The notes under the pieces were generated by a model that searched no databases, was not told the DNA's origin, and saw nothing but the letters and a program-made list of their open reading frames with translations. Positions 1 to 64,000 of a DNA stretch of 64,000 nt are shown piece after piece (position 1 is the stretch's first letter; each line of letters opens with the position of its first letter). The DNA is from an uncultured Gammaproteobacteria bacterium. GTDB taxonomy: Bacteria > Pseudomonadota > Gammaproteobacteria > Nitrosococcales > Methylophagaceae. The stretch spans positions 124,001-188,000 of the forward strand of contig CAJIZI010000001.1 of NCBI GenBank assembly GCA_905181885.1, written 5' to 3'. Position numbers and translations under genes: made by a program.

Positions 1-1250
1 GCTTCATGATAGGCCGTCAATTCTTTTTCTTTTTCACTCATTACCATCGATGCACGCTCAGCACCCATCATAATTTTATCTTTTGCTTTTTCCATGTCAC
101 TCATAGTGACAAAGCGCTGGCTAGAGCGAGCTGCAAATAACGCTGCTTCGTTAACTAAATTTGCAAGATCAGCACCAGAAAACCCAGGTGTCCCTCGGGC
201 AATCAATGACGCTTTAACATCTTCTGACGCAGGTACTTTGCTTAGGTGTACATTTAATATTTGTTCACGACCTCGAATGTCTGGAAGTGGCACAACAACT
301 TGCCGGTCAAAACGACCAGGACGCAACAATGCAGGATCTAATACATCAGGACGGTTAGTCGCAGCAATCACTATTACACCATCATTACCCTCAAAGCCAT
401 CCATTTCTACTAGAAGTTGGTTAAGTGTCTGTTCACGCTCGTCATTACCGCCACCTACACCCGCCCCACGACTACGGCCAACTGCATCTATTTCATCAAT
501 GAAAATAATACAAGGGGCGTGCTTTTTAGCTTGTTCGAACATATCACGAACTCTAGATGCACCTACACCCACAAACATTTCAACGAAATCTGAACCTGAA
601 ATAGTAAAGAAAGGTACTTTTGCTTCACCAGCAATCGCTTTTGCTAGTAGTGTTTTACCTGTACCTGGAGAACCACAAAGCAAAATACCCCGAGGAATTT
701 TACCACCTAACTTTTGGAATTTTCCTGGCTCTCTCAAAAAGTCTACCAACTCACTAACTTCTTCTTTGGCCTCTTCAACACCAGCCACATCTTTAAAAGT
801 TACCTTAACCTGATCCTCATTGAGCATCTTTGCTTTGCTCTTTCCGAATGACATTGGGTTTTTACCACCGCCAGCGCCACCCTGCATATTTCGCATGAAT
901 ACCACCCACACAACAATAAGCAGTAACATTGGGAACCAAGAAATAAAGATTTGCATCAAAAAGCTTGTTTCTTCGGCAGGTTTAGCTTGAACAGTTACAC
1001 CATTATTTAGCAAATCACCCATCAGACCAGGATCGTAACTTGGACTATATGTTGTAAACTCACTGTTATCAGTTAACGTGCCTTTTATTGTTCTATCTTG
1101 AATATCAACAGAGGAGACAGCACCATTTTTGATGTTAGAAATAAAGGTAGAGTAATCTATCTCATCTTGTTTCACTGGTCTCGGCCCAAAATTATTGAAC
1201 ACTGACATTAAAACAACTGCTATCACTACCCACAGAACTATGTTTTTCAT
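1..1250 (-). CDS. ftsH: ATP-dependent zinc metalloprotease FtsH (3' part outside window)
   Basis: Membrane-anchored AAA+ protease that degrades damaged membrane proteins and short-lived regulators. The reading frame starts at the ATG at 1250 ([13 protein letters not shown], the first membrane segment), passes a periplasmic domain, then the AAA+ domain with Walker A GSPGTGKT, Walker [10 protein letters not shown] and the arginine-finger region RPGRFDR. The window edge cuts the gene within the zinc motif: only HEA of HEAGH remains, so about 416 codons are visible of a family length near 640. It is the last visible gene of the minus-strand run carA-carB-greA-DUF4149-rlmE-ftsH, the usual gammaproteobacterial order apart from the missing yhbY. 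Confidence 0.97.
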
Positions 1251-1299
1251 TATATCATTCAACTTTTACTACCTCTTTATGAATATTCTCACTGTTAGG

Positions 1300-1917
1300 T
1301 CACTTTAAAATTCGACCCAGCAAATAAACTTCACGACTTCTTGCTCGTGATGCATCGGGCTTCCTTGTAATTACTTTTTGAAAACCATCCCGCATTGCTT
1401 TCAAGTATGTATCAAATCCCTCTCCTTGGAATACTTTTACCAGAAAAACACCTTCCTTGCTTAAGTTTTCTAAAGCAAATTGCAAAGCAAGTTCCACCAA
1501 ATACATACTACTGGGCTGGTCTATCGAACCTACACCAGTAATATTGGGGGCCATATCTGATAATACAAGGTCTATAGGTTGACTGTTTAAAACTAAATTA
1601 AGTTCATCAAGTACCGCATCTTCACGAAAGTCACCTTCAATAAAGTGCACACCTGATAAAGGTGTCATGCGCAATATATCCAGAGCTACAACAGTCCCCG
1701 TATCTCCTAACTTTCTTAATGCATAATCTGACCAGCCCCCCGGTGCAGATCCCAAGTCAACCACTGACATACCTGGCTTAATTAATTTATCTTTTTTATC
1801 TATTTCTTCTAGCTTGAATGTTGCACGTGAACGATACCCAGCTTTTTGAGCTTTTTTAACATAAGGATCATCAAAATGCTCTCTTAACCAGTCGTTACTA
1901 GACTTACTTTTTGCCAT
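1300..1917 (-). CDS. rlmE: 23S rRNA 2'-O-ribose U2552 methyltransferase RlmE (FtsJ/RrmJ)
   Basis: Methylates the ribose of U2552 in the 23S rRNA A-loop during late 50S assembly, using S-adenosylmethionine. The 205-aa protein has the SAM-binding segment [12 protein letters not shown] (about residues 52-63). The K-D-K-E catalytic tetrad is visible as K35 (ATFKLEE), D121 (LSDMAPN), K161 (FLVKVFQ) and E196 (SREVYLL), each three residues earlier than in E. coli. It lies 2 nt after the DUF4149 gene and about 50 nt before ftsH, the standard rlmE-ftsH pairing. Length and motifs are complete. Confidence 0.97.
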
Positions 1918-1919
1918 TC

Positions 1920-2378
1920 TTATCTTTCGGCCTTAGTTATCATATTGTCTTGCGTCGCCACCAATGCTAAACCAAGTATGCTTAGCGCCACATACGCAAT
2001 TGTACTGAGGTGGTGCAACAAATCAAATTGAGCAGATAAGGCACTATCCTGCCGCCAATCCAAACTTTTAATACCTGATATTTCAGTCTGCAAATAAAAA
2101 TGCATAAATGCCACCAACAGTAACATTGATAAGGTTAGCCAAAAGCGCCACAACGTTATTGCATGGTGCCCTAGAGAAGCGTAACGAATCACCAAAGCAC
2201 TTCCACACGCTAAACCTAAGTAATTAATAATTACAAACAATTTCCCAACAAACTCACCAGCCACCTCAATGTCTTCAAAATAAATAAAAGCGACGGGGGC
2301 TGTTATATAACCTATGGCCCATAAACTTCCCACCCAAAGTGTGAGTAATAAGCGTTCTCCTACTAAGCCCGCAATCAA
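1920..2378 (-). CDS. DUF4149-type small membrane protein
   Basis: Small integral membrane protein of 152 aa. About four hydrophobic helices can be seen: near residues 8-30, 42-62, 73-93 and 122-143, with short polar loops. The family is known only as DUF4149; no function is established and none is inferred here. A gene of this type sits between greA and rlmE in several gammaproteobacteria, which supports both its reality and its assignment. It is separated from greA by 8 nt and from rlmE by 2 nt, so it is probably co-transcribed with them. The family name comes from topology and position, not from a domain search. Confidence 0.75.
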
Positions 2379-2386
2379 GTTGTTAC

Positions 2387-2863
2387 TTACACTTCATATC
2401 GAATTGCAACGATCTCATAATCTATCGCACCACTAGGTGCTTTTACCGTTGCAATATCATCAATTTCTTTGCCAATCAATGCGCGAGCAATTGGCGAACT
2501 AATTGAAACTCGATTTAACTTAATATCAGCTTCATAATCGCCAACCAATTGATAGGTAAACTCTTCTTCGGTATGAATATTGAGCAAGACAACTGTCACA
2601 CCGAACACAACTCGACCATCTTGAGAGAGTGAAGAAACATCAATTACTTGAGCATTTGCTAACACGCCTTCTAACTGATTTATTCTGCCTTCGATAAAAC
2701 TTTGTTGTTCTTTGGCTGCATGATATTCAGCATTTTCTTTCAAGTCACCATGAGCACGAGCCTCTGCTATTGCAGCAACCACCTCAGGTCGTGCAACTGA
2801 CTTCAATTGCTTTAACTCATTTTTCAGCGCTTCAGCGCCTCGTAATGTTACTGGAACCGCCAT
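2387..2863 (-). CDS. greA: Transcription elongation factor GreA
   Basis: Inserts its N-terminal coiled coil into the RNA polymerase secondary channel and stimulates cleavage of backtracked transcripts. The 158-aa protein matches the family length. The acidic tip of the coiled coil is visible as [15 protein letters not shown] (about residues 39-53), the D/E pair being the part that helps position catalytic Mg. The C-terminal FKBP-like half includes [14 protein letters not shown]. The ATG overlaps the carB stop by one base (TAATG), which suggests translational coupling. It is one gene of the carAB-greA-rlmE-ftsH run. Confidence 0.97.
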
Positions 2864-5800
2864 TATTGTAATTCTCCATGTAATGACTGCAAACGATTAA
2901 CTGAGTTAATGTTTTCACATTCTAAGGCCTGACATGTCGCACGTGCCGCCGCTAATGTAGTCGTATAATTGACTTGATGTTGCAATGCTGCACGTCTTAT
3001 TTCTCGTGAATCTGCTACAGACTGCCTACCTTCAGTAGTGTTAACAATCAATGCAATCTCATCACTTTTTATCATATCAACAATATGAGGTTGCCCTTCA
3101 GCAACCTTGTTAATCTGTTTACATAGCACACCAGCACTTGCCAATACTTTTTGAGAGCCTCTGGTTGCCAAAAGTTCAAAACCTAACTTTAACAGGTTTT
3201 TCGCAACAGAAACCATAGCTGCCTTATCCACTTCACGCACACTAATAAAGGCTTTACCTCCAATAGGCAGAGCTACGCTAGCCGCTAGCTGTGACTTAGC
3301 AAAGGCTTCACCAAATGTTCTACCCACACCCATTACTTCACCAGTTGACTTCATCTCAGGACCAAGAATCGGATCAACACCTTGAAATTTAATAAATGGG
3401 AAAACGGCTTCTTTAACCGAATAATAATCTGGAATAACCTCTTCAGTTACACCCTGTTCAGCTAAACTCCTACCTACCATACAGCGGGCCCCCACTTTAG
3501 CTAACGGCACGCCAGTCGCTTTCGAAACATACGGCACAGTTCGGGAGGCCCTAGGGTTTACTTCCAAAATAAAAATATTATCACCTTGAATGGCAAACTG
3601 AGTATTCATTAACCCGACAACACCCAGCTCCAATGCCATTTGCCGGACTTGCTCACGCATCTGGTCTTTGATGCTTTCACTCAAGCTATAAGTTGGTAGA
3701 GCACAGGCAGAATCGCCTGAGTGAACACCTGCCTGCTCAATATGTTCCATGATGCCACCAATGAGCACATCTTTACCATCGCATATGGCATCAACATCGA
3801 CTTCAATAGCATCGTCTAAGAAGCGATCCAATAATACGGGTGAATCATTCGACACTTGAATTGCCGTCTTCATGTATCGATTTAATTCATCTTCGTTATA
3901 TACTATTTCCATTGCCCTACCACCCAAAACATATGATGGGCGAACGACTAAAGGATAACCAATTTCAGAAGCTAGAGCCACGGCTGTATCCGCAGCAAAA
4001 GCTAAACGATTAGGTGGTTGTAACAAATTAAGTTTTTCTACCATTTGCTGAAAACGTTCACGATCTTCTGCATGGTCAATCGCATCTGGAGAGGTACCTA
4101 TAATCGGCACACCAGCAGCTTCCAGAGCACGCGCTAATTTTAATGGCGTTTGGCCCCCGTATTGAACAATCACACCCTTTGGCTGCTCTAAAGCCACTAT
4201 TTCCAAGACATCTTCTAAAGTTAGGGACTCAAAGTACAAACGATCTGAGGTATCGTAGTCTGTGGAAACAGTTTCAGGATTACAATTAACCATAATTGTT
4301 TCATAACCATCCTCGCGCAATGCTAGCGCGGCGTGCACACAGCAATAGTCAAACTCAATGCCTTGACCTATACGATTAGGGCCACCACCTAAAATCATGA
4401 TCTTTTCACGATCAGTCGGATTAGACTCACATTCTTGTTCGTATGTTGAATACAAATAGGCAGTTGAACTTGCAAACTCAGCTGCGCATGTATCAACACG
4501 CTTATAAACAGGTCTGACCCCTAGAGCATGTCGGTGCTCTCGTACTTGCTTCTCTGTTTTTTGTAATAATGTCGCTAAGCGTGAATCAGAGAAACCCTTC
4601 CGCTTCATAGCACGCATTTGAGTTATATTTAATTCTGCTAATGATTGATCTTTCAAGTCATTTTCAATCGCCACTAGCTCTTCAACTTGAATCAAGAACC
4701 AGGGATCGATATAAGATAACGATTGAATTTCATTAAAGCTAAAACCATAGCGAAAAGCATCAGCCAAGTACCAAAGACGATCTGAGCCTGGCAAACGTAA
4801 TTCACGACGCAGCATCTCCGCAGTATCGTCCCCTTCAAGGTCTGTGATTTCAGTCAAACCATCGCGATCAATTTCTAATCCGCGTAATGCTTTTTGTAAT
4901 GACTCTTGAAAATTACGACCAATTGCCATGACTTCACCCACAGATTTCATCTGGGTGCTCAACCGGTTATCAGCTTGGGGAAATTTTTCAAAGGTGAACC
5001 TAGGAATTTTTGTCACTACATAATCAATTGAAGGCTCAAATGAAGCGGGTGTAATATTACCTGTAATTTCATTTTTCAATTCATCCAGTGTGTAGCCAAC
5101 AGCTAGCTTTGCAGCTACCTTCGCTATAGGAAAACCCGTTGCTTTTGAAGCCAATGCTGATGAGCGGGATACTCTTGGGTTCATCTCAATGATTATTAAG
5201 CGGCCTGACTCTGGGTTAACAGCAAATTGTACATTCGACCCACCAGTATCAACACCAATCTCTCGCAAGACTGCCAAAGAGGCGTTCCGCATGATTTGAT
5301 ACTCTTTATCGGTCAATGTTTGGGCCGGAGCAACCGTAATTGAATCACCTGTATGAACACCCATAGGATCAAAGTTTTCAATCGAACAGATGATGATAGC
5401 GTTATCTTTTTTGTCGCGCACAACTTCCATCTCATACTCTTTCCAGCCAATAATCGACTCTTCAATCAATAATTCTGAAGTTGGACTGAGATATAAACCA
5501 CGCTGACAAATATCAATGAAATCATCTTTGTTGTATGCAATACCACCGCCACTTCCCCCCATCGTGAATGAAGGACGAATAATCACAGGGAAACCAAACT
5601 GCTTCTGAGCTTCAATCGATTCTTCGAGTGTCCGTGCAATAGCTGACTTGGGCATATCAAGGCCAATTTTTTTCATCGCGGCACGAAATAGGTCACGATC
5701 TTCAGCTTTATTAATCGCTTCGCTATCAGCACCAATCATTTCAACACCAAACTTTTTTAATACACCTTCACGTTCCAGATCTAAGGCACAATTTAGTGCC

Positions 5801-6081
5801 GTTTGCCCGCCCATAGTTGGCAGGACGGCATCAGGCCGTTCAGTTTCAATAACCTTGCTAACAGCTTGCCAAGTAACAGGCTCAATATAAGTTGCATCCG
5901 CCATATTGGGATCAGTCATTATAGTTGCTGGGTTTGAGTTGACCAAAATCACTCTATAACCTTCTTCTCGAAGTGCTTTACAAGCCTGAGCACCCGAATA
6001 ATCGAACTCACAGGCTTGACCGATAACTATCGGGCCTGCGCCAAGAATCAAAATACTTTGTATATCAGTACGCTTTGCCAT
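2863..6081 (-). CDS. carB: Carbamoyl-phosphate synthase large subunit
   Basis: Uses ammonia delivered by CarA, bicarbonate and two ATP to make carbamoyl phosphate for pyrimidines and arginine. The 1072-aa protein shows the internal duplication of the family: N-terminal carboxyphosphate half opening with [19 protein letters not shown], and C-terminal carbamoyl-phosphate half opening with [18 protein letters not shown] (near residue 560). Each half has an ATP-grasp domain. The oligomerisation region lies between them and an MGS-like allosteric domain forms the last 150 or so residues. It starts 6 nt after carA and ends one base into greA. Complete, with no visible lesion. Confidence 0.98.
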
Positions 6082-6087
6082 CGTGTC

Positions 6088-7218
6088 TTACTTACCTGTC
6101 GCTTTTGCTAAAAGATCAATAAAGTGATCAAAAAGGGCGGCCGCTTCTTGCGGCCCTGGACTTGCTTCAGGGTGGCCCTGAAAACTAAAAGCTGGTTTCG
6201 TTTTATGATGCATTCCTTGTAATGAACCATCAAACAGTGAGAAATGAGTTGCTTCTAATGTGTCTGGTAGTGAGTGTTCATCAACCGCAAAACCGTGATT
6301 CTGACTTGTAATCATCACTAAACTTGTTAATTTATCTTGTACGGGATGATTGGCACCATGATGACCAAACTTCATTTTGACTGTTTTTGCTCCACAAGCT
6401 AATGCCAACAGTTGATGACCCAAACAAATACCAAAGATCGGTAAATCTGCTGCTAATAAGTGCTGAATAGATTTAATCGCATAATCACATGGTTCAGGAT
6501 CGCCAGGTCCATTAGATAGAAAGACACCATCAGGTTTCATAGCTAGAACATCCTCAGCCAGAGTCTGCGCAGGAACGACTGTGAGGCGGCAACCTCTTTC
6601 CACTAACATTCTTAAGATGTTATTCTTCGCGCCAAAATCATAGGCTACGACATGAAAACGCATATCGGCCATCTGGCTTTCACCTGATAGATGCCAACTA
6701 CCCTTCTCCCATTGATGACTTTCTTTTGTACTAACGACTTTGGCTAGATCCATACCTTTTAAACCTTCAAAATCTTGAGCAGCTGCAATAGCCGCATCAA
6801 CATCAATATTATCACCAGCCACAATACAGCCTTTCATTGAACCTTTTTGACGCAAAAGACGTGTCAAACTTCGCGTATCAATCTCTGCAATACCTATAAC
6901 ATCATGCTGTTCCAAATAAGCATCTAGTGTCTCTTCACCACGCCAGTTACTCACTAAAGGTGATAACTCACGAATGACCAAGCCACTTGCATAAATTTGT
7001 GAGGATTCTTCATCCTCTGAATTCACTCCAACATTACCAATATGCGGATAGGTTAACGTGACAATTTGACGACAATACGAAGGGTCAGTCAGTATTTCCT
7101 GATAGCCCGTCATTGAAGTATTAAACACAACTTCACCAACTGATTGCCCGGTAGCACCAATTGATTCACCGTGAAATACTGTACCGTCTTCAAGGGCCAG
7201 TAGAGCGCTTGTTCGCAA
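6088..7218 (-). CDS. carA: Carbamoyl-phosphate synthase small subunit (glutaminase), TTG start
   Basis: Class I glutamine amidotransferase subunit that hydrolyses glutamine and channels ammonia to CarB. The nucleophile Cys lies in [12 protein letters not shown] and the His/Glu pair in [11 protein letters not shown] near the C terminus. I place the start at the TTG at 7218 ([12 protein letters not shown]) because GGAGG stands 6 nt upstream of it and the mature family N terminus begins there, giving 376 aa, close to E. coli CarA (382). A longer frame opening at 7272 adds 18 residues ([16 protein letters not shown]) that do not look like CarA. First gene of the minus-strand run. Confidence 0.95.
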
Positions 7219-9405
<2,187 letters not shown>

Positions 9406-9484
9406 TGAGTCCGTGTAAAAACTTTACCTACCTTAGTATAGTTGAGACTGTTTCATTTTATGGAACGCGACAAGAGTATTTAAT

Positions 9485-9898
9485 GTGCTAGTTATTACTA
9501 ATGAAATTTCTCTATCTGATGATGAAATTACATTATCAGCTATTCGTGCTCAGGGAGCTGGCGGCCAAAATGTCAATAAAGTGGCTTCAGCCATCCACCT
9601 TCGCTTTAACATTCACAAATCGTCCTTACCAACACATTACAAACAACGACTTCTTGAGTCTAAAGACACCAGAATTAACAAAGATGGCATCATTGTTATT
9701 AAAGGACAACAATGGCGTACACAAGAAAAAAACCGCCGGGATGCCCTGCAACGCCTAAAAAAACTTATTCTTTACGAAAATAAAACACATAAAATAAGAC
9801 GCGCTACTAAGCTCACCAATGGAGCAAAAAAAAGACGGCTTGAGAATAAAGTCCATCGTGCTAAAACAAAGTCACTTCGCGCTAAAGTTAACGATTAA
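9485..9898 (+). CDS. arfB: Peptidyl-tRNA hydrolase / ribosome rescue factor ArfB (YaeJ), GTG start
   Basis: Rescues ribosomes stalled on truncated mRNA by hydrolysing peptidyl-tRNA. The 137-aa protein has the release-factor catalytic motif GGQ at residues 26-28 within AQGAGGQNVNK. Its C-terminal tail is strongly basic (KKRRLENKVHRAKTKSLRAK), the part that in this family threads into the empty mRNA channel. The start is GTG at 9485; the overlapping ATG at 9483 reads into a stop after two codons, so the GTG is forced. About 80 nt separate it from aroE. Confidence 0.95.
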   Translation: MLVITNEISLSDDEITLSAIRAQGAGGQNVNKVASAIHLRFNIHKSSLPTHYKQRLLESKDTRINKDGIIVIKGQQWRTQEKNRRDALQRLKKLILYENKTHKIRRATKLTNGAKKRRLENKVHRAKTKSLRAKVND

Positions 9899-9934
9899 AC
9901 TCTGTATCTTGTAACTAAAAATACTCCTTTCAAA

Positions 9935-9963
9935 TTGAGACTACTGTATATTCATGCTTATAT
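9935..9963 (+). promoter_or_regulatory. Sigma-70-type promoter for the three-paralog cluster
   Basis: TTGAGA at 9935-9940 and TTATAT at 9958-9963 are separated by 17 bp, a good match to a housekeeping promoter. It lies about 45 nt before the ATG of the first of three paralogous genes, whose ribosome site is AGAGG eight bases before the start. Prediction from spacing and hexamers only. Confidence 0.5.
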
Positions 9964-10007
9964 AGCACCATCTCTATTAACCATATAACGAACAACAGAG
10001 GCTCGAC

Positions 10008-10412
10008 ATGTTTGGATTCGGCATTACTAAGCACAAAAGGAAACTAAGTGAGGCATTTGAAGCCTGTTTTTGGCCCGTCATGGACCAATTAGGCAATGTT
10101 CCAATTCCAATGCAAAGCGACCCAGCAATTAATGCTTCAATTTTAGCTGTCTGTGAAACTTATGCCTTATCTCAGAACATCACAAAACAAGCTGATATAG
10201 CTCTAATAGCTGACACTATTTTCGAGGAAATATATCGACTCGAATCCATGAATGTTCAAAACCGTGTTGATGTTTGGAAAAATGAAGAAAATGCCCAATT
10301 TATTCAGGCCTATGAAAATGCGCGCGCTCAAACTAACGCAGATCTTAACTTGCGCTGGTTGACTGCTTTTGCCAAAGAAAACTTTAAACCAGCTACTGGC
10401 CTCATGTTATAA
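10008..10412 (+). CDS. Unknown protein, tandem paralog 1 of 3
   Basis: Soluble-looking, mostly helical 134-aa protein with no signal peptide or membrane segment; I do not recognise the family. It is homologous to the next two genes. Shared features are KHKRKL near the N terminus, a Cys in FEACFWP, NVPIPMQ (residues 30-36), a second Cys before YA in AVCETYA, FEEIYR, a Q-x-R (VQNR), EN, AY and a final L-R-W-L. It is the most divergent copy: CETYA replaces the CRGYA of the other two. It starts the cluster behind a plausible promoter and good ribosome site. Function unknown. Confidence 0.8.
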   Translation: MFGFGITKHKRKLSEAFEACFWPVMDQLGNVPIPMQSDPAINASILAVCETYALSQNITKQADIALIADTIFEEIYRLESMNVQNRVDVWKNEENAQFIQAYENARAQTNADLNLRWLTAFAKENFKPATGLML

Positions 10413-10420
10413 GCTATTGA

Positions 10421-10822
10421 ATGTTTTCCGCAGCCATACATAAACCGATACTTTTACAGGCCTTCTCTGATTGCTTAGACCCAGTAAGGAGTGACTTAGG
10501 AAATGTCCACCCAGATATGCGCAAAAGCCCATATATTTCCGGTGCTATCCTCGGCACCTGCCGCGGCTATGCAATCAAGCAAAAACTCAAAGAAAGTGTT
10601 ACTAACAAGCTTATAGATAATGCCTTTGAGGAAGTATTTCGTAGTGAATCACTCGACATGCAATCTCGAGCCTTAACTTGGCTCAATGAAGAAAACAAAG
10701 ATTTTATGGAAGCGTACTATCACGCTAAATCTGTAACTAAACTTGAACTAAAGTTAGATTGGCTTAGTCAACATGTGCAGACGAATTTTGAAAAAGCCAG
10801 TACACTAGGTAAAAAATTATAA
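10421..10822 (+). CDS. Unknown protein, tandem paralog 2 of 3
   Basis: 133-aa protein homologous to its two neighbours. It keeps the core AF-x2-C-x2-P, then NV-x3-M (NVHPDMR rather than NVPIPMQ), AILGTCRGYA, DNAFEEVFR, Q-x-R (MQSRA), WLNEEN, F-x2-AYYHAK and LDWL. The ten-residue AILGTCRGYA block is identical in copy 3, so copies 2 and 3 are closest. It starts 8 nt after copy 1, so the genes are almost certainly one transcript. No catalytic signature, signal peptide or membrane helix is seen. Function unknown. Confidence 0.8.
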   Translation: MFSAAIHKPILLQAFSDCLDPVRSDLGNVHPDMRKSPYISGAILGTCRGYAIKQKLKESVTNKLIDNAFEEVFRSESLDMQSRALTWLNEENKDFMEAYYHAKSVTKLELKLDWLSQHVQTNFEKASTLGKKL

Positions 10823-10852
10823 TCCGTTCTAACTCTTTAAATGGGAAATATT

Positions 10853-11254
10853 ATGTTTGAAATAATAAAGCATAAAAATAAACTAAAACAAGCATTCTCA
10901 GAATGCTTTCAACCACTTAAAAGCATCTTCGATAACGTCCCGATTCCCATGCAAAAAGATCGATATGTCACCGCTGCAATTTTAGGAACCTGCCGAGGTT
11001 ATGCTGAAAAAAATGACCTTACAGAAAAAGCATTTGCCAGCATTGTCGATGCTGTGTTTGAGGAAGTCTATCGTCAAGACTCTGTCGACGTTCAAACCAG
11101 AACGGAGGCCTGGTTAACTGAAAACGATGAGGTTTTTATGCAGTCATATTATCACGCAAAAGATAAAGCCTCTCCCGACATTGAACTAGCTTGGCTGCAA
11201 AGCTATGCTCAAGAACACTTCGATGTTGCTGTTGAGGTACGTCACGTCACATAA
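10853..11254 (+). CDS. Unknown protein, tandem paralog 3 of 3
   Basis: 133-aa protein of the same unknown family. I choose the ATG at 10853 over that at 10841 because the resulting MFEIIKHKNKLKQAF aligns with the N termini of the other two copies and GGGAA lies just upstream. Conserved blocks: AFSECFQP, NVPIPMQ (identical to copy 1), AILGTCRGYA (identical to copy 2), DAVFEEVYR, VQTRTEAWL, YYHAK and LAWL. This mosaic of identities suggests conserved function under selection rather than recent duplication. It converges on the zinc-ribbon gene about 60 bp downstream. Confidence 0.8.
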   Translation: MFEIIKHKNKLKQAFSECFQPLKSIFDNVPIPMQKDRYVTAAILGTCRGYAEKNDLTEKAFASIVDAVFEEVYRQDSVDVQTRTEAWLTENDEVFMQSYYHAKDKASPDIELAWLQSYAQEHFDVAVEVRHVT

Positions 11255-11316
11255 GCACCTAAGTTAAATAACGAGAGTTAGGACTTTATGTTTTCAGTTA
11301 AACTTGAACATAACCA

Positions 11317-11514
11317 TTAAAACGTGTCATTTTCAGTATGCACAGCTACAGATAATTCACCGTTAAAGTCGCAAGTAATAACAAATATAATTGGTCTACA
11401 ACAGACCTGACAATCTTCAATATATTGCTGATCTATATCTTCATAATCAATCAAAACTTCAATCGACTCCCCACAATATGGACAGCTAATAATTTGTTCA
11501 TTTAATAAGGACAT
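11317..11514 (-). CDS. CPXCG-motif cysteine-rich small zinc-ribbon protein
   Basis: 65-aa protein with CPYCG at residues 11-15 and a second cysteine cluster DCQVCC about 28 residues later, together a likely zinc ribbon. This matches the CPXCG family of uncharacterised gammaproteobacterial proteins, whose usual length is about 60-65. The start at 11514 (MSLLNEQ) is preferred because GGAAG precedes it at proper spacing; an in-frame ATG at 11541 would add nine residues. It is monocistronic, convergent with the paralog cluster. A perfect palindrome (7-bp arms, 1-nt centre) lies upstream at 11563-11577. Function unknown. Confidence 0.8.
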   Translation of the reverse strand: MSLLNEQIISCPYCGESIEVLIDYEDIDQQYIEDCQVCCRPIIFVITCDFNGELSVAVHTENDTF

Positions 11515-11623
11515 TTTCTTCCATTCTTTTGCTGTGTGCATCCCTATAATACTATTACTTGAAGTTAAATTTTAACTATACTGTTAATTGTAATGCCAAC
11601 AATTAAGTGGGCCTGAATTAGTT

Positions 11624-12853
11624 TTAGAAATAGACCCGGTATTCTACAGTTAGTGATTGAGAAAAGCTTCCAAATTCAGTTTTTAACCTACCAAACTCTG
11701 GCTCCTTGCCTAATGGAATGTTTATACCAATAGATAGTTCAGATTCATCCGATAATACATACAATGAATATAAAGCTAATAACTTTGATGTATCCTGATG
11801 GTTAAATAAGTAAACTGTATCAACCTGCCACAAAGGGCTAAAATCGTAACTACTCCCGATAGCCGTGTAATTTCGAGCCAAATATGCATTGTTGCTATCC
11901 TCTGTGCCCAGAACTTGATACTTAGCACTATCCTTAGCACCGGAGTGTTGATAAAAATGTTCTAAGCGTAGTGTTAAAGTGTTTTGCCAGCGTTTGTCAA
12001 TCGCCAGGGAAAACTTAGAATCTCGCTTAGTCTTAGCTTTATCAGTAAAGCGGATGTGCCCCTCGCCCCGTAAACCAAACAAATCAAAGACCTCTCCCTG
12101 AAAATCAAAGCCAATGATCTCATCTTTTGACACTTTAGCAACTAATAAGCCCAATTCAAAATACTCACTCAAAGTTGATATTCGGGAAAGGTAAGCTGTT
12201 TCTGCCCAGTCAGGAGATGTTTCCCACCCTGTTGGCTGACTGAGATCTAGTTTATAGTCCATCACCGCTATCAATGACAATGAGGAATCATTACTCCATT
12301 GCCAATCTATACGTGCAGAATCAACACTCTGCTTATAGGTTCTAAAAAATGCTTGAGCAGAAAAAGGGGCAAAAAAGTCATTTGGAGTGAAATAAAATGT
12401 TGTAGCTAAATTAATGGGTTGTCTACCGACTTTTAGACGTAAGTCATTAGTCTGATACTGCACATTTAAGCGATCAATCATTAAGTCAGCATGGCCTTCA
12501 TCGTAACGCCAGTGCAAACCATCACTGCGCTCCGCATCACTAATTACATTAAAGCGACTTCCACCAGTGCGTAATTTGTCAGCTAAAACACTTTGAACAA
12601 TATGTATTTCTGCACTCATACTTGGGCTAGATATATCTAGCATCAACCGACCAAATACACCACTCGCTGTAACTTTATCATGTTCAAATAAGATGTTATC
12701 GCTGGGATTCTTAGCAGTTAGGCCGACGCCACGAACGAAACCTCGTAACTCTAACTCTAACTCTTCGTCTTCCCATTCATAAAATGCTTTTGAAGTATTT
12801 GGCAAAAAAACAACACATAATACAAATAGCCACATCATAAAAGTATAGTTCAT
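11624..12853 (-). CDS. Predicted outer-membrane beta-barrel protein of the ABC/LolA-like cassette
   Basis: 409 aa with a signal peptide (MNYTFMMWLFVLCVVFLPNTSKA) followed by alternating polar/hydrophobic strands and a C terminus ending in VEYRVYF. The terminal Phe and alternating pattern are typical of BAM-assembled barrels. Internal LRLKVGRQPINLATTFYF resembles the strand-plus-loop found in DUF1302/porin-like barrels; that family placement is tentative. It is the last gene of the operon LolA-like/permease/permease/ATPase/barrel and its start overlaps the ATPase stop by one base. Inferred role: the outer-membrane element of that system. Confidence 0.75.
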   Translation of the reverse strand: MNYTFMMWLFVLCVVFLPNTSKAFYEWEDEELELELRGFVRGVGLTAKNPSDNILFEHDKVTASGVFGRLMLDISSPSMSAEIHIVQSVLADKLRTGGSRFNVISDAERSDGLHWRYDEGHADLMIDRLNVQYQTNDLRLKVGRQPINLATTFYFTPNDFFAPFSAQAFFRTYKQSVDSARIDWQWSNDSSLSLIAVMDYKLDLSQPTGWETSPDWAETAYLSRISTLSEYFELGLLVAKVSKDEIIGFDFQGEVFDLFGLRGEGHIRFTDKAKTKRDSKFSLAIDKRWQNTLTLRLEHFYQHSGAKDSAKYQVLGTEDSNNAYLARNYTAIGSSYDFSPLWQVDTVYLFNHQDTSKLLALYSLYVLSDESELSIGINIPLGKEPEFGRLKTEFGSFSQSLTVEYRVYF

Positions 12854-13542
12854 TATATTTTTTGTTCGTCTGATTCGACTTGCCCATCAAGGATATGAAT
12901 GATTCTTTTGGCTCTATCTATCACATGCTGATCATGAGTAGAAAAGAGAAATGTCACACCTTGCTCGCGATTCAATTTTTCCATTAAATCCAATAACAGT
13001 TCTGCTGTTTTAGAGTCCACATTCGCTGTTGGTTCATCAGCTAGAACAATGGCTGGACTGGTTACAATCGCACGGGCAATTGCCACTCGTTGTTGTTGCC
13101 CCCCCGACATTTGATCTGGCCGCCTCTCTTCCATTCCTGCTAGTCCAACATCCGCTAAAGCTTTCATTACCCTCGCCCTTATCATGGCAGGTTTAATATC
13201 CTGAAGTTCCAACACAAATGCTGCATTTTCATAAGCTGTCATCACAGGAATCAAATTATATGATTGAAACACAAAGCCAACTCGGTTCTTACGTACCTCA
13301 GCTAATTCACCATTAGACAATGCTGACAAATCAATACCTTCCAATAATACTTTTCCAGAAGTGGCCGAGTCTAAACCACCTATCAAATTAAGAATGCTAG
13401 TTTTTCCTGAGCCTGAGGGCCCACATAATGCTGCAAAGTCCCTCTTTTCTATAGTTAAAGACACGTTATCTACAGCTTTAACCTGCAATTCACCTTGCTG
13501 ATAATGCTTATCTAAGCCTCGTAATTCGACTATTTTATTCAT
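12853..13542 (-). CDS. ABC transporter ATP-binding protein, LolD/MacB-like
   Basis: 229-aa ATPase. Walker A GPSGSGKTS lies near residues 40-48, the signature MSGGQQQRVAIARA near 143, Walker B IVLADEPTA follows, and the H-loop is in STHDQHV. Length and the VKAVDNVSLTIEKRD opening fit the LolD/FtsE/MacB class that pairs with FtsX-type permeases. It overlaps the upstream permease gene by 4 nt and the downstream barrel gene by 1 nt. It is not the canonical lolD, which lies at 42554-43237. Expected to power the two adjacent permeases. Confidence 0.93.
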   Translation of the reverse strand: MNKIVELRGLDKHYQQGELQVKAVDNVSLTIEKRDFAALCGPSGSGKTSILNLIGGLDSATSGKVLLEGIDLSALSNGELAEVRKNRVGFVFQSYNLIPVMTAYENAAFVLELQDIKPAMIRARVMKALADVGLAGMEERRPDQMSGGQQQRVAIARAIVTSPAIVLADEPTANVDSKTAELLLDLMEKLNREQGVTFLFSTHDQHVIDRAKRIIHILDGQVESDEQKI

Positions 13543-14777
13543 AATGCTTTTAAACTCTCAACAGGTGGAATACGACCTGCTCGCCATGCAGGGTAAACAC
13601 CTGATAGTAATGCCAGACCAAATAGTCCAATCAAAATACCAATGATACTTTCTTTAAATAACCGAATTTTAAAAACTGTATCTAGCAGAACACCACCAAA
13701 GCTAAAGTCATCGCCATAAGCCGATGTTAAATCGATACCCGTTTCGGCCATGTATAGGTACCACGGAATAGTTACGATAATGCCAATAATCAAACCAATA
13801 ACAGCGAGCCAGAAGGATTCTAATATTACTAAGCTAAATAAACTTCGTGGTGACATTCCTAAAGCCATCATCACCCCAAATTCTCGAATTCTCTCCAGTA
13901 CACTCATCAACATCGTATTCAAGATACCCGCGGCAATAAGTAGAGAAATCATTAACTGACTAATTCGGTTCGCACTTTTATCAACGGCTATCATACCTGC
14001 CAAGTCAGGCTGCGTTTGCTGCCAATTAAGCACTTCAACATGTTCAAATTCTGGCTGGCCTTGCATCCTACCTCGTAAGGCATGACTAATCCTCTGGTCA
14101 ACTAGACTAACAGCAATAAGGCTCACTTCATCTGACGCATAGCCTAAGACCTTTTGAATACTTTGCATTGGTAACAATGCCATGCCTCCATCTACTTCAG
14201 CCACTCCAGTTCTAAAAATACCACTAACGCGGGCAACTGCACTGACAATATCGCCATTAATATCAGTTGTTGTATACACAACTTTTTTACCTAAATTAAG
14301 CTTTAATTTACGGGCTAGATCTACACCCATTACAATTCCTTTTCCATTCGTTGTACTAAGCATTTCACCATCTGTTAAGGACTGAATAAACAAATTATTA
14401 TTAGCGTTCTCTTTAGCAGGATCAATGGCAATAAAAGTCCCTCCAACACTTTTCCTTGCACTTGCAAACATTGCCTGACCCTGAATACGAGCCACCACTG
14501 ATTTCACTTCTGGCAAACTTGCTATCAGTGACTGTAAGGTATTTGCACCTTGAATAAGTTTTTGACTACTTGGTGCTCGGTTATAATCTCGTGCTGCAAT
14601 GGTAATATGGCCCATCCCCATATTGGCCCCAGCATCAATCATTCTTGTATGAAAATAATCACCAGCACCTGTAAAAGTGACTGCTAATAAAACACCAAAA
14701 GCAATTGATGAGGCCGTAATTAACGTCCTCCTCTTATGTCGCCATAAGTTTCGCCAAGCCAAAGTATTGAGTTTCAT
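13539..14777 (-). CDS. FtsX-type ABC permease (second of pair)
   Basis: 412-aa permease with the LolC/E-MacB layout: one N-terminal membrane helix (after LAWRNLWRHKRRTLITAS), a periplasmic domain of about 220 residues, then three C-terminal helices. The FtsX coupling region is RIREFGVMMALGMSPR and the end is VYPAWRAGRIPPVESLKAL, characteristic of FtsX domains. It is paralogous to the gene just upstream and overlaps the ATPase gene by 4 nt. The mechanotransmission (rather than channel) mode known for MacB and LolCDE is expected; cargo unknown. Confidence 0.92.
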   Translation of the reverse strand: MKLNTLAWRNLWRHKRRTLITASSIAFGVLLAVTFTGAGDYFHTRMIDAGANMGMGHITIAARDYNRAPSSQKLIQGANTLQSLIASLPEVKSVVARIQGQAMFASARKSVGGTFIAIDPAKENANNNLFIQSLTDGEMLSTTNGKGIVMGVDLARKLKLNLGKKVVYTTTDINGDIVSAVARVSGIFRTGVAEVDGGMALLPMQSIQKVLGYASDEVSLIAVSLVDQRISHALRGRMQGQPEFEHVEVLNWQQTQPDLAGMIAVDKSANRISQLMISLLIAAGILNTMLMSVLERIREFGVMMALGMSPRSLFSLVILESFWLAVIGLIIGIIVTIPWYLYMAETGIDLTSAYGDDFSFGGVLLDTVFKIRLFKESIIGILIGLFGLALLSGVYPAWRAGRIPPVESLKAL

Positions 14778-14792
14778 AATCAGCTATTTCGT

Positions 14793-16016
14793 CTATTGAT
14801 GATGAATAGCATCAATAGGCTTGATGATAGCCACTTTAGCAGCAGGATAAATCACCGCTATCGCGGCGATCACAAATAAAAAGAGTACAGGTATTAGTAT
14901 CGAATTAATCGTCAAAGCTGCATACCAAACTGGGTCGAAGGCAATACCTGCAAATGAAATCTCCTCTGCTAAAGAAGACATATCAAGTCCATTTTCTTGA
15001 AAATACCAAGATAAACTACTCCCCGCAAATACCGCTAAGAATCCAGCTAAGAGAGTTTGAATAAAAATTTCTGTATAAATAAGTAATACTAGTTGCTTGG
15101 GTTTAACCCCAATCGCTTTCATAATGCCAAACTCACGAACTCTCTCAAACACACTCATCAACATCGCATTCAATACCACTGCCGCTACAGCAATATAAGT
15201 GAAAATCATCATAATCACAGTTTGAATATGTGCAGTCTCTAAAAAACGGTTGATAATAGGCATGAGTTGCTGCCAATTCATCACTTCTAAACCACTTCCT
15301 AGGGATGTTTTAAGCTCAGCTGTCTTCAACGTTAAATCACCGGTTCTATCCACTCTCATTAGAACTAATTCATGTGCACCTTTTGGCAAAGCAATCAACT
15401 CACTTAGCATGATATTACTCATAAAGACGCCCGCATTATCAATCGTAGGGGATACTGACTTCAAAATACCCTTAACTTTGAAGCTATCATTTGCCATATA
15501 GCCATCCGCGGTTTGGCCTACAAATATCAATTCATCACCTAAGCTCACATCTAGTAATTTAGATAGTTTTTTGCCAATAACTACGCCATGTTGATCCAAT
15601 GTATTTAGCCAGTCTCCCGTCATGATATGTTGGTCAATTTCTGTCACCATTGGCTCATATACTAAATCGACTCCACGCAATTGAACACCGGATGAACCTC
15701 GGTCACTTGCCATCAAACCAAAAGCAAACAATCGCTTTGATGCATAAAACTCTTCTTCCCTAAACTGTTCTACTAATTGGTCAGCGTTATCTATTAGACT
15801 GTAGATATCTGGTTCATTACGGTACCCCGGCAAGTGAATTTGAATATCACCCGTGTTCATCGACACCACATTATGCTCACTGCCAATAGCAAACCCATCC
15901 ATCAACGCAGCAAAAACAATCATCATTGCACAAGCAAAAGCCATAGCTAATGTCGTCACAACGGTACGGTGACGATGACGAAAAACATTTCGAGAGGCCA
16001 ATGTAATTAGATTCAT
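14793..16016 (-). CDS. FtsX-type ABC permease (first of pair)
   Basis: 407-aa permease of the same layout as its neighbour: NVFRHRHRTVVTTLAMAF before helix 1, a periplasmic domain, three C-terminal helices with FERVREFGIMKAIGVKPKQ, and the terminal YPAAKVAIIKPIDAIHHQ. With the next gene it would form a heterodimer, as LolC/LolE do. It lies 15 nt before the second permease and 22 nt after the LolA-like gene. The conserved QLMPIINRFLETAHIQT segment before helix 2 matches NWQQTQPDLAGMI in the partner in position. Confidence 0.92.
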   Translation of the reverse strand: MNLITLASRNVFRHRHRTVVTTLAMAFACAMMIVFAALMDGFAIGSEHNVVSMNTGDIQIHLPGYRNEPDIYSLIDNADQLVEQFREEEFYASKRLFAFGLMASDRGSSGVQLRGVDLVYEPMVTEIDQHIMTGDWLNTLDQHGVVIGKKLSKLLDVSLGDELIFVGQTADGYMANDSFKVKGILKSVSPTIDNAGVFMSNIMLSELIALPKGAHELVLMRVDRTGDLTLKTAELKTSLGSGLEVMNWQQLMPIINRFLETAHIQTVIMMIFTYIAVAAVVLNAMLMSVFERVREFGIMKAIGVKPKQLVLLIYTEIFIQTLLAGFLAVFAGSSLSWYFQENGLDMSSLAEEISFAGIAFDPVWYAALTINSILIPVLFLFVIAAIAVIYPAAKVAIIKPIDAIHHQ

Positions 16017-16038
16017 AACATTACTTTTGGCTGGATGC

Positions 16039-16812
16039 TCAGCGCTTTTTTAAGCTCGATAAGGAAAATAAACTATCATTTAGCTCAACATTCAGTGATA
16101 AGTGTTTGTAAATGAACTGTGTCAACTCCTCAGGCTTATCTGCTGGTATCACGGTTAGAACTGCAGGGCGCTGGCGGCCTGCTAAAAGCTGGATATCACT
16201 AAACCAAATTGTCCTTGCCAATTCAAAATCCTCATCGTAATAATATTCAACCAGGGGAATGTTACTGTCAGCTAAAACAATCAATTTCAGTTTGCCCCAA
16301 ACTACTGCAGCATCTATCTTTGGAACCAATGAGAATTCAATAATGTTTTGGCCTTCACGCATACCTTCAAAACTAATTTCTGCCGTATAATCTTCTTCCA
16401 AGCGAGCTTCTTTAACCAAATCATCATTGGTTAAGTGGCTTCCCATCCAAGAGCCCACCATCATTCCACTGGTGAGCTTAATTGTACGATCGGTCTTAGG
16501 CAGATAAGTATAAATATGATTATCAGACTTAAGTGTCGAGGTGCCTTTCTCACGTAACGGCAGCATAATGCGAAGCAAGGTTTTTTCTTTACCCTTGGAC
16601 CAACCTTCCATCTTCATGGTGCGCTCATAATGTTTTGTTTTAACATACATAGAGGTGATGGCATATGACGATTGACCCCGCCAAAGATCATCTACCTTAC
16701 TCAGCAAGGCTTTAACACGGTCAACACTGTCTTCTGTCTCTGCATAAGTAGGGAAAGCTCCTAACAACAGAAGCAGTAAACCAGAGTAATAAAACACGCG
16801 CTTGTACATCAA
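16039..16812 (-). CDS. LolA-like periplasmic carrier (outer membrane lipoprotein-sorting family, PF17131-type)
   Basis: 257 aa with a signal peptide (MMYKRVFYYSGLLLLLLG onward, cleaved after TYA). The mature part matches the annotated outer-membrane lipoprotein-sorting family: KGKEKTLLRIMLPLREKGTS, then YLPKTDRTIKL, then MVGSWMGSHLTNDDL. The block YLP-x3-R-x2-K/R-L/I-x-S ... MGS ... D is shared with the carrier of the second cassette (33473-34249), visible homology across the two loci. First gene of the operon. Proposed role: shuttling a hydrophobic or lipidated cargo released by the FtsX/ABC complex toward the outer membrane. Confidence 0.85.
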   Translation of the reverse strand: MMYKRVFYYSGLLLLLLGAFPTYAETEDSVDRVKALLSKVDDLWRGQSSYAITSMYVKTKHYERTMKMEGWSKGKEKTLLRIMLPLREKGTSTLKSDNHIYTYLPKTDRTIKLTSGMMVGSWMGSHLTNDDLVKEARLEEDYTAEISFEGMREGQNIIEFSLVPKIDAAVVWGKLKLIVLADSNIPLVEYYYDEDFELARTIWFSDIQLLAGRQRPAVLTVIPADKPEELTQFIYKHLSLNVELNDSLFSLSSLKKR

Positions 16813-16914
16813 TCTATCCTTAAAGTGGCGTAATTAGCTACGTCATTAAAACAGACAATGCCTTGGGGGGGAATACTCATACTTAATTTTGATGCTTTTA
16901 AGAAATAAAGCTAG

Positions 16915-17100
16915 GAAAAGAGTCCCGCAATGCCGGTACGAACTGGTTCTCGAACCATGTAGGTTCAAGTGGATACATCGATTGAAACTTGGGCTTCCCG
17001 ACTTGCGGGCCTGCACGCCATTTCAATATCAGTTTCCGAAGCAATTGCTTATCGGCTCAAGACACACTTGTCGCTATCGAACACCGCAGAACTCACAAAT
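16915..17100 (-). ncRNA. ssrS: 6S RNA
   Basis: Global regulator that sequesters sigma-70 RNA polymerase in stationary phase. It lies directly downstream of zapA on the same strand, the conserved gammaproteobacterial site. The ends pair: 17082-17093 with 16921-16932 form a 12-bp helix (G-U pairs included). Inside, GAGCCGATA (minus strand, near 17048-17060) matches the same stretch of E. coli 6S. A CTTGAACC/GGTTC stem precedes the 3' arm, also as in E. coli. Ends are approximate; a Rfam 6S covariance hit would settle them. No ygfA/fau gene follows, unlike E. coli. Confidence 0.9.
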
Positions 17101-17136
17101 AGCATACTCTGATTTTAAGTGAGTTAAATAATTATT

Positions 17137-17442
17137 TTATAAATCAAGCTGGCGATCTTCGTTCAAAAAGGCCGTAACTTTCTCTTTCATTTGTAAAACT
17201 TTACTTGTTGTCTCAGGATCACCATTCTCTTGGTGATCTTGCAAACCAATCAGTTCGTGCGCAATATTTAATGCTGCCATCACTGCAATACGATCAAGTC
17301 CAACGACTTTACCGGTGCCACGAATTTTTTCCATTCCATCATGTAAGAGTTGGGCCGATGCAATCAGCGCGGGTTTTTCTTCTTCAGGGCAAGAAATTTG
17401 ATATTCTTTTCCTAAAATATTAACGATAACAGGCGAGGTCAT
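17137..17442 (-). CDS. zapA: Cell division protein ZapA
   Basis: Cytoplasmic protein that bundles FtsZ protofilaments at the Z-ring. The 101-aa protein has the N-terminal globular domain (VNILGKEYQISCPEEE, LDRIAVMAALNIAHELI) and a C-terminal coiled-coil helix. Both size and the IAVMAALNIAHEL signature fit ZapA. It overlaps by 4 nt the upstream coiled-coil gene of the TIGR02449 type and is followed by 6S RNA. Divergent from ygfB, as in many gammaproteobacteria. Confidence 0.95.
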   Translation of the reverse strand: MTSPVIVNILGKEYQISCPEEEKPALIASAQLLHDGMEKIRGTGKVVGLDRIAVMAALNIAHELIGLQDHQENGDPETTSKVLQMKEKVTAFLNEDRQLDL

Positions 17443-17648
17443 AATTCGCTATCCAACTCTTTTAGTCGCTCAACCATTTTATCAATTCGTCCTCGAGCTA
17501 GTTCTGTGCGCTCAATTAATTTTGTACGTTCTGTCAGCCATGCAGACTGCTGGGATTTCAACAACATGTTTTCTTCGCGCATACGACGACTAACTCGAAG
17601 TAGGTCATCAACTTGTTGCTCTAGTTGCTGTAGTTCGTCTTTTTCCAT
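17439..17648 (-). CDS. TIGR02449-type small coiled-coil protein upstream of zapA
   Basis: 69-aa protein that is almost wholly coiled coil: MEKDELQQLEQQVDDLLRVS, then ENMLLKSQQ and further heptads to the C terminus. Proteins of this type (TIGR02449) are regularly encoded just before zapA in gammaproteobacteria and are thought to be division-associated in a ZapB-like way, but the role is not established. The 4-nt overlap with zapA implies co-translation. Confidence 0.82.
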   Translation of the reverse strand: MEKDELQQLEQQVDDLLRVSRRMREENMLLKSQQSAWLTERTKLIERTELARGRIDKMVERLKELDSEL

Positions 17649-17754
17649 TATTATGCATTCTTAAGCTACAAAAATAAGTATTTACTATAGCCTCGCCCTG
17701 CTGATTGGGTCAACAACTGTCATAATATGTTTTTTAACTGCGAGTCCTGTCACC

Positions 17755-18303
17755 ATGTCAGAATTATACTTCCCGTCCCTATCACCAGAAAAAAATACGG
17801 GTGATGGGCCTGCAAATGCAGCCGAACTTCAGGGTTCCCTATGTGGTCTATTATGTATGGATTCCCAAGCAAACCGTATAGATTGGTACAAGACTTTATA
17901 TGACGATATTACACCTGACGACCAAGAAATTTTAGATCTTACTGCACTCTTTGATAAGACGGTTCAGTCTCTTAATAGTCTTGATTTTGATTTACAACTT
18001 GAATTACCTGATGACCTTGCCCCTCTCCCTTCGCGCATATTAGCGATGACTGACTGGTGTCAGGGCTTAATATACGGACTTGGCACATCCGGCTTAACTG
18101 ATGAAACCGAACTCTCCGCTGACTGCCAAGAATATATCGCAGATGCAATCAAAATAAGTCAGCTGAGCAATGATGTTCTTGAAGATTCAAATGAAGAAGA
18201 AACTAATTTTGAGGAATTAGTTGAATATTTAAGAATGGGCCTTTTTTTGTTATATAGTGAGCTTCAACCTATCGACACTTCTAAAGATATAATTGAACAC
18301 TAA
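17755..18303 (+). CDS. ygfB: UPF0149 family protein YgfB
   Basis: 182-aa cytoplasmic, acidic protein of the UPF0149/YgfB family. It keeps the family segments ELQGSLCGLLC (about residues 24-34), WCQGLIYGLG, and VEYLRMGLFLLYSEL near the end. It is first in ygfB-pepP-ubiH-ubiI, the conserved gene order in Escherichia and Pseudomonas. In P. aeruginosa YgfB has been linked to regulation of an amidase and beta-lactam tolerance; that function is not inferable here. It overlaps or abuts pepP depending on which pepP start is used. Confidence 0.93.
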   Translation: MSELYFPSLSPEKNTGDGPANAAELQGSLCGLLCMDSQANRIDWYKTLYDDITPDDQEILDLTALFDKTVQSLNSLDFDLQLELPDDLAPLPSRILAMTDWCQGLIYGLGTSGLTDETELSADCQEYIADAIKISQLSNDVLEDSNEEETNFEELVEYLRMGLFLLYSELQPIDTSKDIIEH

Positions 18304-18319
18304 CAGTATTAATACTTTT

Positions 18320-19633
18320 ATGACTAAAAAAGAATTCGCCAAACGTAGACAACAACTCATGGATATCATGGGTCCAAACAGTATTGCTATACTTCCCAAT
18401 GCTGAGGTGTCATCGCGTAATCGTGATGTCGATTATCCATATCGAAGTGATAGTAACTTTCATTACCTCAGTGGCTTCGATGAACCGGATTCTGTCATCG
18501 TTATAGTCCCTGGCAGACCACACGGCGAATACCTTTTGTTTTGCCGAGAACGAAAACTTGAAAAAGAAATCTGGAATGGTTACCGCGCAGGTCAAGAGGG
18601 TGCTATCAAGAATTTTGATGCTGATGATTCATATCCTATCAGCGATTTGGATGACATCCTACCCGGATTACTAGAAGAACGAGAAAAAGTCTTTTATACA
18701 ATGGGTAATATCGCTAGTTTTGATCAACGTATTGTAGGTTTCTTGAACCACCTTCGCCAAGCAACGCGTCAGGGTAAACATTCTCCAACCGAAATAATTG
18801 AACTCGACCACTGTCTCAATGAGTTACGACTCTTCAAAAGCAGCGACGAAATTAAAGCCATGCGAAAAGCTGGGGAAATCTCCGCAAAAGCCCATATTCG
18901 CGCTATGCGATTTACTCAACCAGGACATTGGGAATATCAAGTTGAAGCGGAAATAATTCATGAGTTCATGAGAAACAACTGCCGTTCATCTGCCTACCCT
19001 TCTATCGTTGGTGGTGGTGAAAATGGTTGCATACTCCATTACATTGAAAATAACCATAAATTAAAAAATAATGACCTCCTCTTAATTGATGCTGGTGCAG
19101 AATACGATTTTTATGCAGGAGATATCACCCGCACCTTTCCTGTAAATGGGAAGTTCACACCAAGCCAAAAAGCACTTTACACAATCGTTTTAAATGCTCA
19201 AAAGGCCGCTATTGCCGCTGTGAGACCTGGCAATCACTGGAACCAGCCTCATGAAGCAGCTGTTCGTGTCTTAACAGCAGGACTAATAGACCTCGGTTTG
19301 CTAGAAGGTGAGTTGGAAGAATTAATCGAAAATCACTCCTACCGGGAATTTTACATGCACCGAACTGGGCATTGGTTGGGAATGGATGTTCATGATGTCG
19401 GCGACTATAAAGTGGGCGGCGAATGGCGTCTTCTAGAACCTGGCATGGTCCTCACTGTCGAGCCAGGCATTTATATACGAGATCTTGATCATATTCCGAG
19501 AAAATGGCATTTCACTGGTATTCGAATCGAGGATGATGTTTTAGTCACCAAGACAGGTAATGAGGTTTTAAGTGCTTTAGCACCCAAAGAAATAGATGAA
19601 ATAGAAACACTTATGGCAGAAAGCCCACCTTGA
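18320..19633 (+). CDS. pepP: Xaa-Pro aminopeptidase PepP
   Basis: Removes an N-terminal residue that precedes proline; dinuclear metal (Mn) enzyme with the pita-bread fold. Metal ligands are visible in order: the two Asp of LLIDAGAEYDFYAGDITRTF, His in MHRTGHWLGMDVHDVG, Glu in LTVEPGIYI and Glu in GIRIEDDVLVT. The N-terminal domain (DVDYPYRSDSNFHYLSGFDE) is of AMP_N type. I prefer the ATG at 18320 (MTKKEFAKRRQ), 437 aa, close to E. coli PepP; an upstream ATG at 18293 would overlap ygfB by 11 nt. ubiH begins 4 nt later. Confidence 0.95.
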   Translation: MTKKEFAKRRQQLMDIMGPNSIAILPNAEVSSRNRDVDYPYRSDSNFHYLSGFDEPDSVIVIVPGRPHGEYLLFCRERKLEKEIWNGYRAGQEGAIKNFDADDSYPISDLDDILPGLLEEREKVFYTMGNIASFDQRIVGFLNHLRQATRQGKHSPTEIIELDHCLNELRLFKSSDEIKAMRKAGEISAKAHIRAMRFTQPGHWEYQVEAEIIHEFMRNNCRSSAYPSIVGGGENGCILHYIENNHKLKNNDLLLIDAGAEYDFYAGDITRTFPVNGKFTPSQKALYTIVLNAQKAAIAAVRPGNHWNQPHEAAVRVLTAGLIDLGLLEGELEELIENHSYREFYMHRTGHWLGMDVHDVGDYKVGGEWRLLEPGMVLTVEPGIYIRDLDHIPRKWHFTGIRIEDDVLVTKTGNEVLSALAPKEIDEIETLMAESPP

Positions 19634-19637
19634 AAAC

Positions 19638-20843
19638 ATGAAGAAAACTGATTACGACTTAATCATTGTTGGTGGAGGTATGGTTGGCGCGAGCCTCGCC
19701 TTCGCATTAAAAACAAGCTCGTTAAAAATAGCTATAATCGAAGCCTTTAACCTTAAAACTAATCAACAACCTAGCTATGATGACCGTGGTATAGCCCTAT
19801 CCTATGGCTCACAATCTATTTTCGAAACTATGGGCTTATGGTCTCAGCTCGCTCCTCATAGTACAGCGATCAATGATATTCATATTTCAGATCGTGGCCA
19901 CTTTGGTGCTACCCGTTTATCTGCAAGGGCTGAAAATGTTCCCGCTCTTGGCCAAGTTATTCTCGCGAGAGCTATGGGTCAAGTATTGAATCAAGCCATA
20001 GCGGCACATGAAGCATTAGATATCATTTGTCCGAGTACTGTTACTGCGGTAGAACAACAAGACAATGCAGTTGAGCTCACTCTTAATAATGAACGTCACT
20101 TAACAGCTAAACTTATTGTGGCAGCCGATGGTGCAAACTCAACTATTCGTAAATTGCTCGGCCTCTCAGTTACAGAACAGACTTATCAACAAACGGCTAT
20201 TACCGCGAATATTAATACTGAGCGTCCCCATCTCAATCGGGCCTACGAACGCTTTACAGAACATGGCCCTATAGCGTTATTACCGATGCCAGATCAACGG
20301 TGCAGCCTAATTTGGACCGTAAAAAGTGGAGATGAAATCACTATTAATAAACTCGATGACAAAGCCTTTTTAAAACAATTACAATCAGAGTTTGGTTATC
20401 GACTCGGCAAATTCACACAAGTTGGGAAACGTGGTCATTTTCCACTAAAACTGACCCAGACTGATCGGCCCATTCAAGATCGCATTGTTTTTATTGGTAA
20501 TGCTGCTCATAACCTTCACCCTATTGCTGGGCAGGGATTTAATCTAGGCCTACGCGATGTAATTGCCTTAGCGGATGTCCTCGTCAATGAAGTAAATGAT
20601 TGTGGTAAAGCCCAATTATTACATGACTATCAGAACTGGCAGCAAAGTGATCAAGACTCAGTTATTAAAGCCACGGATATTTTGGTAAGGCTATTTAGTA
20701 ATGACAACTCTATACTCGGCCATGGCCGGAGTGCGAGCTTGATAATGCTTGATCTTTTACCACCAGCAAAGCATTGGCTCGCTCAAAAAAGCATGGGGCT
20801 GGGTAAAAGACAGCCACGCCTCGCTAGAGGTATTTCAATATGA
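19638..20843 (+). CDS. ubiH: 2-octaprenyl-6-methoxyphenol hydroxylase UbiH
   Basis: FAD-dependent monooxygenase of aerobic ubiquinone synthesis (ring C1 hydroxylation). The 401-aa protein has the dinucleotide motif IIVGGGMVGASLAFAL at the N terminus, the NADPH/FAD-linked AADGANSTIRKLL and the family motif FIGNAAHNLHPIAGQGFNLGLRD. It sits in the conserved order pepP-ubiH-ubiI and overlaps the next gene by 4 nt. UbiH rather than UbiF/UbiI is assigned from position, since these hydroxylases are close paralogs. Confidence 0.92.
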   Translation: MKKTDYDLIIVGGGMVGASLAFALKTSSLKIAIIEAFNLKTNQQPSYDDRGIALSYGSQSIFETMGLWSQLAPHSTAINDIHISDRGHFGATRLSARAENVPALGQVILARAMGQVLNQAIAAHEALDIICPSTVTAVEQQDNAVELTLNNERHLTAKLIVAADGANSTIRKLLGLSVTEQTYQQTAITANINTERPHLNRAYERFTEHGPIALLPMPDQRCSLIWTVKSGDEITINKLDDKAFLKQLQSEFGYRLGKFTQVGKRGHFPLKLTQTDRPIQDRIVFIGNAAHNLHPIAGQGFNLGLRDVIALADVLVNEVNDCGKAQLLHDYQNWQQSDQDSVIKATDILVRLFSNDNSILGHGRSASLIMLDLLPPAKHWLAQKSMGLGKRQPRLARGISI

Positions 20844-22045
20844 ATAAAGATTATGACGTCATTATTGTTGGTGCAGGTATGGTGGGTTCAACGTTAGCAG
20901 CTGCTTTAGGTAGTCAGCAGACAATCAAAATTGCCCTCATCGAGCCCTTTGCTCACAAACCAATATCATCAACCGACCATTCTGATTTGCGAGTGAGTGC
21001 TATCAGCCAAGCCAGTGAGAACTTACTCAAAAACCTCAATATCTGGTCTCATCTTATTACCGAGCGCCTCGCTCCATTTACTGATATGAAAGTATGGGAA
21101 ACTGAATCTAGCACTATTCATTTTGATAGTGCTGACATTGGCGAACCACACCTTGGTCATTTGATAGAAAATAGACATATCCAGCAAGCTAGCTTAACCC
21201 AGTGTAAACAATATCCTAATATTGATTTTATCTGCCCAGACAAGCCCATTTCAAAAGAAGGTAGTTCACTGACATTAGAAAGTGGTCGTCAGATCAGCGC
21301 TGATCTTATTGTCGCAGCCGATGGCGCGCAATCACCATTGCGAGAATGGGTCGGGATCCAAACAAAAGGATGGGATTATGAGCAGCAAGGTGTCGTATGC
21401 ACTGTAACCACAGAGCTTCCTCACACACAAACAGCTAGGCAACGGTTTTTACCTGGAGGCCCACTAGCTTTCCTACCTCTAGCAAATCCTCATCAATGCT
21501 CTGTCGTCTGGTCAAATTCTACAGCCGAAGCACAATTATTAATCCAGCTCGATGATGAAGACTTTAAACAAACCTTAGCCACCGCCTTTGATTATAAACT
21601 TGGTAGCATCATAGACGTCAGCCAGCGCGCAAGTTTTCCATTAAAACTACGCCATGCTGACCACTATATCGAGCCTGGTTTTGCATTGGTCGGTGATGCT
21701 GCCCACACAATTCATCCTCTCGCAGGCCAGGGTGTCAATATTGGCTTCTTAGATGCCGCCACACTTGCTGAGATTATTATTGAGACTCACAAAAAAGGAC
21801 GTAATATTGGTAGTCTCCACATGCTGGGTAAATATCAACGGCGCCGCATGGGCGATAATATCGCGATTCAGCTGACTATGGATGCTTTTAAAAGAGTGTT
21901 TGGTAATGACAACCCTGCCCTTAAACTAGCAAGACAGTGTGGCTTTACTGCTGTTAATAATAATAGTCTATTAAAAAGAATCTTCATGCACCAGGCCTCG
22001 GGGCAACGCTTTGCCAACCCAAGCCTAAGCAAGCTGAAAAACTAA
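20840..22045 (+). CDS. ubiI: Ubiquinone ring hydroxylase UbiI (VisC)-like
   Basis: Second FAD monooxygenase of ubiquinone synthesis, C5 hydroxylation in E. coli. 401 aa with VIIVGAGMVGSTLAAALG, AADGAQSPLREWVG and LVGDAAHTIHPLAGQGVNIGFLD. It is paralogous to ubiH immediately upstream. The adjacency ubiH-ubiI is conserved, hence the name; substrate position cannot be proved from sequence. Its stop overlaps by 3 nt the stop of the convergent putative lipoprotein gene. Confidence 0.9.
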   Translation: MNKDYDVIIVGAGMVGSTLAAALGSQQTIKIALIEPFAHKPISSTDHSDLRVSAISQASENLLKNLNIWSHLITERLAPFTDMKVWETESSTIHFDSADIGEPHLGHLIENRHIQQASLTQCKQYPNIDFICPDKPISKEGSSLTLESGRQISADLIVAADGAQSPLREWVGIQTKGWDYEQQGVVCTVTTELPHTQTARQRFLPGGPLAFLPLANPHQCSVVWSNSTAEAQLLIQLDDEDFKQTLATAFDYKLGSIIDVSQRASFPLKLRHADHYIEPGFALVGDAAHTIHPLAGQGVNIGFLDAATLAEIIIETHKKGRNIGSLHMLGKYQRRRMGDNIAIQLTMDAFKRVFGNDNPALKLARQCGFTAVNNNSLLKRIFMHQASGQRFANPSLSKLKN

Positions 22046-22759
22046 ATTGGTAAAAAAACCATTGTCGCAGCTTTAAACATAATCGTCTTAATGAGGCGTC
22101 CTTCTTTATGAGAGATTATTGATGCTAAGTTATCTTGAGTCGCAATCATTTTACCAATCAAACGCTGAAAACTTAAATTACGTGTTTCATCTTCCACACT
22201 ATCACTTGAAATAAAAAGTTGGCCGAGATGATCACGCTTCTCAGATAGCATCCATGCTGCTACTTCTATATTTCGTGCACTGTTATATAGTTTTTGTTCA
22301 TTCAAACTAATTAAATAGTAAAAGTCGGTATGGTTACCATAAGAAGCCATTAACATTTTTCGAACTCCAACAATAAATGTTAAAATTCGGTCGTTGACAT
22401 GATATTCATTATCCAATGACAGATGAATAATTTCAGTACCAGGTAAACCTTCCCAATGAGAGTAGCCATATTTATAAGACCTCTTAAATACCAGCTCAAC
22501 ACTCTCCTCTATAGAACGTTTTTCTTTATCAAATCGCTGTAAGGGGTTGCGATGATATAGCTTAACCATTAGCTGTTTCAAATCTTGCATCACAGCTTGC
22601 TGATGTAACTCAATCACTTCATCAATATCACTCTTTGCAATTCGTAATAAATCAGTGTTCGGTATACCTTCTGCCGAAATTATATTTTTATCACGTGTTT
22701 GCTGACAAGCTGTAAGGCTGAATAAAAAGCAACAGTAAAAAACACTTATATAGCCTCAT
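22042..22759 (-). CDS. Putative lipoprotein of unknown function, signal peptide out of frame
   Basis: The body, open from about 22757 in one frame to the stop at 22042, is unknown to me; it contains SHWEGLPGTEIIHLSLDNEY and RNLSFQRLIGKMIATQDNL. Upstream in that frame lies a perfect lipobox FSLTAC-QQ, but no start codon follows an in-frame TGA. An ATG at 22759 in the next frame (MRLYKCFLLLLF) would give a complete lipoprotein signal if one T were removed from the five-T run (plus-strand A-run 22724-22728). The corrected protein is 238 aa. A GTG at 22617 would give a 191-aa version without signal. Either a consensus error or a real frameshift. Confidence 0.6.
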
Positions 22760-22914
22760 CAAAGTAGCCTTTATTCTGGTTCAATGCATTAGATTAAAAT
22801 CCTAATAATCAGCAGCTTAAAACACTTTCCCGCACAGGCTCTTTTCTGAGGATAAAGAATAAAAAACTCATTTTTATTAATAGTTGAAATAGTACCATTA
22901 GTTTTCTGATCTTA

Positions 22915-24175
22915 TCATCTACTCATTCGGCCCTGTTTACTCGGGTGAGTTCTTTTTTGACGTGAAGTTGGTGGACGCTTCTCTGGCCTTTTTGCTCGCG
23001 ACGGCTTTAGTAATTCCTCTGTAGAAGTTGCCACTACAGGTAACTTATGTTTGATGTACTCCTCAATATCCGGCAGTGAAAATGCATAATCTTCACAAGC
23101 AAAACTAATAGCTACTCCACTTGCTCCAGCCCTTGCAGTTCGGCCAATACGGTGGACATAGTCCTCATTATCTTGTGGTAAATCATAATTAAACACATGG
23201 CTCACTGCAGAGATATGCAAACCTCTTGCTGCAACATCGGTTGCTACCATAAAATGAAAATCACCCTCTTGAAAATGCTTCAATAAACTTTCCCGCTTTT
23301 TTTGCGGTACGTCACCAGATAACAAGGCAGATTCGTAACCGTTGCCTTCCAGATACCCCCATACCTTATCAGCAGCATGCTTCGTGTTGACGAATATAAT
23401 GCTTCGCTGGGGTGCTATGCGCTTAATCAAGGCCAGTAGTAATGAAATTTTCTCATCATTTGCAGGGTAATAAACAGACTCTTCTATCCTGTCACCCGAC
23501 ACTTTTTCAGGTTCAATTTGAACTTTTTGTGGATTATTCATGTGTTCATAAGCTAGCTCGGTAACTTTGTAGCTCATCGTAGCAGAGAACAACATGCCTA
23601 ATCGGTCGCTTGGATTCGGCACACGACGTAAAAAGTAACGTACATCTTTGATGAACCCTAAATCAAACATTCGATCCGCTTCATCCAAGATCATAACTTG
23701 TACTTGTTTTAAGTTAAAAACACCTTGTTTTTGATAATCTAACAATCTTCCAGGTGTTCCAATTAAAATATCAACACCAGCCTTGATAGATTCTTTCTGC
23801 TTCTCATAATCTTTGCCTCCATAGGCAACTACAATGCGCAGACCCGCCTCACCATTTAGTAAGTGCGCATCCTTAGCAATTTGGATCGCTAGTTCCCTTG
23901 TTGGTGCGAGAATAAAAGCACGTGGTTGTTTACCATCCCAGCTTTTCAAAGGGTTTGTCTTCTAGTAAACGCTGAAATGCCGCCAATAAAAAAGCAATTG
24001 TCTTACCTGTCCCTGTCTGCGCTTGCCCCGCCACATCTCGTCCTGCTAGTAATAACGGTAACGATTGTGCTTGAATTGGGGTGCAGTACTCGAAACCCGC
24101 GTTTTCTAAGCCTTTTTGAAGGGATTCATGCAATGGTAATGACTTAAAAGCCAGCTCTGTTAGATGTGCACTCAT
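22915..24175 (-). pseudogene. rhlB: ATP-dependent RNA helicase RhlB, split by a single-base frameshift
   Basis: DEAD-box helicase of the RNA degradosome. The first part (from the ATG at 24175, [18 protein letters not shown]) carries the Q motif and AQTGTGKT, then runs out of frame to a stop at 23930. The second part (to 22915) carries APTREL, TPGRL, DEADRMFDLGFIKD, the SAT motif and HRIGRTARAG. Removing one A from the AAAA at 23943-23946 restores a 419-aa protein, close to E. coli RhlB (421). RhlB identity rests on [17 protein letters not shown], close similarity throughout, and divergence from trxA as in E. coli. A longer N terminus from 24322 is spurious. Confidence 0.9.
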
Positions 24176-24274
24176 AGAAATACTTGCATTACCCTTGATG
24201 ATAGGAAAAAATGTCTGTTGTGTTGGAGCAAGAGTATAGTCCTCCGATAGCTTATATACCAATGGAGATAAAAC

Positions 24275-24601
24275 ATGAGTGAAAATGTCACCAATGTGAC
24301 TGACGGCGATTTTGAAAGCCAAGTACTAAAGTCAGACCTTCCTGTATTAGTAGATTACTGGGCAGAATGGTGTGGCCCTTGTAAAATGATCGCGCCTATC
24401 CTTGAAGAAATTGGCGCTGAATATGCAGGTAAATTAACTGTCTGTAAATTAAATATAGATGAGAATCCTGAAACACCACCACGCTATGGGATTCGCGGTA
24501 TACCAACTTTAATGCTATTCAAAGGTGGTGAAGCAGAAGCAACCAAAGTTGGTGCTCTCACAAAATCACAATTAACTGCATTTTTAGATAGTAATCTCTA
24601 A
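24275..24601 (+). CDS. trxA: Thioredoxin 1
   Basis: Cytoplasmic disulfide reductase, 108 aa, with the active site WCGPC at residues 32-36 and the cis-proline loop [10 protein letters not shown]. Buried Asp27 (VLVDYWAEW) is present. GGAG precedes the start by about 8 nt. Divergent from rhlB, the conserved arrangement. Complete and unremarkable apart from [12 protein letters not shown], where most family members read NPGTAPKYGIR. Confidence 0.97.
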
Positions 24602-24699
24602 ACGTCATTCATGTATTAATTAGTTCTCCAGTGGCAAGATTAAATAGCCCGAATCGAGAACCTGTGAGTAAAGTAAGGCTTGCGGAACTGAATGAAATA

Positions 24700-24740
24700 A
24701 ATAATGACACAGGGCATCTATCATGTTCTGTGTCATTATT
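24700..24740. terminator. Long perfect hairpin between trxA and uvrD
   Basis: AATAATGACACAG at 24700-24712 pairs with CTGTGTCATTATT at 24728-24740: a 13-bp perfect stem with a 15-nt loop. It lies about 100 nt after trxA and ends 28 nt before the uvrD ATG. There is no U-run after the plus-strand arm, so it is a weak intrinsic terminator at best; it could also act in the uvrD leader. Confidence 0.45.
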
Positions 24741-24768
24741 CTGCCTAAACCTGCCATAGAACCCTATC

Positions 24769-26943
24769 ATGGATGTTTCTGAACTACTAAACGACCTCAA
24801 CAAACCACAACGTGAGGCTGTAGCTGCCCCGCTTGGCCATGCCAGGATTCTAGCCGGTGCTGGCAGTGGTAAAACACGTGTTCTAGTGCATCGCATATCT
24901 TGGCTTATTCAGGCGGAAGGACTTTCACCCGGCAACATATTAGCTGTGACCTTCACCAATAAGGCTGCTGCCGAAATGCGCAGTCGTATAGAGAGTATGC
25001 TCGGTTATCCCATCGGAGGTATGTGGGTAGGTACTTTCCACGGTTTAGCACATCGTTTATTACGTGCCCATTGGAAAGAAGCCGATTTACCTCAAAGCTT
25101 TCAGATCCTAGATAGCGATGATCAACTCCGAATGCTCAAGCGCTTAATACGTACGATGGAGATTGATGAGACCCAGTGGCCAGCCAAGCAAGCACAGTGG
25201 TACATTAACGGCCAAAAAGATGAAGGGCTAAGAGCCAAGCATATTCAAGTTGGACAAGATCCTTATTCCCAAAAAATGTTGGCTATCTATCAAGCTTATG
25301 AAAATGCCTGTCAACGAGCTGGAGTAATAGATTTTGGTGAAATTCTATTGCGTAGTCATGAACTATGGCTTAAACGCCCCGATATTTTAGCTAATTACCA
25401 ACAACGCTTCCAACAAATTTTAGTTGATGAGTTTCAGGACACCAACACCATTCAATATGCATGGCTCAGACTATTAGCAGGAAATAATGGCCACTTGTTT
25501 ATCGTTGGGGATGATGACCAATCAATTTATGGTTGGCGTGGAGCTAAAATAGAAAATATTCAAAAATTTCACCAAGATTATGATGATGCTACGTCTATTA
25601 GTTTGGAGCAGAATTACCGTTCAACAGGTCACATTCTAGCTGCGGCTAACGCAGTTATAGCCAACAATGAAGAGCGTCTAGGTAAAGAATTGTGGACTGA
25701 AGATGATGATGGTGACTTGATTCAACAGTATTATGCCTACAATGAACGTGATGAAGCCAGCTATCTAGTCGAACAGATTAAGATTCATACCAATAAAGGC
25801 GGCAACCGTTCAGACAACGCTGTTCTCTATCGTTCAAATGCACAGTCTCGGGCCATCGAGGAAGCCTTACTTCAAGCAAATATGCCATATCGTGTTTATG
25901 GTGGCTTACGCTTTTTTGAACGCGCTGAAATAAAAGACGTCCTTGCTTATCTCCGACTCATTGCTAATCGTAACGATGATGCGGCCTTTGAACGTGTCGT
26001 TAACACACCGACTCGCGGCATAGGTGCTGCAACACTCACGCAGTTACGTCAATATGCTCGTGAACAGAACAAAACCCTATGGCAATCGGCCTCAGTCTTA
26101 ATTAAAGAAAAGTTTTTTGCGGCACGTGCAAATAATGCCTTAACCAGCTTCCTTACACTGATAGATTCGTTAACACCCGAACAAGAATTACCTCTTCACG
26201 AACTAACTAGCCTAGCCACAGATGAAAGTGGCTTAAGAGACCATCACTCCAAAGACAAAACTGAAAAAGGTCAAGGTCGTATAGAAAACTTGGATGAATT
26301 GATTAGTGCAACGAAACAGTTTAACCAACCGGAAGATGCTGAGAATATGTCTTTACTCGATGCTTTCCTATCTCATGCGGCATTAGAAGCAGGAGAGAAT
26401 CAGGGTGGGGCCTGGGAAGATTGCGTGCAGTTAATGACGCTACACTCTGCTAAAGGGCTTGAATTCCCCGTCGTCTTTATGGTCGGCATGGAAGAAGGCT
26501 TATTTCCAGGTCAAAAAAGTAGTGATGACACAGCTCGTCTAGCAGAAGAGCGAAGGCTCTGCTACGTGGGCATGACTCGTGCTCGCCAAACTTTATATCT
26601 GATACACACCGAATCACGTTTTTTATATGGTCAAGAAATATCGCCCATGCCCTCGCGTTTTTTAAATGAAATCCCTGCTGAGCGTGTGGAAGAAATTCGC
26701 GCTCGAACTAACTCAATTTTTAGTAGTGCAGACAATGGTTATTCAACCATGGCACCCAAACATACAATGACTTTAAATGAGACTGGATTCCTGCCCGGAG
26801 AGCAAGTTCATCACCAGAAATTTGGCCAAGGCACTGTAATTGATACCGAAGGTGCAGGTAAAAGCATTAGAATACAAGTTAACTTCAAGCATGCTGGAAG
26901 TAAATGGCTTGTCCTTACCTATGCTAAATTAGAAAAAATTTAA
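24769..26943 (+). CDS. uvrD: DNA helicase II UvrD
   Basis: Superfamily 1A 3'-5' helicase acting in nucleotide excision and mismatch repair. The 724-aa protein has Walker A AGAGSGKTRVL (residues 29-39), motif Ia VTFTNKAAAEM, Walker B VDEFQDTN, GDDDQSIYGWRGA, EQNYRS and the SF1 motifs V-VI TLHSAKGLEFPVVF and CYVGMTRAR. The C-terminal Tudor-like segment GEQVHHQKFGQGTVID is typical of UvrD. UvrD is favoured over Rep by this C terminus and by length (E. coli UvrD 720). Confidence 0.97.
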   Translation: MDVSELLNDLNKPQREAVAAPLGHARILAGAGSGKTRVLVHRISWLIQAEGLSPGNILAVTFTNKAAAEMRSRIESMLGYPIGGMWVGTFHGLAHRLLRAHWKEADLPQSFQILDSDDQLRMLKRLIRTMEIDETQWPAKQAQWYINGQKDEGLRAKHIQVGQDPYSQKMLAIYQAYENACQRAGVIDFGEILLRSHELWLKRPDILANYQQRFQQILVDEFQDTNTIQYAWLRLLAGNNGHLFIVGDDDQSIYGWRGAKIENIQKFHQDYDDATSISLEQNYRSTGHILAAANAVIANNEERLGKELWTEDDDGDLIQQYYAYNERDEASYLVEQIKIHTNKGGNRSDNAVLYRSNAQSRAIEEALLQANMPYRVYGGLRFFERAEIKDVLAYLRLIANRNDDAAFERVVNTPTRGIGAATLTQLRQYAREQNKTLWQSASVLIKEKFFAARANNALTSFLTLIDSLTPEQELPLHELTSLATDESGLRDHHSKDKTEKGQGRIENLDELISATKQFNQPEDAENMSLLDAFLSHAALEAGENQGGAWEDCVQLMTLHSAKGLEFPVVFMVGMEEGLFPGQKSSDDTARLAEERRLCYVGMTRARQTLYLIHTESRFLYGQEISPMPSRFLNEIPAERVEEIRARTNSIFSSADNGYSTMAPKHTMTLNETGFLPGEQVHHQKFGQGTVIDTEGAGKSIRIQVNFKHAGSKWLVLTYAKLEKI

Positions 26944-26959
26944 CCAGCAAGGATACAGA

Positions 26960-28060
26960 ATGACTAATTTCAGATGGCCTCGGCTATTGCTCATCACACT
27001 TTGTTTCAATGTACTAGCCGCGTGTACTGAACAAGCTCCATCAACCAACTCATCACAACAAGCTGATAAAAACCAAAGCTTCGAATGGAAAATGGTAACT
27101 ACATGGCCTCCGGGCTTCCCGGTATTACAAAAAGGTGCAGAGCGCTTTGCTGATAATATTAGGGTAATGAGCAATGGCCGGCTTAATATAAAAGTCTACG
27201 CTGGAGGTGAACTCATTCCTCCACTACAAACGTTTGAAGCTGTATCTCAAGGCTCTGTGGAAATGGGTCATGGTAGTGCTTACTACTGGGCAGGCAAAGT
27301 ACCCGAAGCACAGTTCTTCTCTACCGTACCCTTTGGTATGACGGCTAGAGGTATGAATGCTTGGCTTTATGATGGCGGCGGTCTTGAATTGTGGAGAGAA
27401 ATATATAAACCCTTTCATGTTATCCCTTTTCCACTAGGAAACACTGGGGTACAAATGGGCGGCTGGTTTAATAAAGAAATCAACTCGCTTGAAGACATTA
27501 AAGGTCTTAAAATGAGGATCCCCGGCCTTGGGGGCAAAGTTTTAGCAAAAGCAGGTGGAAACCCAATTTTGTTAGCCGGGAGTGAAGTTTATACAGCACT
27601 AGAACGAAATACTATTGACGCTACAGAATGGATTGGCCCCTATCATGACCAACGGCTAGGGCTGTATCGAGCCGCCAAACATTATTATTACCCTGGTTGG
27701 CACGAGCCAGGTACGGTCCTTGAGTTAACTATAAATCAACGTGCTTGGGAAAGTTTACCTACTGATTTGCAGGCAATTATTAGTAATGCTGCTCAAGCAG
27801 AGAACCTCAGAATGTTATCAGAAATGGAGCAAAAAAATATGGCAGCCTTGGAACAGCTACGTAAGCGTGAGGGTATCGAAATCCACCGTTTCCCAAATGA
27901 GGTCCTAAGTAGACTCAAAAAATTAACTAATGAAACACTCATCGAAGAAGCTGAACGCGATCCAAAGTTTAAGCGTGTATATGATGCTTACCAAAATTTC
28001 CGTAAAAAAAATGATGCCTGGTCTGCAATTTCTGAAAATGCTTATTTAGCTATTGAGTAG
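26960..28060 (+). CDS. TRAP transporter substrate-binding lipoprotein (DctP family), orphan
   Basis: 366-aa extracytoplasmic solute receptor. The N terminus is a lipoprotein signal with lipobox LAAC (Cys22), followed by Thr, so outer-membrane sorting is possible. The mature part has the DctP features MVTTWPPGFPVLQKGAERFA, LEDIKGLKMRIPGLGG and the Arg-containing ligand site, then ATEWIGPYHD. This resembles TRAP receptors for 2-oxo acids such as the TakP/SiaP-like groups. No DctQ or DctM membrane gene is nearby, so any partner is encoded elsewhere. It starts 16 nt after uvrD. Confidence 0.88.
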   Translation: MTNFRWPRLLLITLCFNVLAACTEQAPSTNSSQQADKNQSFEWKMVTTWPPGFPVLQKGAERFADNIRVMSNGRLNIKVYAGGELIPPLQTFEAVSQGSVEMGHGSAYYWAGKVPEAQFFSTVPFGMTARGMNAWLYDGGGLELWREIYKPFHVIPFPLGNTGVQMGGWFNKEINSLEDIKGLKMRIPGLGGKVLAKAGGNPILLAGSEVYTALERNTIDATEWIGPYHDQRLGLYRAAKHYYYPGWHEPGTVLELTINQRAWESLPTDLQAIISNAAQAENLRMLSEMEQKNMAALEQLRKREGIEIHRFPNEVLSRLKKLTNETLIEEAERDPKFKRVYDAYQNFRKKNDAWSAISENAYLAIE

Positions 28061-28071
28061 TATTAAAAATA

Positions 28072-28323
28072 ATGGTTTATCTTATCTTTACATCAGAAGG
28101 TTTTAATGAAGCTCTAGCCGAAATAGTAGAGCACAAAGCGAAATTGTGGATTAACGATGGCATTCTAAATGCACAACAAAAAACTATTCTATCTGAGCAT
28201 CACATAGACTTTCATATTTTAGAAAGTAAAGTCGAAGTAACTGATGAAAAAGCAATAATCAGTGCCATAAAAACTATTGAACAGCGAATGGAAAGTGCAG
28301 AGCTGTTTGTAGAGTTCTTATAA
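28072..28323 (+). CDS. Small protein of unknown function
   Basis: 83 aa, acidic, no signal or membrane helix. I do not recognise it. It begins MVYLIFTSEGFNEALAEIVE and ends with a predicted helix EQRMESAELFVEFL. It starts 11 nt after the TRAP receptor gene and 30 nt before the transporter gene, which favours a real gene in that run. There is no clear ribosome site. Confidence reflects gene placement only. Confidence 0.55.
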   Translation: MVYLIFTSEGFNEALAEIVEHKAKLWINDGILNAQQKTILSEHHIDFHILESKVEVTDEKAIISAIKTIEQRMESAELFVEFL

Positions 28324-28353
28324 TAATTTATAAATACTGACTACATAAATTTT

Positions 28354-29229
28354 ATGGAAATAATCGTCATCTTCTGCCGAGTCGTATTTGCTTCTTTTGC
28401 AAATGTACTTCAAAAAAAATTAGCCAATCAAAGTCATCACCCACTTTTTATAGTAATGGCATCTTATACCCTCTTATCCGTAATCAGCTTACCAATACTG
28501 CTCTCTCTCCCTGTTTCCCACTTAAGCGAATACTTCTGGATAAATATTGTATTAGCGGCATTACTTGATATGGCTGGAACTTTATTCTTAGTCTTCTCTT
28601 TATCAAAAACTGATCTCTCAGTTTTCGGACCACTCAATGCCTATAAAATAGTTATCTCAATGCTTTTGGCAATGTTATTTCTTAACGAGATCCCAAGCTT
28701 ACAAGGTTTCCTTGGGATCTCAGTTATCATCATCGGTAGTTTTTTCCTAATGCGTGGAACAGCCAAAAAAACTAATCAACAATCCCTATTCCTTCTTTTC
28801 ACTAATAGAGGTGTTCAATATCGATTTTTATCAATTTTGTTATTTTCAATAGGTACTCTTCCTCTCAAAAATGCAGTCATGGTAGGAGGAGCACTAACAA
28901 CAACAACACTCTGGTCCCTTATCGGTTTCCCTTTAGCGATGCTTAGCTATCTCTTTTTTAGTAAAAAAAAAGAGCAACCTTTATTACAAAAAGTTATACC
29001 CGCCCTACCTCAACTAGGCTACTTAGCTATAAGTCTCTTTTTGATGCAATATTTGACTATGATCGTATTGTCAGAACTACTCATCGCTTATTCCCTCGCA
29101 CTGTTTCAGTTTAGTATGGTTCTGCAGGTTTTTCTTGGTTACAGAATCTTTAAAGAGCAAAATATAAAAAGCCGATTAATTGCCTGCTTAATCATGGCTA
29201 TAGGCAGCCTATTAGTTTTGAATGCTTAA
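28354..29229 (+). CDS. DMT-superfamily (EamA-type) transporter
   Basis: 291-aa membrane protein with about ten hydrophobic helices, in the two-repeat arrangement of the drug/metabolite transporter superfamily. The loop before the second half of repeat 1, LSKTDLSVFGPLNAYKIVIS, with LNEIPSLQGFLGISVIIIGS, is characteristic of EamA domains; repeat 2 ends with LIACLIMAIGSLLVLNA. Substrate unknown. It follows the 83-aa gene by 30 nt and could be co-transcribed with it and the TRAP receptor. Confidence 0.85.
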   Translation: MEIIVIFCRVVFASFANVLQKKLANQSHHPLFIVMASYTLLSVISLPILLSLPVSHLSEYFWINIVLAALLDMAGTLFLVFSLSKTDLSVFGPLNAYKIVISMLLAMLFLNEIPSLQGFLGISVIIIGSFFLMRGTAKKTNQQSLFLLFTNRGVQYRFLSILLFSIGTLPLKNAVMVGGALTTTTLWSLIGFPLAMLSYLFFSKKKEQPLLQKVIPALPQLGYLAISLFLMQYLTMIVLSELLIAYSLALFQFSMVLQVFLGYRIFKEQNIKSRLIACLIMAIGSLLVLNA

Positions 29230-29324
29230 AAACGATTTTTACTAGAACTATCCGAGCAACATGTTTAGTATCACGGCTGCTATGATAGTCATCTTTTTAT
29301 TTAACTAAACACCTTCACACAAAC

Positions 29325-30557
29325 ATGACCTTTGATGATTTTTTCCTTGATGACCGATTACTGCAAGCCCTGGAAAAGCTGGACTTTAAGACACCAACGG
29401 CTATTCAAGAAGCTGCAATTCCCGTCATCTTAGAGGGTAAAGATATATTGGCAGGAGCAGCAACAGGAACAGGTAAAACAGCTGCCTTTGTATTACCTCT
29501 ATTGCAGCAACTAATTGATGAACCGAATAGATCTCAGCAAGCTAAAATTTTGATGATGGCACCAACACGTGAATTAGCATTTCAGATCCAACATGTCGTT
29601 AAACAACTAGCAAAAAACATTAATATTGAAATAGCCATTATTACAGGTGGTTTTTCTCCAGCAAAACAAACTGAATTTTTGTCTCAAAAATGTGACATCA
29701 TCATCGCAACACCAGGTCGTTTATTAAATTTAGTCTCCGATGAAATAGTGGACTTATCAGATATTGACATTGTGGTCATAGATGAGGCTGATCGTATGCT
29801 AGACATGGGGTTGGGCCCAGACGTTTTATCTATCTTAGCGACTATTGCTAATGGTTTTCAAGCCTGCTTGTTCTCTGCAACCTTATCTGGAAGTGGTGTA
29901 GATATCTTTGCGAAAGAACTCTTATCCGATGCGAAAATTATTCAAGTTGACGCTGCTAATCAAAAGTCAGACCAAGTGTCACAAACAGTTTATTTTGCAG
30001 ATGACAAAACGCATAAGCAAGCATTATTACTACATATACTTAAGGATATAACCTGCCTTAGTGCTCTCGTGTTCTGTAATAAAAAAGAGCAAGCCGAAGA
30101 TGTTGCCGAATGGATCCAATCACGCAATATTTCTGCTCAAGTCATGCATGGTGATTTTAATCAGGCTATCCGTCGAGATAAAACACGTAAGTTTCGTATT
30201 GGTCAGATTAAAGTGATGGTCGCAACCGATGTAGCAGCGCGTGGATTAGACTTAAGTAATATAAGCCATGTAATAAACTATGACCTGCCTTTCCGGGGTG
30301 ACGTATACATACATCGAATAGGGCGTACTGGTCGTGCTCAAAAAATTGGCAATGCCATCAACTTAGTTGCACATCATGACCGAAAAAACCTAGAACGTAT
30401 TGAATACCATCTAGAAGGAAAATTACCCGTCGGTAAATTTAAAGGATTGGAGCCTAAATCAGTAAAAAAAGAGGCTAAAAAGCACAAAAATGCTGGTAAA
30501 AAGCGCTATGTTGCTAAAAAAGATCGCGGAGCAGCTGATGTGGTTGAAGGTAATTAA
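29325..30557 (+). CDS. DEAD-box RNA helicase, SrmB-like
   Basis: 410 aa with all core motifs: Q motif TPTAIQEAAIP, Walker A ATGTGKTAAF, PTRELAF, TPGRLL, DEADRMLDMG, the SAT motif, VATDVAARGLDL and HRIGRTGRA. The opening TFDDFFLDDRLLQALEKLDF and the ITGG segment after the PTREL motif resemble SrmB of E. coli. The C terminus is a short Lys-rich tail, KKEAKKHKNAGKKRYVAKK, shorter than that of E. coli SrmB. SrmB acts in 50S assembly; that role is inferred. It is intact, unlike rhlB. Confidence 0.85.
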   Translation: MTFDDFFLDDRLLQALEKLDFKTPTAIQEAAIPVILEGKDILAGAATGTGKTAAFVLPLLQQLIDEPNRSQQAKILMMAPTRELAFQIQHVVKQLAKNINIEIAIITGGFSPAKQTEFLSQKCDIIIATPGRLLNLVSDEIVDLSDIDIVVIDEADRMLDMGLGPDVLSILATIANGFQACLFSATLSGSGVDIFAKELLSDAKIIQVDAANQKSDQVSQTVYFADDKTHKQALLLHILKDITCLSALVFCNKKEQAEDVAEWIQSRNISAQVMHGDFNQAIRRDKTRKFRIGQIKVMVATDVAARGLDLSNISHVINYDLPFRGDVYIHRIGRTGRAQKIGNAINLVAHHDRKNLERIEYHLEGKLPVGKFKGLEPKSVKKEAKKHKNAGKKRYVAKKDRGAADVVEGN

Positions 30558-30781
30558 CCTGCTTTTCAGCTTAATTATTCTAACTAATTTTAAAATTTTC
30601 TTTTCCATTTCAGTCCTATAAAAAACCTACCCACACTTAAATGTGCTCTTATGTTTTTATTGGTGAACCAGCATCACTGCTCTAAAACAGAATATTTCAC
30701 ACCTTTTGCTCCTAAATATATGTACAATTCAATCCTTATATGTAGTCATAAACTGAGTAACAGCTTGCAACAGGAGAATAT

Positions 30782-32251
30782 ATGCAGCCTTGTACAATTA
30801 TCATCTTTGGTGCCACCGGGGATTTGGCAAAAAAGAAACTACTACCTGCACTTTACCACTTAAACATTGAAAACCGTCTCACTGATAACACTCGTATTAT
30901 TTGTATGGGTCGACAAGAAACCACACAATCTCAATGGCATGAAAAAGTCACAGAATACATATCACTCAAAGCACGAAACGGTCTTGATGACGATTCTCTA
31001 AAGCACTTTTTAAGTAAAATTGACTACTTCAAATGTGACTTAACTGAAAGTAGTTCTTATCAACAACTTAACACTCAGCTACAGGATCCTAGTCGAAATT
31101 ATTCATCAAATATTGTATTCTATCTTTCTATTAGCCCCTCCTTATTCGGTGTGGTCGGTGACCAATTAGCAGCTGTAGGCTTAAATAAAGAAGATCTGGG
31201 CTGGCGGCACTTAGTCGTTGAAAAGCCATTTGGTTATGACCAAAAAAGCGCTGCAGAACTTGAACAAACTATTGCCCAAAATTTCACGGAAAAACAAACA
31301 TATCGTATCGATCATTATCTAGGAAAAGGCACTGTACAAAACATTTTTGTTTTCCGTTTTGCTAACTTATTACTAGAACCTTTATGGAACCGTAATTATA
31401 TCGACCACGTCCAGATAACACATGCAGAACAGCAAGGTGTGGGTGGGCGCGCTGGTTATTATGATGGCTCTGGTGCTTTACGTGACATGATCCAAAGTCA
31501 TTTATTACAAGTAATGACTTTGGTCGCAATGGAGGCCCCAGCTGATCTTAATGATGAGTCACTACGTGATGAAAAAGTAAAGGTACTTAAAGCTATTCGA
31601 CCTATCACAGAGGATATGGTTGATAGCCATGCCTTTAGGGGCCAATACGCTTCCGGGGTCGTAGATGGCCATAAAATGAAAGGCTACTTAGAAGAAGATG
31701 ACGCCCCAGAGAACAGTGTCACAGAAACTTACGCTGCCATGAAGGTTTATATTGATAACTGGCGTTGGAAGGATGTCCCTTTTTACTTACGCACCGGTAA
31801 ATGTATGCCTGATTCACGTGCAACAATTGCTATACGTTTTAAAAAGCCGCCACAAGAACTATTCAAAAATACTGATATCGGTGGCAGTCATGCGAACTGG
31901 ATCCTAATGGGATTGCAACCCGACAATACTATTCGTATTGAACTACAGGCCAAAGAACCAGGACTTGAATTATCGGCACATACTGTTGGCCTAGAGACAA
32001 TTGAAACAGAAGACAGTAAACACAAACTTGATGCTTATGAAGCATTAATCCTTGATGCCATCATTGGTGATCGTTCTTTATTCTTACGTGCTGATGAAGT
32101 TGATCTGGCATGGAAAGCCGTTGACCCCATCATTAACAAATGGTCAAAAGAGCAAGATTTTATACATACCTACAAAGCTGGCACATGGGGTCCAGAAGAA
32201 GTTACTCGTATCTTTGATGACCCATGTCATCAATGGCGTAACAATGTGTGA
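30782..32251 (+). CDS. zwf: Glucose-6-phosphate 1-dehydrogenase
   Basis: First enzyme of the oxidative pentose phosphate and Entner-Doudoroff pathways. The 489-aa protein has the nucleotide loop [10 protein letters not shown] (10-19) and the active-site signature RIDHYLGK (175-182). AGGAG lies 7 nt before the ATG. Length equals the family norm. Neither edd/eda nor gnd is adjacent; pgl and rpiA lie 6-8 kb away in separate units. A strong inverted repeat terminator follows the stop. Confidence 0.97.
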
Positions 32252-32263
32252 ATGCTGGCAAGT

Positions 32264-32303
32264 AAATAATGAAGTCAGTTTAAATAAACTGATTTCATTA
32301 TTT
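32264..32303. terminator. Bidirectional terminator between zwf and the RND-cassette barrel gene
   Basis: Near-perfect inverted repeat of 40 bp: 32264-32282 pairs with 32285-32303 around AA, with one G-U position in the stem. The outer A/T runs supply U-rich tails on both strands, so it should stop zwf on plus and the cassette on minus. It overlaps the stop codon region of the minus-strand barrel gene (32302-32304). Confidence 0.75.
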
Positions 32304-33495
32304 AAAAGTAACGCATAAACTCTAACTGTATGTAGTCATCGTTACGAAGAGGGTACAACACGCTTTCTTCATCTTTAATATTATAAAATCTAGCTTCTAA
32401 CGATACTTTCCAGCGATTACCAATACGACGGCTCGCTTCTACATTCCATCCAGCATCATTACTCGATAAGTCATGAATTAACCCAAAAAGTAATTCACTT
32501 GATTGCTCATCATTCCAGGTAAACCGTGTAGCAAATAATGCGTCATTTTCAAAAGAAGCTAAACTCTCACTATTTCTGTCATCAAACAAATACTCCGCTA
32601 GAACACCAACATCGAGGTTACTATCTAAAATATTGTAGAATGTGTATTCCACCCCCCCAGTAAAAGCGGTAAAAGTATCAGATTTTGTATCGCGACGAAT
32701 TGTCTCTAACTTCCAAAGCCATGACTGAAAGGTATATTGAACATCTAATCCTGTTTGCTTCATCGTCTCATAAAAGGGAATTAAAGCTGTCCCAGATTCA
32801 TTCAGTAGTAGCAATGGTTCACGATTAGTGCCGTAAAAATGCGATAAGCCTATGTCCCATTCACCTATACTATGAGACCAGCGGACTGCTATATCAAGAT
32901 GCCTCTGACCCGCTCCTGATTCATATTTGGCTGCATCTTTTTCCACTACTAGTGCTGAGCGAAATCGTCCATTTTTCCCCACGAATGTTCGCTCGCGAAA
33001 ATATGGCATCATAAATAAATCAACAGTACCCCAGTTTTGAAAGAGGCTGAGGTTAATCATCGGCTGACCTAATTTATCTTCAGTATCATTATTTTCAACC
33101 AAATCTGTTTGATTGATCACATCTACTAAGTGTTGAGATTCAGTGACGCCCCAAAACACTTTACTCATACCTACTCTTAATTCCCAGCTATCTTTAACTA
33201 ACAACCACTGTAACTCCCTAAAGTCCAGATGGGTCCGCTCAACATCTTGAGTATCAACACGAAAAAAAGGCGAAATAATTAAACTCTGCCGCCCCCTATC
33301 CCATTCCGAGTAAAACTCTGGGTAAAAAGCTACAGAGGACGCGTGTTGCTCAGGTTCAGAATAAAGTGAATTACTCAATGAATATCGAAATTCACCAGAT
33401 ACATACCCCGTCAATTCGTATGCTTGTACATGACTAAAAGTCGAAAATAATAGCCCTAAACAACATAATGTTTTAACGCTGACGTTTAAGGTCAT
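32302..33495 (-). CDS. Predicted outer-membrane beta-barrel protein of the RND/LolA-like cassette
   Basis: About 397 aa with a signal peptide (MTLNVSVKTLCCLGLLFSTF, cleaved after VQA). Amphipathic strands follow and the C terminus ends in LEFMRYF, a terminal Phe typical of BAM substrates. The segment LRVGMSKVFWGVTESQHLVD recalls DUF1302-like barrels and is positionally like LRLKVGRQPIN of the first cassette's barrel. I choose the ATG at 33495; a GTG at 33513 adds six residues. The start lies inside the LolA-like gene (23-nt overlap), so the two are translationally coupled. Confidence 0.75.
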   Translation of the reverse strand: MTLNVSVKTLCCLGLLFSTFSHVQAYELTGYVSGEFRYSLSNSLYSEPEQHASSVAFYPEFYSEWDRGRQSLIISPFFRVDTQDVERTHLDFRELQWLLVKDSWELRVGMSKVFWGVTESQHLVDVINQTDLVENNDTEDKLGQPMINLSLFQNWGTVDLFMMPYFRERTFVGKNGRFRSALVVEKDAAKYESGAGQRHLDIAVRWSHSIGEWDIGLSHFYGTNREPLLLLNESGTALIPFYETMKQTGLDVQYTFQSWLWKLETIRRDTKSDTFTAFTGGVEYTFYNILDSNLDVGVLAEYLFDDRNSESLASFENDALFATRFTWNDEQSSELLFGLIHDLSSNDAGWNVEASRRIGNRWKVSLEARFYNIKDEESVLYPLRNDDYIQLEFMRYF

Positions 33496-34249
33496 TCTTC
33501 TTGAAATCGGCACTAGTTAATCCAGTTTTAAACTTAAAATTAGTCCAATACAACGTCGTCGACTTTCCATTTTGTTTGTTGTCCATTGTCATAGTATGCG
33601 CACGCCAGTACTGATTTAAATACAGTTGATAATCAGTAAATCGCTGGACTTTTAACAGGCTGCCTTTACGATCATAATACTCCACTTTTTGGTTACGATA
33701 TTCCACCTTATCTACCCAAACATAGCTTTTAGTATAACCAGAATATTGGTACTGTGGACGTAGCTCGAGTACAAAGCAATCAATACCATCAAGCACTTCA
33801 TCCCGTAAATATAAATAATTATACTTAGGAATTTCAAAGGAGCTAATATCTTCATAGGCAAATTCACTACCCATAAATGGTCCGGATTTATTACTAGATG
33901 AAATACGCTTCACTCTTTTTAAAGCCGGTAAATAAATCCATTGTTCATCTGCTACTAGGGCATGTGAATAACTTAAAAAAGCTGTGCCTTTAATATCACG
34001 TGGCTCATCAAAAACAGTAAGGCCCTTATCTCCATCACCTTCCATTTCTAAATTAACCACGCGAATTTGGCGCACGCTCTCCTGTCCATGTCGGTTTCGC
34101 AATACCATTTTCATTACAGCAGAACTATCTTGCCAACCTTTATCCCGATTATCTGTTTCTAAGGCAATCGCAAAACCTTTTTCTTCTGGCGTTTCAGCAA
34201 CAGCTAGTGATGTGACCGTCAACATCAGCACTATTAAAAATTTATACAT
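33473..34249 (-). CDS. LolA-like periplasmic carrier of the RND cassette (PF17131-type)
   Basis: 258 aa with a short signal peptide (MYKFLIVLMLTVTSLAVA-ET). The mature protein has KGTAFLSYSHALVADEQWIY, YLPALKRVKRISSS and FMGSEFAYEDISSF, the signature blocks of the outer-membrane lipoprotein-sorting family. YLP-x3-R-x2-R-I-x-S ... MGS ... D matches the same blocks in the protein at 16039-16812. Its gene overlaps the RND gene by 8 nt and the barrel gene by about 23 nt. Proposed role: periplasmic acceptor for the RND transporter's cargo. Confidence 0.87.
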   Translation of the reverse strand: MYKFLIVLMLTVTSLAVAETPEEKGFAIALETDNRDKGWQDSSAVMKMVLRNRHGQESVRQIRVVNLEMEGDGDKGLTVFDEPRDIKGTAFLSYSHALVADEQWIYLPALKRVKRISSSNKSGPFMGSEFAYEDISSFEIPKYNYLYLRDEVLDGIDCFVLELRPQYQYSGYTKSYVWVDKVEYRNQKVEYYDRKGSLLKVQRFTDYQLYLNQYWRAHTMTMDNKQNGKSTTLYWTNFKFKTGLTSADFKKNDLKRQR

Positions 34250-36539
34250 TTAGCTTTTCCTCTAACTTCATCAATAATGGTGGTAAAAACAAAAAGTCCA
34301 TTATTAAAGCAATAGCAATTGTTATAGCAGCCATAGCACCCATATCAGAGTTGAGAGAAAAATGAGACTGACTTAATACCAAAAAGCCCATTACTAGCAC
34401 TAGGGAAGTAACCCATAGAGCTACACCAACCGTGTTAAATGCATAGCGTACGGCCTCTTTTTCATCCATGCCTTTTTCGCGGCGTGCACGAAGGTACTTA
34501 CTTAAGAAATGGACTGTATCATCGACTACAATACCTAACGTCATACCAGCAACAACAGATAATGACAAACCCACCTGCCCCACCATGAGGCCCCACAAGC
34601 CAAATGCCATTCCAGCAGGAATTAGGTTCGGTGCCAAACTAATCAAACCAATACGTCTTGAGCGTAAAGCTAAGATCAGGATAAATGAAATAACAATCAA
34701 GGCCAACGTCGTCCCCGCTAACATACTGTTTACATTACGTTTACCTATGTGTGCAAACATCAGACTCGGGCTCGCCACTGTATAAGCAACATCCGCTATG
34801 TTGTTATCTAGCCAATCTGACATTCGTCTTTCTATGCCCAACATCTCTTCAGTATGTAGATTTTCAAGCGTAATAATTAAACGTGTATGTGACTTATCAA
34901 TACCAATTTGGTCATTCAAGTCTAAACCATAAGGCAATGATAATTCGTATAATAATAAATATTGTGCTGCCTGCTCTCTGGAGGCAGGTAGACGGTAAAA
35001 AGCAGGATCATCTGCATGCATATTCATATTCAATCGTTTGAATGTATCTGTAATAGACTGCACATGCATCACTTCATCTTGCGTTCGTAACCACTCAGAA
35101 AACATTTCAACATCTTCTAAGAATTTAGGCTCACTGACACCACCACTTTCACCTTGATTTAAAGAGTACTGAATAGTATAAATACCTGACAAATTTTGAC
35201 TGGAAAAATCTGTCGCCTGTCGAAAATCGACAGATTCATCAAAGTATTCGACAAACTGATCGTCTAGTTTATTTTGAGGTAAAAAAGCCATTAGAGATAA
35301 GGCAATCCCCCCCATTACTAGCAAGAGCAATTTACGGTGTTCAATCACTATATTGGCAAATGAATTCATTACACCATTTTTTTGCTCTTCTCTTGCCTTG
35401 ATACGCATTGGCATCAATATCACCATCGCAGGTAAAGTTGTCACAGAAAGAACAAATGCAAATAACACTCCTATTGCCACCACGTTACCCAAATCATGAA
35501 AAGGTGGGACATCACTAAAATTCATACTTAAAAAGCCAATCGCAGTTGTGACACTCGTTATAAAAATAGGTTGTATATTAATTCGTAAACTATCTGCTAT
35601 AGCATCTACTTTGTTGATCCCCTTTCGAAGATTATGTAAGAAAGTTACTAATAAATGCACCGTATCAGCAACAGCCATCGTCATAATGATAGTCGGTGCT
35701 GAAGCCGAAGCTGGTGTTAATTTCCAGCCCATCCACCCCATCAAGCCCATTGCAAAAATAATCGTGAAGAAAATCATTACTATTGAAGAAATAGTTGCCG
35801 AAAAAGAACGCAACAAAATACCTAACACGACAATAATTGTTAAGAACATCATTGGAACCAAAGTAGTCATATCATTTTGAGAGGACTCACCAAAAGCGTT
35901 ATTCATCATCGCTAGACCCGTGATGTGTATCCTATGGTTAGGATAACTGGCCTCTAATTTACTCTTTAACTCTCGTGAAAACTGAGCTACTTCAGGGACT
36001 TCAGTTAATGACTTACCGGGAAGCTGGATGGTCACATTTACACCTGTTACATGCCCAGATGGTGAAATCAGACGCTTAACTAATAATGGTTCCTTTAAGG
36101 CAACCCCTCGCACATAAGAAATATCTTCTAGTGACAAATTAGTACTGCTATCAACTAGATCCCCGACCAACAGATCATCATCTTTTGCTAAAGTATGCTG
36201 ATAGTTAGTAATCGAATCGACTCGAGTAGAGTATGGGATCTGCCATGATAATTCTGTTAATTCCGCAATCATATTTAGAGTGCTAAAATTAAAGACATCC
36301 GTGCCTTCTGGCTCTATAACGAATAAGACATTGTCTGTTTTAGTATAAATATTCTGCATCTCTTCAAAAGCTTGCAGCTCAGGGTTCTCTTCGCTGAAGA
36401 ACACTCTGTAATCATTAGTAAACTCAATAAAGCGACCACCACTTCCCGCACTCATCACCACTAATAAAGTCAGGATGAAAATTTGCCACGGGTGCGTAAT
36501 AACAAAGCTGATATAACGCTGGATAAAAGACTCCTTCAT
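34242..36539 (-). CDS. RND-superfamily transporter, MMPL/SSD type
   Basis: 765-aa inner-membrane protein with two repeats, each one helix, a large periplasmic loop, then five helices. The opening FTNDYRVFFSEENPELQAFE is the typical MMPL start. SSD-like helix motifs appear in both halves, for example MTMAVADTVHLLVTFLHNLR and GMTLGIVVDDTVHFLSKYLR with the conserved Asp residues used for proton coupling. Length and topology fit lipid-type RND proteins (HpnN-like) rather than tripartite drug pumps, and no membrane-fusion protein gene is present. First gene of the three-gene cassette. Confidence 0.92.
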   Translation of the reverse strand: MKESFIQRYISFVITHPWQIFILTLLVVMSAGSGGRFIEFTNDYRVFFSEENPELQAFEEMQNIYTKTDNVLFVIEPEGTDVFNFSTLNMIAELTELSWQIPYSTRVDSITNYQHTLAKDDDLLVGDLVDSSTNLSLEDISYVRGVALKEPLLVKRLISPSGHVTGVNVTIQLPGKSLTEVPEVAQFSRELKSKLEASYPNHRIHITGLAMMNNAFGESSQNDMTTLVPMMFLTIIVVLGILLRSFSATISSIVMIFFTIIFAMGLMGWMGWKLTPASASAPTIIMTMAVADTVHLLVTFLHNLRKGINKVDAIADSLRINIQPIFITSVTTAIGFLSMNFSDVPPFHDLGNVVAIGVLFAFVLSVTTLPAMVILMPMRIKAREEQKNGVMNSFANIVIEHRKLLLLVMGGIALSLMAFLPQNKLDDQFVEYFDESVDFRQATDFSSQNLSGIYTIQYSLNQGESGGVSEPKFLEDVEMFSEWLRTQDEVMHVQSITDTFKRLNMNMHADDPAFYRLPASREQAAQYLLLYELSLPYGLDLNDQIGIDKSHTRLIITLENLHTEEMLGIERRMSDWLDNNIADVAYTVASPSLMFAHIGKRNVNSMLAGTTLALIVISFILILALRSRRIGLISLAPNLIPAGMAFGLWGLMVGQVGLSLSVVAGMTLGIVVDDTVHFLSKYLRARREKGMDEKEAVRYAFNTVGVALWVTSLVLVMGFLVLSQSHFSLNSDMGAMAAITIAIALIMDFLFLPPLLMKLEEKLNV

Positions 36540-36725
36540 ACTTTAGTTCCCTAAATAAAATATATTCTAAAACACGATGTTAGTATGAAGTGCGTTAAAT
36601 ATTTAATACCTGACATGATAAGGTTTATAGAAAATATGTTTAATAAAGACATCAAAAACTAGTCCATTGCTTGCAAAAGTCTCATAAGGTTTTACACACC
36701 CATGCCTTGACAAGAGTGATAAAGC

Positions 36726-37610
36726 TTAACTCATTGCATTTCCAAGCTGGATGGTCGCTTCAGCCTCAACTTGCTCATTGAATAGAGCTACATCTTTACC
36801 AACTAGCATCACCACTGTAGAACCCATATTAAAACGGCCCATCTCCTGACCCTTTTCTATCGTAATAGCTTGTTCACCATCATAAGTCCACTGCTGTATC
36901 ACTTTCCCATAATTAGGAGTGATTTGGCCCGCCCATATAGTTTCCATACTTCCGACAAAAATAGCACCTACCAATACCATGACTATCGGGCCAAAATCTG
37001 TATCAAATGTTACTGCGACGCGTTCATTTCGTGCGAATAAATCTGGAACAGCTCTTGCTGTTCGTGGACTCACCGAGAATAACTTGCCTGGAATATAGCG
37101 CATTTTTCTTAGTATTCCTGTGGCAGGCATATGAATACGATGATAATCTTTTGGTGATAAATAAATTGTGGCAAATTGACCACCAACAAACTCTGACGTT
37201 AACGCATCATCACCACCCAACAATGCTAATACGCTATATTCTTGACCTTTGGCTTGCACAATTTGCCCAGATGTCACTGGCCCCACCTGACTTACCACGC
37301 CGTCAACAGGTGACACTATGTCACTCTCTGAGATGGGTCGTACATCATTTCGTAATAATCGCGTGAAGAAAGTATTGAAAGAGGAATAATAATCCAAATT
37401 CATCTCGGCTGCTTCAGCCATATTAACCCTGTATTGCTTGATAATAGTGCTAATTATTAGGTTTTTAAACCACACAACTTCACAGCGGGTAGCCCGGTAC
37501 ATCACTAATGAAAACAGATGTTGTGGAATAATATATTGCGGCAATGTAACAAGTTTGTCCCATAAAGAAACCGGTTTACCTTTAAAAGAAGGTTCATTAT
37601 TCTTGTTCAA
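36726..37610 (-). CDS. psd: Phosphatidylserine decarboxylase proenzyme
   Basis: Makes phosphatidylethanolamine. The 294-aa proenzyme cleaves itself at Gly-Ser in NMGSTVVML (Ser264 becomes the pyruvoyl group); here the usual LGST is MGST. Asp103 (SPVDGVVS) and His157/His160 (YHRIHMP) complete the cleavage triad region. The N terminus has membrane-associating hydrophobic stretches (LFSLVMYRATR). It is a single gene with about 185 bp of AT-rich sequence before the RND gene. Confidence 0.96.
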   Translation of the reverse strand: MNKNNEPSFKGKPVSLWDKLVTLPQYIIPQHLFSLVMYRATRCEVVWFKNLIISTIIKQYRVNMAEAAEMNLDYYSSFNTFFTRLLRNDVRPISESDIVSPVDGVVSQVGPVTSGQIVQAKGQEYSVLALLGGDDALTSEFVGGQFATIYLSPKDYHRIHMPATGILRKMRYIPGKLFSVSPRTARAVPDLFARNERVAVTFDTDFGPIVMVLVGAIFVGSMETIWAGQITPNYGKVIQQWTYDGEQAITIEKGQEMGRFNMGSTVVMLVGKDVALFNEQVEAEATIQLGNAMS

Positions 37611-37767
37611 TTTCTTTTCACCTCTGTCGTAATTCAGCTATAGTTGCCTTGGATTCCCGTCTACTAGAATACCTCTAAATTTTAAAATAAATACACCAGC
37701 GGCATCGATATTAGTGACCATAAGATAATATCAATGAAAGGAGAAATACCAGAAAAAAACTCTCAAA

Positions 37768-38151
37768 CTAATGTAATGTTTTCGGAACAGCCAATGTAAA
37801 CGGTGGAATTAAAACTTCGAATCGGTCGCCGTGATCATCAACCATCATATAGTGGCCCTGCATCATCCCAACTGGTGTATCTAACATCGCAGCACTCGTA
37901 TAAGTAAACTCATCTTCAGGTGATAAATAAGGGTGCTGACCTACTACACCGTCGCCTTCTACTTCCTGCTCGCGTCCATCACCACCTGTTATCTTCCAGT
38001 AACGAGATAATAGTCTGGCAGCAGCACTTCCGACATTTTTTATTGTGATGGTATAAGCAAATAGATAGCGAGCTTTTAATGGTTCTGACTCATGCTCAAG
38101 ATAGGATGATTTAACGCCCACGGATATATTCTTATTTTTTTCATTGATCAT
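37768..38151 (-). CDS. apaG: ApaG/CorD family protein
   Basis: 127-aa protein with a fibronectin-III-like fold, related to the ApaG domain. The family signature is clear: RYLFAYTITIKNVGS, LLSRYWKITGGDG, GEGVVG-like EGDGVVGQHPYLSPEDEFTY and MQGHYMMVDD. The start at 38151 (MINEKNKNIS) is chosen over a frame opening at 38202, whose extra 17 residues overlap pgl. It lies 8 nt after pgl. Its cellular role is uncertain (linked to apaH in other species, which is absent here). Confidence 0.93.
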   Translation of the reverse strand: MINEKNKNISVGVKSSYLEHESEPLKARYLFAYTITIKNVGSAAARLLSRYWKITGGDGREQEVEGDGVVGQHPYLSPEDEFTYTSAAMLDTPVGMMQGHYMMVDDHGDRFEVLIPPFTLAVPKTLH

Positions 38152-38159
38152 AAGTATTA

Positions 38160-38879
38160 TTATAACCCAGCTGGGCCGGCTGCAGCAGCATCCATGTACC
38201 AATAATACTCACCTTGTGGAACTAGACGTTGTATCGGTAAGCCCTCGATAACCCCCGTCATAACATCACTGACAATTGCTGATTTTGCCTCACCAGCAAT
38301 AAATACAATCACTTGCCTCGCCGCATTAATGACAGGGTAAGTCATAGTTACACGCCAAGAAGCAAATTTTTCAACATATAATTCTGTAGTCAATGAGTCA
38401 GTGACTTCCAAAGCTGGCGTATCAGGGAATAATGAAGCAATATGGCCATCAGGCCCTAACCCCAGTAGGACTAAATCAAAAGGCTCGGCTTTCATTACTT
38501 TAGTCATCGTTTCTGCATAGCGCTTAGCCACCTCACTTGCATCGCTCAACTCAGTCGGCATACGATGCACATTCGTTTCTGGGATTGGCAACATGTCGAT
38601 CATTGCTTCAGATACCATTTTATAATTACTATCATTATGACTTGGCAATACACAGCGCTCATCACCAAAAAACAAATGAACACGAGACCAATCTATTTTC
38701 GATGAGTAAGGCATTGCTGCCAACATCTGATACAAACCTTTAGGTGTTGAGCCTCCTGCTAGAGCAACGTAAAAAACACCCCTTTTAGCAATCGCGGATC
38801 TGGCCGCCGTAATGAATTGTTCTGTTGCCGCTATGATTAAACTTGCGGCATCTACCATGACTCTTTTTTCAGCTTTCAT
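38160..38879 (-). CDS. pgl: 6-phosphogluconolactonase
   Basis: Hydrolyses 6-phosphogluconolactone, the product of Zwf. The 239-aa protein belongs to the NagB-like Pgl family: VALAGGSTPKGLYQMLA, HLFFGDERCVLPSHNDSNY and LGLGPDGHIASLFPDTPAL, with the catalytic Asp/His in the last block. Length is typical. It is 6 kb from zwf and on the opposite strand, so the two are regulated separately. The start at 38879 (MKAEKRVMVDA) lacks a strong ribosome site; M8 is a possible alternative. Confidence 0.95.
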   Translation of the reverse strand: MKAEKRVMVDAASLIIAATEQFITAARSAIAKRGVFYVALAGGSTPKGLYQMLAAMPYSSKIDWSRVHLFFGDERCVLPSHNDSNYKMVSEAMIDMLPIPETNVHRMPTELSDASEVAKRYAETMTKVMKAEPFDLVLLGLGPDGHIASLFPDTPALEVTDSLTTELYVEKFASWRVTMTYPVINAARQVIVFIAGEAKSAIVSDVMTGVIEGLPIQRLVPQGEYYWYMDAAAAGPAGL

Positions 38880-38950
38880 TTTTTTCCTCTGTCATCTTGC
38901 TTAATCACACCCAATGTAAACGAACTTCATTAAATTTATATTTTAAATTT

Positions 38951-40465
38951 TTAACTCAAAAACAGCCTATAAGCTGGGTTATCTGTTTCATCACAAAAAA
39001 CATATCCTAGCGCTTTTAAGAAACCATGAAACTCATCGATTTCATCTTCTTTCACTTGTGCTCCCAATAAGACACGCCCATAAGCAGCACCATGATTACG
39101 ATAATGAAATAAACTAATATTCCAGCGCTCTCCCATTCGTGTTAAAAAACGTAGAAGCGCTCCAGGGCGTTCGGGAAACTCAAAACGATATAAACGTTCA
39201 TCTCGCACATGCTGTGCATGCCCACCGACCATATAACGAACGTGTGATTTTGCTGCTTCATTATCCGTAAAGTCAACTAGTGCATACCCAGCTTGTTCCA
39301 GGGAATTAAATAAAACTCCCCTCTCAGATGAACCACCTTGTGTTTGGATACCAACAAACACCTGTGCACTTCCACTATCTGCATAACGATAATTAAACTC
39401 TGTCACACTTCGGTCCGCTAAGACCTGACAAAACCGCTGAAAGCTGCCTGCTTCCTCCTCAATCGTTGCAGCAAATAACACCTCTCGTTTTTCACCCAAC
39501 TCTGCACGCTCAGCGATATGGCGTAAACGATCAAAATTTACATTAGCACCACTATTAATAACTGCAAACTCTTGCCCTGTAATACTATTCATCTCGATAT
39601 ACTTTTTAACACCGGCTACTGCTAATGCACCCGAGGGTTCAGCAATACATCGCGTATCGTCAAAGATATCCATCACTGCGGCACAGATTTCATCTGTATC
39701 AACTAAAATCACTTCATCAACAGTTTCCCGCGCGATACGAAAATTTTCTTTACCGACTTGCCTTACCGCCGTACCATCAGCAAATAATCCTACCTGGTCT
39801 AAAATAACACGATCATCAGCCTTAAGGGCATCATGCAAACTAGCTGCATCTGCAGGCTCTACGCCGATCACTTTGATGTCAGGCCGTATTGTTTTTATAT
39901 AAGCAGACATCCCAGCAATAAGTCCACCACCTCCAACAGGAATAAAAACAGCAGCAAGTGGCTCGGGATGTTGACGAATGATTTCCATCGCAACCGTTCC
40001 TTGGCCTGCAATAACATCTGGATCGTCATAAGGATGAATAAACGTGCGTCCTTGCTCAGAAGCGATCGTTGCTGCGTGGCCAAAAGCATCATCATAACCA
40101 TCACCAAATAAGATGATCTCAGCGCCAAAACTTCTCACCGCTTCCACTTTGATCGGAGGGGTCGTTGTTGGCATCACAATTAAAGCTGAAACACCCAGTT
40201 TTTGAGCTGATAAAGCTACACCTTGAGCATGATTACCAGCGGAGGCTGCAACAACACCATTTACCCTTTCCTCGTCGTTCAAACGACACATACGATTGTA
40301 TGCCCCACGTAATTTGAATGAAAAGATAGGCTGTAAGTCTTCACGTTTTAGCCAAATGGTATTCGCCATTCTGTCAGATAGTCGCGACATATTCTCTAAT
40401 GGTGACTCAATTGCCACATCATAAACTCGTGAGTTGATGATTTTTTCTACATATTCAGTCAACAT
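38951..40465 (-). CDS. ilvA: Threonine ammonia-lyase, biosynthetic (IlvA)
   Basis: PLP enzyme that converts threonine to 2-oxobutanoate, first step of isoleucine synthesis. The 504-aa length with two C-terminal ACT-like repeats (about residues 330-500) marks the allosteric biosynthetic form. The PLP lysine is K51 in SFKLRGAYNRM and the phosphate loop is GGGGLIAGM. Each ACT-like repeat ends with a GYxxxD/C element. Divergent from rpiA across about 130 bp, a gene pairing common in gammaproteobacteria. Confidence 0.97.
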   Translation of the reverse strand: MLTEYVEKIINSRVYDVAIESPLENMSRLSDRMANTIWLKREDLQPIFSFKLRGAYNRMCRLNDEERVNGVVAASAGNHAQGVALSAQKLGVSALIVMPTTTPPIKVEAVRSFGAEIILFGDGYDDAFGHAATIASEQGRTFIHPYDDPDVIAGQGTVAMEIIRQHPEPLAAVFIPVGGGGLIAGMSAYIKTIRPDIKVIGVEPADAASLHDALKADDRVILDQVGLFADGTAVRQVGKENFRIARETVDEVILVDTDEICAAVMDIFDDTRCIAEPSGALAVAGVKKYIEMNSITGQEFAVINSGANVNFDRLRHIAERAELGEKREVLFAATIEEEAGSFQRFCQVLADRSVTEFNYRYADSGSAQVFVGIQTQGGSSERGVLFNSLEQAGYALVDFTDNEAAKSHVRYMVGGHAQHVRDERLYRFEFPERPGALLRFLTRMGERWNISLFHYRNHGAAYGRVLLGAQVKEDEIDEFHGFLKALGYVFCDETDNPAYRLFLS

Positions 40466-40597
40466 GACAACACTATTTCTTTAACCTAATAAAATGAATC
40501 TTTAACTACTTTAATGATACGTTACCATTACACAGTATTTATCTCTATAATTACTACGATAATATTAAAACTTATCATTAAATGAAGGAAATAAGCT

Positions 40598-41260
40598 ATG
40601 ACAGCTGATGAATTAAAAAAGCAAGCCGCCTATGCAGCATTAGACCATATCACAACAGGTGGAATCATCGGCGTAGGAACGGGTTCTACTGTCAATCACT
40701 TTATTGATGCCTTAGCTACTATAAAAGGCAGAATCGATGGAGCCGTCTCAAGCTCAATCATATCAACCAAACGTCTCGAGGCTAATGGCATTGAAGTTTT
40801 TGAACTAAATGCGGTCGGTACAATCCAGAGTTACGTTGATGGTGCAGATGAAGCCAACCAGCACTTACAGTTAATCAAAGGTGGTGGTGGTGCATTAACT
40901 CGTGAGAAAATTATTGCTGCAGCGAGCGAAAAGTTTGTTTGTATTGCCGATGAAAGTAAATTAATTCATGTCCTTGGTAAGTTTCCTCTACCTGTTGAAG
41001 TCGTGCCTATGTCGCGCAGCTACGTCGCACGTGAAATTGTTAAACTAGGCGGCCAACCTGTATATCGTGAAGGCTTTGTTACTGATAATAGTAACGTCAT
41101 TTTAGACGTCCATGGCTGGGATATAATGGAACCAATCTCCCTAGAAAAAACATTGAATAACATCGTAGGTGTTGTCACAAATGGTCTATTTGCTATGAGG
41201 CCTGCCGACGTCCTACTTTTGGGAAGCGAAGACGGCACAAAAGTTATTAACGCCAAATAA
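40598..41260 (+). CDS. rpiA: Ribose-5-phosphate isomerase A
   Basis: Interconverts ribose 5-phosphate and ribulose 5-phosphate. 220 aa with [15 protein letters not shown] near the N terminus, YVDGADEAN with the catalytic acids, and [14 protein letters not shown] with the catalytic Lys/Glu. Length equals E. coli RpiA (219). AAGGAA precedes the start by about 8 nt. Divergent from ilvA. Confidence 0.97.
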
Positions 41261-41313
41261 CAGTTAATATAGATTCTTCTCCACACAAGGAAGTCGAGTA
41301 CACTACCTAAATT

Positions 41314-42561
41314 ATGTTTAATCCATTAAGCGTGTACATCGGCCTGCGCTATACGCGCGCGAAACGACGCAATCATTTTATTTCCTTTATCTCGCTAACT
41401 TCAATGTTTGGTGTTGCCTTGGGTGTTGCCGCATTGATCACCGTTTTGTCCGTAATGAATGGTTTTGAAAAAGAGTTACGGGAACGTATACTCGGTATGA
41501 CTTCACATGCTTTTATAACTGGCAATGGCAGTCCACTCACAGATTGGAAAAACTTACAAAGCCAAATTCAGCACCAACCCCATTTATTAGATTCAGCACC
41601 TTTTGTTGAAGGGCAAGCAATGCTTAGCCAAGGTAACCGAGTTAGAGGTACCCTGATCCGTGGCATAGATCCAAAATTAGAACCTCGCGTTTCGACCATT
41701 CATGAAAATATAATTCAAGGTCACTTTAACAACCTAAAGCCGGGTGGCTTTGGCATAATCCTTGGTCATGATTTAGCACGCGCCATGGGTGTCCGTACGG
41801 GTGACAAAATCACCTTGATAACTCCCCATGTGAGTCCAACCCCAGCTGGTGTAATTCCTCGCTTGAAACGTCTAAATGTAGTCGGTATTTTTGAAATTGG
41901 TATGTATGAGTACGATAGCGCTTTAGCTATCATGAATATTGAGGATGCCGCTAAACTATTTCGTATTCCGAACCAAGTGACAGGACTTAGACTTAAGCTC
42001 GATGATGTATTCCAGGCTCCTCGAATTACTCACAATATAATGAAAACTTTGGGCACTGAATATCGTGCAGTCGACTGGACTTACCAACATGCCAATTTTT
42101 TTCGCGCTCTAAAAACAGAAAAAACAGTCATGTTTGTAATCTTACTTCTCATCGTTGCTGTTGCCGCTTTTAATATTGTCTCAACTCTCATCATGATGGT
42201 GACTGATAAACAATCCGATATCGCCATTTTGAAAACCCTTGGTATGACCCCTCGCGATATAATGGCTATTTTTATGGTGCAAGGTGTCTTGATCGGTATA
42301 TTTGGTACCATCTTAGGCATTATCGGCGGCGTCAGCTTGGCCTTAAATATTGCAAATATTATTGCCTCATTAGAGGCTTTTTTAGGCTATCAGTTCCTTC
42401 CTGCTGATGTCTACTATATTAGCAACCTACCCTCCGACTTACATTGGAATGATGTCACTACTATTGGTCTAACTGCTTTTGCTCTTTCCTTAATTTCCAC
42501 CATCTATCCATCATGGAAGGCAGCACAAACTCAGCCAGCTGAGGCGTTGCGCTATGACTAA
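41314..42561 (+). CDS. lolC: Lipoprotein-releasing permease LolC/LolF type
   Basis: Inner-membrane subunit of the Lol ABC complex that extracts outer-membrane lipoproteins. The 415-aa protein begins with VYIGLRYTRAKRRNHFISFI and helix 1, then a periplasmic domain containing PFVEGQAM and RGTLIRGIDP, then three helices with KQSDIAILKTLGMTPRDIM. It ends TYPSWKAAQTQPAEALRYD-like. Only one permease gene accompanies lolD; no lolE is seen, so this is probably the homodimeric LolF form described in some gammaproteobacteria. It overlaps lolD by 8 nt. Confidence 0.93.
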   Translation: MFNPLSVYIGLRYTRAKRRNHFISFISLTSMFGVALGVAALITVLSVMNGFEKELRERILGMTSHAFITGNGSPLTDWKNLQSQIQHQPHLLDSAPFVEGQAMLSQGNRVRGTLIRGIDPKLEPRVSTIHENIIQGHFNNLKPGGFGIILGHDLARAMGVRTGDKITLITPHVSPTPAGVIPRLKRLNVVGIFEIGMYEYDSALAIMNIEDAAKLFRIPNQVTGLRLKLDDVFQAPRITHNIMKTLGTEYRAVDWTYQHANFFRALKTEKTVMFVILLLIVAVAAFNIVSTLIMMVTDKQSDIAILKTLGMTPRDIMAIFMVQGVLIGIFGTILGIIGGVSLALNIANIIASLEAFLGYQFLPADVYYISNLPSDLHWNDVTTIGLTAFALSLISTIYPSWKAAQTQPAEALRYD

Positions 42562-43237
42562 ACCTATCGTCATCGAATGTAGAAACATCAGTAAACAATT
42601 TGCCGATGGTGAATTGAAAACAAATGTTCTCAGTGATGTAAACCTCTCGGTCCAAAAAGGTGACCGCATTGCTATTATTGGTAGTTCAGGTTCGGGGAAA
42701 AGTACCTTATTACATCTCCTCGGTGGTCTTGATAAACCAACAAGTGGAAGCATTAAAGTCCACGGTCAAGATATTAATAGACTCTCTGTTAAAACCCTAA
42801 GCCAATTACGTAACCAGAGCCTAGGATTCGTATATCAATTTCATCACTTACTACCTGAGTTTAGTGCCGTAGAAAATGTTGCCATCCCACTTATTATTGG
42901 TGGTGAAAAACCAAAACAAGCTGAACAACAAGCCGAAGACTTATTAATAAAAGTCGGTTTAAGTCATCGTTTAGCTCACAAACCCAGTGAGCTCTCAGGT
43001 GGGGAACGTCAACGTGCTGCACTCGCGCGGGCGCTGATTACTCAACCAGACTGTCTTCTTGCAGATGAGCCTACTGGAAATTTAGATCACCGCACAGCTC
43101 AAGGTATTTTTGATCTTATCCTTGAGCTCAATGAATCCTTAGGGACAGCATTAGTTATTGTCACTCATGATGTCGATTTGGCTAGCCAAATGGGTGCAAT
43201 GCTAACACTCAAGGATGGCTACCTTGCTGCCTCATAG
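42554..43237 (+). CDS. lolD: Lipoprotein-releasing ATPase LolD
   Basis: ATPase of the Lol complex. 227 aa with Walker A GSSGSGKST, the LolD-specific GFVYQFHHLLPEFSAVENV (Q-loop), signature ELSGGERQRAALARAL, and Walker B LLADEPTGN. The segment QFHHLLPEFSA separates true LolD from the related ATPase at 12853-13542, which reads QSYNLIPVMTA there. Overlaps lolC by 8 nt and converges on the DUF2062 gene, 12 bp away. Confidence 0.95.
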   Translation: MTKPIVIECRNISKQFADGELKTNVLSDVNLSVQKGDRIAIIGSSGSGKSTLLHLLGGLDKPTSGSIKVHGQDINRLSVKTLSQLRNQSLGFVYQFHHLLPEFSAVENVAIPLIIGGEKPKQAEQQAEDLLIKVGLSHRLAHKPSELSGGERQRAALARALITQPDCLLADEPTGNLDHRTAQGIFDLILELNESLGTALVIVTHDVDLASQMGAMLTLKDGYLAAS

Positions 43238-43249
43238 GTCTGACGCCTA

Positions 43250-43771
43250 TCAATCCCCATTCTTATTTTTATACCTTTTTAACCAATTTCGAATCACAAT
43301 TAGCCGCCAACAAATACGTACAAATAAAACACCTAATATCGCAGCCGCAGTACCTAGTATAAAGCTACCTAAAATTAATGGCTGCCAAATAGACAAGAAC
43401 TCGTGCGTAAACCACTCCCATGACATAGTGAATGTATGCTCATCAACTGGCATTGCTAATACTGCAGCACCAGTTTGGTAGGCAATGAAGTAAATAGGAC
43501 CCATCGTAATCGGATTCGTTATCCATACAGCCATAACTGCAATAGGCAGATTAACTCGAATTACAATTGCTAATGCCGCCGCTACGAACATTTGGCCTAA
43601 AATAGGCATAAAACCAACGAACAATCCTAACGCTAAACCAAATGCTATGGAACGCCTATTAAGGTGCCATAATTTTGGCTCTGCCAAGCGCTGACCAAAA
43701 CGCTGTAAGTGAGGATGCTCACGCATCGTCTTATGGTCTGGCATTATATGTTTTAAATACCTACGAGGCAT
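43250..43771 (-). CDS. DUF2062 membrane protein
   Basis: 173 aa with two or three membrane helices. The family core is present: SIAFGLALGLFVGFMPILGQM, AVWITNPITMGPIYFIAYQ and a C-terminal hydrophobic segment. DUF2062 proteins are uncharacterised. In Pseudomonas a gene of this family lies between the lol genes and comEC-exbB-exbD-lpxK; here the same position is kept but comEC, exbD and most of exbB are missing. It is convergent with lolD. Confidence 0.88.
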   Translation of the reverse strand: MPRRYLKHIMPDHKTMREHPHLQRFGQRLAEPKLWHLNRRSIAFGLALGLFVGFMPILGQMFVAAALAIVIRVNLPIAVMAVWITNPITMGPIYFIAYQTGAAVLAMPVDEHTFTMSWEWFTHEFLSIWQPLILGSFILGTAAAILGVLFVRICWRLIVIRNWLKRYKNKNGD

Positions 43772-44211
43772 AAAATCTCATTTCTATCCTTAGTTCGTTA
43801 TTATTGCTCGCACACAAAATAGAACTACTGTGCCGATCGCCACATTTAACCTATTGTTCTAAAGAAGGCAACATTAGCATCAAACAGCTCGTTTGGGGGT
43901 CCATTTTCAACTTTTGGTACTCTTTTTTACAAGAAAAACACTTAAAAGATAAGTTATTTTATTCCCAAACTAGATATTCAAGCTACTACCCATATACAAA
44001 GTTAGTGTTAAATTTTAACCCTATATGTTGATATAAGGCATATCACCCTCAGGTTAGTACAATTTTGATAGGTTCAATGCACTCAAATCTACACCAACTT
44101 GTGGCTTTTCCGCATGCCATGAAAAAACTTCAAGTAAGAGCCGCTATTGACTAAAGCATTTTTCACGTATCATGTCATCTAGTTTACTCATTATGATAAG
44201 AGCACAACAAT
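43772..44211. other. 440-bp non-coding stretch at the site of missing comEC/exbBD
   Basis: Between DUF2062 and the exbB remnant. Only short frames are present. One 75-codon frame (43804-44031) has no ribosome site or recognisable motif and I do not accept it as a gene. A second short frame ends just before the remnant (near 44153, ...EKTSSKSRY-stop) where the end of comEC would be expected from synteny, but the likeness is too weak to claim. A promoter for msbA-lpxK-kdsB should lie here; none is convincing. Confidence 0.5.
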
Positions 44212-44346
44212 ATGCTAGAGCTTGTAACAGCTGATGGCTGGTTAATGATACCTTTACTCGTTTGCTCAGTTATTACTGTCGGCATTATTGCTGAACGTTT
44301 TTGGAGCATACAAACCACTTATATTTTACCGCCAAAAGTCAGCTGA
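44212..44346 (+). pseudogene. Truncated exbB/tolQ-like fragment upstream of msbA
   Basis: 44-codon frame MLELVTADGWLMIPLLVCSV followed by ITVGIIAERFWSIQTTYILP and PKVS-stop. This is the typical N terminus of the ExbB/TolQ-like protein found before exbD-lpxK in Pseudomonas and relatives: first membrane helix plus AERFWSL. The remaining 160 or so residues, including the two further helices that form the proton channel, are absent, and no exbD follows; msbA starts 4 nt after the stop. It looks like the retained 5' end left by a deletion. It may survive as a short translated leader coupled to msbA. Confidence 0.75.
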
Positions 44347-44350
44347 TACA

Positions 44351-46105
44351 ATGAATCAAAGCACACCTGAAATGACTCCAAGTGATCTCTATCGCCGCTT
44401 ATTAAAGTACGTCAAACCTTATTGGCTAGTCTTTTCTGCCGCTATCTTTGCAATGGCCGTGTTTGCTGCAACGGAAACTGGCTTAGCAGCCATGATGAAA
44501 CCTCTGCTAGACGGAAGTTTTATCGAACGTGACCCTCAAACTATCAAACTACTGCCTCTTGGGTTAATCGTTTTATTTTTAATAAGAGGAACCGCTAACT
44601 TTTTTACTGCGTATGGACTGGGGTGGATCGCTCGAAATATCATAAAAAATCTACGCGAGGAGATGTTCGAAAGTCTAATCACACTTCCTTCAAGCTTTTA
44701 TGACCAAAGTACTTCGGGGCAGCTGATGTCAAAATTACTCTATGACGTTGAGCAAGTTGCTACTGCAACAACAGATGCGATTCTCACGATCATAAGAGAT
44801 ACTCTCACAATTATTGGTTTATTAGCCTGGATGATTTATCTAAATGGTATGTTGTCATTAATCATTCTCACCACTGTCCCAATTATTGGCTACTTTGTTT
44901 ACAAAATCAGTACTCGTTTTCGCAATATTAGCAAAAACATCCAAGACTCAATGGGAGATGTTGGCCATATATGTAATGAGGTGATTGATGGTCATCGTGA
45001 AGTTAAAACCTTTGGTAGTCATCCATACGAAATAAAACGTTTCGACAAAGTTAATCAAAAAAACCGCCAGCAACGAATGAAAAAGATTGCTACAGAAGCC
45101 ATCAGCCAACCTTTGATTCAATTAATTGCAGTCCTTGGTTTATCGGTTGTTATTTACCTCGCAACTCTACCTGAGATGTTGGAAGCAATCACTGTCGGTA
45201 GCTTCATCTCATTCATAACTGCCATGTTCATGATTTTAACACCATTAAAACGGCTCACTAAAGTGAACTCAAAACTGCAAGCAGGCATAGCAGCAGCACA
45301 TAGTATTTTTAGTCTACTCGATCAAACGCCTGAATTAGATACTGGTATAAAACCTCTCGATCATGCTCAAGGTGATATTAAATACCAGCGAGTTAATTTC
45401 CAATACAATAATAACAATGGGCCAGTCCTCAAGGACATTTCATTCCATGCTAAGACAGGACAAACTATTGCCTTTGTTGGCCAATCAGGAAGTGGTAAGA
45501 CAACCTTAGTAGGTCTACTCGCGCGTTTTTATCAGATCACTAGCGGCAACATACTACTAGATGGTATTGATATTAATGAGTTCAAACTAAATGACCTTCG
45601 ACACCAAATGTCTTTTGTGAATCAACAAGTCGTTCTATTCAAGGGTACAGTGGCCGATAATATCGTCTATGGCCATCAGGAGCATGTAAGCAATGAACGA
45701 ATTATTGAAGCCGCAAAGTCAGCACATGCTTGGGAGTTTATTGAGAAATTACCACAAGGGTTGGCAACTCATATTGGACAAAATGGTGTCCTACTTTCAG
45801 GAGGACAACGTCAGAGAATAGCCATCGCTCGTGCCTTATTGAGTAATGCTCCCATCCTTGTACTAGACGAAGCTACTGCTTCACTTGATACCGAAGCTGA
45901 ACGGCATATTCAAGCAGCTCTTGAAACACTGATGAAGCAGCGAACTACACTCGTCATTGCACATCGTTTATCCACAATTGAAAAAGCAGATAAAATTATA
46001 GTTATGCACCAGGGGAAAATCGTAGAAACTGGCACTCATGCTTCATTAATTACAAATGGCCAGCATTATGCAGAATTACACCGATTACAATTCCATGAAA
46101 AGTAA
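44351..46105 (+). CDS. msbA: Lipid A export ATP-binding/permease protein MsbA
   Basis: Homodimeric ABC half-transporter that flips lipid A-core across the inner membrane. 584 aa from the ATG at 44351 (MNQSTPEMTPSDLYRRLLKY): six helices in the first 320 residues, then the ATPase with Walker A GQSGSGKTTLVGLL, signature LLSGGQRQRIAIARALL and Walker B ILVLDEATASLD. A frame opening at 44288 overlaps the exbB remnant and is not the start. Followed after 5 nt by lpxK, the classic msbA-lpxK pair. Confidence 0.95.
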   Translation: MNQSTPEMTPSDLYRRLLKYVKPYWLVFSAAIFAMAVFAATETGLAAMMKPLLDGSFIERDPQTIKLLPLGLIVLFLIRGTANFFTAYGLGWIARNIIKNLREEMFESLITLPSSFYDQSTSGQLMSKLLYDVEQVATATTDAILTIIRDTLTIIGLLAWMIYLNGMLSLIILTTVPIIGYFVYKISTRFRNISKNIQDSMGDVGHICNEVIDGHREVKTFGSHPYEIKRFDKVNQKNRQQRMKKIATEAISQPLIQLIAVLGLSVVIYLATLPEMLEAITVGSFISFITAMFMILTPLKRLTKVNSKLQAGIAAAHSIFSLLDQTPELDTGIKPLDHAQGDIKYQRVNFQYNNNNGPVLKDISFHAKTGQTIAFVGQSGSGKTTLVGLLARFYQITSGNILLDGIDINEFKLNDLRHQMSFVNQQVVLFKGTVADNIVYGHQEHVSNERIIEAAKSAHAWEFIEKLPQGLATHIGQNGVLLSGGQRQRIAIARALLSNAPILVLDEATASLDTEAERHIQAALETLMKQRTTLVIAHRLSTIEKADKIIVMHQGKIVETGTHASLITNGQHYAELHRLQFHEK

Positions 46106-46110
46106 CTAAT

Positions 46111-47097
46111 ATGAAATGGCTCACTGACTCCTGGTATCGACCCCGCGCAATACGAATAGTATTACTACCAATAAGTGTCTTATACCAATTTGTTATTGCT
46201 CTCAGACGCCTAGCCTACCAAGCGAGCGTACTCAAGCAACATAAAGTTGATGCACCTGTCATTATCGTAGGTAACATTACTGTTGGAGGTACAGGAAAAA
46301 CACCCACTGTAATTTGGTTAGCTACGAAATTAAAAAAGGCTGGTTACAACCCAGGTATTATCAGTCGAGGTTATGGTGGCTATGCCGATAATTACCCGCA
46401 AGATGTTCGACACAACAGTGATCCCCGTATCGTAGGAGACGAGCCCGTTATTATCAGTCAGCAAACAAACTGCCCAATGGCAGTTTCACCAAAACGGGTC
46501 GATGCAGCAAAGTTTCTCATCAAAGAGCATCAATGTGATGTAATTATTAGTGACGATGGTTTGCAGCATTATGCTTTAGCCCGTGATATCGAAATTGTGG
46601 TTGTTGATGGGCTTAGAGGTTTTGGTAACCATTATTGTTTACCAGCAGGTCCTTTACGCGAGCCTATTAGTCGGCTAAGGCATGTCGACTTCACCATTTC
46701 AAATGGCGAGAATAGCAACGCGAGTTATGTTATGACACTTAATCCTGGCCCAGTCATTAACGTAGCAGATAAGGAAGTACAACAGACTCTTGCTGATTTT
46801 AGAGACCAAACTGTTCATACTCTTGCAGGTATTGGCCACCCTGAACGATTTTTTAACTACCTACGTGATTCAGGCCTCATTATTGAACCTCATTATTTTA
46901 TAGATCATCATCGTTTTAAAGCGGTAGATCTTCATTTTAATGACAATAACCCAATTATAATGACAGAAAAAGATGCTATCAAATGTCGCGCATTTGCCAC
47001 GGACAATATGTGGTACATTCCTGTTAAAGCATCAATTAATAACGATCTAGAGAAAAGTATACTTACTCAATTAGCAGGGACTAATCATCATGGATAA
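46111..47097 (+). CDS. lpxK: Tetraacyldisaccharide 4'-kinase LpxK
   Basis: Phosphorylates the lipid A disaccharide precursor to lipid IVA at the inner membrane. The 328-aa protein has an N-terminal membrane-associated helix ([20 protein letters not shown]), the P-loop [14 protein letters not shown] (53-66), and [20 protein letters not shown] with the catalytic acids. Length equals that of E. coli LpxK. It overlaps the next small gene by 8 nt. Confidence 0.96.
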
Positions 47098-47269
47098 AAC
47101 ATTACTCACTATTTTAGCCTGCCCGAACTGTAAAGGCAGTCTGAGCTATCAAAAAGTTGAACAAGAACTTACTTGCCCAATTTGTCGTGTTGCATATCCT
47201 ATCCGCGATGATATCCCCGTTATGCTGATTGATGAAGCGCGTGTATTAGCTACCAATGAAGAAATATAG
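47090..47269 (+). CDS. Trm112-family small zinc-binding protein (YcaR-like)
   Basis: 59-aa protein starting [20 protein letters not shown]. Two CxxC pairs (CPNC at 11-14 and CPIC near 31-34) form a zinc ribbon, and [11 protein letters not shown] is the family's C-terminal block. Proteins of this Trm112/UPF0434 family are encoded between lpxK and kdsB in most gammaproteobacteria. It overlaps lpxK by 8 nt and its stop overlaps the kdsB GTG by 1 nt. Too short for many gene finders. Function in bacteria not firmly known. Confidence 0.93.
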
Positions 47270-48021
47270 TGTCATTTAAAATTATCATCCCTGCACGTTA
47301 TGCTTCAAGCAGGCTTCCTGGAAAGCCGTTATTAGATATTGCTGGTAAGCCAATGATTCAGCATGTCTACGAGCGAGCAATTGAGAGTGAGGCAACAGAA
47401 GTCATTATTGCAACAGATGATGACCGCATTGAACAATCCGCTAAAAGCTTTGGTGCAAGAGTCTGTATGACCAAGCGTGACCACCCTTCTGGCACAGATC
47501 GTCTAGCTGAGGTCGCTTCAATTTTTCAATTTAATGATGAAGATATTATCGTTAACCTGCAAGGAGATGAGCCCTGCTTGCCTCCACAATTAATCAACCA
47601 GGTAGCTGCAGATCTAGCCCAGCATTTTAAGGCAGATATTTCTACTTTATACAGCCAAATAACACAAGTAGAACAAGTCTTTGACCCCGATGTCGTTAAA
47701 GTCATCTTAGATATTGATGGCTATGCCTTATATTTCAGCCGTGCACCCATCCCTTGGATCCGCGATCATTTTGGTCAAAAATCAATTCCAGATATGAACT
47801 TACCCCATTATCGTCATATTGGTTTATATGCTTATCGTGCAAACTTCCTCACACACTATGCTGAACTAAGCCCTTCCGTTATAGAACAGGTAGAATCTTT
47901 AGAGCAGTTACGAGCTTTGTTTCATGGCAAGAGAATTCACTTATCAGAAGCCAAGATAAATTCTGGGCATGGTGTTGACACTATGGCTGACTTACTACAG
48001 GTAAGAAGTTTATTAGAGTAG
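47269..48021 (+). CDS. kdsB: 3-deoxy-manno-octulosonate cytidylyltransferase, GTG start
   Basis: Makes CMP-Kdo for the inner core of lipopolysaccharide. 250 aa with IIPARYASSRLPGKPLLDI (N-terminal nucleotide-binding loop), VNLQGDEPCLPP and the catalytic PHYRHIGLYAYR. GTG at 47269 overlaps the stop of the small Trm112-like gene (TAGTG), so translation is coupled. Last gene of the msbA-lpxK-trm112-kdsB run; its 3' end overlaps by 9 nt the convergent 91-aa gene. Confidence 0.97.
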   Translation: MSFKIIIPARYASSRLPGKPLLDIAGKPMIQHVYERAIESEATEVIIATDDDRIEQSAKSFGARVCMTKRDHPSGTDRLAEVASIFQFNDEDIIVNLQGDEPCLPPQLINQVAADLAQHFKADISTLYSQITQVEQVFDPDVVKVILDIDGYALYFSRAPIPWIRDHFGQKSIPDMNLPHYRHIGLYAYRANFLTHYAELSPSVIEQVESLEQLRALFHGKRIHLSEAKINSGHGVDTMADLLQVRSLLE

Positions 48022-48288
48022 TAAGTTTTGTAAGCCCAAATCCAAGAGCTCTGCATGTAAATTTCCTACACCGTCAAAAATAGGTAATATATAAGTTACT
48101 GGAACAGTACGATGACCTTCGCCATATTGTGTCGCTTGAATATTTCTACCGTTTTCCAACACCTGAAGTACAAATTTACAATCATCTAACAGTTCTACTA
48201 TTTCACACTGCTGGTGCTGAAAAATAACCTGCTGGCCAATTAAGGCCAGCAGTTCTTCTCTCCCAATAGTTTTATTGTTCGCTGGCAT
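48013..48288 (-). CDS. Small protein of unknown function downstream of rne
   Basis: 91 aa, no signal or membrane helix. It reads like a small beta-rich domain: LIGQQVIFQHQQCEIVELLD then KFVLQVLENG and VPVTYILPIFD. I do not recognise the family. It starts inside what would be the last codons of a frame-corrected rne (overlap 17 nt) and ends 9 nt into the convergent kdsB, so it is packed between two essential genes and probably rides on the rne transcript. Its ATG at 48288 lacks a strong ribosome site. Confidence 0.65.
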   Translation of the reverse strand: MPANNKTIGREELLALIGQQVIFQHQQCEIVELLDDCKFVLQVLENGRNIQATQYGEGHRTVPVTYILPIFDGVGNLHAELLDLGLQNLLL

Positions 48289-48358
48289 CTACTTTTGGTT
48301 TAACTTTCCTCGGTGCTCGCTTTCTAGGTGTTGATTTTGGTTTGGTTTCATCCTTACC

Positions 48359-48519
48359 GGCTGTTGAAACACTTTTTTCTACCTGTGGTGTAGATACACT
48401 TTTTTCTACCTGTGGTATCGATACCTTTTTTCTACCTGTGGTGTCGATACGCTTTTTTCTACCTGTGGTATCGATACACTTTTTTCTACCTGTGGTGTCG
48501 ATACGCTTTTTTCTACCTG
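48359..48519 (-). repeat. Tandem 27-bp repeat (six units) in the RNase E C-terminal region
   Basis: Six head-to-tail units, read on the minus strand from 48519: four 27-bp units encode [36 protein letters not shown]-like and the last ends QVEKSVSTA. Unit 4 (48413-48438) has 26 bp, missing one base after AAAAAAG, which shifts rne into RYRYHR and a stop at 48406. There are no spacers between units, so it is a coding minisatellite, prone to slippage. Confidence 0.9.
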
Positions 48520-50781
48520 TGCTGGAGAAATATTATCCGTAGCCTTCTCTTGGCGGGGCTTAGTTGGCTGTCGTCGACGGCGTGATGCTGTGCCACTTGG
48601 TTTACGTGCTGCAGGTTTATTGCCATCAACTTCTATCACCACTCTTTCTGCAGCAGAAACCACATTTCCATCAGGTAATGGCTTATTATCAACAGGCATG
48701 GAATTACCATTTACCTCTTTCTTCTCCGGTCGTAACTTATTACCTTTGTCATCAGGAATAACAGCATTAACTTCATCATCTTGACGAGGACGGCGGCGAC
48801 GGCCACCCCGACGCGAACGGCGATTATTATTTGCCTGGCCCTGAGACTCCTCATTATCTTCTTTTACATTTGGTTTAGAACCCGGCTCTGAAATAACTTC
48901 AGCCACCTTATTTTCCACTTTAACTTCTTCTTGTTTTCTTGTATCACGGCGAGTATTATTTCGGTTCCTGGGGCGCCTATTCTGCTGACGCCTAGGCCTT
49001 TCCTCATTGGTAATGGCTACAACATTATCTTCCTCCACCACCAACTCTACTACTTCCGTTTCTGCAGGCTTACCCGTTAGCACATTCAATAAGCGTCCTA
49101 ACAGACTCGGTTTTTTAACTTCCTTAGAAATAACAGGTGCTACTGTCGATTTGTCTTCAGCCCTCACCGGTGCGGGTGCAGCTGGAGATACTCCGGTAAC
49201 AGCAGCTTGTTCAAACGTTGGCTTTTCTTTCAAAGCCTCAGGCATTTCTTGCTCAGGTTTTTCCATCAAGTGATGGCTCACCTCATGCTTCTCGCTTCCT
49301 TCTTTAAGGCGCTCAATATCATAATGTGGCGTATTCATATGTGGGTTTGGAATCAATAGCAGTTTTACACCATGACGTCGCTCTATTGCTTCCAACTGTA
49401 CTCGTTTTTCGTTTAACATAAATGTTGCAACCGATACCGGCAACTGTACTACTAATTGACTCATTCGTTCGCGACTTGCTTCTTCCTCAAGCAAGCGAAG
49501 TACCGCAAGGCCTAACGATTCAACTCCACGGATATGACCAAGACCAGAGCAACGCGGACAAACTTCCGCATGCGCATCACCTAATGAAGGGCGTATCCGC
49601 TGGCGTGACATTTCAAGTAAACCAAAACGAGAAATTCGACCCACCTGTACTCGTGCCCGATCTACTTTCAAATGATCACGTATCCGATTTTCAACTTCTC
49701 GCTGATGCCGAGTAGGTCCCATGTCAATAAAGTCGATAACTACCAAACCACCCAAGTCACGTAATCGTAACTGACGAGCTATTTCTTCCGCGGCTTCCAA
49801 ATTTGTATTAAAAGCTGTTTCTTCAATATCTCCACCCTTATTCGCACGAGCAGAGTTAACATCGATGGAAATAAGTGCTTCTGTAGGGTCAATGACCAAA
49901 GCACCACCTGATGGCAAACGGACCTCATGACCAAATGCTGTTTCGATTTGGCTTTCAATCTGATAGCGCGTGAACAAGGGCACTTTATCTTCATAGAGCT
50001 TAAACTTGCTCAATTCATGTGGCATGACCATCTGCATAAAATCATAGCCTGTTTGATAGACTTCTGGAGAATCAACCAAAATTTCTCCGATATCTTTACG
50101 CAAATAATCACGTAAGGCACGAATAATAATATTACTCTCTTGATAAACCAAAAATGGAGCAGAACGCTCTACCGTAGCCTTATCAATCGCCGCCCAAAGT
50201 TGTGCTAAATATTCTAAATCCCACTGTAATTCTTCAGTCTGCTTTCCAACACCAGCAGTTCGAACGATCATACCCATGCCATCCGGCACGTCTAAAGATC
50301 TTAATGCTTCTTGCAACTCGGTACGTTCGTCACCTTCGATGCGTCGAGATATTCCTCCAGCTCGGGGACTATTAGGCATTAACACCAAATATCGTCCAGC
50401 TAAACTGATCATTGTTGTCAGTGCTGCGCCTTTATTACCTCGCTCTTCTTTCTCAACTTGAACAACTAACTCTTGGCCTACAGATAACACATCTTGGACG
50501 TTAATACGGCCGTTAGATTCGCCTTCCTTAGAATTCTTGCGTGGTTTGAAATAAGTGTTGGAAATATCTTTTAGAGGTAAAAATCCCTGCCGCTCAGAGC
50601 CGTACTCAACAAATACGGCCTCGAGGCTCGGCTCGACTCTAGTGATTTTACCTTTGTAGATATTGCCTTTTTTTTGTTCTCGTGATGGAACAGCTATATC
50701 TAAATCAAACAAGCGCTGACCGTCGATCATCGCTACTCGCAACTCTTCTTCGTGGGTTGCGTTAATTAAAATTCGTTTCAT
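48406..50781 (-). CDS. rne: Ribonuclease E, C terminus altered by an apparent frameshift
   Basis: Essential endoribonuclease of mRNA decay and rRNA/tRNA processing. The catalytic half has the S1 domain ([20 protein letters not shown]), the metal-binding IDVNSARAN and [11 protein letters not shown], and the zinc link CPRCSGLGH. The tail has a membrane-anchor-like amphipathic segment ([13 protein letters not shown]) and Arg-rich blocks ([14 protein letters not shown]). As read it is 791 aa. Restoring one base in repeat unit 4 gives 836 aa ending at 48272 with a Lys-rich tail (TPRKRAPRKVKPKVDASEQ). GAGG precedes the ATG by 7 nt. Confidence 0.93.
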
Positions 50782-51250
50782 GCTTTAACCTCTTTTTGAG
50801 ATCCACACGTCGACTTTCCCTTCCTCAGGAAGGGTTTGCTCTGTAATACTTTTCAGTAAACTCGGCAACCTGATCACTTTTGCAATTAATGTCTAGTTAC
50901 AATGCGTCTTAAACCTGCACATTGCTTTGCTGTCTTGTAGCTTTTGTTTTATCACTCACAAAAACTGATTCGGCCATTTTTCTATGTGGCCCTTCTCAAT
51001 ATCAGCGCATCGCCCTTTGGCGTAGCATGCCGGATATTCACACTAACTCTAATTACTGACCCTAGTCATATCTTGGTGATTTTTTGTACTTTCACCAATG
51101 CGTGGGAACTACTTGTTTTTTTGCTCTGGATAGAGCTGCAATCACGCTTGGCCAATGCCAACCGCGTACTTCAAAAATTTGTTTAGCTGCCGCCGCATCT
51201 ACCAACTTTTGGGAGCGACGCTACTATGTTAACGGCCTTTGCTCTATCAA
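50782..51250 (-). promoter_or_regulatory. Long rne leader and promoter; shared 559-bp rne/rluC divergent region
   Basis: The 559-bp gap 50782-51340 has no credible gene. For rne I see TTGATA (51250-51245), a 16-bp spacer and CATAGT (51228-51223), which would give a leader of about 430 nt, as expected for autoregulated rne. Hairpins within it: 7-bp stem TTGGTGA/TCACCAA (51073-51098) and CCCTTCC/GGAAGGG with a 3-nt loop (50818-50834), about 40 nt before the ATG. For rluC on plus, TATACT at 51258-51263 is the best -10. Whether it contains the Rfam rne5 element cannot be decided by eye. Confidence 0.5.
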
Positions 51251-51340
51251 AATCCGGTATACTACCGCCTATCAAGCCTGACCAAGCTCCGACTATAACA
51301 GTCAAATCTGCTATCAGCAATACCCAATCGAAAAGATTCT

Positions 51341-52300
51341 ATGACCTCAAGCGATAAAAAAACTCCTTCCGTCCACTTTATTGAAATAACAGAGGCCAAT
51401 CAAGGTCAAAGGTTAGACAACTTCCTACTCTCCTTAGAAAAAGGCGTTCCTAAAAGTCGTATATATCGTGCGCTTCGAAAAGGAGAGGTTCGTGTCAATA
51501 AAGGGCGAAAAAAACAAACCTACAAACTAGAGCTTGGTGATTCCGTCCGTATACCTCCTCTTCACACGAAGCAAAAAGGGTCACTAACGATCGTTAGTGA
51601 TTATATTAAAAAACAATTGGATGCAAGTGTCTTACTTGAAGATAATGACTTACTAATAATTAATAAACCTTCTGGGTTGGCGGTCCATGCTGGGAGCGGT
51701 ATTGAACAAGGCATAATAGAAGCTTTAAGAATCACCCGGTCTGAGCTCCCTTATTTAGAGTTAGTACACCGCTTAGATCGGGATACTTCGGGCTGTCTAC
51801 TACTAGCTAAAAATAGACCAGCGTTACTTGATTTACAAAAACAAATGCTTGAACATGATATTGATAAACGTTATCTCACAATGTTAATGGGGAGCTGGGG
51901 AAAACAAGAAAGACGTATTATCGAGCCTCTGAAAAAAAATACGGTTACATCTGGTGAACGTATGGTTCGTATTGACGTTGAAGGAAAGTATGCTGAAACA
52001 TTATTCACTCCACTTGAACAGTTTCCTCATGCGCAGCTCACAGAAGCTGTGCTGTTCACAGGTAGAACTCATCAAATCCGTGTTCATGCCGCGCACGCAG
52101 GTCATCCCGTGGCGGGTGATGATAAATATGGTGATCGTAGCTTCAACAAATCCATGAAAAAAAGTGGCCTAAACCGTCTTTTTTTACACGCCTGGAAACT
52201 AGGTATCTCACACCCTACAAGCTCTGAAAAACTTCTCATCGAAGCTCCCATTCCCAAACTCTTGGAAGATGTTATCAACGAATTAAAAACTAAACCATGA
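51341..52300 (+). CDS. rluC: 23S rRNA pseudouridine synthase RluC
   Basis: Converts U955, U2504 and U2580 (E. coli numbering) of 23S rRNA to pseudouridine. The 319-aa protein has an N-terminal S4 domain (QRLDNFLLSLEKGVPKSRIY to about residue 80) and the RluA-type catalytic motif VHRLDRDTSGCLLLAKN with the essential Asp. The RTHQIRVHAAHAGHPVAGD block follows. RluC is preferred over RluA/RluD by the S4 domain and the divergent rne neighbour. Overlaps the HAD gene by 4 nt. Confidence 0.95.
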   Translation: MTSSDKKTPSVHFIEITEANQGQRLDNFLLSLEKGVPKSRIYRALRKGEVRVNKGRKKQTYKLELGDSVRIPPLHTKQKGSLTIVSDYIKKQLDASVLLEDNDLLIINKPSGLAVHAGSGIEQGIIEALRITRSELPYLELVHRLDRDTSGCLLLAKNRPALLDLQKQMLEHDIDKRYLTMLMGSWGKQERRIIEPLKKNTVTSGERMVRIDVEGKYAETLFTPLEQFPHAQLTEAVLFTGRTHQIRVHAAHAGHPVAGDDKYGDRSFNKSMKKSGLNRLFLHAWKLGISHPTSSEKLLIEAPIPKLLEDVINELKTKP

Positions 52301-52944
52301 AAAAATACGATCTAATCATCTTTGATTGGGATGGCACTCTTATGGATTCCACACAACACATTATTAATTGTATTCAGTTGGCTATCGAACAACTTCTTCT
52401 TCCCCCACTTTCCGACCGAACAGTAAGCAATATAATTGGCTTAGGTCTAAATGAAGCTATTTCGACCTTATATCCAGACTTGACAGAAGTAAACCGGAAA
52501 CAACTTGGCCTCAATTATCAACAAAACTGGCTAGATAGTCCTTATCAAGCACCATTATTTGATAATGCAACTAAATTGATCCATGACTTACACCAACAAG
52601 GTTATTTTCTTGGCGTTGCCACAGGTAAAAGTCGTTCAGGGCTTAATAAAGTATTAGAGAGCAGTCGGTTAGGCTCGTTATTTCACGCTTCACGCTGTGT
52701 TGATGAGTGTTACTCTAAGCCACACCCCGAAATGGTAGAGCAATTAATGAGCTATTTAGGTGCGACCCCCAAAAGAACACTAATGGTTGGTGATACTAGC
52801 CATGACCTTAACATGGCTCATAATGCAGGTGCAGACAGTATTGCTGTTACTCATGGAGCCCATGATAGCAAGGCGTTACAAGCATGCAAACCAAAGTATA
52901 TTGCTAAAAACCTACACCAAGTCCAACAGTGGCTCAGTAATTAA
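52297..52944 (+). CDS. HAD-superfamily phosphatase (Gph-like)
   Basis: 215-aa haloacid dehalogenase family hydrolase. Motif I is IIFDWDGTLMDS with the nucleophile Asp, motif II lies in GVATGKSRSG, motif III is the Lys of YSKPHPEM, and motif IV is MVGDTSHDLNMAHNAGAD. The cap inserted after motif I is helical, as in phosphoglycolate phosphatase-like subfamily IA. The true substrate is unknown. Genes of this type follow rluC in many gammaproteobacteria. Overlaps rluC by 4 nt. Confidence 0.92.
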   Translation: MKKYDLIIFDWDGTLMDSTQHIINCIQLAIEQLLLPPLSDRTVSNIIGLGLNEAISTLYPDLTEVNRKQLGLNYQQNWLDSPYQAPLFDNATKLIHDLHQQGYFLGVATGKSRSGLNKVLESSRLGSLFHASRCVDECYSKPHPEMVEQLMSYLGATPKRTLMVGDTSHDLNMAHNAGADSIAVTHGAHDSKALQACKPKYIAKNLHQVQQWLSN

Positions 52945-53008
52945 CCACTATAGCTTCGATCTTTTGATATGATCTACATTATTTCCTGAATATACGGACA
53001 AGAAAATC

Positions 53009-53989
53009 ATGGCCACATTTGGTGACTTCTCTTCAACAAATAACGATACTAAACAAACCTCATCAGACAGCAATGACTGGGAGCGTAAAGTCATACAGGA
53101 TCTCGCTTTTGCGGCTATCAAAGAGCAACGTGCAAGCCGCCGCTGGGGATATGTTTTTAAGGGCTTTATTTTCATCTACCTTATTGTTGTCTTAATGATG
53201 ACCATGTCAAATCAAGATATTCAAGCATATGCTGAGGAACATACAGCCTTGGTTAACATCAATGGCCTTATTGCCGCTGATGCAGAAGCTAATGCTGATA
53301 ATATCGTTACTGGCCTGCGCGACGCTTTTGATAATCAACAAGCTAAAGGCCTCATTATTAGATTGAATACCCCCGGTGGTAGCCCAGTTCAGTCTGGCAT
53401 TATCAATGATGAAGTAAAACGGCTTCGCTCCATACGTCCAGATTTTCCAGTTTTTGCTGTAATACAAGATATCTGTGCTTCGGGTGGGTATTACATAGCC
53501 GTTAGCGCTCAAGAAATATATGCAGATAAAGCCAGTATTGTCGGCTCAATTGGCGTTAGAATGGATAGCTTTGGCTTTACTGATACCATTGCTAAACTCG
53601 GAGTAGAACGCCGTTCAATTACAGCCGGTCAAAATAAGTCTTTTCTTGATCCCTTCTTGCCAGTAAAAGACAAAGATATTGAACATGCCCAAAGCATGCT
53701 TAATAATATCCATCAACAGTTTATTAAAGTCGTAAAGGAAGGTCGCGGCGATCGCTTAGCCAATACACCGAATTTGTTTTCTGGTTTATTTTGGTCCGGA
53801 GAACAAGCTTTACCTCTAGGCTTAATTGATGGCTTAGCTAATAGCAGCACCGTAGCAAGAGATAAAATTGGTGCCGAAAAGATTGTCGATTACACACCAA
53901 GACCAAATTATTTAGATAAATTTGCAAATCGTTTGGGTGCTAGTCTCAGCCATGTTTTAGTTAGTTTATCAACAGCTGAAGTCCGATGA
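53009..53989 (+). CDS. sppA: S49-family signal peptide peptidase SppA-like
   Basis: Membrane-bound serine peptidase of the ClpP/crotonase fold that digests cleaved signal peptides. 326 aa with one N-terminal membrane helix (KGFIFIYLIVVLMMTMS, about residues 50-66), then the SppA core. The oxyanion GGSPVQSG, nucleophile Ser in ICASGGYYIAVSAQE and the Lys-bearing IVGSIGVRMDSF follow. At half the length of E. coli SppA, it is the single-domain form. Third gene of the rluC-HAD-sppA group, 64 nt after the HAD gene. Confidence 0.92.
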   Translation: MATFGDFSSTNNDTKQTSSDSNDWERKVIQDLAFAAIKEQRASRRWGYVFKGFIFIYLIVVLMMTMSNQDIQAYAEEHTALVNINGLIAADAEANADNIVTGLRDAFDNQQAKGLIIRLNTPGGSPVQSGIINDEVKRLRSIRPDFPVFAVIQDICASGGYYIAVSAQEIYADKASIVGSIGVRMDSFGFTDTIAKLGVERRSITAGQNKSFLDPFLPVKDKDIEHAQSMLNNIHQQFIKVVKEGRGDRLANTPNLFSGLFWSGEQALPLGLIDGLANSSTVARDKIGAEKIVDYTPRPNYLDKFANRLGASLSHVLVSLSTAEVR

Positions 53990-54068
53990 CTATGATTAAT
54001 AAACATCTTAATTCACACAGAAAATGAGCGAATAATTTTATATCGTCATAAATATTCTAATATTATCT

Positions 54069-54089
54069 GCATTAGCATCTAGCTAATGC
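54069..54089 (+). terminator. Hairpin between sppA and adk
   Basis: GCATTAGC and GCTAATGC form an 8-bp perfect stem with a 5-nt loop (54069-54089). No U-run follows on plus, so termination of sppA is uncertain; it may instead lie in the adk leader, ending 47 nt before the adk ATG. Confidence 0.35.
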
Positions 54090-54136
54090 CTTCAACCTAT
54101 TAATAAATATGCTTATTTAAACTAACGAGGCAATTC

Positions 54137-54784
54137 ATGAGAACAGTTCTACTCGGCGCACCTGGATCAGGAAAAGGCACACAGGGTGTCGTACTTGCAA
54201 AAAAATACAAAATCCCACAAATTTCGACCGGTGACTTATTACGTGCAGCTGTCAGCGCTGGCAGTGAACTTGGTAAAAAAGCCAAATCTGCTATGGATGC
54301 AGGAGCATTAGTATCTGATGATATCGTAATTGGCCTTATTGGAGAACGCATCTCACAAGATGATGCCCAACAGGGCTACATCCTTGATGGGTTTCCTCGC
54401 AATATACCTCAAGCTAAAGCCTTAGACCTAATGTTAAGTGAACTCAAACAGCCACTACAAAGTGTTGTCTTACTAGATGTCCCATTCGAAGAGTTAATGC
54501 AACGTTTAACCGGGCGGCGCACCTGTGTCGAGTGCGGCGCTATCTATAACGTTCATTTATCTCCTCCAAAAGTAGAAGGTCATTGTGACGACTGCAATGG
54601 TGATTTATTCCAACGTGCTGATGATAATGAAGACACTATCGGTAATCGCTTAAATGTCTACCAGGAACAAACTTCACCACTAGTTAATTATTATCAACAG
54701 CAGAAAAAATTGCATAGTCTACCTGGAAGGGGTGATGTCGATAATATCACTTCTATGGTGGGTGCTATTTTCGACAGCATATAA
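54137..54784 (+). CDS. adk: Adenylate kinase, zinc-LID type
   Basis: Converts AMP and ATP to two ADP. The 215-aa protein has the P-loop GAPGSGKGT (7-15), AMP-site QISTGDLLRAA and DGFPRN. The LID domain carries four cysteines, C130/C133 and C150/C153, so it binds zinc as in Gram-positive and some proteobacterial enzymes; E. coli Adk lacks them. Ribosome site GAGG, 8 nt before the ATG. It starts a short run with the PfkB kinase and Rieske genes. Confidence 0.97.
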   Translation: MRTVLLGAPGSGKGTQGVVLAKKYKIPQISTGDLLRAAVSAGSELGKKAKSAMDAGALVSDDIVIGLIGERISQDDAQQGYILDGFPRNIPQAKALDLMLSELKQPLQSVVLLDVPFEELMQRLTGRRTCVECGAIYNVHLSPPKVEGHCDDCNGDLFQRADDNEDTIGNRLNVYQEQTSPLVNYYQQQKKLHSLPGRGDVDNITSMVGAIFDSI

Positions 54785-54807
54785 GCACAGCGATACTAAA
54801 AACTCTT

Positions 54808-55692
54808 ATGGCTAAAATACTTGCTGTTGGTATTGCAACACTCGATATTATCAATACAGTCGAACGCTACCCTCTTCTGGATGGCGAAACTCGTGCATTA
54901 TCTCAACATAAAACGCGGGGAGGCAACGCCACTAATACTCTTGCAGTACTTAGCCAGCTGGGCCATCAATGTTACTGGGCTGGCGTGCTGATTGATGAAA
55001 CAGATACTCAGCTCATTCGTAAGGATCTAGCTTTATATAATATTGATATCAGTGGCTGTCAAAAAGCCGCAAATGGGAAGATGCCAACCTCTTATATTAC
55101 ACTCGATCAACAAACAGGAAGTCGGACAATTGTGCATTTTCGCGACTGTCCTGAATACGGCTTTGCTAGCTTTAAAGCACTTGATTTGGCTGCTTACGAT
55201 TGGATTCATTTTGAAGGCCGCAACATTACAGAAACACGCCTGATGCTTCAATACCTAAAAAAACATCATCCTTCTATTCCTTGTTCACTAGAAATAGAAA
55301 AACCACGCTCGGATATTGCGAGTTTGTTTCATCTAACTACTGTTCTTCTTTTCTCTCAAGACTACGTGCTAAAAAAAGGAAAAAAAGATCCTACTAACTT
55401 CCTACAAACCTTAAAAAAACCGCACAATACCATAGCAACTTGTACCTGGGGAAGTCACGGGGCTTGGCTCATTGATGATTCTGGTACAGTACATAATGCA
55501 ACTCCTAGCAACAGTAGTAATATTATCGATACTCTAGCTGCAGGAGATACCTTTAATGCAGGTCTAATTCATGCTTTATGCATTAAAAAACCACAACACC
55601 AAGCGCTCGATTATGCTGCCCAGCTAGCTGGTCACAAATGCCAGCAATCTGGCCTCGCTGGTTTAACTCTCACATTTAACTATCGAGAATAA
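54808..55692 (+). CDS. PfkB-family carbohydrate kinase, ketohexokinase-like
   Basis: 294-aa sugar kinase of the ribokinase fold. The N-terminal signature GGNATNTLAVLSQLG binds sugar and the C-terminal signature DTLAAGDTFNAGLIHAL contains the catalytic Asp (GD) and anion hole. The opening AVGIATLDIINTVERYP resembles ketohexokinase-like PfkB proteins, but the substrate is unknown. It starts 24 nt after adk and is followed 6 nt later by the Rieske gene. Confidence 0.9.
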   Translation: MAKILAVGIATLDIINTVERYPLLDGETRALSQHKTRGGNATNTLAVLSQLGHQCYWAGVLIDETDTQLIRKDLALYNIDISGCQKAANGKMPTSYITLDQQTGSRTIVHFRDCPEYGFASFKALDLAAYDWIHFEGRNITETRLMLQYLKKHHPSIPCSLEIEKPRSDIASLFHLTTVLLFSQDYVLKKGKKDPTNFLQTLKKPHNTIATCTWGSHGAWLIDDSGTVHNATPSNSSNIIDTLAAGDTFNAGLIHALCIKKPQHQALDYAAQLAGHKCQQSGLAGLTLTFNYRE

Positions 55693-55697
55693 TAACA

Positions 55698-56036
55698 ATG
55701 CAGCGACACTTTCTCTGTCACCAACAAGATGTTCTTGAAGCCCAACCACGCGAATTTGAACTTACCACAGAACAAGCGTCATTATCATTGTTTCTGGTAA
55801 GATATGAAAACAAACTTTATGCTTACCAAAACAGATGTCCTCACCTGAATATACCGCTCAACTGGCAACCAGATGATTTCCTATCCTTAGAACAAACTCA
55901 TATCCAATGCTCGACACATGGCGCCTTATTTAACCTAAAAGATGGACATTGTATTTCTGGCCCATGTAATGGTGAGGCATTAACAAGCTTACCAATTGAG
56001 TTGAGTGAAGACGGTAAAATTTGGATACAGTCTTAG
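55698..56036 (+). CDS. Rieske [2Fe-2S] domain protein
   Basis: 112-aa soluble ferredoxin-type Rieske protein. The cluster ligands are C47-P-H49 and C71-S-T-H74, giving the pattern C-x-H-x21-C-x2-H. It has the NirD/bacterial dioxygenase-ferredoxin length, with no membrane segment and no reductase or oxygenase nearby. Partner unknown; it follows the PfkB gene by 6 nt and converges on tmcA. Confidence 0.92.
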   Translation: MQRHFLCHQQDVLEAQPREFELTTEQASLSLFLVRYENKLYAYQNRCPHLNIPLNWQPDDFLSLEQTHIQCSTHGALFNLKDGHCISGPCNGEALTSLPIELSEDGKIWIQS

Positions 56037-56134
56037 TTTAAATAATATTTTTACTCCTTCTCGCTAAAATGGTGAATATATTAATACTCTGTTGTACCAG
56101 TTTTGGTTTATTTGAAAAAATAAAAATACTTCGT

Positions 56135-58195
56135 CTAGCGAGAGCTATATAAATCAGCGTATCCAGAGAATGATATTAGAAGACTTATAGTTTCTCTTAA
56201 AGCTAGTAACAATTCTTTTTTCCCAGTATAACTTAGCTTCTGAACAACATTTACCAAGGGCTGCTGCTGTATTAACAATAAAACTAAAAGCTGCTGCTGA
56301 CGACTCGAGAGTGCAGCTAACATAGTTGTATTGTAAAGAATGGTACCGGTAAACTTTATCAAAGAAATCTGACATGACTCATATGTTCTCAAACTGTGTG
56401 CAAAGCTATTCACATCCTGCCAGTCCCAATCTGGTAATAATTGCGTTTGCATTCCTTCTAGACTAGATATTTTTAACACAAGAAAAGTGTCCAAAGCTTT
56501 AAATTGCGTCGATAACAATAACGGCCATTGCACTTGAAAACGACCACATAACTTTGATAACACTTCAGCGCCTTTTTTAGAAGGTGCCTTCATCATCATC
56601 ATTGAGTGACATCCACCCACATCATCACGTTGACTTCCTAACCTGACCGCTCTAAAGTCGGCATGATGCCAGTATTCTATTAAACCTACTTCTGCTCCAA
56701 AACTTGCTCCTAATAGATCAATATTATCCTCAACACAATCATCAAAGACCCTCTCTATCAGTGCAGTTCCTAATCGTCTTCTCTGTAATTCTGGGTGCAC
56801 TACAATTCGTACAAGTCTTCGGTATCGTAACGTACCTGCCGATTTTAGACCTGCATGAGAGATCAGCGATTGAGGTAATAAATGGCCTGCTAAACGGCGC
56901 TCACCTTGATATACACCTTGCGCCACATAAGCACTCAGTCCTCCTTCATTCACTACCCATGCACTACCAACAATATGTCCTTGATAACGTACAACATAAA
57001 TTGACATGCCCTCATGATCTATCAATATTTTCAAATCTGAGGGTCTTGTCCGATAGTGAGCCAGAACCATCAGACCGAATAACTCTCGGAGAAGTGAATC
57101 ATTTTCTATCAAATATTCTCGATCTAACTTTTCTAAAACACACTGCTCTATCGTTGCAGTTAAAACTAACTTCTTCTGAACAGGTTCGGCATTCAATAAT
57201 AAGGCATCAAAACTCATGGCTTCTAACTGATCATCTTCAAGCCAACGAATTGGTTTATCAAGATGATAAGCCCTCCAACCAGGTGACCTTTGATCTAATA
57301 GTTGTTTAAATCGAACCGAAAAACCCTGTCCTGTACCTTCATAGCCATGTAATGTTGTTGAAAAAATAATTCGTGAATATTGCTCTAACATCTTTTCAAG
57401 CATAACCGCCGGAATAGCCGCAGCTTCATCTACCAGCAATAAGTCAACGACTGCAGTGGTTTTTATTAAAGCATCAGGTGCAATAAAACGTATTTCTGCA
57501 CCTAATAAACATATTAAACCTTCTGATACGGTTGCCTCGGGAAGTAGTAATGACGCATGCTTAAATACCGTTGCCGCAATCGCCAAGCTAGGGGCCGAAA
57601 CCAAAATGTTTCTCTTACCATCTCGCAATAACCTTGCTGCGGCAATCCCTAATGCCGCTGACTTTCCACGACCTCGATCAGCTGATAGAACTAGAGGACG
57701 TCGCCGATGACCATAGACGACCTTGTAAATTGCCTCGACAGCTTTTAATTGGTCCCCTCTTTCACAATTTTTTAAATCATTAACAACTTGTTCTGGTATC
57801 GATATCAACGGTAAAATATCACCTTGTTCAACCTTATAAAACCCTTCTGTCTCTGTAACATAGTCATAAGTAACTTTTCTAAAACGTTTCATCCATAAGT
57901 CATCAGCTATCAAAATGGGCATACACAGTATTAATAAGCCACCAGCTTTTATTGTGCCTATGCTAATACCTAGGCTATCTGGACATATTGATACTAAAGC
58001 ATCAAAAACTACCACATCAAACTCATGACCTAACTTAGTTTTAGCTTGCTTTTGTAGTAGTGTCGGAGAGGAAGATAATTCTTGTTCCGAAAAACAAATA
58101 ACCTGTGTGGGATCAAAACCAATAAGCAACTGAACTAATGACTTTTTACACCACTTCCAATCTCCGACTAACAGCACGCATTGACGTTGTTCCAT
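56135..58195 (-). CDS. tmcA: tRNA(Met) cytidine acetyltransferase TmcA
   Basis: Makes N4-acetylcytidine at the wobble position of elongator tRNA-Met using ATP and acetyl-CoA. The 686-aa protein has an N-terminal DUF1726 domain and an RNA-helicase-like ATPase with P-loop SADRGRGKSAALG (about residues 171-183) and DEAAAIP. The GNAT acetyltransferase region includes VHPELQRRRLGTALI, and a C-terminal tRNA-binding part ends the protein. Slightly longer than E. coli TmcA (671). It follows slyX by 17 nt on the minus strand. Confidence 0.95.
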   Translation of the reverse strand: MEQRQCVLLVGDWKWCKKSLVQLLIGFDPTQVICFSEQELSSSPTLLQKQAKTKLGHEFDVVVFDALVSICPDSLGISIGTIKAGGLLILCMPILIADDLWMKRFRKVTYDYVTETEGFYKVEQGDILPLISIPEQVVNDLKNCERGDQLKAVEAIYKVVYGHRRRPLVLSADRGRGKSAALGIAAARLLRDGKRNILVSAPSLAIAATVFKHASLLLPEATVSEGLICLLGAEIRFIAPDALIKTTAVVDLLLVDEAAAIPAVMLEKMLEQYSRIIFSTTLHGYEGTGQGFSVRFKQLLDQRSPGWRAYHLDKPIRWLEDDQLEAMSFDALLLNAEPVQKKLVLTATIEQCVLEKLDREYLIENDSLLRELFGLMVLAHYRTRPSDLKILIDHEGMSIYVVRYQGHIVGSAWVVNEGGLSAYVAQGVYQGERRLAGHLLPQSLISHAGLKSAGTLRYRRLVRIVVHPELQRRRLGTALIERVFDDCVEDNIDLLGASFGAEVGLIEYWHHADFRAVRLGSQRDDVGGCHSMMMMKAPSKKGAEVLSKLCGRFQVQWPLLLSTQFKALDTFLVLKISSLEGMQTQLLPDWDWQDVNSFAHSLRTYESCQISLIKFTGTILYNTTMLAALSSRQQQLLVLLLIQQQPLVNVVQKLSYTGKKELLLALRETISLLISFSGYADLYSSR

Positions 58196-58212
58196 CTACT
58201 CACAATACCCTG

Positions 58213-58431
58213 TTAATAATGTGGCGGCGGTTCATTTGCATCGCCTTGTGTTGGATCTGTTTGCAACGTTGTTACTTGAACACGTAATGTTTCTAGTGCA
58301 GATTTAAGAGACATAATCTGGTGTTGTTGCTCAGTCACCACCTGATTTAGATCCTCTAATAAATCATCTTGAAAGGACAGCTTCGTCTGCAAGTCAATAA
58401 TCTCATTATTAAAGTCAGTCTTTTTATTCAT
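58213..58431 (-). CDS. slyX: SlyX family protein
   Basis: 72-aa protein, one long coiled coil (IIDLQTKLSFQDDLLEDLNQ, VVTEQQHQIMSLKSALETL) followed by the short Pro-rich end EPPPHY that marks SlyX. The function is unknown despite wide conservation in gammaproteobacteria. It lies 17 nt upstream of tmcA on the same strand. Confidence 0.93.
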   Translation of the reverse strand: MNKKTDFNNEIIDLQTKLSFQDDLLEDLNQVVTEQQHQIMSLKSALETLRVQVTTLQTDPTQGDANEPPPHY

Positions 58432-58745
58432 TCCTAAACCCTATCATTGTATTAATGTGACACATGCACTTTCAAATATTTACAACACACAAGAACACAG
58501 CCATGTAAGCCCATTGACATCCGAAAATGCAACGTATGGCTTAGAATTATAGCAGATGAAGCTACTGATAATAACTTAGAAAAATGACGCACATTATGCT
58601 TTTTATCACCTTCAAACATAGATCACAAGCGGTGATATTAGTACACTTACTTTCATAGAATATGGAATAATACTTGTAACTAAAATATCTATCTCAAAGA
58701 AAAACTATTTGTGCCTAACCCTAATTTCTTTATTTTTAGCCTCAA
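58432..58745. promoter_or_regulatory. Divergent slyX / GST intergenic region
   Basis: 314-bp AT-rich gap with no gene or RNA that I can recognise. It holds two nested inverted repeats: TATCACC/GGTGATA (7 bp each, ends near 58603 and 58637) and, inside, ATCAC-N5-GTGAT at 58622-58636. For the GST gene a weak sigma-70 promoter can be proposed with TTTCAT and AATAAT-like elements near 58650-58675. Confidence 0.35.
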
Positions 58746-59408
58746 ATGACACAACACATTCTATACAGCTTTCGTCGCTGTCCCTATGCTATACGCGCTC
58801 GGATTGCTATTTTGACTAGTGGCATAAACGTTGAAATCCGTGAGATCACTCTTAAGGACAAACCTTCAGCACTGATGAGGAGCTCATCAAAAGCTACTGT
58901 ACCTGTCTTAATAACAGCAGATGAGAGAATAATCGATGAGAGCATAGATATTATGAATTGGGCTTTAAAGCAATCAGACCCAGAAAAATGGCTGCCTAGT
59001 GACACGAAGGAAGAACAACTAACCTCAGAACTCACTAACAATAATGACCATATCTTCAAACACTTCTTAGATCGCTACAAATATTCTGACCGATACCCTG
59101 AAAATAGCGAGTTATATTATCGACAACAAGCCGAATTAACCCTTATTAATTTAGAGCACCATCTTACCCACAATACCTACCTAGTAAGCAATCGTTTAAC
59201 TATGGTAGATGTTGCTTTACTTCCATTTATTAGGCAGTTTGCTTTCGTCAACAAAGCTTGGTTCGATGAAGCACCCTACCCTAAAGTACAGGCATGGCTC
59301 GAGCAGTTCATAACCTCCGAATTATTCAACAGCAGTATGGTAAAGCTCGCTCCTTGGCAACAAGGTGATGATGTCATTTATTTTCCAGAATCTAGCAAGG
59401 TAATATGA
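58746..59408 (+). CDS. Glutathione S-transferase family protein
   Basis: 220 aa. The N-terminal thioredoxin-like domain begins LYSFRRCPYAIRARIA (Cys12, a CPYA motif instead of a Tyr/Ser GST centre) and includes VPVL with the cis-Pro and the DES pair used in glutathione binding. The C-terminal helical domain is about residues 90-205. The CPYA form suggests thiol-disulfide or dehalogenase-like chemistry rather than detoxification. Substrate unknown. Its 3' end overlaps bioD convergently by 31 nt. Confidence 0.87.
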   Translation: MTQHILYSFRRCPYAIRARIAILTSGINVEIREITLKDKPSALMRSSSKATVPVLITADERIIDESIDIMNWALKQSDPEKWLPSDTKEEQLTSELTNNNDHIFKHFLDRYKYSDRYPENSELYYRQQAELTLINLEHHLTHNTYLVSNRLTMVDVALLPFIRQFAFVNKAWFDEAPYPKVQAWLEQFITSELFNSSMVKLAPWQQGDDVIYFPESSKVI

Positions 59409-60046
59409 TCCATCACTAGCTGACTTGCCGATAGGACCGGGACCACACCCAGACAAGGCGCAGGAATACGGTCTTTCAAACTCTCGACAATGGCATCAGA
59501 CTCAGTATTTTCCACAATATTATTCGCTACCCATCCATAAAATGGCAAGCCACTGCATTTAATCGCTTCAACTGTTAGTAAAGCATGATTAATACAACCT
59601 AGTCGAATCCCCACAACCAATACAACAGGTAGTCCTAATCTTATTGCAACATCAGCCATCGTCAACTTATCATTAATAGGCACAAACCAACCACCAGCAC
59701 CCTCAACAACAACACTATCAGCCTTTTTCTGGATTTGATAAAACTGACGATGAATGACACTTGCATCAATCTCCACTCCTACCTTTTTAGCAGCAATATG
59801 GGGAGCAATTGGAAGTTCAAAAGCATATGGGTTAATGTCATCGTAGTTCAATTGGACGTTTGCCTGCTGATTTAAAACCAAAGCATCATCATTGCGTAAT
59901 CTATCAGACGTGATATAACATCCACTTGCAATAGGTTTCATTCCAGCCACACGCTGGCCTCGTTGTTTAAGCAAGCTTATTAGTGCTGAAGAAATTTGCG
60001 TCTTACCCACACCAGTATCAGTTCCTGTCACAAACAAACTAGTCAT
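59378..60046 (-). CDS. bioD: Dethiobiotin synthetase
   Basis: ATP-dependent carboxylation/ring closure of 7,8-diaminopelargonic acid to dethiobiotin. 222 aa with P-loop FVTGTDTGVGKTQ (5-17), MKPIASG and VEGAGGWFVPI. It is the last gene of bioB-F-H-C-D and overlaps bioC by 4 nt. Its final 31 nt overlap the 3' end of the GST gene. bioA is not in this cluster, so the aminotransferase is elsewhere. Confidence 0.96.
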   Translation of the reverse strand: MTSLFVTGTDTGVGKTQISSALISLLKQRGQRVAGMKPIASGCYITSDRLRNDDALVLNQQANVQLNYDDINPYAFELPIAPHIAAKKVGVEIDASVIHRQFYQIQKKADSVVVEGAGGWFVPINDKLTMADVAIRLGLPVVLVVGIRLGCINHALLTVEAIKCSGLPFYGWVANNIVENTESDAIVESLKDRIPAPCLGVVPVLSASQLVMDHITLLDSGK

Positions 60047-60945
60047 CTACCGAGCCCTTTTATTTGGCTAACAGGAATATGCACAGTTCCATCTTTATCT
60101 GTTGTCTGGCTGCTATCTATTGGTCCCCAAGCATGTCCAAAAATAACTTCATAACTTGCTGGCAACACTTTGTTATCGCGGTATTTCTCGTAATAATCAG
60201 CAACTTGTTTAAGTGCCAGTCGGCTTGTTAGACCCCGCCGCCGTCCCTTGTTAACATTGCTTGCACCTAGTACTTTCAAATCTTTCATTAAAGCTTTCGC
60301 CGTATCATATCTCAGTACATAACGATCCATGTCCAAGACTGGTTCTGCCAACTTCGCGTTCACCATCGCTTCTCCCACATCATGCATATCGTAAAAAATA
60401 TTTATATGCGGATAGTTATCAACACTGGCCCAAGCTTCACGTAATTCATATAATGTATCAGGACCCAAAGAAGTAAACATCAATAAGCCATCGGGTCTTA
60501 AAATACGCTCAATTTCAGCAAAACTAATCTTTAAATCACACCATTGCAGCGCTAAGTTAGCAAACACCAAATCAACCGAATTATCATCCAATGGCAAGTT
60601 TTCTGCATCACCCACTAAAAGCGCTGGTTTTTTTTGTTTAGGTAACCAGCGCTTAAATCCCATAGCATTTTGAAAGTTCTGTTTCGCTTTTTTTAGCATG
60701 GCTGGTGCTATATCAATAGCTACCAATTCAGCATCAGGGTAGCGCTCTGCCAATTGTATTAAATTCCGTCCAGTTCCCGCTCCTAAATCTAAGATACGTT
60801 TAGGGGCTAACTTCACCAGTGACAACCTATCTAATAATTCATCACCTGTTTGACGCTGCAACACAGCCACATCGTCATAATGCATAGCAGCTTGTCCAAA
60901 GGATTTAGCCACTAAGGCCTTCACCAATTTAAACTGTTCAGTCAT
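60043..60945 (-). CDS. bioC: Malonyl-ACP O-methyltransferase BioC
   Basis: SAM-dependent methylation of malonyl-ACP, which starts pimelate synthesis. About 300 aa with SAM motif ILDLGAGTGRNLIQLAERYP and LVFANLALQWCD, the BioC signature. The opening KALVAKSFGQAAMHYDDVAVLQ is the family N terminus. I use the ATG at 60945; an upstream ATG at 60963 adds six residues. It overlaps bioH by 8 nt and bioD by 4 nt. The C-terminal half (YEKYRDNKVLPASYEVIFGH) is also typical of BioC. Confidence 0.95.
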   Translation of the reverse strand: MTEQFKLVKALVAKSFGQAAMHYDDVAVLQRQTGDELLDRLSLVKLAPKRILDLGAGTGRNLIQLAERYPDAELVAIDIAPAMLKKAKQNFQNAMGFKRWLPKQKKPALLVGDAENLPLDDNSVDLVFANLALQWCDLKISFAEIERILRPDGLLMFTSLGPDTLYELREAWASVDNYPHINIFYDMHDVGEAMVNAKLAEPVLDMDRYVLRYDTAKALMKDLKVLGASNVNKGRRRGLTSRLALKQVADYYEKYRDNKVLPASYEVIFGHAWGPIDSSQTTDKDGTVHIPVSQIKGLGR

Positions 60946-61714
60946 CTTGGTTTTCCGATTCAAAAAAAGTCATTACAGCTTGTTCACATTCAATTGGGTG
61001 GGAGATGAAAGGGGCATGACCAGCACCTTCTATCAACACTACTTCTAATGCAGCATTTAATGCGCGTGCATTAGCTCCCATAGTCTGTGGAACTAGGCTA
61101 TCTCGTTCACCCAGAATTAATTTTATAGGGCATTCTAACTTCGACAACGTTAATCGCAGATCCAAATTAATTAATAAAGACAAACTATCTCTTAAGGCCT
61201 CTGAATGTGGAGGTCTTTGAATAACTAATTGTCTAGCTAAAGCTTTGATAGTCTCTCGACTTTTTGCTGCTCCCCGTGCTTGCAGCATTAAAAACCGTTG
61301 TAAAGTGTCTTCCTGGTGATGCGCTAACTTATCAGAGAACTCATGGAGAACATCATCCTGTATCGCTGACTGCCAATCTTTCTTTTTGACAAAACATGGC
61401 GTCGTTGCTAATAAAATTAGTTTGTTAACACGCTCAGGGAAACGTTCCGAATATGCCAAACTAATTAAACCACCTAAAGACCAGCCAAGCCAGTAAGCCG
61501 TTTGAGGCAAGCGGCTTCCTAATTGTAAAACTAAGCTTTCAATATCAAACTCACCCGTCTCCCAACCACTCTGCCCATGTCCAGGAAGGTCAACTAAATA
61601 TAGAGTATATTTACTAGCTAAAGCCTCTGCTAAATCACTCCAAACACCACTATGCATACTCCACCCATGAAGCATTACTAAACTCGGTCCTTGTCCTCTT
61701 ACTGAGATGTGCAT
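60938..61714 (-). CDS. bioH: Pimeloyl-ACP methyl ester carboxylesterase BioH
   Basis: Removes the methyl from pimeloyl-ACP methyl ester. 258-aa alpha/beta hydrolase: oxyanion LHGWSMHSG, nucleophile Ser79 in LGWSLGG, Asp in LGERDSLVP and His in GAGHAPFISH. Its presence inside the bio operon, between bioF and bioC, gives a complete BioC-BioH route. It overlaps bioF by 16 nt and bioC by 8 nt. Confidence 0.95.
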   Translation of the reverse strand: MHISVRGQGPSLVMLHGWSMHSGVWSDLAEALASKYTLYLVDLPGHGQSGWETGEFDIESLVLQLGSRLPQTAYWLGWSLGGLISLAYSERFPERVNKLILLATTPCFVKKKDWQSAIQDDVLHEFSDKLAHHQEDTLQRFLMLQARGAAKSRETIKALARQLVIQRPPHSEALRDSLSLLINLDLRLTLSKLECPIKLILGERDSLVPQTMGANARALNAALEVVLIEGAGHAPFISHPIECEQAVMTFFESENQDD

Positions 61715-62880
61715 ATCACATCCTCTAGGGCTTCTAATAGTTGCTTGATGTTTTGTTCTGTATGATTAGTAGATAGGGTTACACGCAACCTTGCAGAACC
61801 CAAAGGGACAGTCGGTGTTCTAATTACTCCCAGTAAAAACCCTCGAGATTCTAACTCTTGGCCAATCACGATAGCTTTTTTATCATCACCAATCATAATT
61901 GGTTGTATCGGCGTCAATGAATTCATAGTTGCTAAGCCTAATTCAGCCGCGCCTTTTCTAAATTGTTCGATTAATGTCTGTAACTTTTCACGACGCCAGT
62001 TTTCAGTTCTAACCAAAACTAAACTTGCCAACGATGCAGCTGCAACGGCTGCTGGCTGGGCTGTCGTATACACAAAGGTGCGAGATTGCTGGATCAATGT
62101 TTCGATAACATCTTTATCCGCTGCAACAAAGGCACCTGCTGTACCAAATGCTTTGCCTAAAGTGCCCATCACAATCGGCATGTGTTCTGCTTTAACTTGC
62201 CAATGTTCAACCGAACCTCGGCCATGCTTACCTAAAACTCCGATAGCATGGGCATCATCCACCATCAGAGCTGCTTGATGCTTTTGTGTTAATTGAATCA
62301 ATGGTTGAAGGGGGGCCAAGTCGCCATCCATACTAAAAACACCATCAGTCACTACTAGGCGGCAACCGCTATCCTCAGTTTGACGTAAACGTCTTTGCAA
62401 AGACCCCATATCTGCATGATGATAACGCCAAGATTTAGCAGCTGATAAACGGCCACCATCCAAAAGCGACGCATGATTTAACTTATCTTGAATAACCACG
62501 TCACCACGTGACATAAGGCCATCAATCACACCTAAATTAGCCTGATACCCCGATGAGAATAGCAGCACAGATTGTTGCCCCATAAAATCAGCTAAAGCTT
62601 CTTCAAGTTGCTGATGGTAATAACTGTGACCACTTAATAAATGGGCGGCTCCACTGCCAACACCCTCAGTCTCAGCAGCGTTGATAAAGGCTTTTGTGAT
62701 AGTGGGATGGGCAGCAAGCCCAAGATAGTCATTACTACAAAATGACAGCATTTCTTTACCGTCTATAATAACGCTAACACCTTGCTCACCTGAACGCGTT
62801 CGCAGACGGCGATAGCGGCCAGATAATTGCCTCTCAGCTAAAGTAGCTGCTAACGCCTTCGACCAAGGTAAGCTCGCCAC
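61699..62880 (-). CDS. bioF: 8-amino-7-oxononanoate synthase BioF
   Basis: PLP enzyme that condenses pimeloyl-ACP (or -CoA) with alanine. 393 aa with SFCSNDYLGLAAHP, MVDDAHAIGVLGKHGRGS and the PLP lysine in GTLGKAFGTAGAF. Length is normal (E. coli 384). It starts one base before the bioB stop codon ends and overlaps bioH by 16 nt. Complete. Confidence 0.96.
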   Translation of the reverse strand: MASLPWSKALAATLAERQLSGRYRRLRTRSGEQGVSVIIDGKEMLSFCSNDYLGLAAHPTITKAFINAAETEGVGSGAAHLLSGHSYYHQQLEEALADFMGQQSVLLFSSGYQANLGVIDGLMSRGDVVIQDKLNHASLLDGGRLSAAKSWRYHHADMGSLQRRLRQTEDSGCRLVVTDGVFSMDGDLAPLQPLIQLTQKHQAALMVDDAHAIGVLGKHGRGSVEHWQVKAEHMPIVMGTLGKAFGTAGAFVAADKDVIETLIQQSRTFVYTTAQPAAVAAASLASLVLVRTENWRREKLQTLIEQFRKGAAELGLATMNSLTPIQPIMIGDDKKAIVIGQELESRGFLLGVIRTPTVPLGSARLRVTLSTNHTEQNIKQLLEALEDVICTSQ

Positions 62881-63885
62881 TTAAGCAGCTGATGCGTGTT
62901 TACCGGCATCAGAATCTTGTAGGATATTGATACCTAAACGAGCAAATAGTTTTTGGTCGTGTGCCGTATCCGGATTGTCTGTAGTTAATAACTTTTCACC
63001 ATAAAAAATAGAGTTAGCACCAGCCAAAAAAGTCATTGCTTGTAATTCATCACTCATATGTTCACGGCCTGCTGACAATCGAACCATCGATTTAGGCATC
63101 ATTAACCTCGCAACTGCAATTGTTCTTACGAAATCAAGTGGGTCGAGTGTGTCCATTTCAGCCATCGGCGTACCTTCGACTTGTACTAGCAGATTAATCG
63201 GCACACTTTGTGGATGTGCTGGTAGGTTAGCTAAAGCCATCAATAAGCCAGCGCGATCTTCTGGGTTCTCTCCCATACCAACAATTCCACCACTACACAC
63301 ATTAATATTCGCATCGCGAACATGGTCTAACGTATCTAAGCGATCTTGATATGTGCGGGTAGAGATAATATCGCCATAAAATTCGGGGGAGGTGTCTAAA
63401 TTATGGTTGTAATAATCAAGGCCCGCCTCTTTTAAACGTGTTGCTTGATGCCCTTCTAACATACCCAAGGTCACACACGTTTCTAGACCAAGATCTTTAA
63501 CGCCTGACACCATAGCAGCAATTCGTTCAAGATCACGATCTTTTAAATTACGCCACGCAGCACCCATACAAAAGCGACTTGCACCTGATTCTTTCGCTTT
63601 TGTCGCATTTTCTAATACTCGCTCTAACGGCATCAGAGGTGTTGCTTTAACTGCAGATTCATGATGTGCACTTTGTGGACAATATCCACAATCTTCAGCA
63701 CAGCCACCGGTTTTTATACTTAATAGGGTACTTACTTGTACTACATTTGGGTCAAAGTTAGCACGATGAAGAGTCTGGGCTCGGAACATTAAATCGGCAA
63801 AAGGTAAAGCATATAAGCTTTCTACTTGCTCTAGCTGCCAGTCATGACGAATTGTTTGATCGGGATTAGCTATATTTTTAGGCAT
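62881..63885 (-). CDS. bioB: Biotin synthase BioB
   Basis: Radical SAM enzyme that inserts sulfur into dethiobiotin. 334 aa; the radical SAM cluster ligands are C62, C66 and C69 in [12 protein letters not shown]. The second-cluster region includes ICMGAAWR-like FCMGAAWR and [10 protein letters not shown], and ligand Arg in RLSAGREHM. First gene of the operon bioB-F-H-C-D, immediately upstream of bioF (no gap). Confidence 0.97.
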
Positions 63886-63923
63886 GATAATACTTCATAT
63901 AAATAAATAGATTGATTTTAAAT

Positions 63924-64000
63924 GTTATTCAATTGACTAACAACATCTAGACACAAAAGTTACGTCTAAACCATTATATTGTACAGCAAACTATTCCAAA
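63924..64000 (-). promoter_or_regulatory. bioB operon promoter region
   Basis: On minus, TTTGGA (64000-63995) and TATAAT (63978-63973) are spaced by 16 bp, a good sigma-70 promoter at the very edge of the window. It would give a leader of about 80 nt before the bioB ATG. A near-perfect 18-bp palindrome GTTATTCAATTGACTAAC (63924-63941) lies in that leader. It does not match the BirA operator I know (TTGTAAACC-N-GGTTTACAA), so regulation by BirA is not shown. Confidence 0.5.

Follow-up and report, generated by a model that had tools for sequence, protein, structure and literature searches.

A Conserved Five-Gene Cassette Combining a Type VII ABC Transporter, a LolA-Like Carrier, and a Predicted OprD/AlgE-Like Barrel: a Candidate Trans-Envelope Export Line

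Five adjoining genes in the genome of an uncultured member of the Methylophagaceae encode a LolA-like periplasmic carrier, two FtsX/LolCE-type permeases, a LolD-like ATPase, and an outer-membrane β-barrel (Table 1). This gene set is kept together in several phyla, is separate from the lipoprotein (Lol) pathway of the same genome, and on balance is likely to be a self-sufficient line that exports an amphiphilic or lipid-like molecule across the envelope. How lipids other than LPS and lipoproteins, as well as other amphiphiles, reach the surface of diderm cells is a largely open question. The cassette is common in the sampled genomes: a barrel-only profile had matches in 40 of 370 Gammaproteobacteria, and the barrel was found in 63 of 397 genomes of a phylum-wide sample, some of these hits being weak. 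Yet the barrel has no Pfam name.

Composition of the Cassette

All coordinates, unless assigned to another genome, refer to the window, i.e., the whole stretch of 64,000 nucleotides that was analyzed. The genes follow each other on the minus strand in the order carrier, permease 1, permease 2, ATPase, and barrel; the first two junctions are gaps (22 and 15 nt) and the last two are overlaps (4 and 1 nt). This arrangement had been described in the initial annotation and was confirmed, as was its statement that the barrel ends in Phe (the C terminus reads ...EYRVYF). The domain search that it had proposed returned LolA_like for the carrier, FtsX plus MacB_PCD for each of the permeases, and ABC_tran for the ATPase, leaving the barrel without a Pfam family. 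With FtsX and MacB_PCD above the Pfam cut-offs in both permeases (34 to 42 bits for MacB_PCD) and ABC_tran in the ATPase, the transporter belongs to the type VII ABC superfamily. Translation of the carrier is likelier to start from the ATG at 16809, which has AAGGA 7 nt upstream, than from the listed TTG at 16812. In comparison with the nearest congener, the dN/dS ratios are 0.09 to 0.13 across all five genes (0.12 for the carrier), so that the entire cassette is under purifying selection.

A zapA-like open reading frame (ORF) of 101 aa precedes the cassette in many congeners. On its other side, three tandem similar ORFs of 133 to 137 aa without a Pfam family (10008 to 11254, plus strand) converge on the cassette, and four ORFs of similar size occupy the equivalent place in one congener (L085, 7602 to 9279).

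Table 1. Coordinates of the cassette genes and associated features of the window
Feature	Coordinates	Strand	Evidence or remarks
LolA-like periplasmic carrier	16039..16812	-	PF17131 LolA_like, Pfam 131.5 bits; Sec signal peptide; no lipobox
Permease 1, FtsX/LolCE-type	14793..16016	-	Pfam FtsX + MacB_PCD; TIGR02212 78 bits, below cut-off
Permease 2, FtsX/LolCE-type	13539..14777	-	Pfam FtsX + MacB_PCD; TIGR02212 122 bits, below cut-off
LolD-like ABC ATPase	12853..13542	-	Pfam ABC_tran; TIGR02211 212 bits vs cut-off 308
Outer-membrane β-barrel, 18 strands (predicted)	11624..12853	-	Signal peptide; C-terminal Phe; AF2 model
6S RNA	16918-17095	-	Between zapA and the cassette
Second PF17131 cassette	32302-36539	-	MMPL/RND pump, 765 aa; LolA-like protein, 258 aa; outer-membrane-type protein, 403 aa

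Separateness from the Lol Pathway

The canonical Lol exporter is encoded at 41314 to 43237 on the plus strand, as had been noted initially together with the conclusion that the cassette is not this exporter. The curated models bear this out: the LolCE-type permease and LolD of that locus score above the cut-offs of TIGR02212 (362 bits) and TIGR02211 (308 bits), respectively, whereas the cassette permeases (122 and 78 bits) and ATPase (212 bits) fall below them. Instead of a LolC/LolE pair, the locus encodes a single permease of the LolF type, and just one gene in the whole genome exceeds the LolCE cut-off. Given that the genes for LolA (PF03548) and LolB (PF03550) are located elsewhere in the genome, the lipoprotein pathway is complete without the cassette. 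The cassette itself lacks the Lol partners, as its carrier belongs to PF17131 rather than PF03548 and it includes no LolB.

Though below its cut-off, TIGR02212 is the best family model for both permeases, and LolF and LolC align best among their PDB relatives, above MacB; the nearest solved relative of permease 1 is LolF (9w37). In the Lol system, LolA docks on the proline-rich Hook of LolC, which was reportedly described as the docking element by Kaplan et al. in 2018. The Hook segment has 19 residues, including 4 Pro, in the window's own LolF and 14 residues with no Pro in all 126 cassette permeases (65 of 65 copies of permease 1 and 61 of 61 of permease 2). In the absence of the Hook, the hand-over to the carrier must differ from that in Lol, provided that the carrier docks on the permeases. 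The solved relatives of the carrier, by sequence, are 3buu, 9tp6, 4z48, and 3bk5. The second of these is LolA3 of Porphyromonas gingivalis, a PF17131-like protein in which the LolA arginine is missing and binding to LolB is slight (PMC13103446). The annotation of the carrier as a lipoprotein-sorting protein is probably misleading.

The Outer-Membrane Barrel

The AF2 model of the barrel, built from 62 sequences (pLDDT 92.9, pTM 0.87), contains 18 strands, the first of which starts at residue 33, directly after the signal peptide; with the topology assigned from strand order, the short turns are on the periplasmic side. This model replaced a poor one (pLDDT 64) from a shallow alignment. Its best structural matches are AlgE (3rbh) and OccK9 (4ft6), with a Z score of 23.5 and 3.0 to 3.5 Å over 307 residues, at about 10% identity to AlgE and Occ/OprD in the structural alignment. 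The barrel is therefore predicted, with high confidence, to have an OprD/AlgE-like 18-stranded fold. Its most conserved stretch, GRQPINLATTFYFTPNDFFAPF..., maps to the long loop that joins strand 5 to strand 6. In Pfam searches, neither the window barrel nor any of the 13 members of its family matched the OprD or alginate-export families, and none of the 13 matched the Omp85 or POTRA families at E ≤ 1. Omp85 chains were not among the structural matches listed for the model either, which by itself carries no weight. The OprD/Occ proteins are uptake channels and AlgE is an exporter; barrels of this type are known for water-soluble solutes or polysaccharide.

Conservation and Co-Inheritance

A scan of named genomes recovered 468 relatives of the carrier, the best 80 loci of which were examined. 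Among the 48 assessable ones (those with all four upstream genes and at least 1,300 nt after the ATPase), 46 carried a member of the barrel family 3′ of the ATPase, in 45 cases ending in Phe; a 4-nt ATPase-barrel overlap, seen in 22 of the 46, was the most frequent arrangement. These genomes, mostly metagenome-assembled, are recorded as Gammaproteobacteria, Zetaproteobacteria (including the isolate Mariprofundus ferrooxydans PV-1), Nitrospirota, Nitrospinota, and Desulfobacterota (deltaproteobacterial Desulfobulbaceae), and no carrier relative was found in viral contigs. The order lolA-permease-permease-ATPase-barrel is kept in congeners and extends to two further families of the class. Within the genus, no congener has an ABC-type carrier without the barrel; in one assembly, the cassette is split over contigs. 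About half of the congeners searched have no cassette, which is thus not essential there; in two further ones, the other four genes are gone and all that is left, next to zapA, is a barrel remnant of 178 or 59 residues.

Several loci deviate from the common layout. The two without a barrel (L128 and L169) yielded no barrel remnant by tblastn; in L128, a TonB-dependent receptor (11505 to 13652) lies at the barrel's expected place, 209 nt downstream of the ATPase of a complete four-gene set, and L169 has a 1.7-kb gap. Two nitrospirotal loci contain extra ORFs between permease 2 and the ATPase, and that of L161 (10287 to 11063; the other locus is L154) resembles a periplasmic TPR protein such as those encoded in the Borrelia cluster described below. 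An extra copy of permease 2 is present in L126, L144, and L145. A cassette was also seen in a record named Desulforudis (Bacillota; L164), where its carrier groups beside those of Desulfobulbaceae in the tree; this contig is possibly misbinned.

In the barrel-led search, a cassette ATPase or permease was found beside the barrel in 32 of the 34 gammaproteobacterial neighborhoods fetched. This set included a subtype with the order carrier-ATPase-permease-barrel, in which both permeases are fused into one protein of 835 aa. Fourteen further barrel neighborhoods, most of them from the phylum-wide search, comprised 10 with the cassette (fragmented in one), three with part of it (L250, L256, and L258), and one, with a 35-bit hit, without it. 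As the carrier-led and barrel-led searches begin with different proteins, the linkage is not an artifact of the query, and its retention over congeners and several phyla makes the five-gene set more than a chance association. The initial annotation had regarded a barrel not conserved with the other four genes as grounds for abandoning its proposal; the outcome was the opposite in both searches. The cassette is real, and the case for it is stronger than the sequence alone allowed that annotation to see.

Pairwise distances of the barrels correlate with those of the other four genes over 43 cassettes (r = 0.80 to 0.84), with a contribution from shared descent. In a tree of 56 PF17131 carriers, a quick one with some long branches and in which resemblance to one or the other cassette partly guided the choice of rows, the 37 carriers linked to ABC and the 19 linked to RND split on one branch with 100% SH-aLRT support, and engine type changes once, against a mean of 16 after shuffling. 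Carriers thus seem to stay with one type of engine. The tree also mixes rows from different phyla, a hint that the cassette may have been transferred as a unit. No flanking genes recur across distant lineages, so the genomic context provides no hint of the substrate.

Alternative Functions

A second lipoprotein route, in which a subset of lipoproteins, perhaps surface ones, would be sorted and the barrel would take the place of LolB or flip them to the outside, would agree with an engine closest in the PDB to LolF/LolC, with a carrier of the LolA superfamily, and with the proposal of lipoproteins among the cargo of the Borrelia BBJ23-29 cluster (PMC13078400). It is nonetheless unlikely, in view of the complete canonical Lol set in the same genome, the lack of the Hook in both permeases, the difference between PF17131 and the PF03548 LolA family, and the properties of LolA3 of P. 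gingivalis, which is without the LolA arginine and a poor binder of LolB (PMC13103446).

The resemblance of the barrel to OprD/Occ uptake channels could instead point to an uptake or retrograde line, in which the barrel would admit a hydrophobic nutrient or remove misplaced lipid and the carrier would bring the cargo to the inner membrane. Against this stand the equal fold match to the exporter AlgE and the LolF/LolC type of the engine. Moreover, import is not among the activities known for type VII ABC systems, which extract, export, or signal, and this direction of transport is quite improbable. Still further down the scale, and disfavored to the point of being hardly credible, is the reading as a MacB-type drug pump whose partner had been misread; the initial annotation had named MacB-type pumps with a MacA/TolC partner as a potential refutation. 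The MacB_PCD matches would fit it. However, the ATPase is separate rather than fused, there are two permeases with LolCE as their best family model and with LolF/LolC ahead of MacB in the PDB, a LolA-like partner is conserved, and Pfam detects neither a MacA/HlyD nor a TolC domain in any of the five proteins.

Proposed Function

Known type VII systems use ATP-driven movements of their periplasmic domains to act on a partner protein. In the cassette, a LolA-type protein and a barrel of its own accompany the engine, and the simplest reading is that an amphiphile is extracted, carried, and delivered to the outer membrane. The type VII ABC exporter would extract this molecule from the inner membrane, the PF17131 carrier would take it into a hydrophobic groove of the LolA type and ferry it across the periplasm, and the 18-stranded OprD/AlgE-like barrel would receive it and pass it to or through the outer membrane. 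The direction of transport, the hand-over steps, and the nature of the substrate are all inferred, and the water-soluble solutes or polysaccharide usual for OprD/AlgE-type barrels fit a lipid poorly. Of the initial proposal of a parallel line for a hydrophobic or lipidated substrate, the part that concerns a route apart from the lipoprotein exporter is supported, given the complete Lol set elsewhere, the conserved barrel, and the lack of MacA/HlyD and TolC domains in the five genes, and the substrate is still conjectural.

A more tentative suggestion, for which the chances appear somewhat less than even, is that such cassettes form a distinct class of type VII ABC systems, an ATP-powered, carrier-mediated line that spans both membranes, has its own OprD/AlgE-like channel, has spread as a unit, and brings a nonlipoprotein lipid or other amphiphile to the surface of many environmental bacteria. 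The set is compact and conserved, with an ATPase, a soluble carrier amenable to purification together with its cargo, and a single barrel, which makes the question of surface delivery testable.

Comparison with Known Systems

Type VII ABC engines, LolA-fold carriers, RND-based analogues, and the Borrelia cluster are already known. A search of open-access papers (with subscription journals and preprints outside its range) found analogues, namely AmeABCD, Borrelia BBJ23-29, and YbbAP-TesA, but no earlier description of the five-gene set. As far as the papers searched show, the combination of an OprD/AlgE-like barrel with Hook-less permeases, its cross-phylum spread, and the split from RND-linked carriers are undescribed.

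The cassette shares with LolCDE/LolF-LolA-LolB the type VII ABC permeases, a LolD-like ATPase, and a carrier of the LolA superfamily. It differs in its scores below the LolCE/LolD cut-offs, the missing Hook, a carrier of another Pfam family, and a barrel in place of LolB, and its genome has the canonical set as well. YbbAP-TesA, a type VII ABC system that is thought to extract hydrophobic compounds (PMC12646458), has one large permease, as does the 835-aa subtype of the cassette, but its partner is a hydrolase, and it includes neither a carrier nor a barrel.

The RND/MMPL-PF17131-barrel cassettes, exemplified by the second one in the window (Table 1), are likewise made up of an inner-membrane engine, a PF17131 carrier, and a barrel, but the engine is of the RND type and the carriers form a separate group in the tree. 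The 403-aa protein of the window's RND cassette, which is kept in several congeners, ends in Phe and has no Pfam family; kinship of its barrel with that of the ABC cassette was considered and rejected (hhalign probability of 2%; no HMM hit).

The Borrelia BBJ23-BBJ29 cluster encodes a type VII ABC transporter, a LolA-like protein, and an outer-membrane barrel (PMC13078400), and its TPR genes have a counterpart in the TPR-like gene of L161. In contrast to the cassette, it has an Omp85-type barrel and just one permease, presumably acting as a homodimer, and it also includes two TPR proteins and BBJ29. It can be regarded as a computational precedent, to which the cassette appears analogous rather than belonging. 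The AmeABCD system of Castellaniella defragrans, which has been linked to tolerance of apolar monoterpenes, consists of an HAE3 RND pump, a DUF1329 protein of the LolA superfamily, and a DUF1302 outer-membrane protein (PMC6394551). Here, too, an inner-membrane engine, a LolA-type periplasmic protein, and an outer-membrane protein are encoded in one operon, albeit with the RND engine, DUF1329, DUF1302, and the additional periplasmic AmeC where the cassette has ABC/FtsX, PF17131, and a barrel of its own. AmeABCD is a precedent from experiment, in which the engine is RND and the substrates are apolar; the cassette would be an analogue of this system and not a member.
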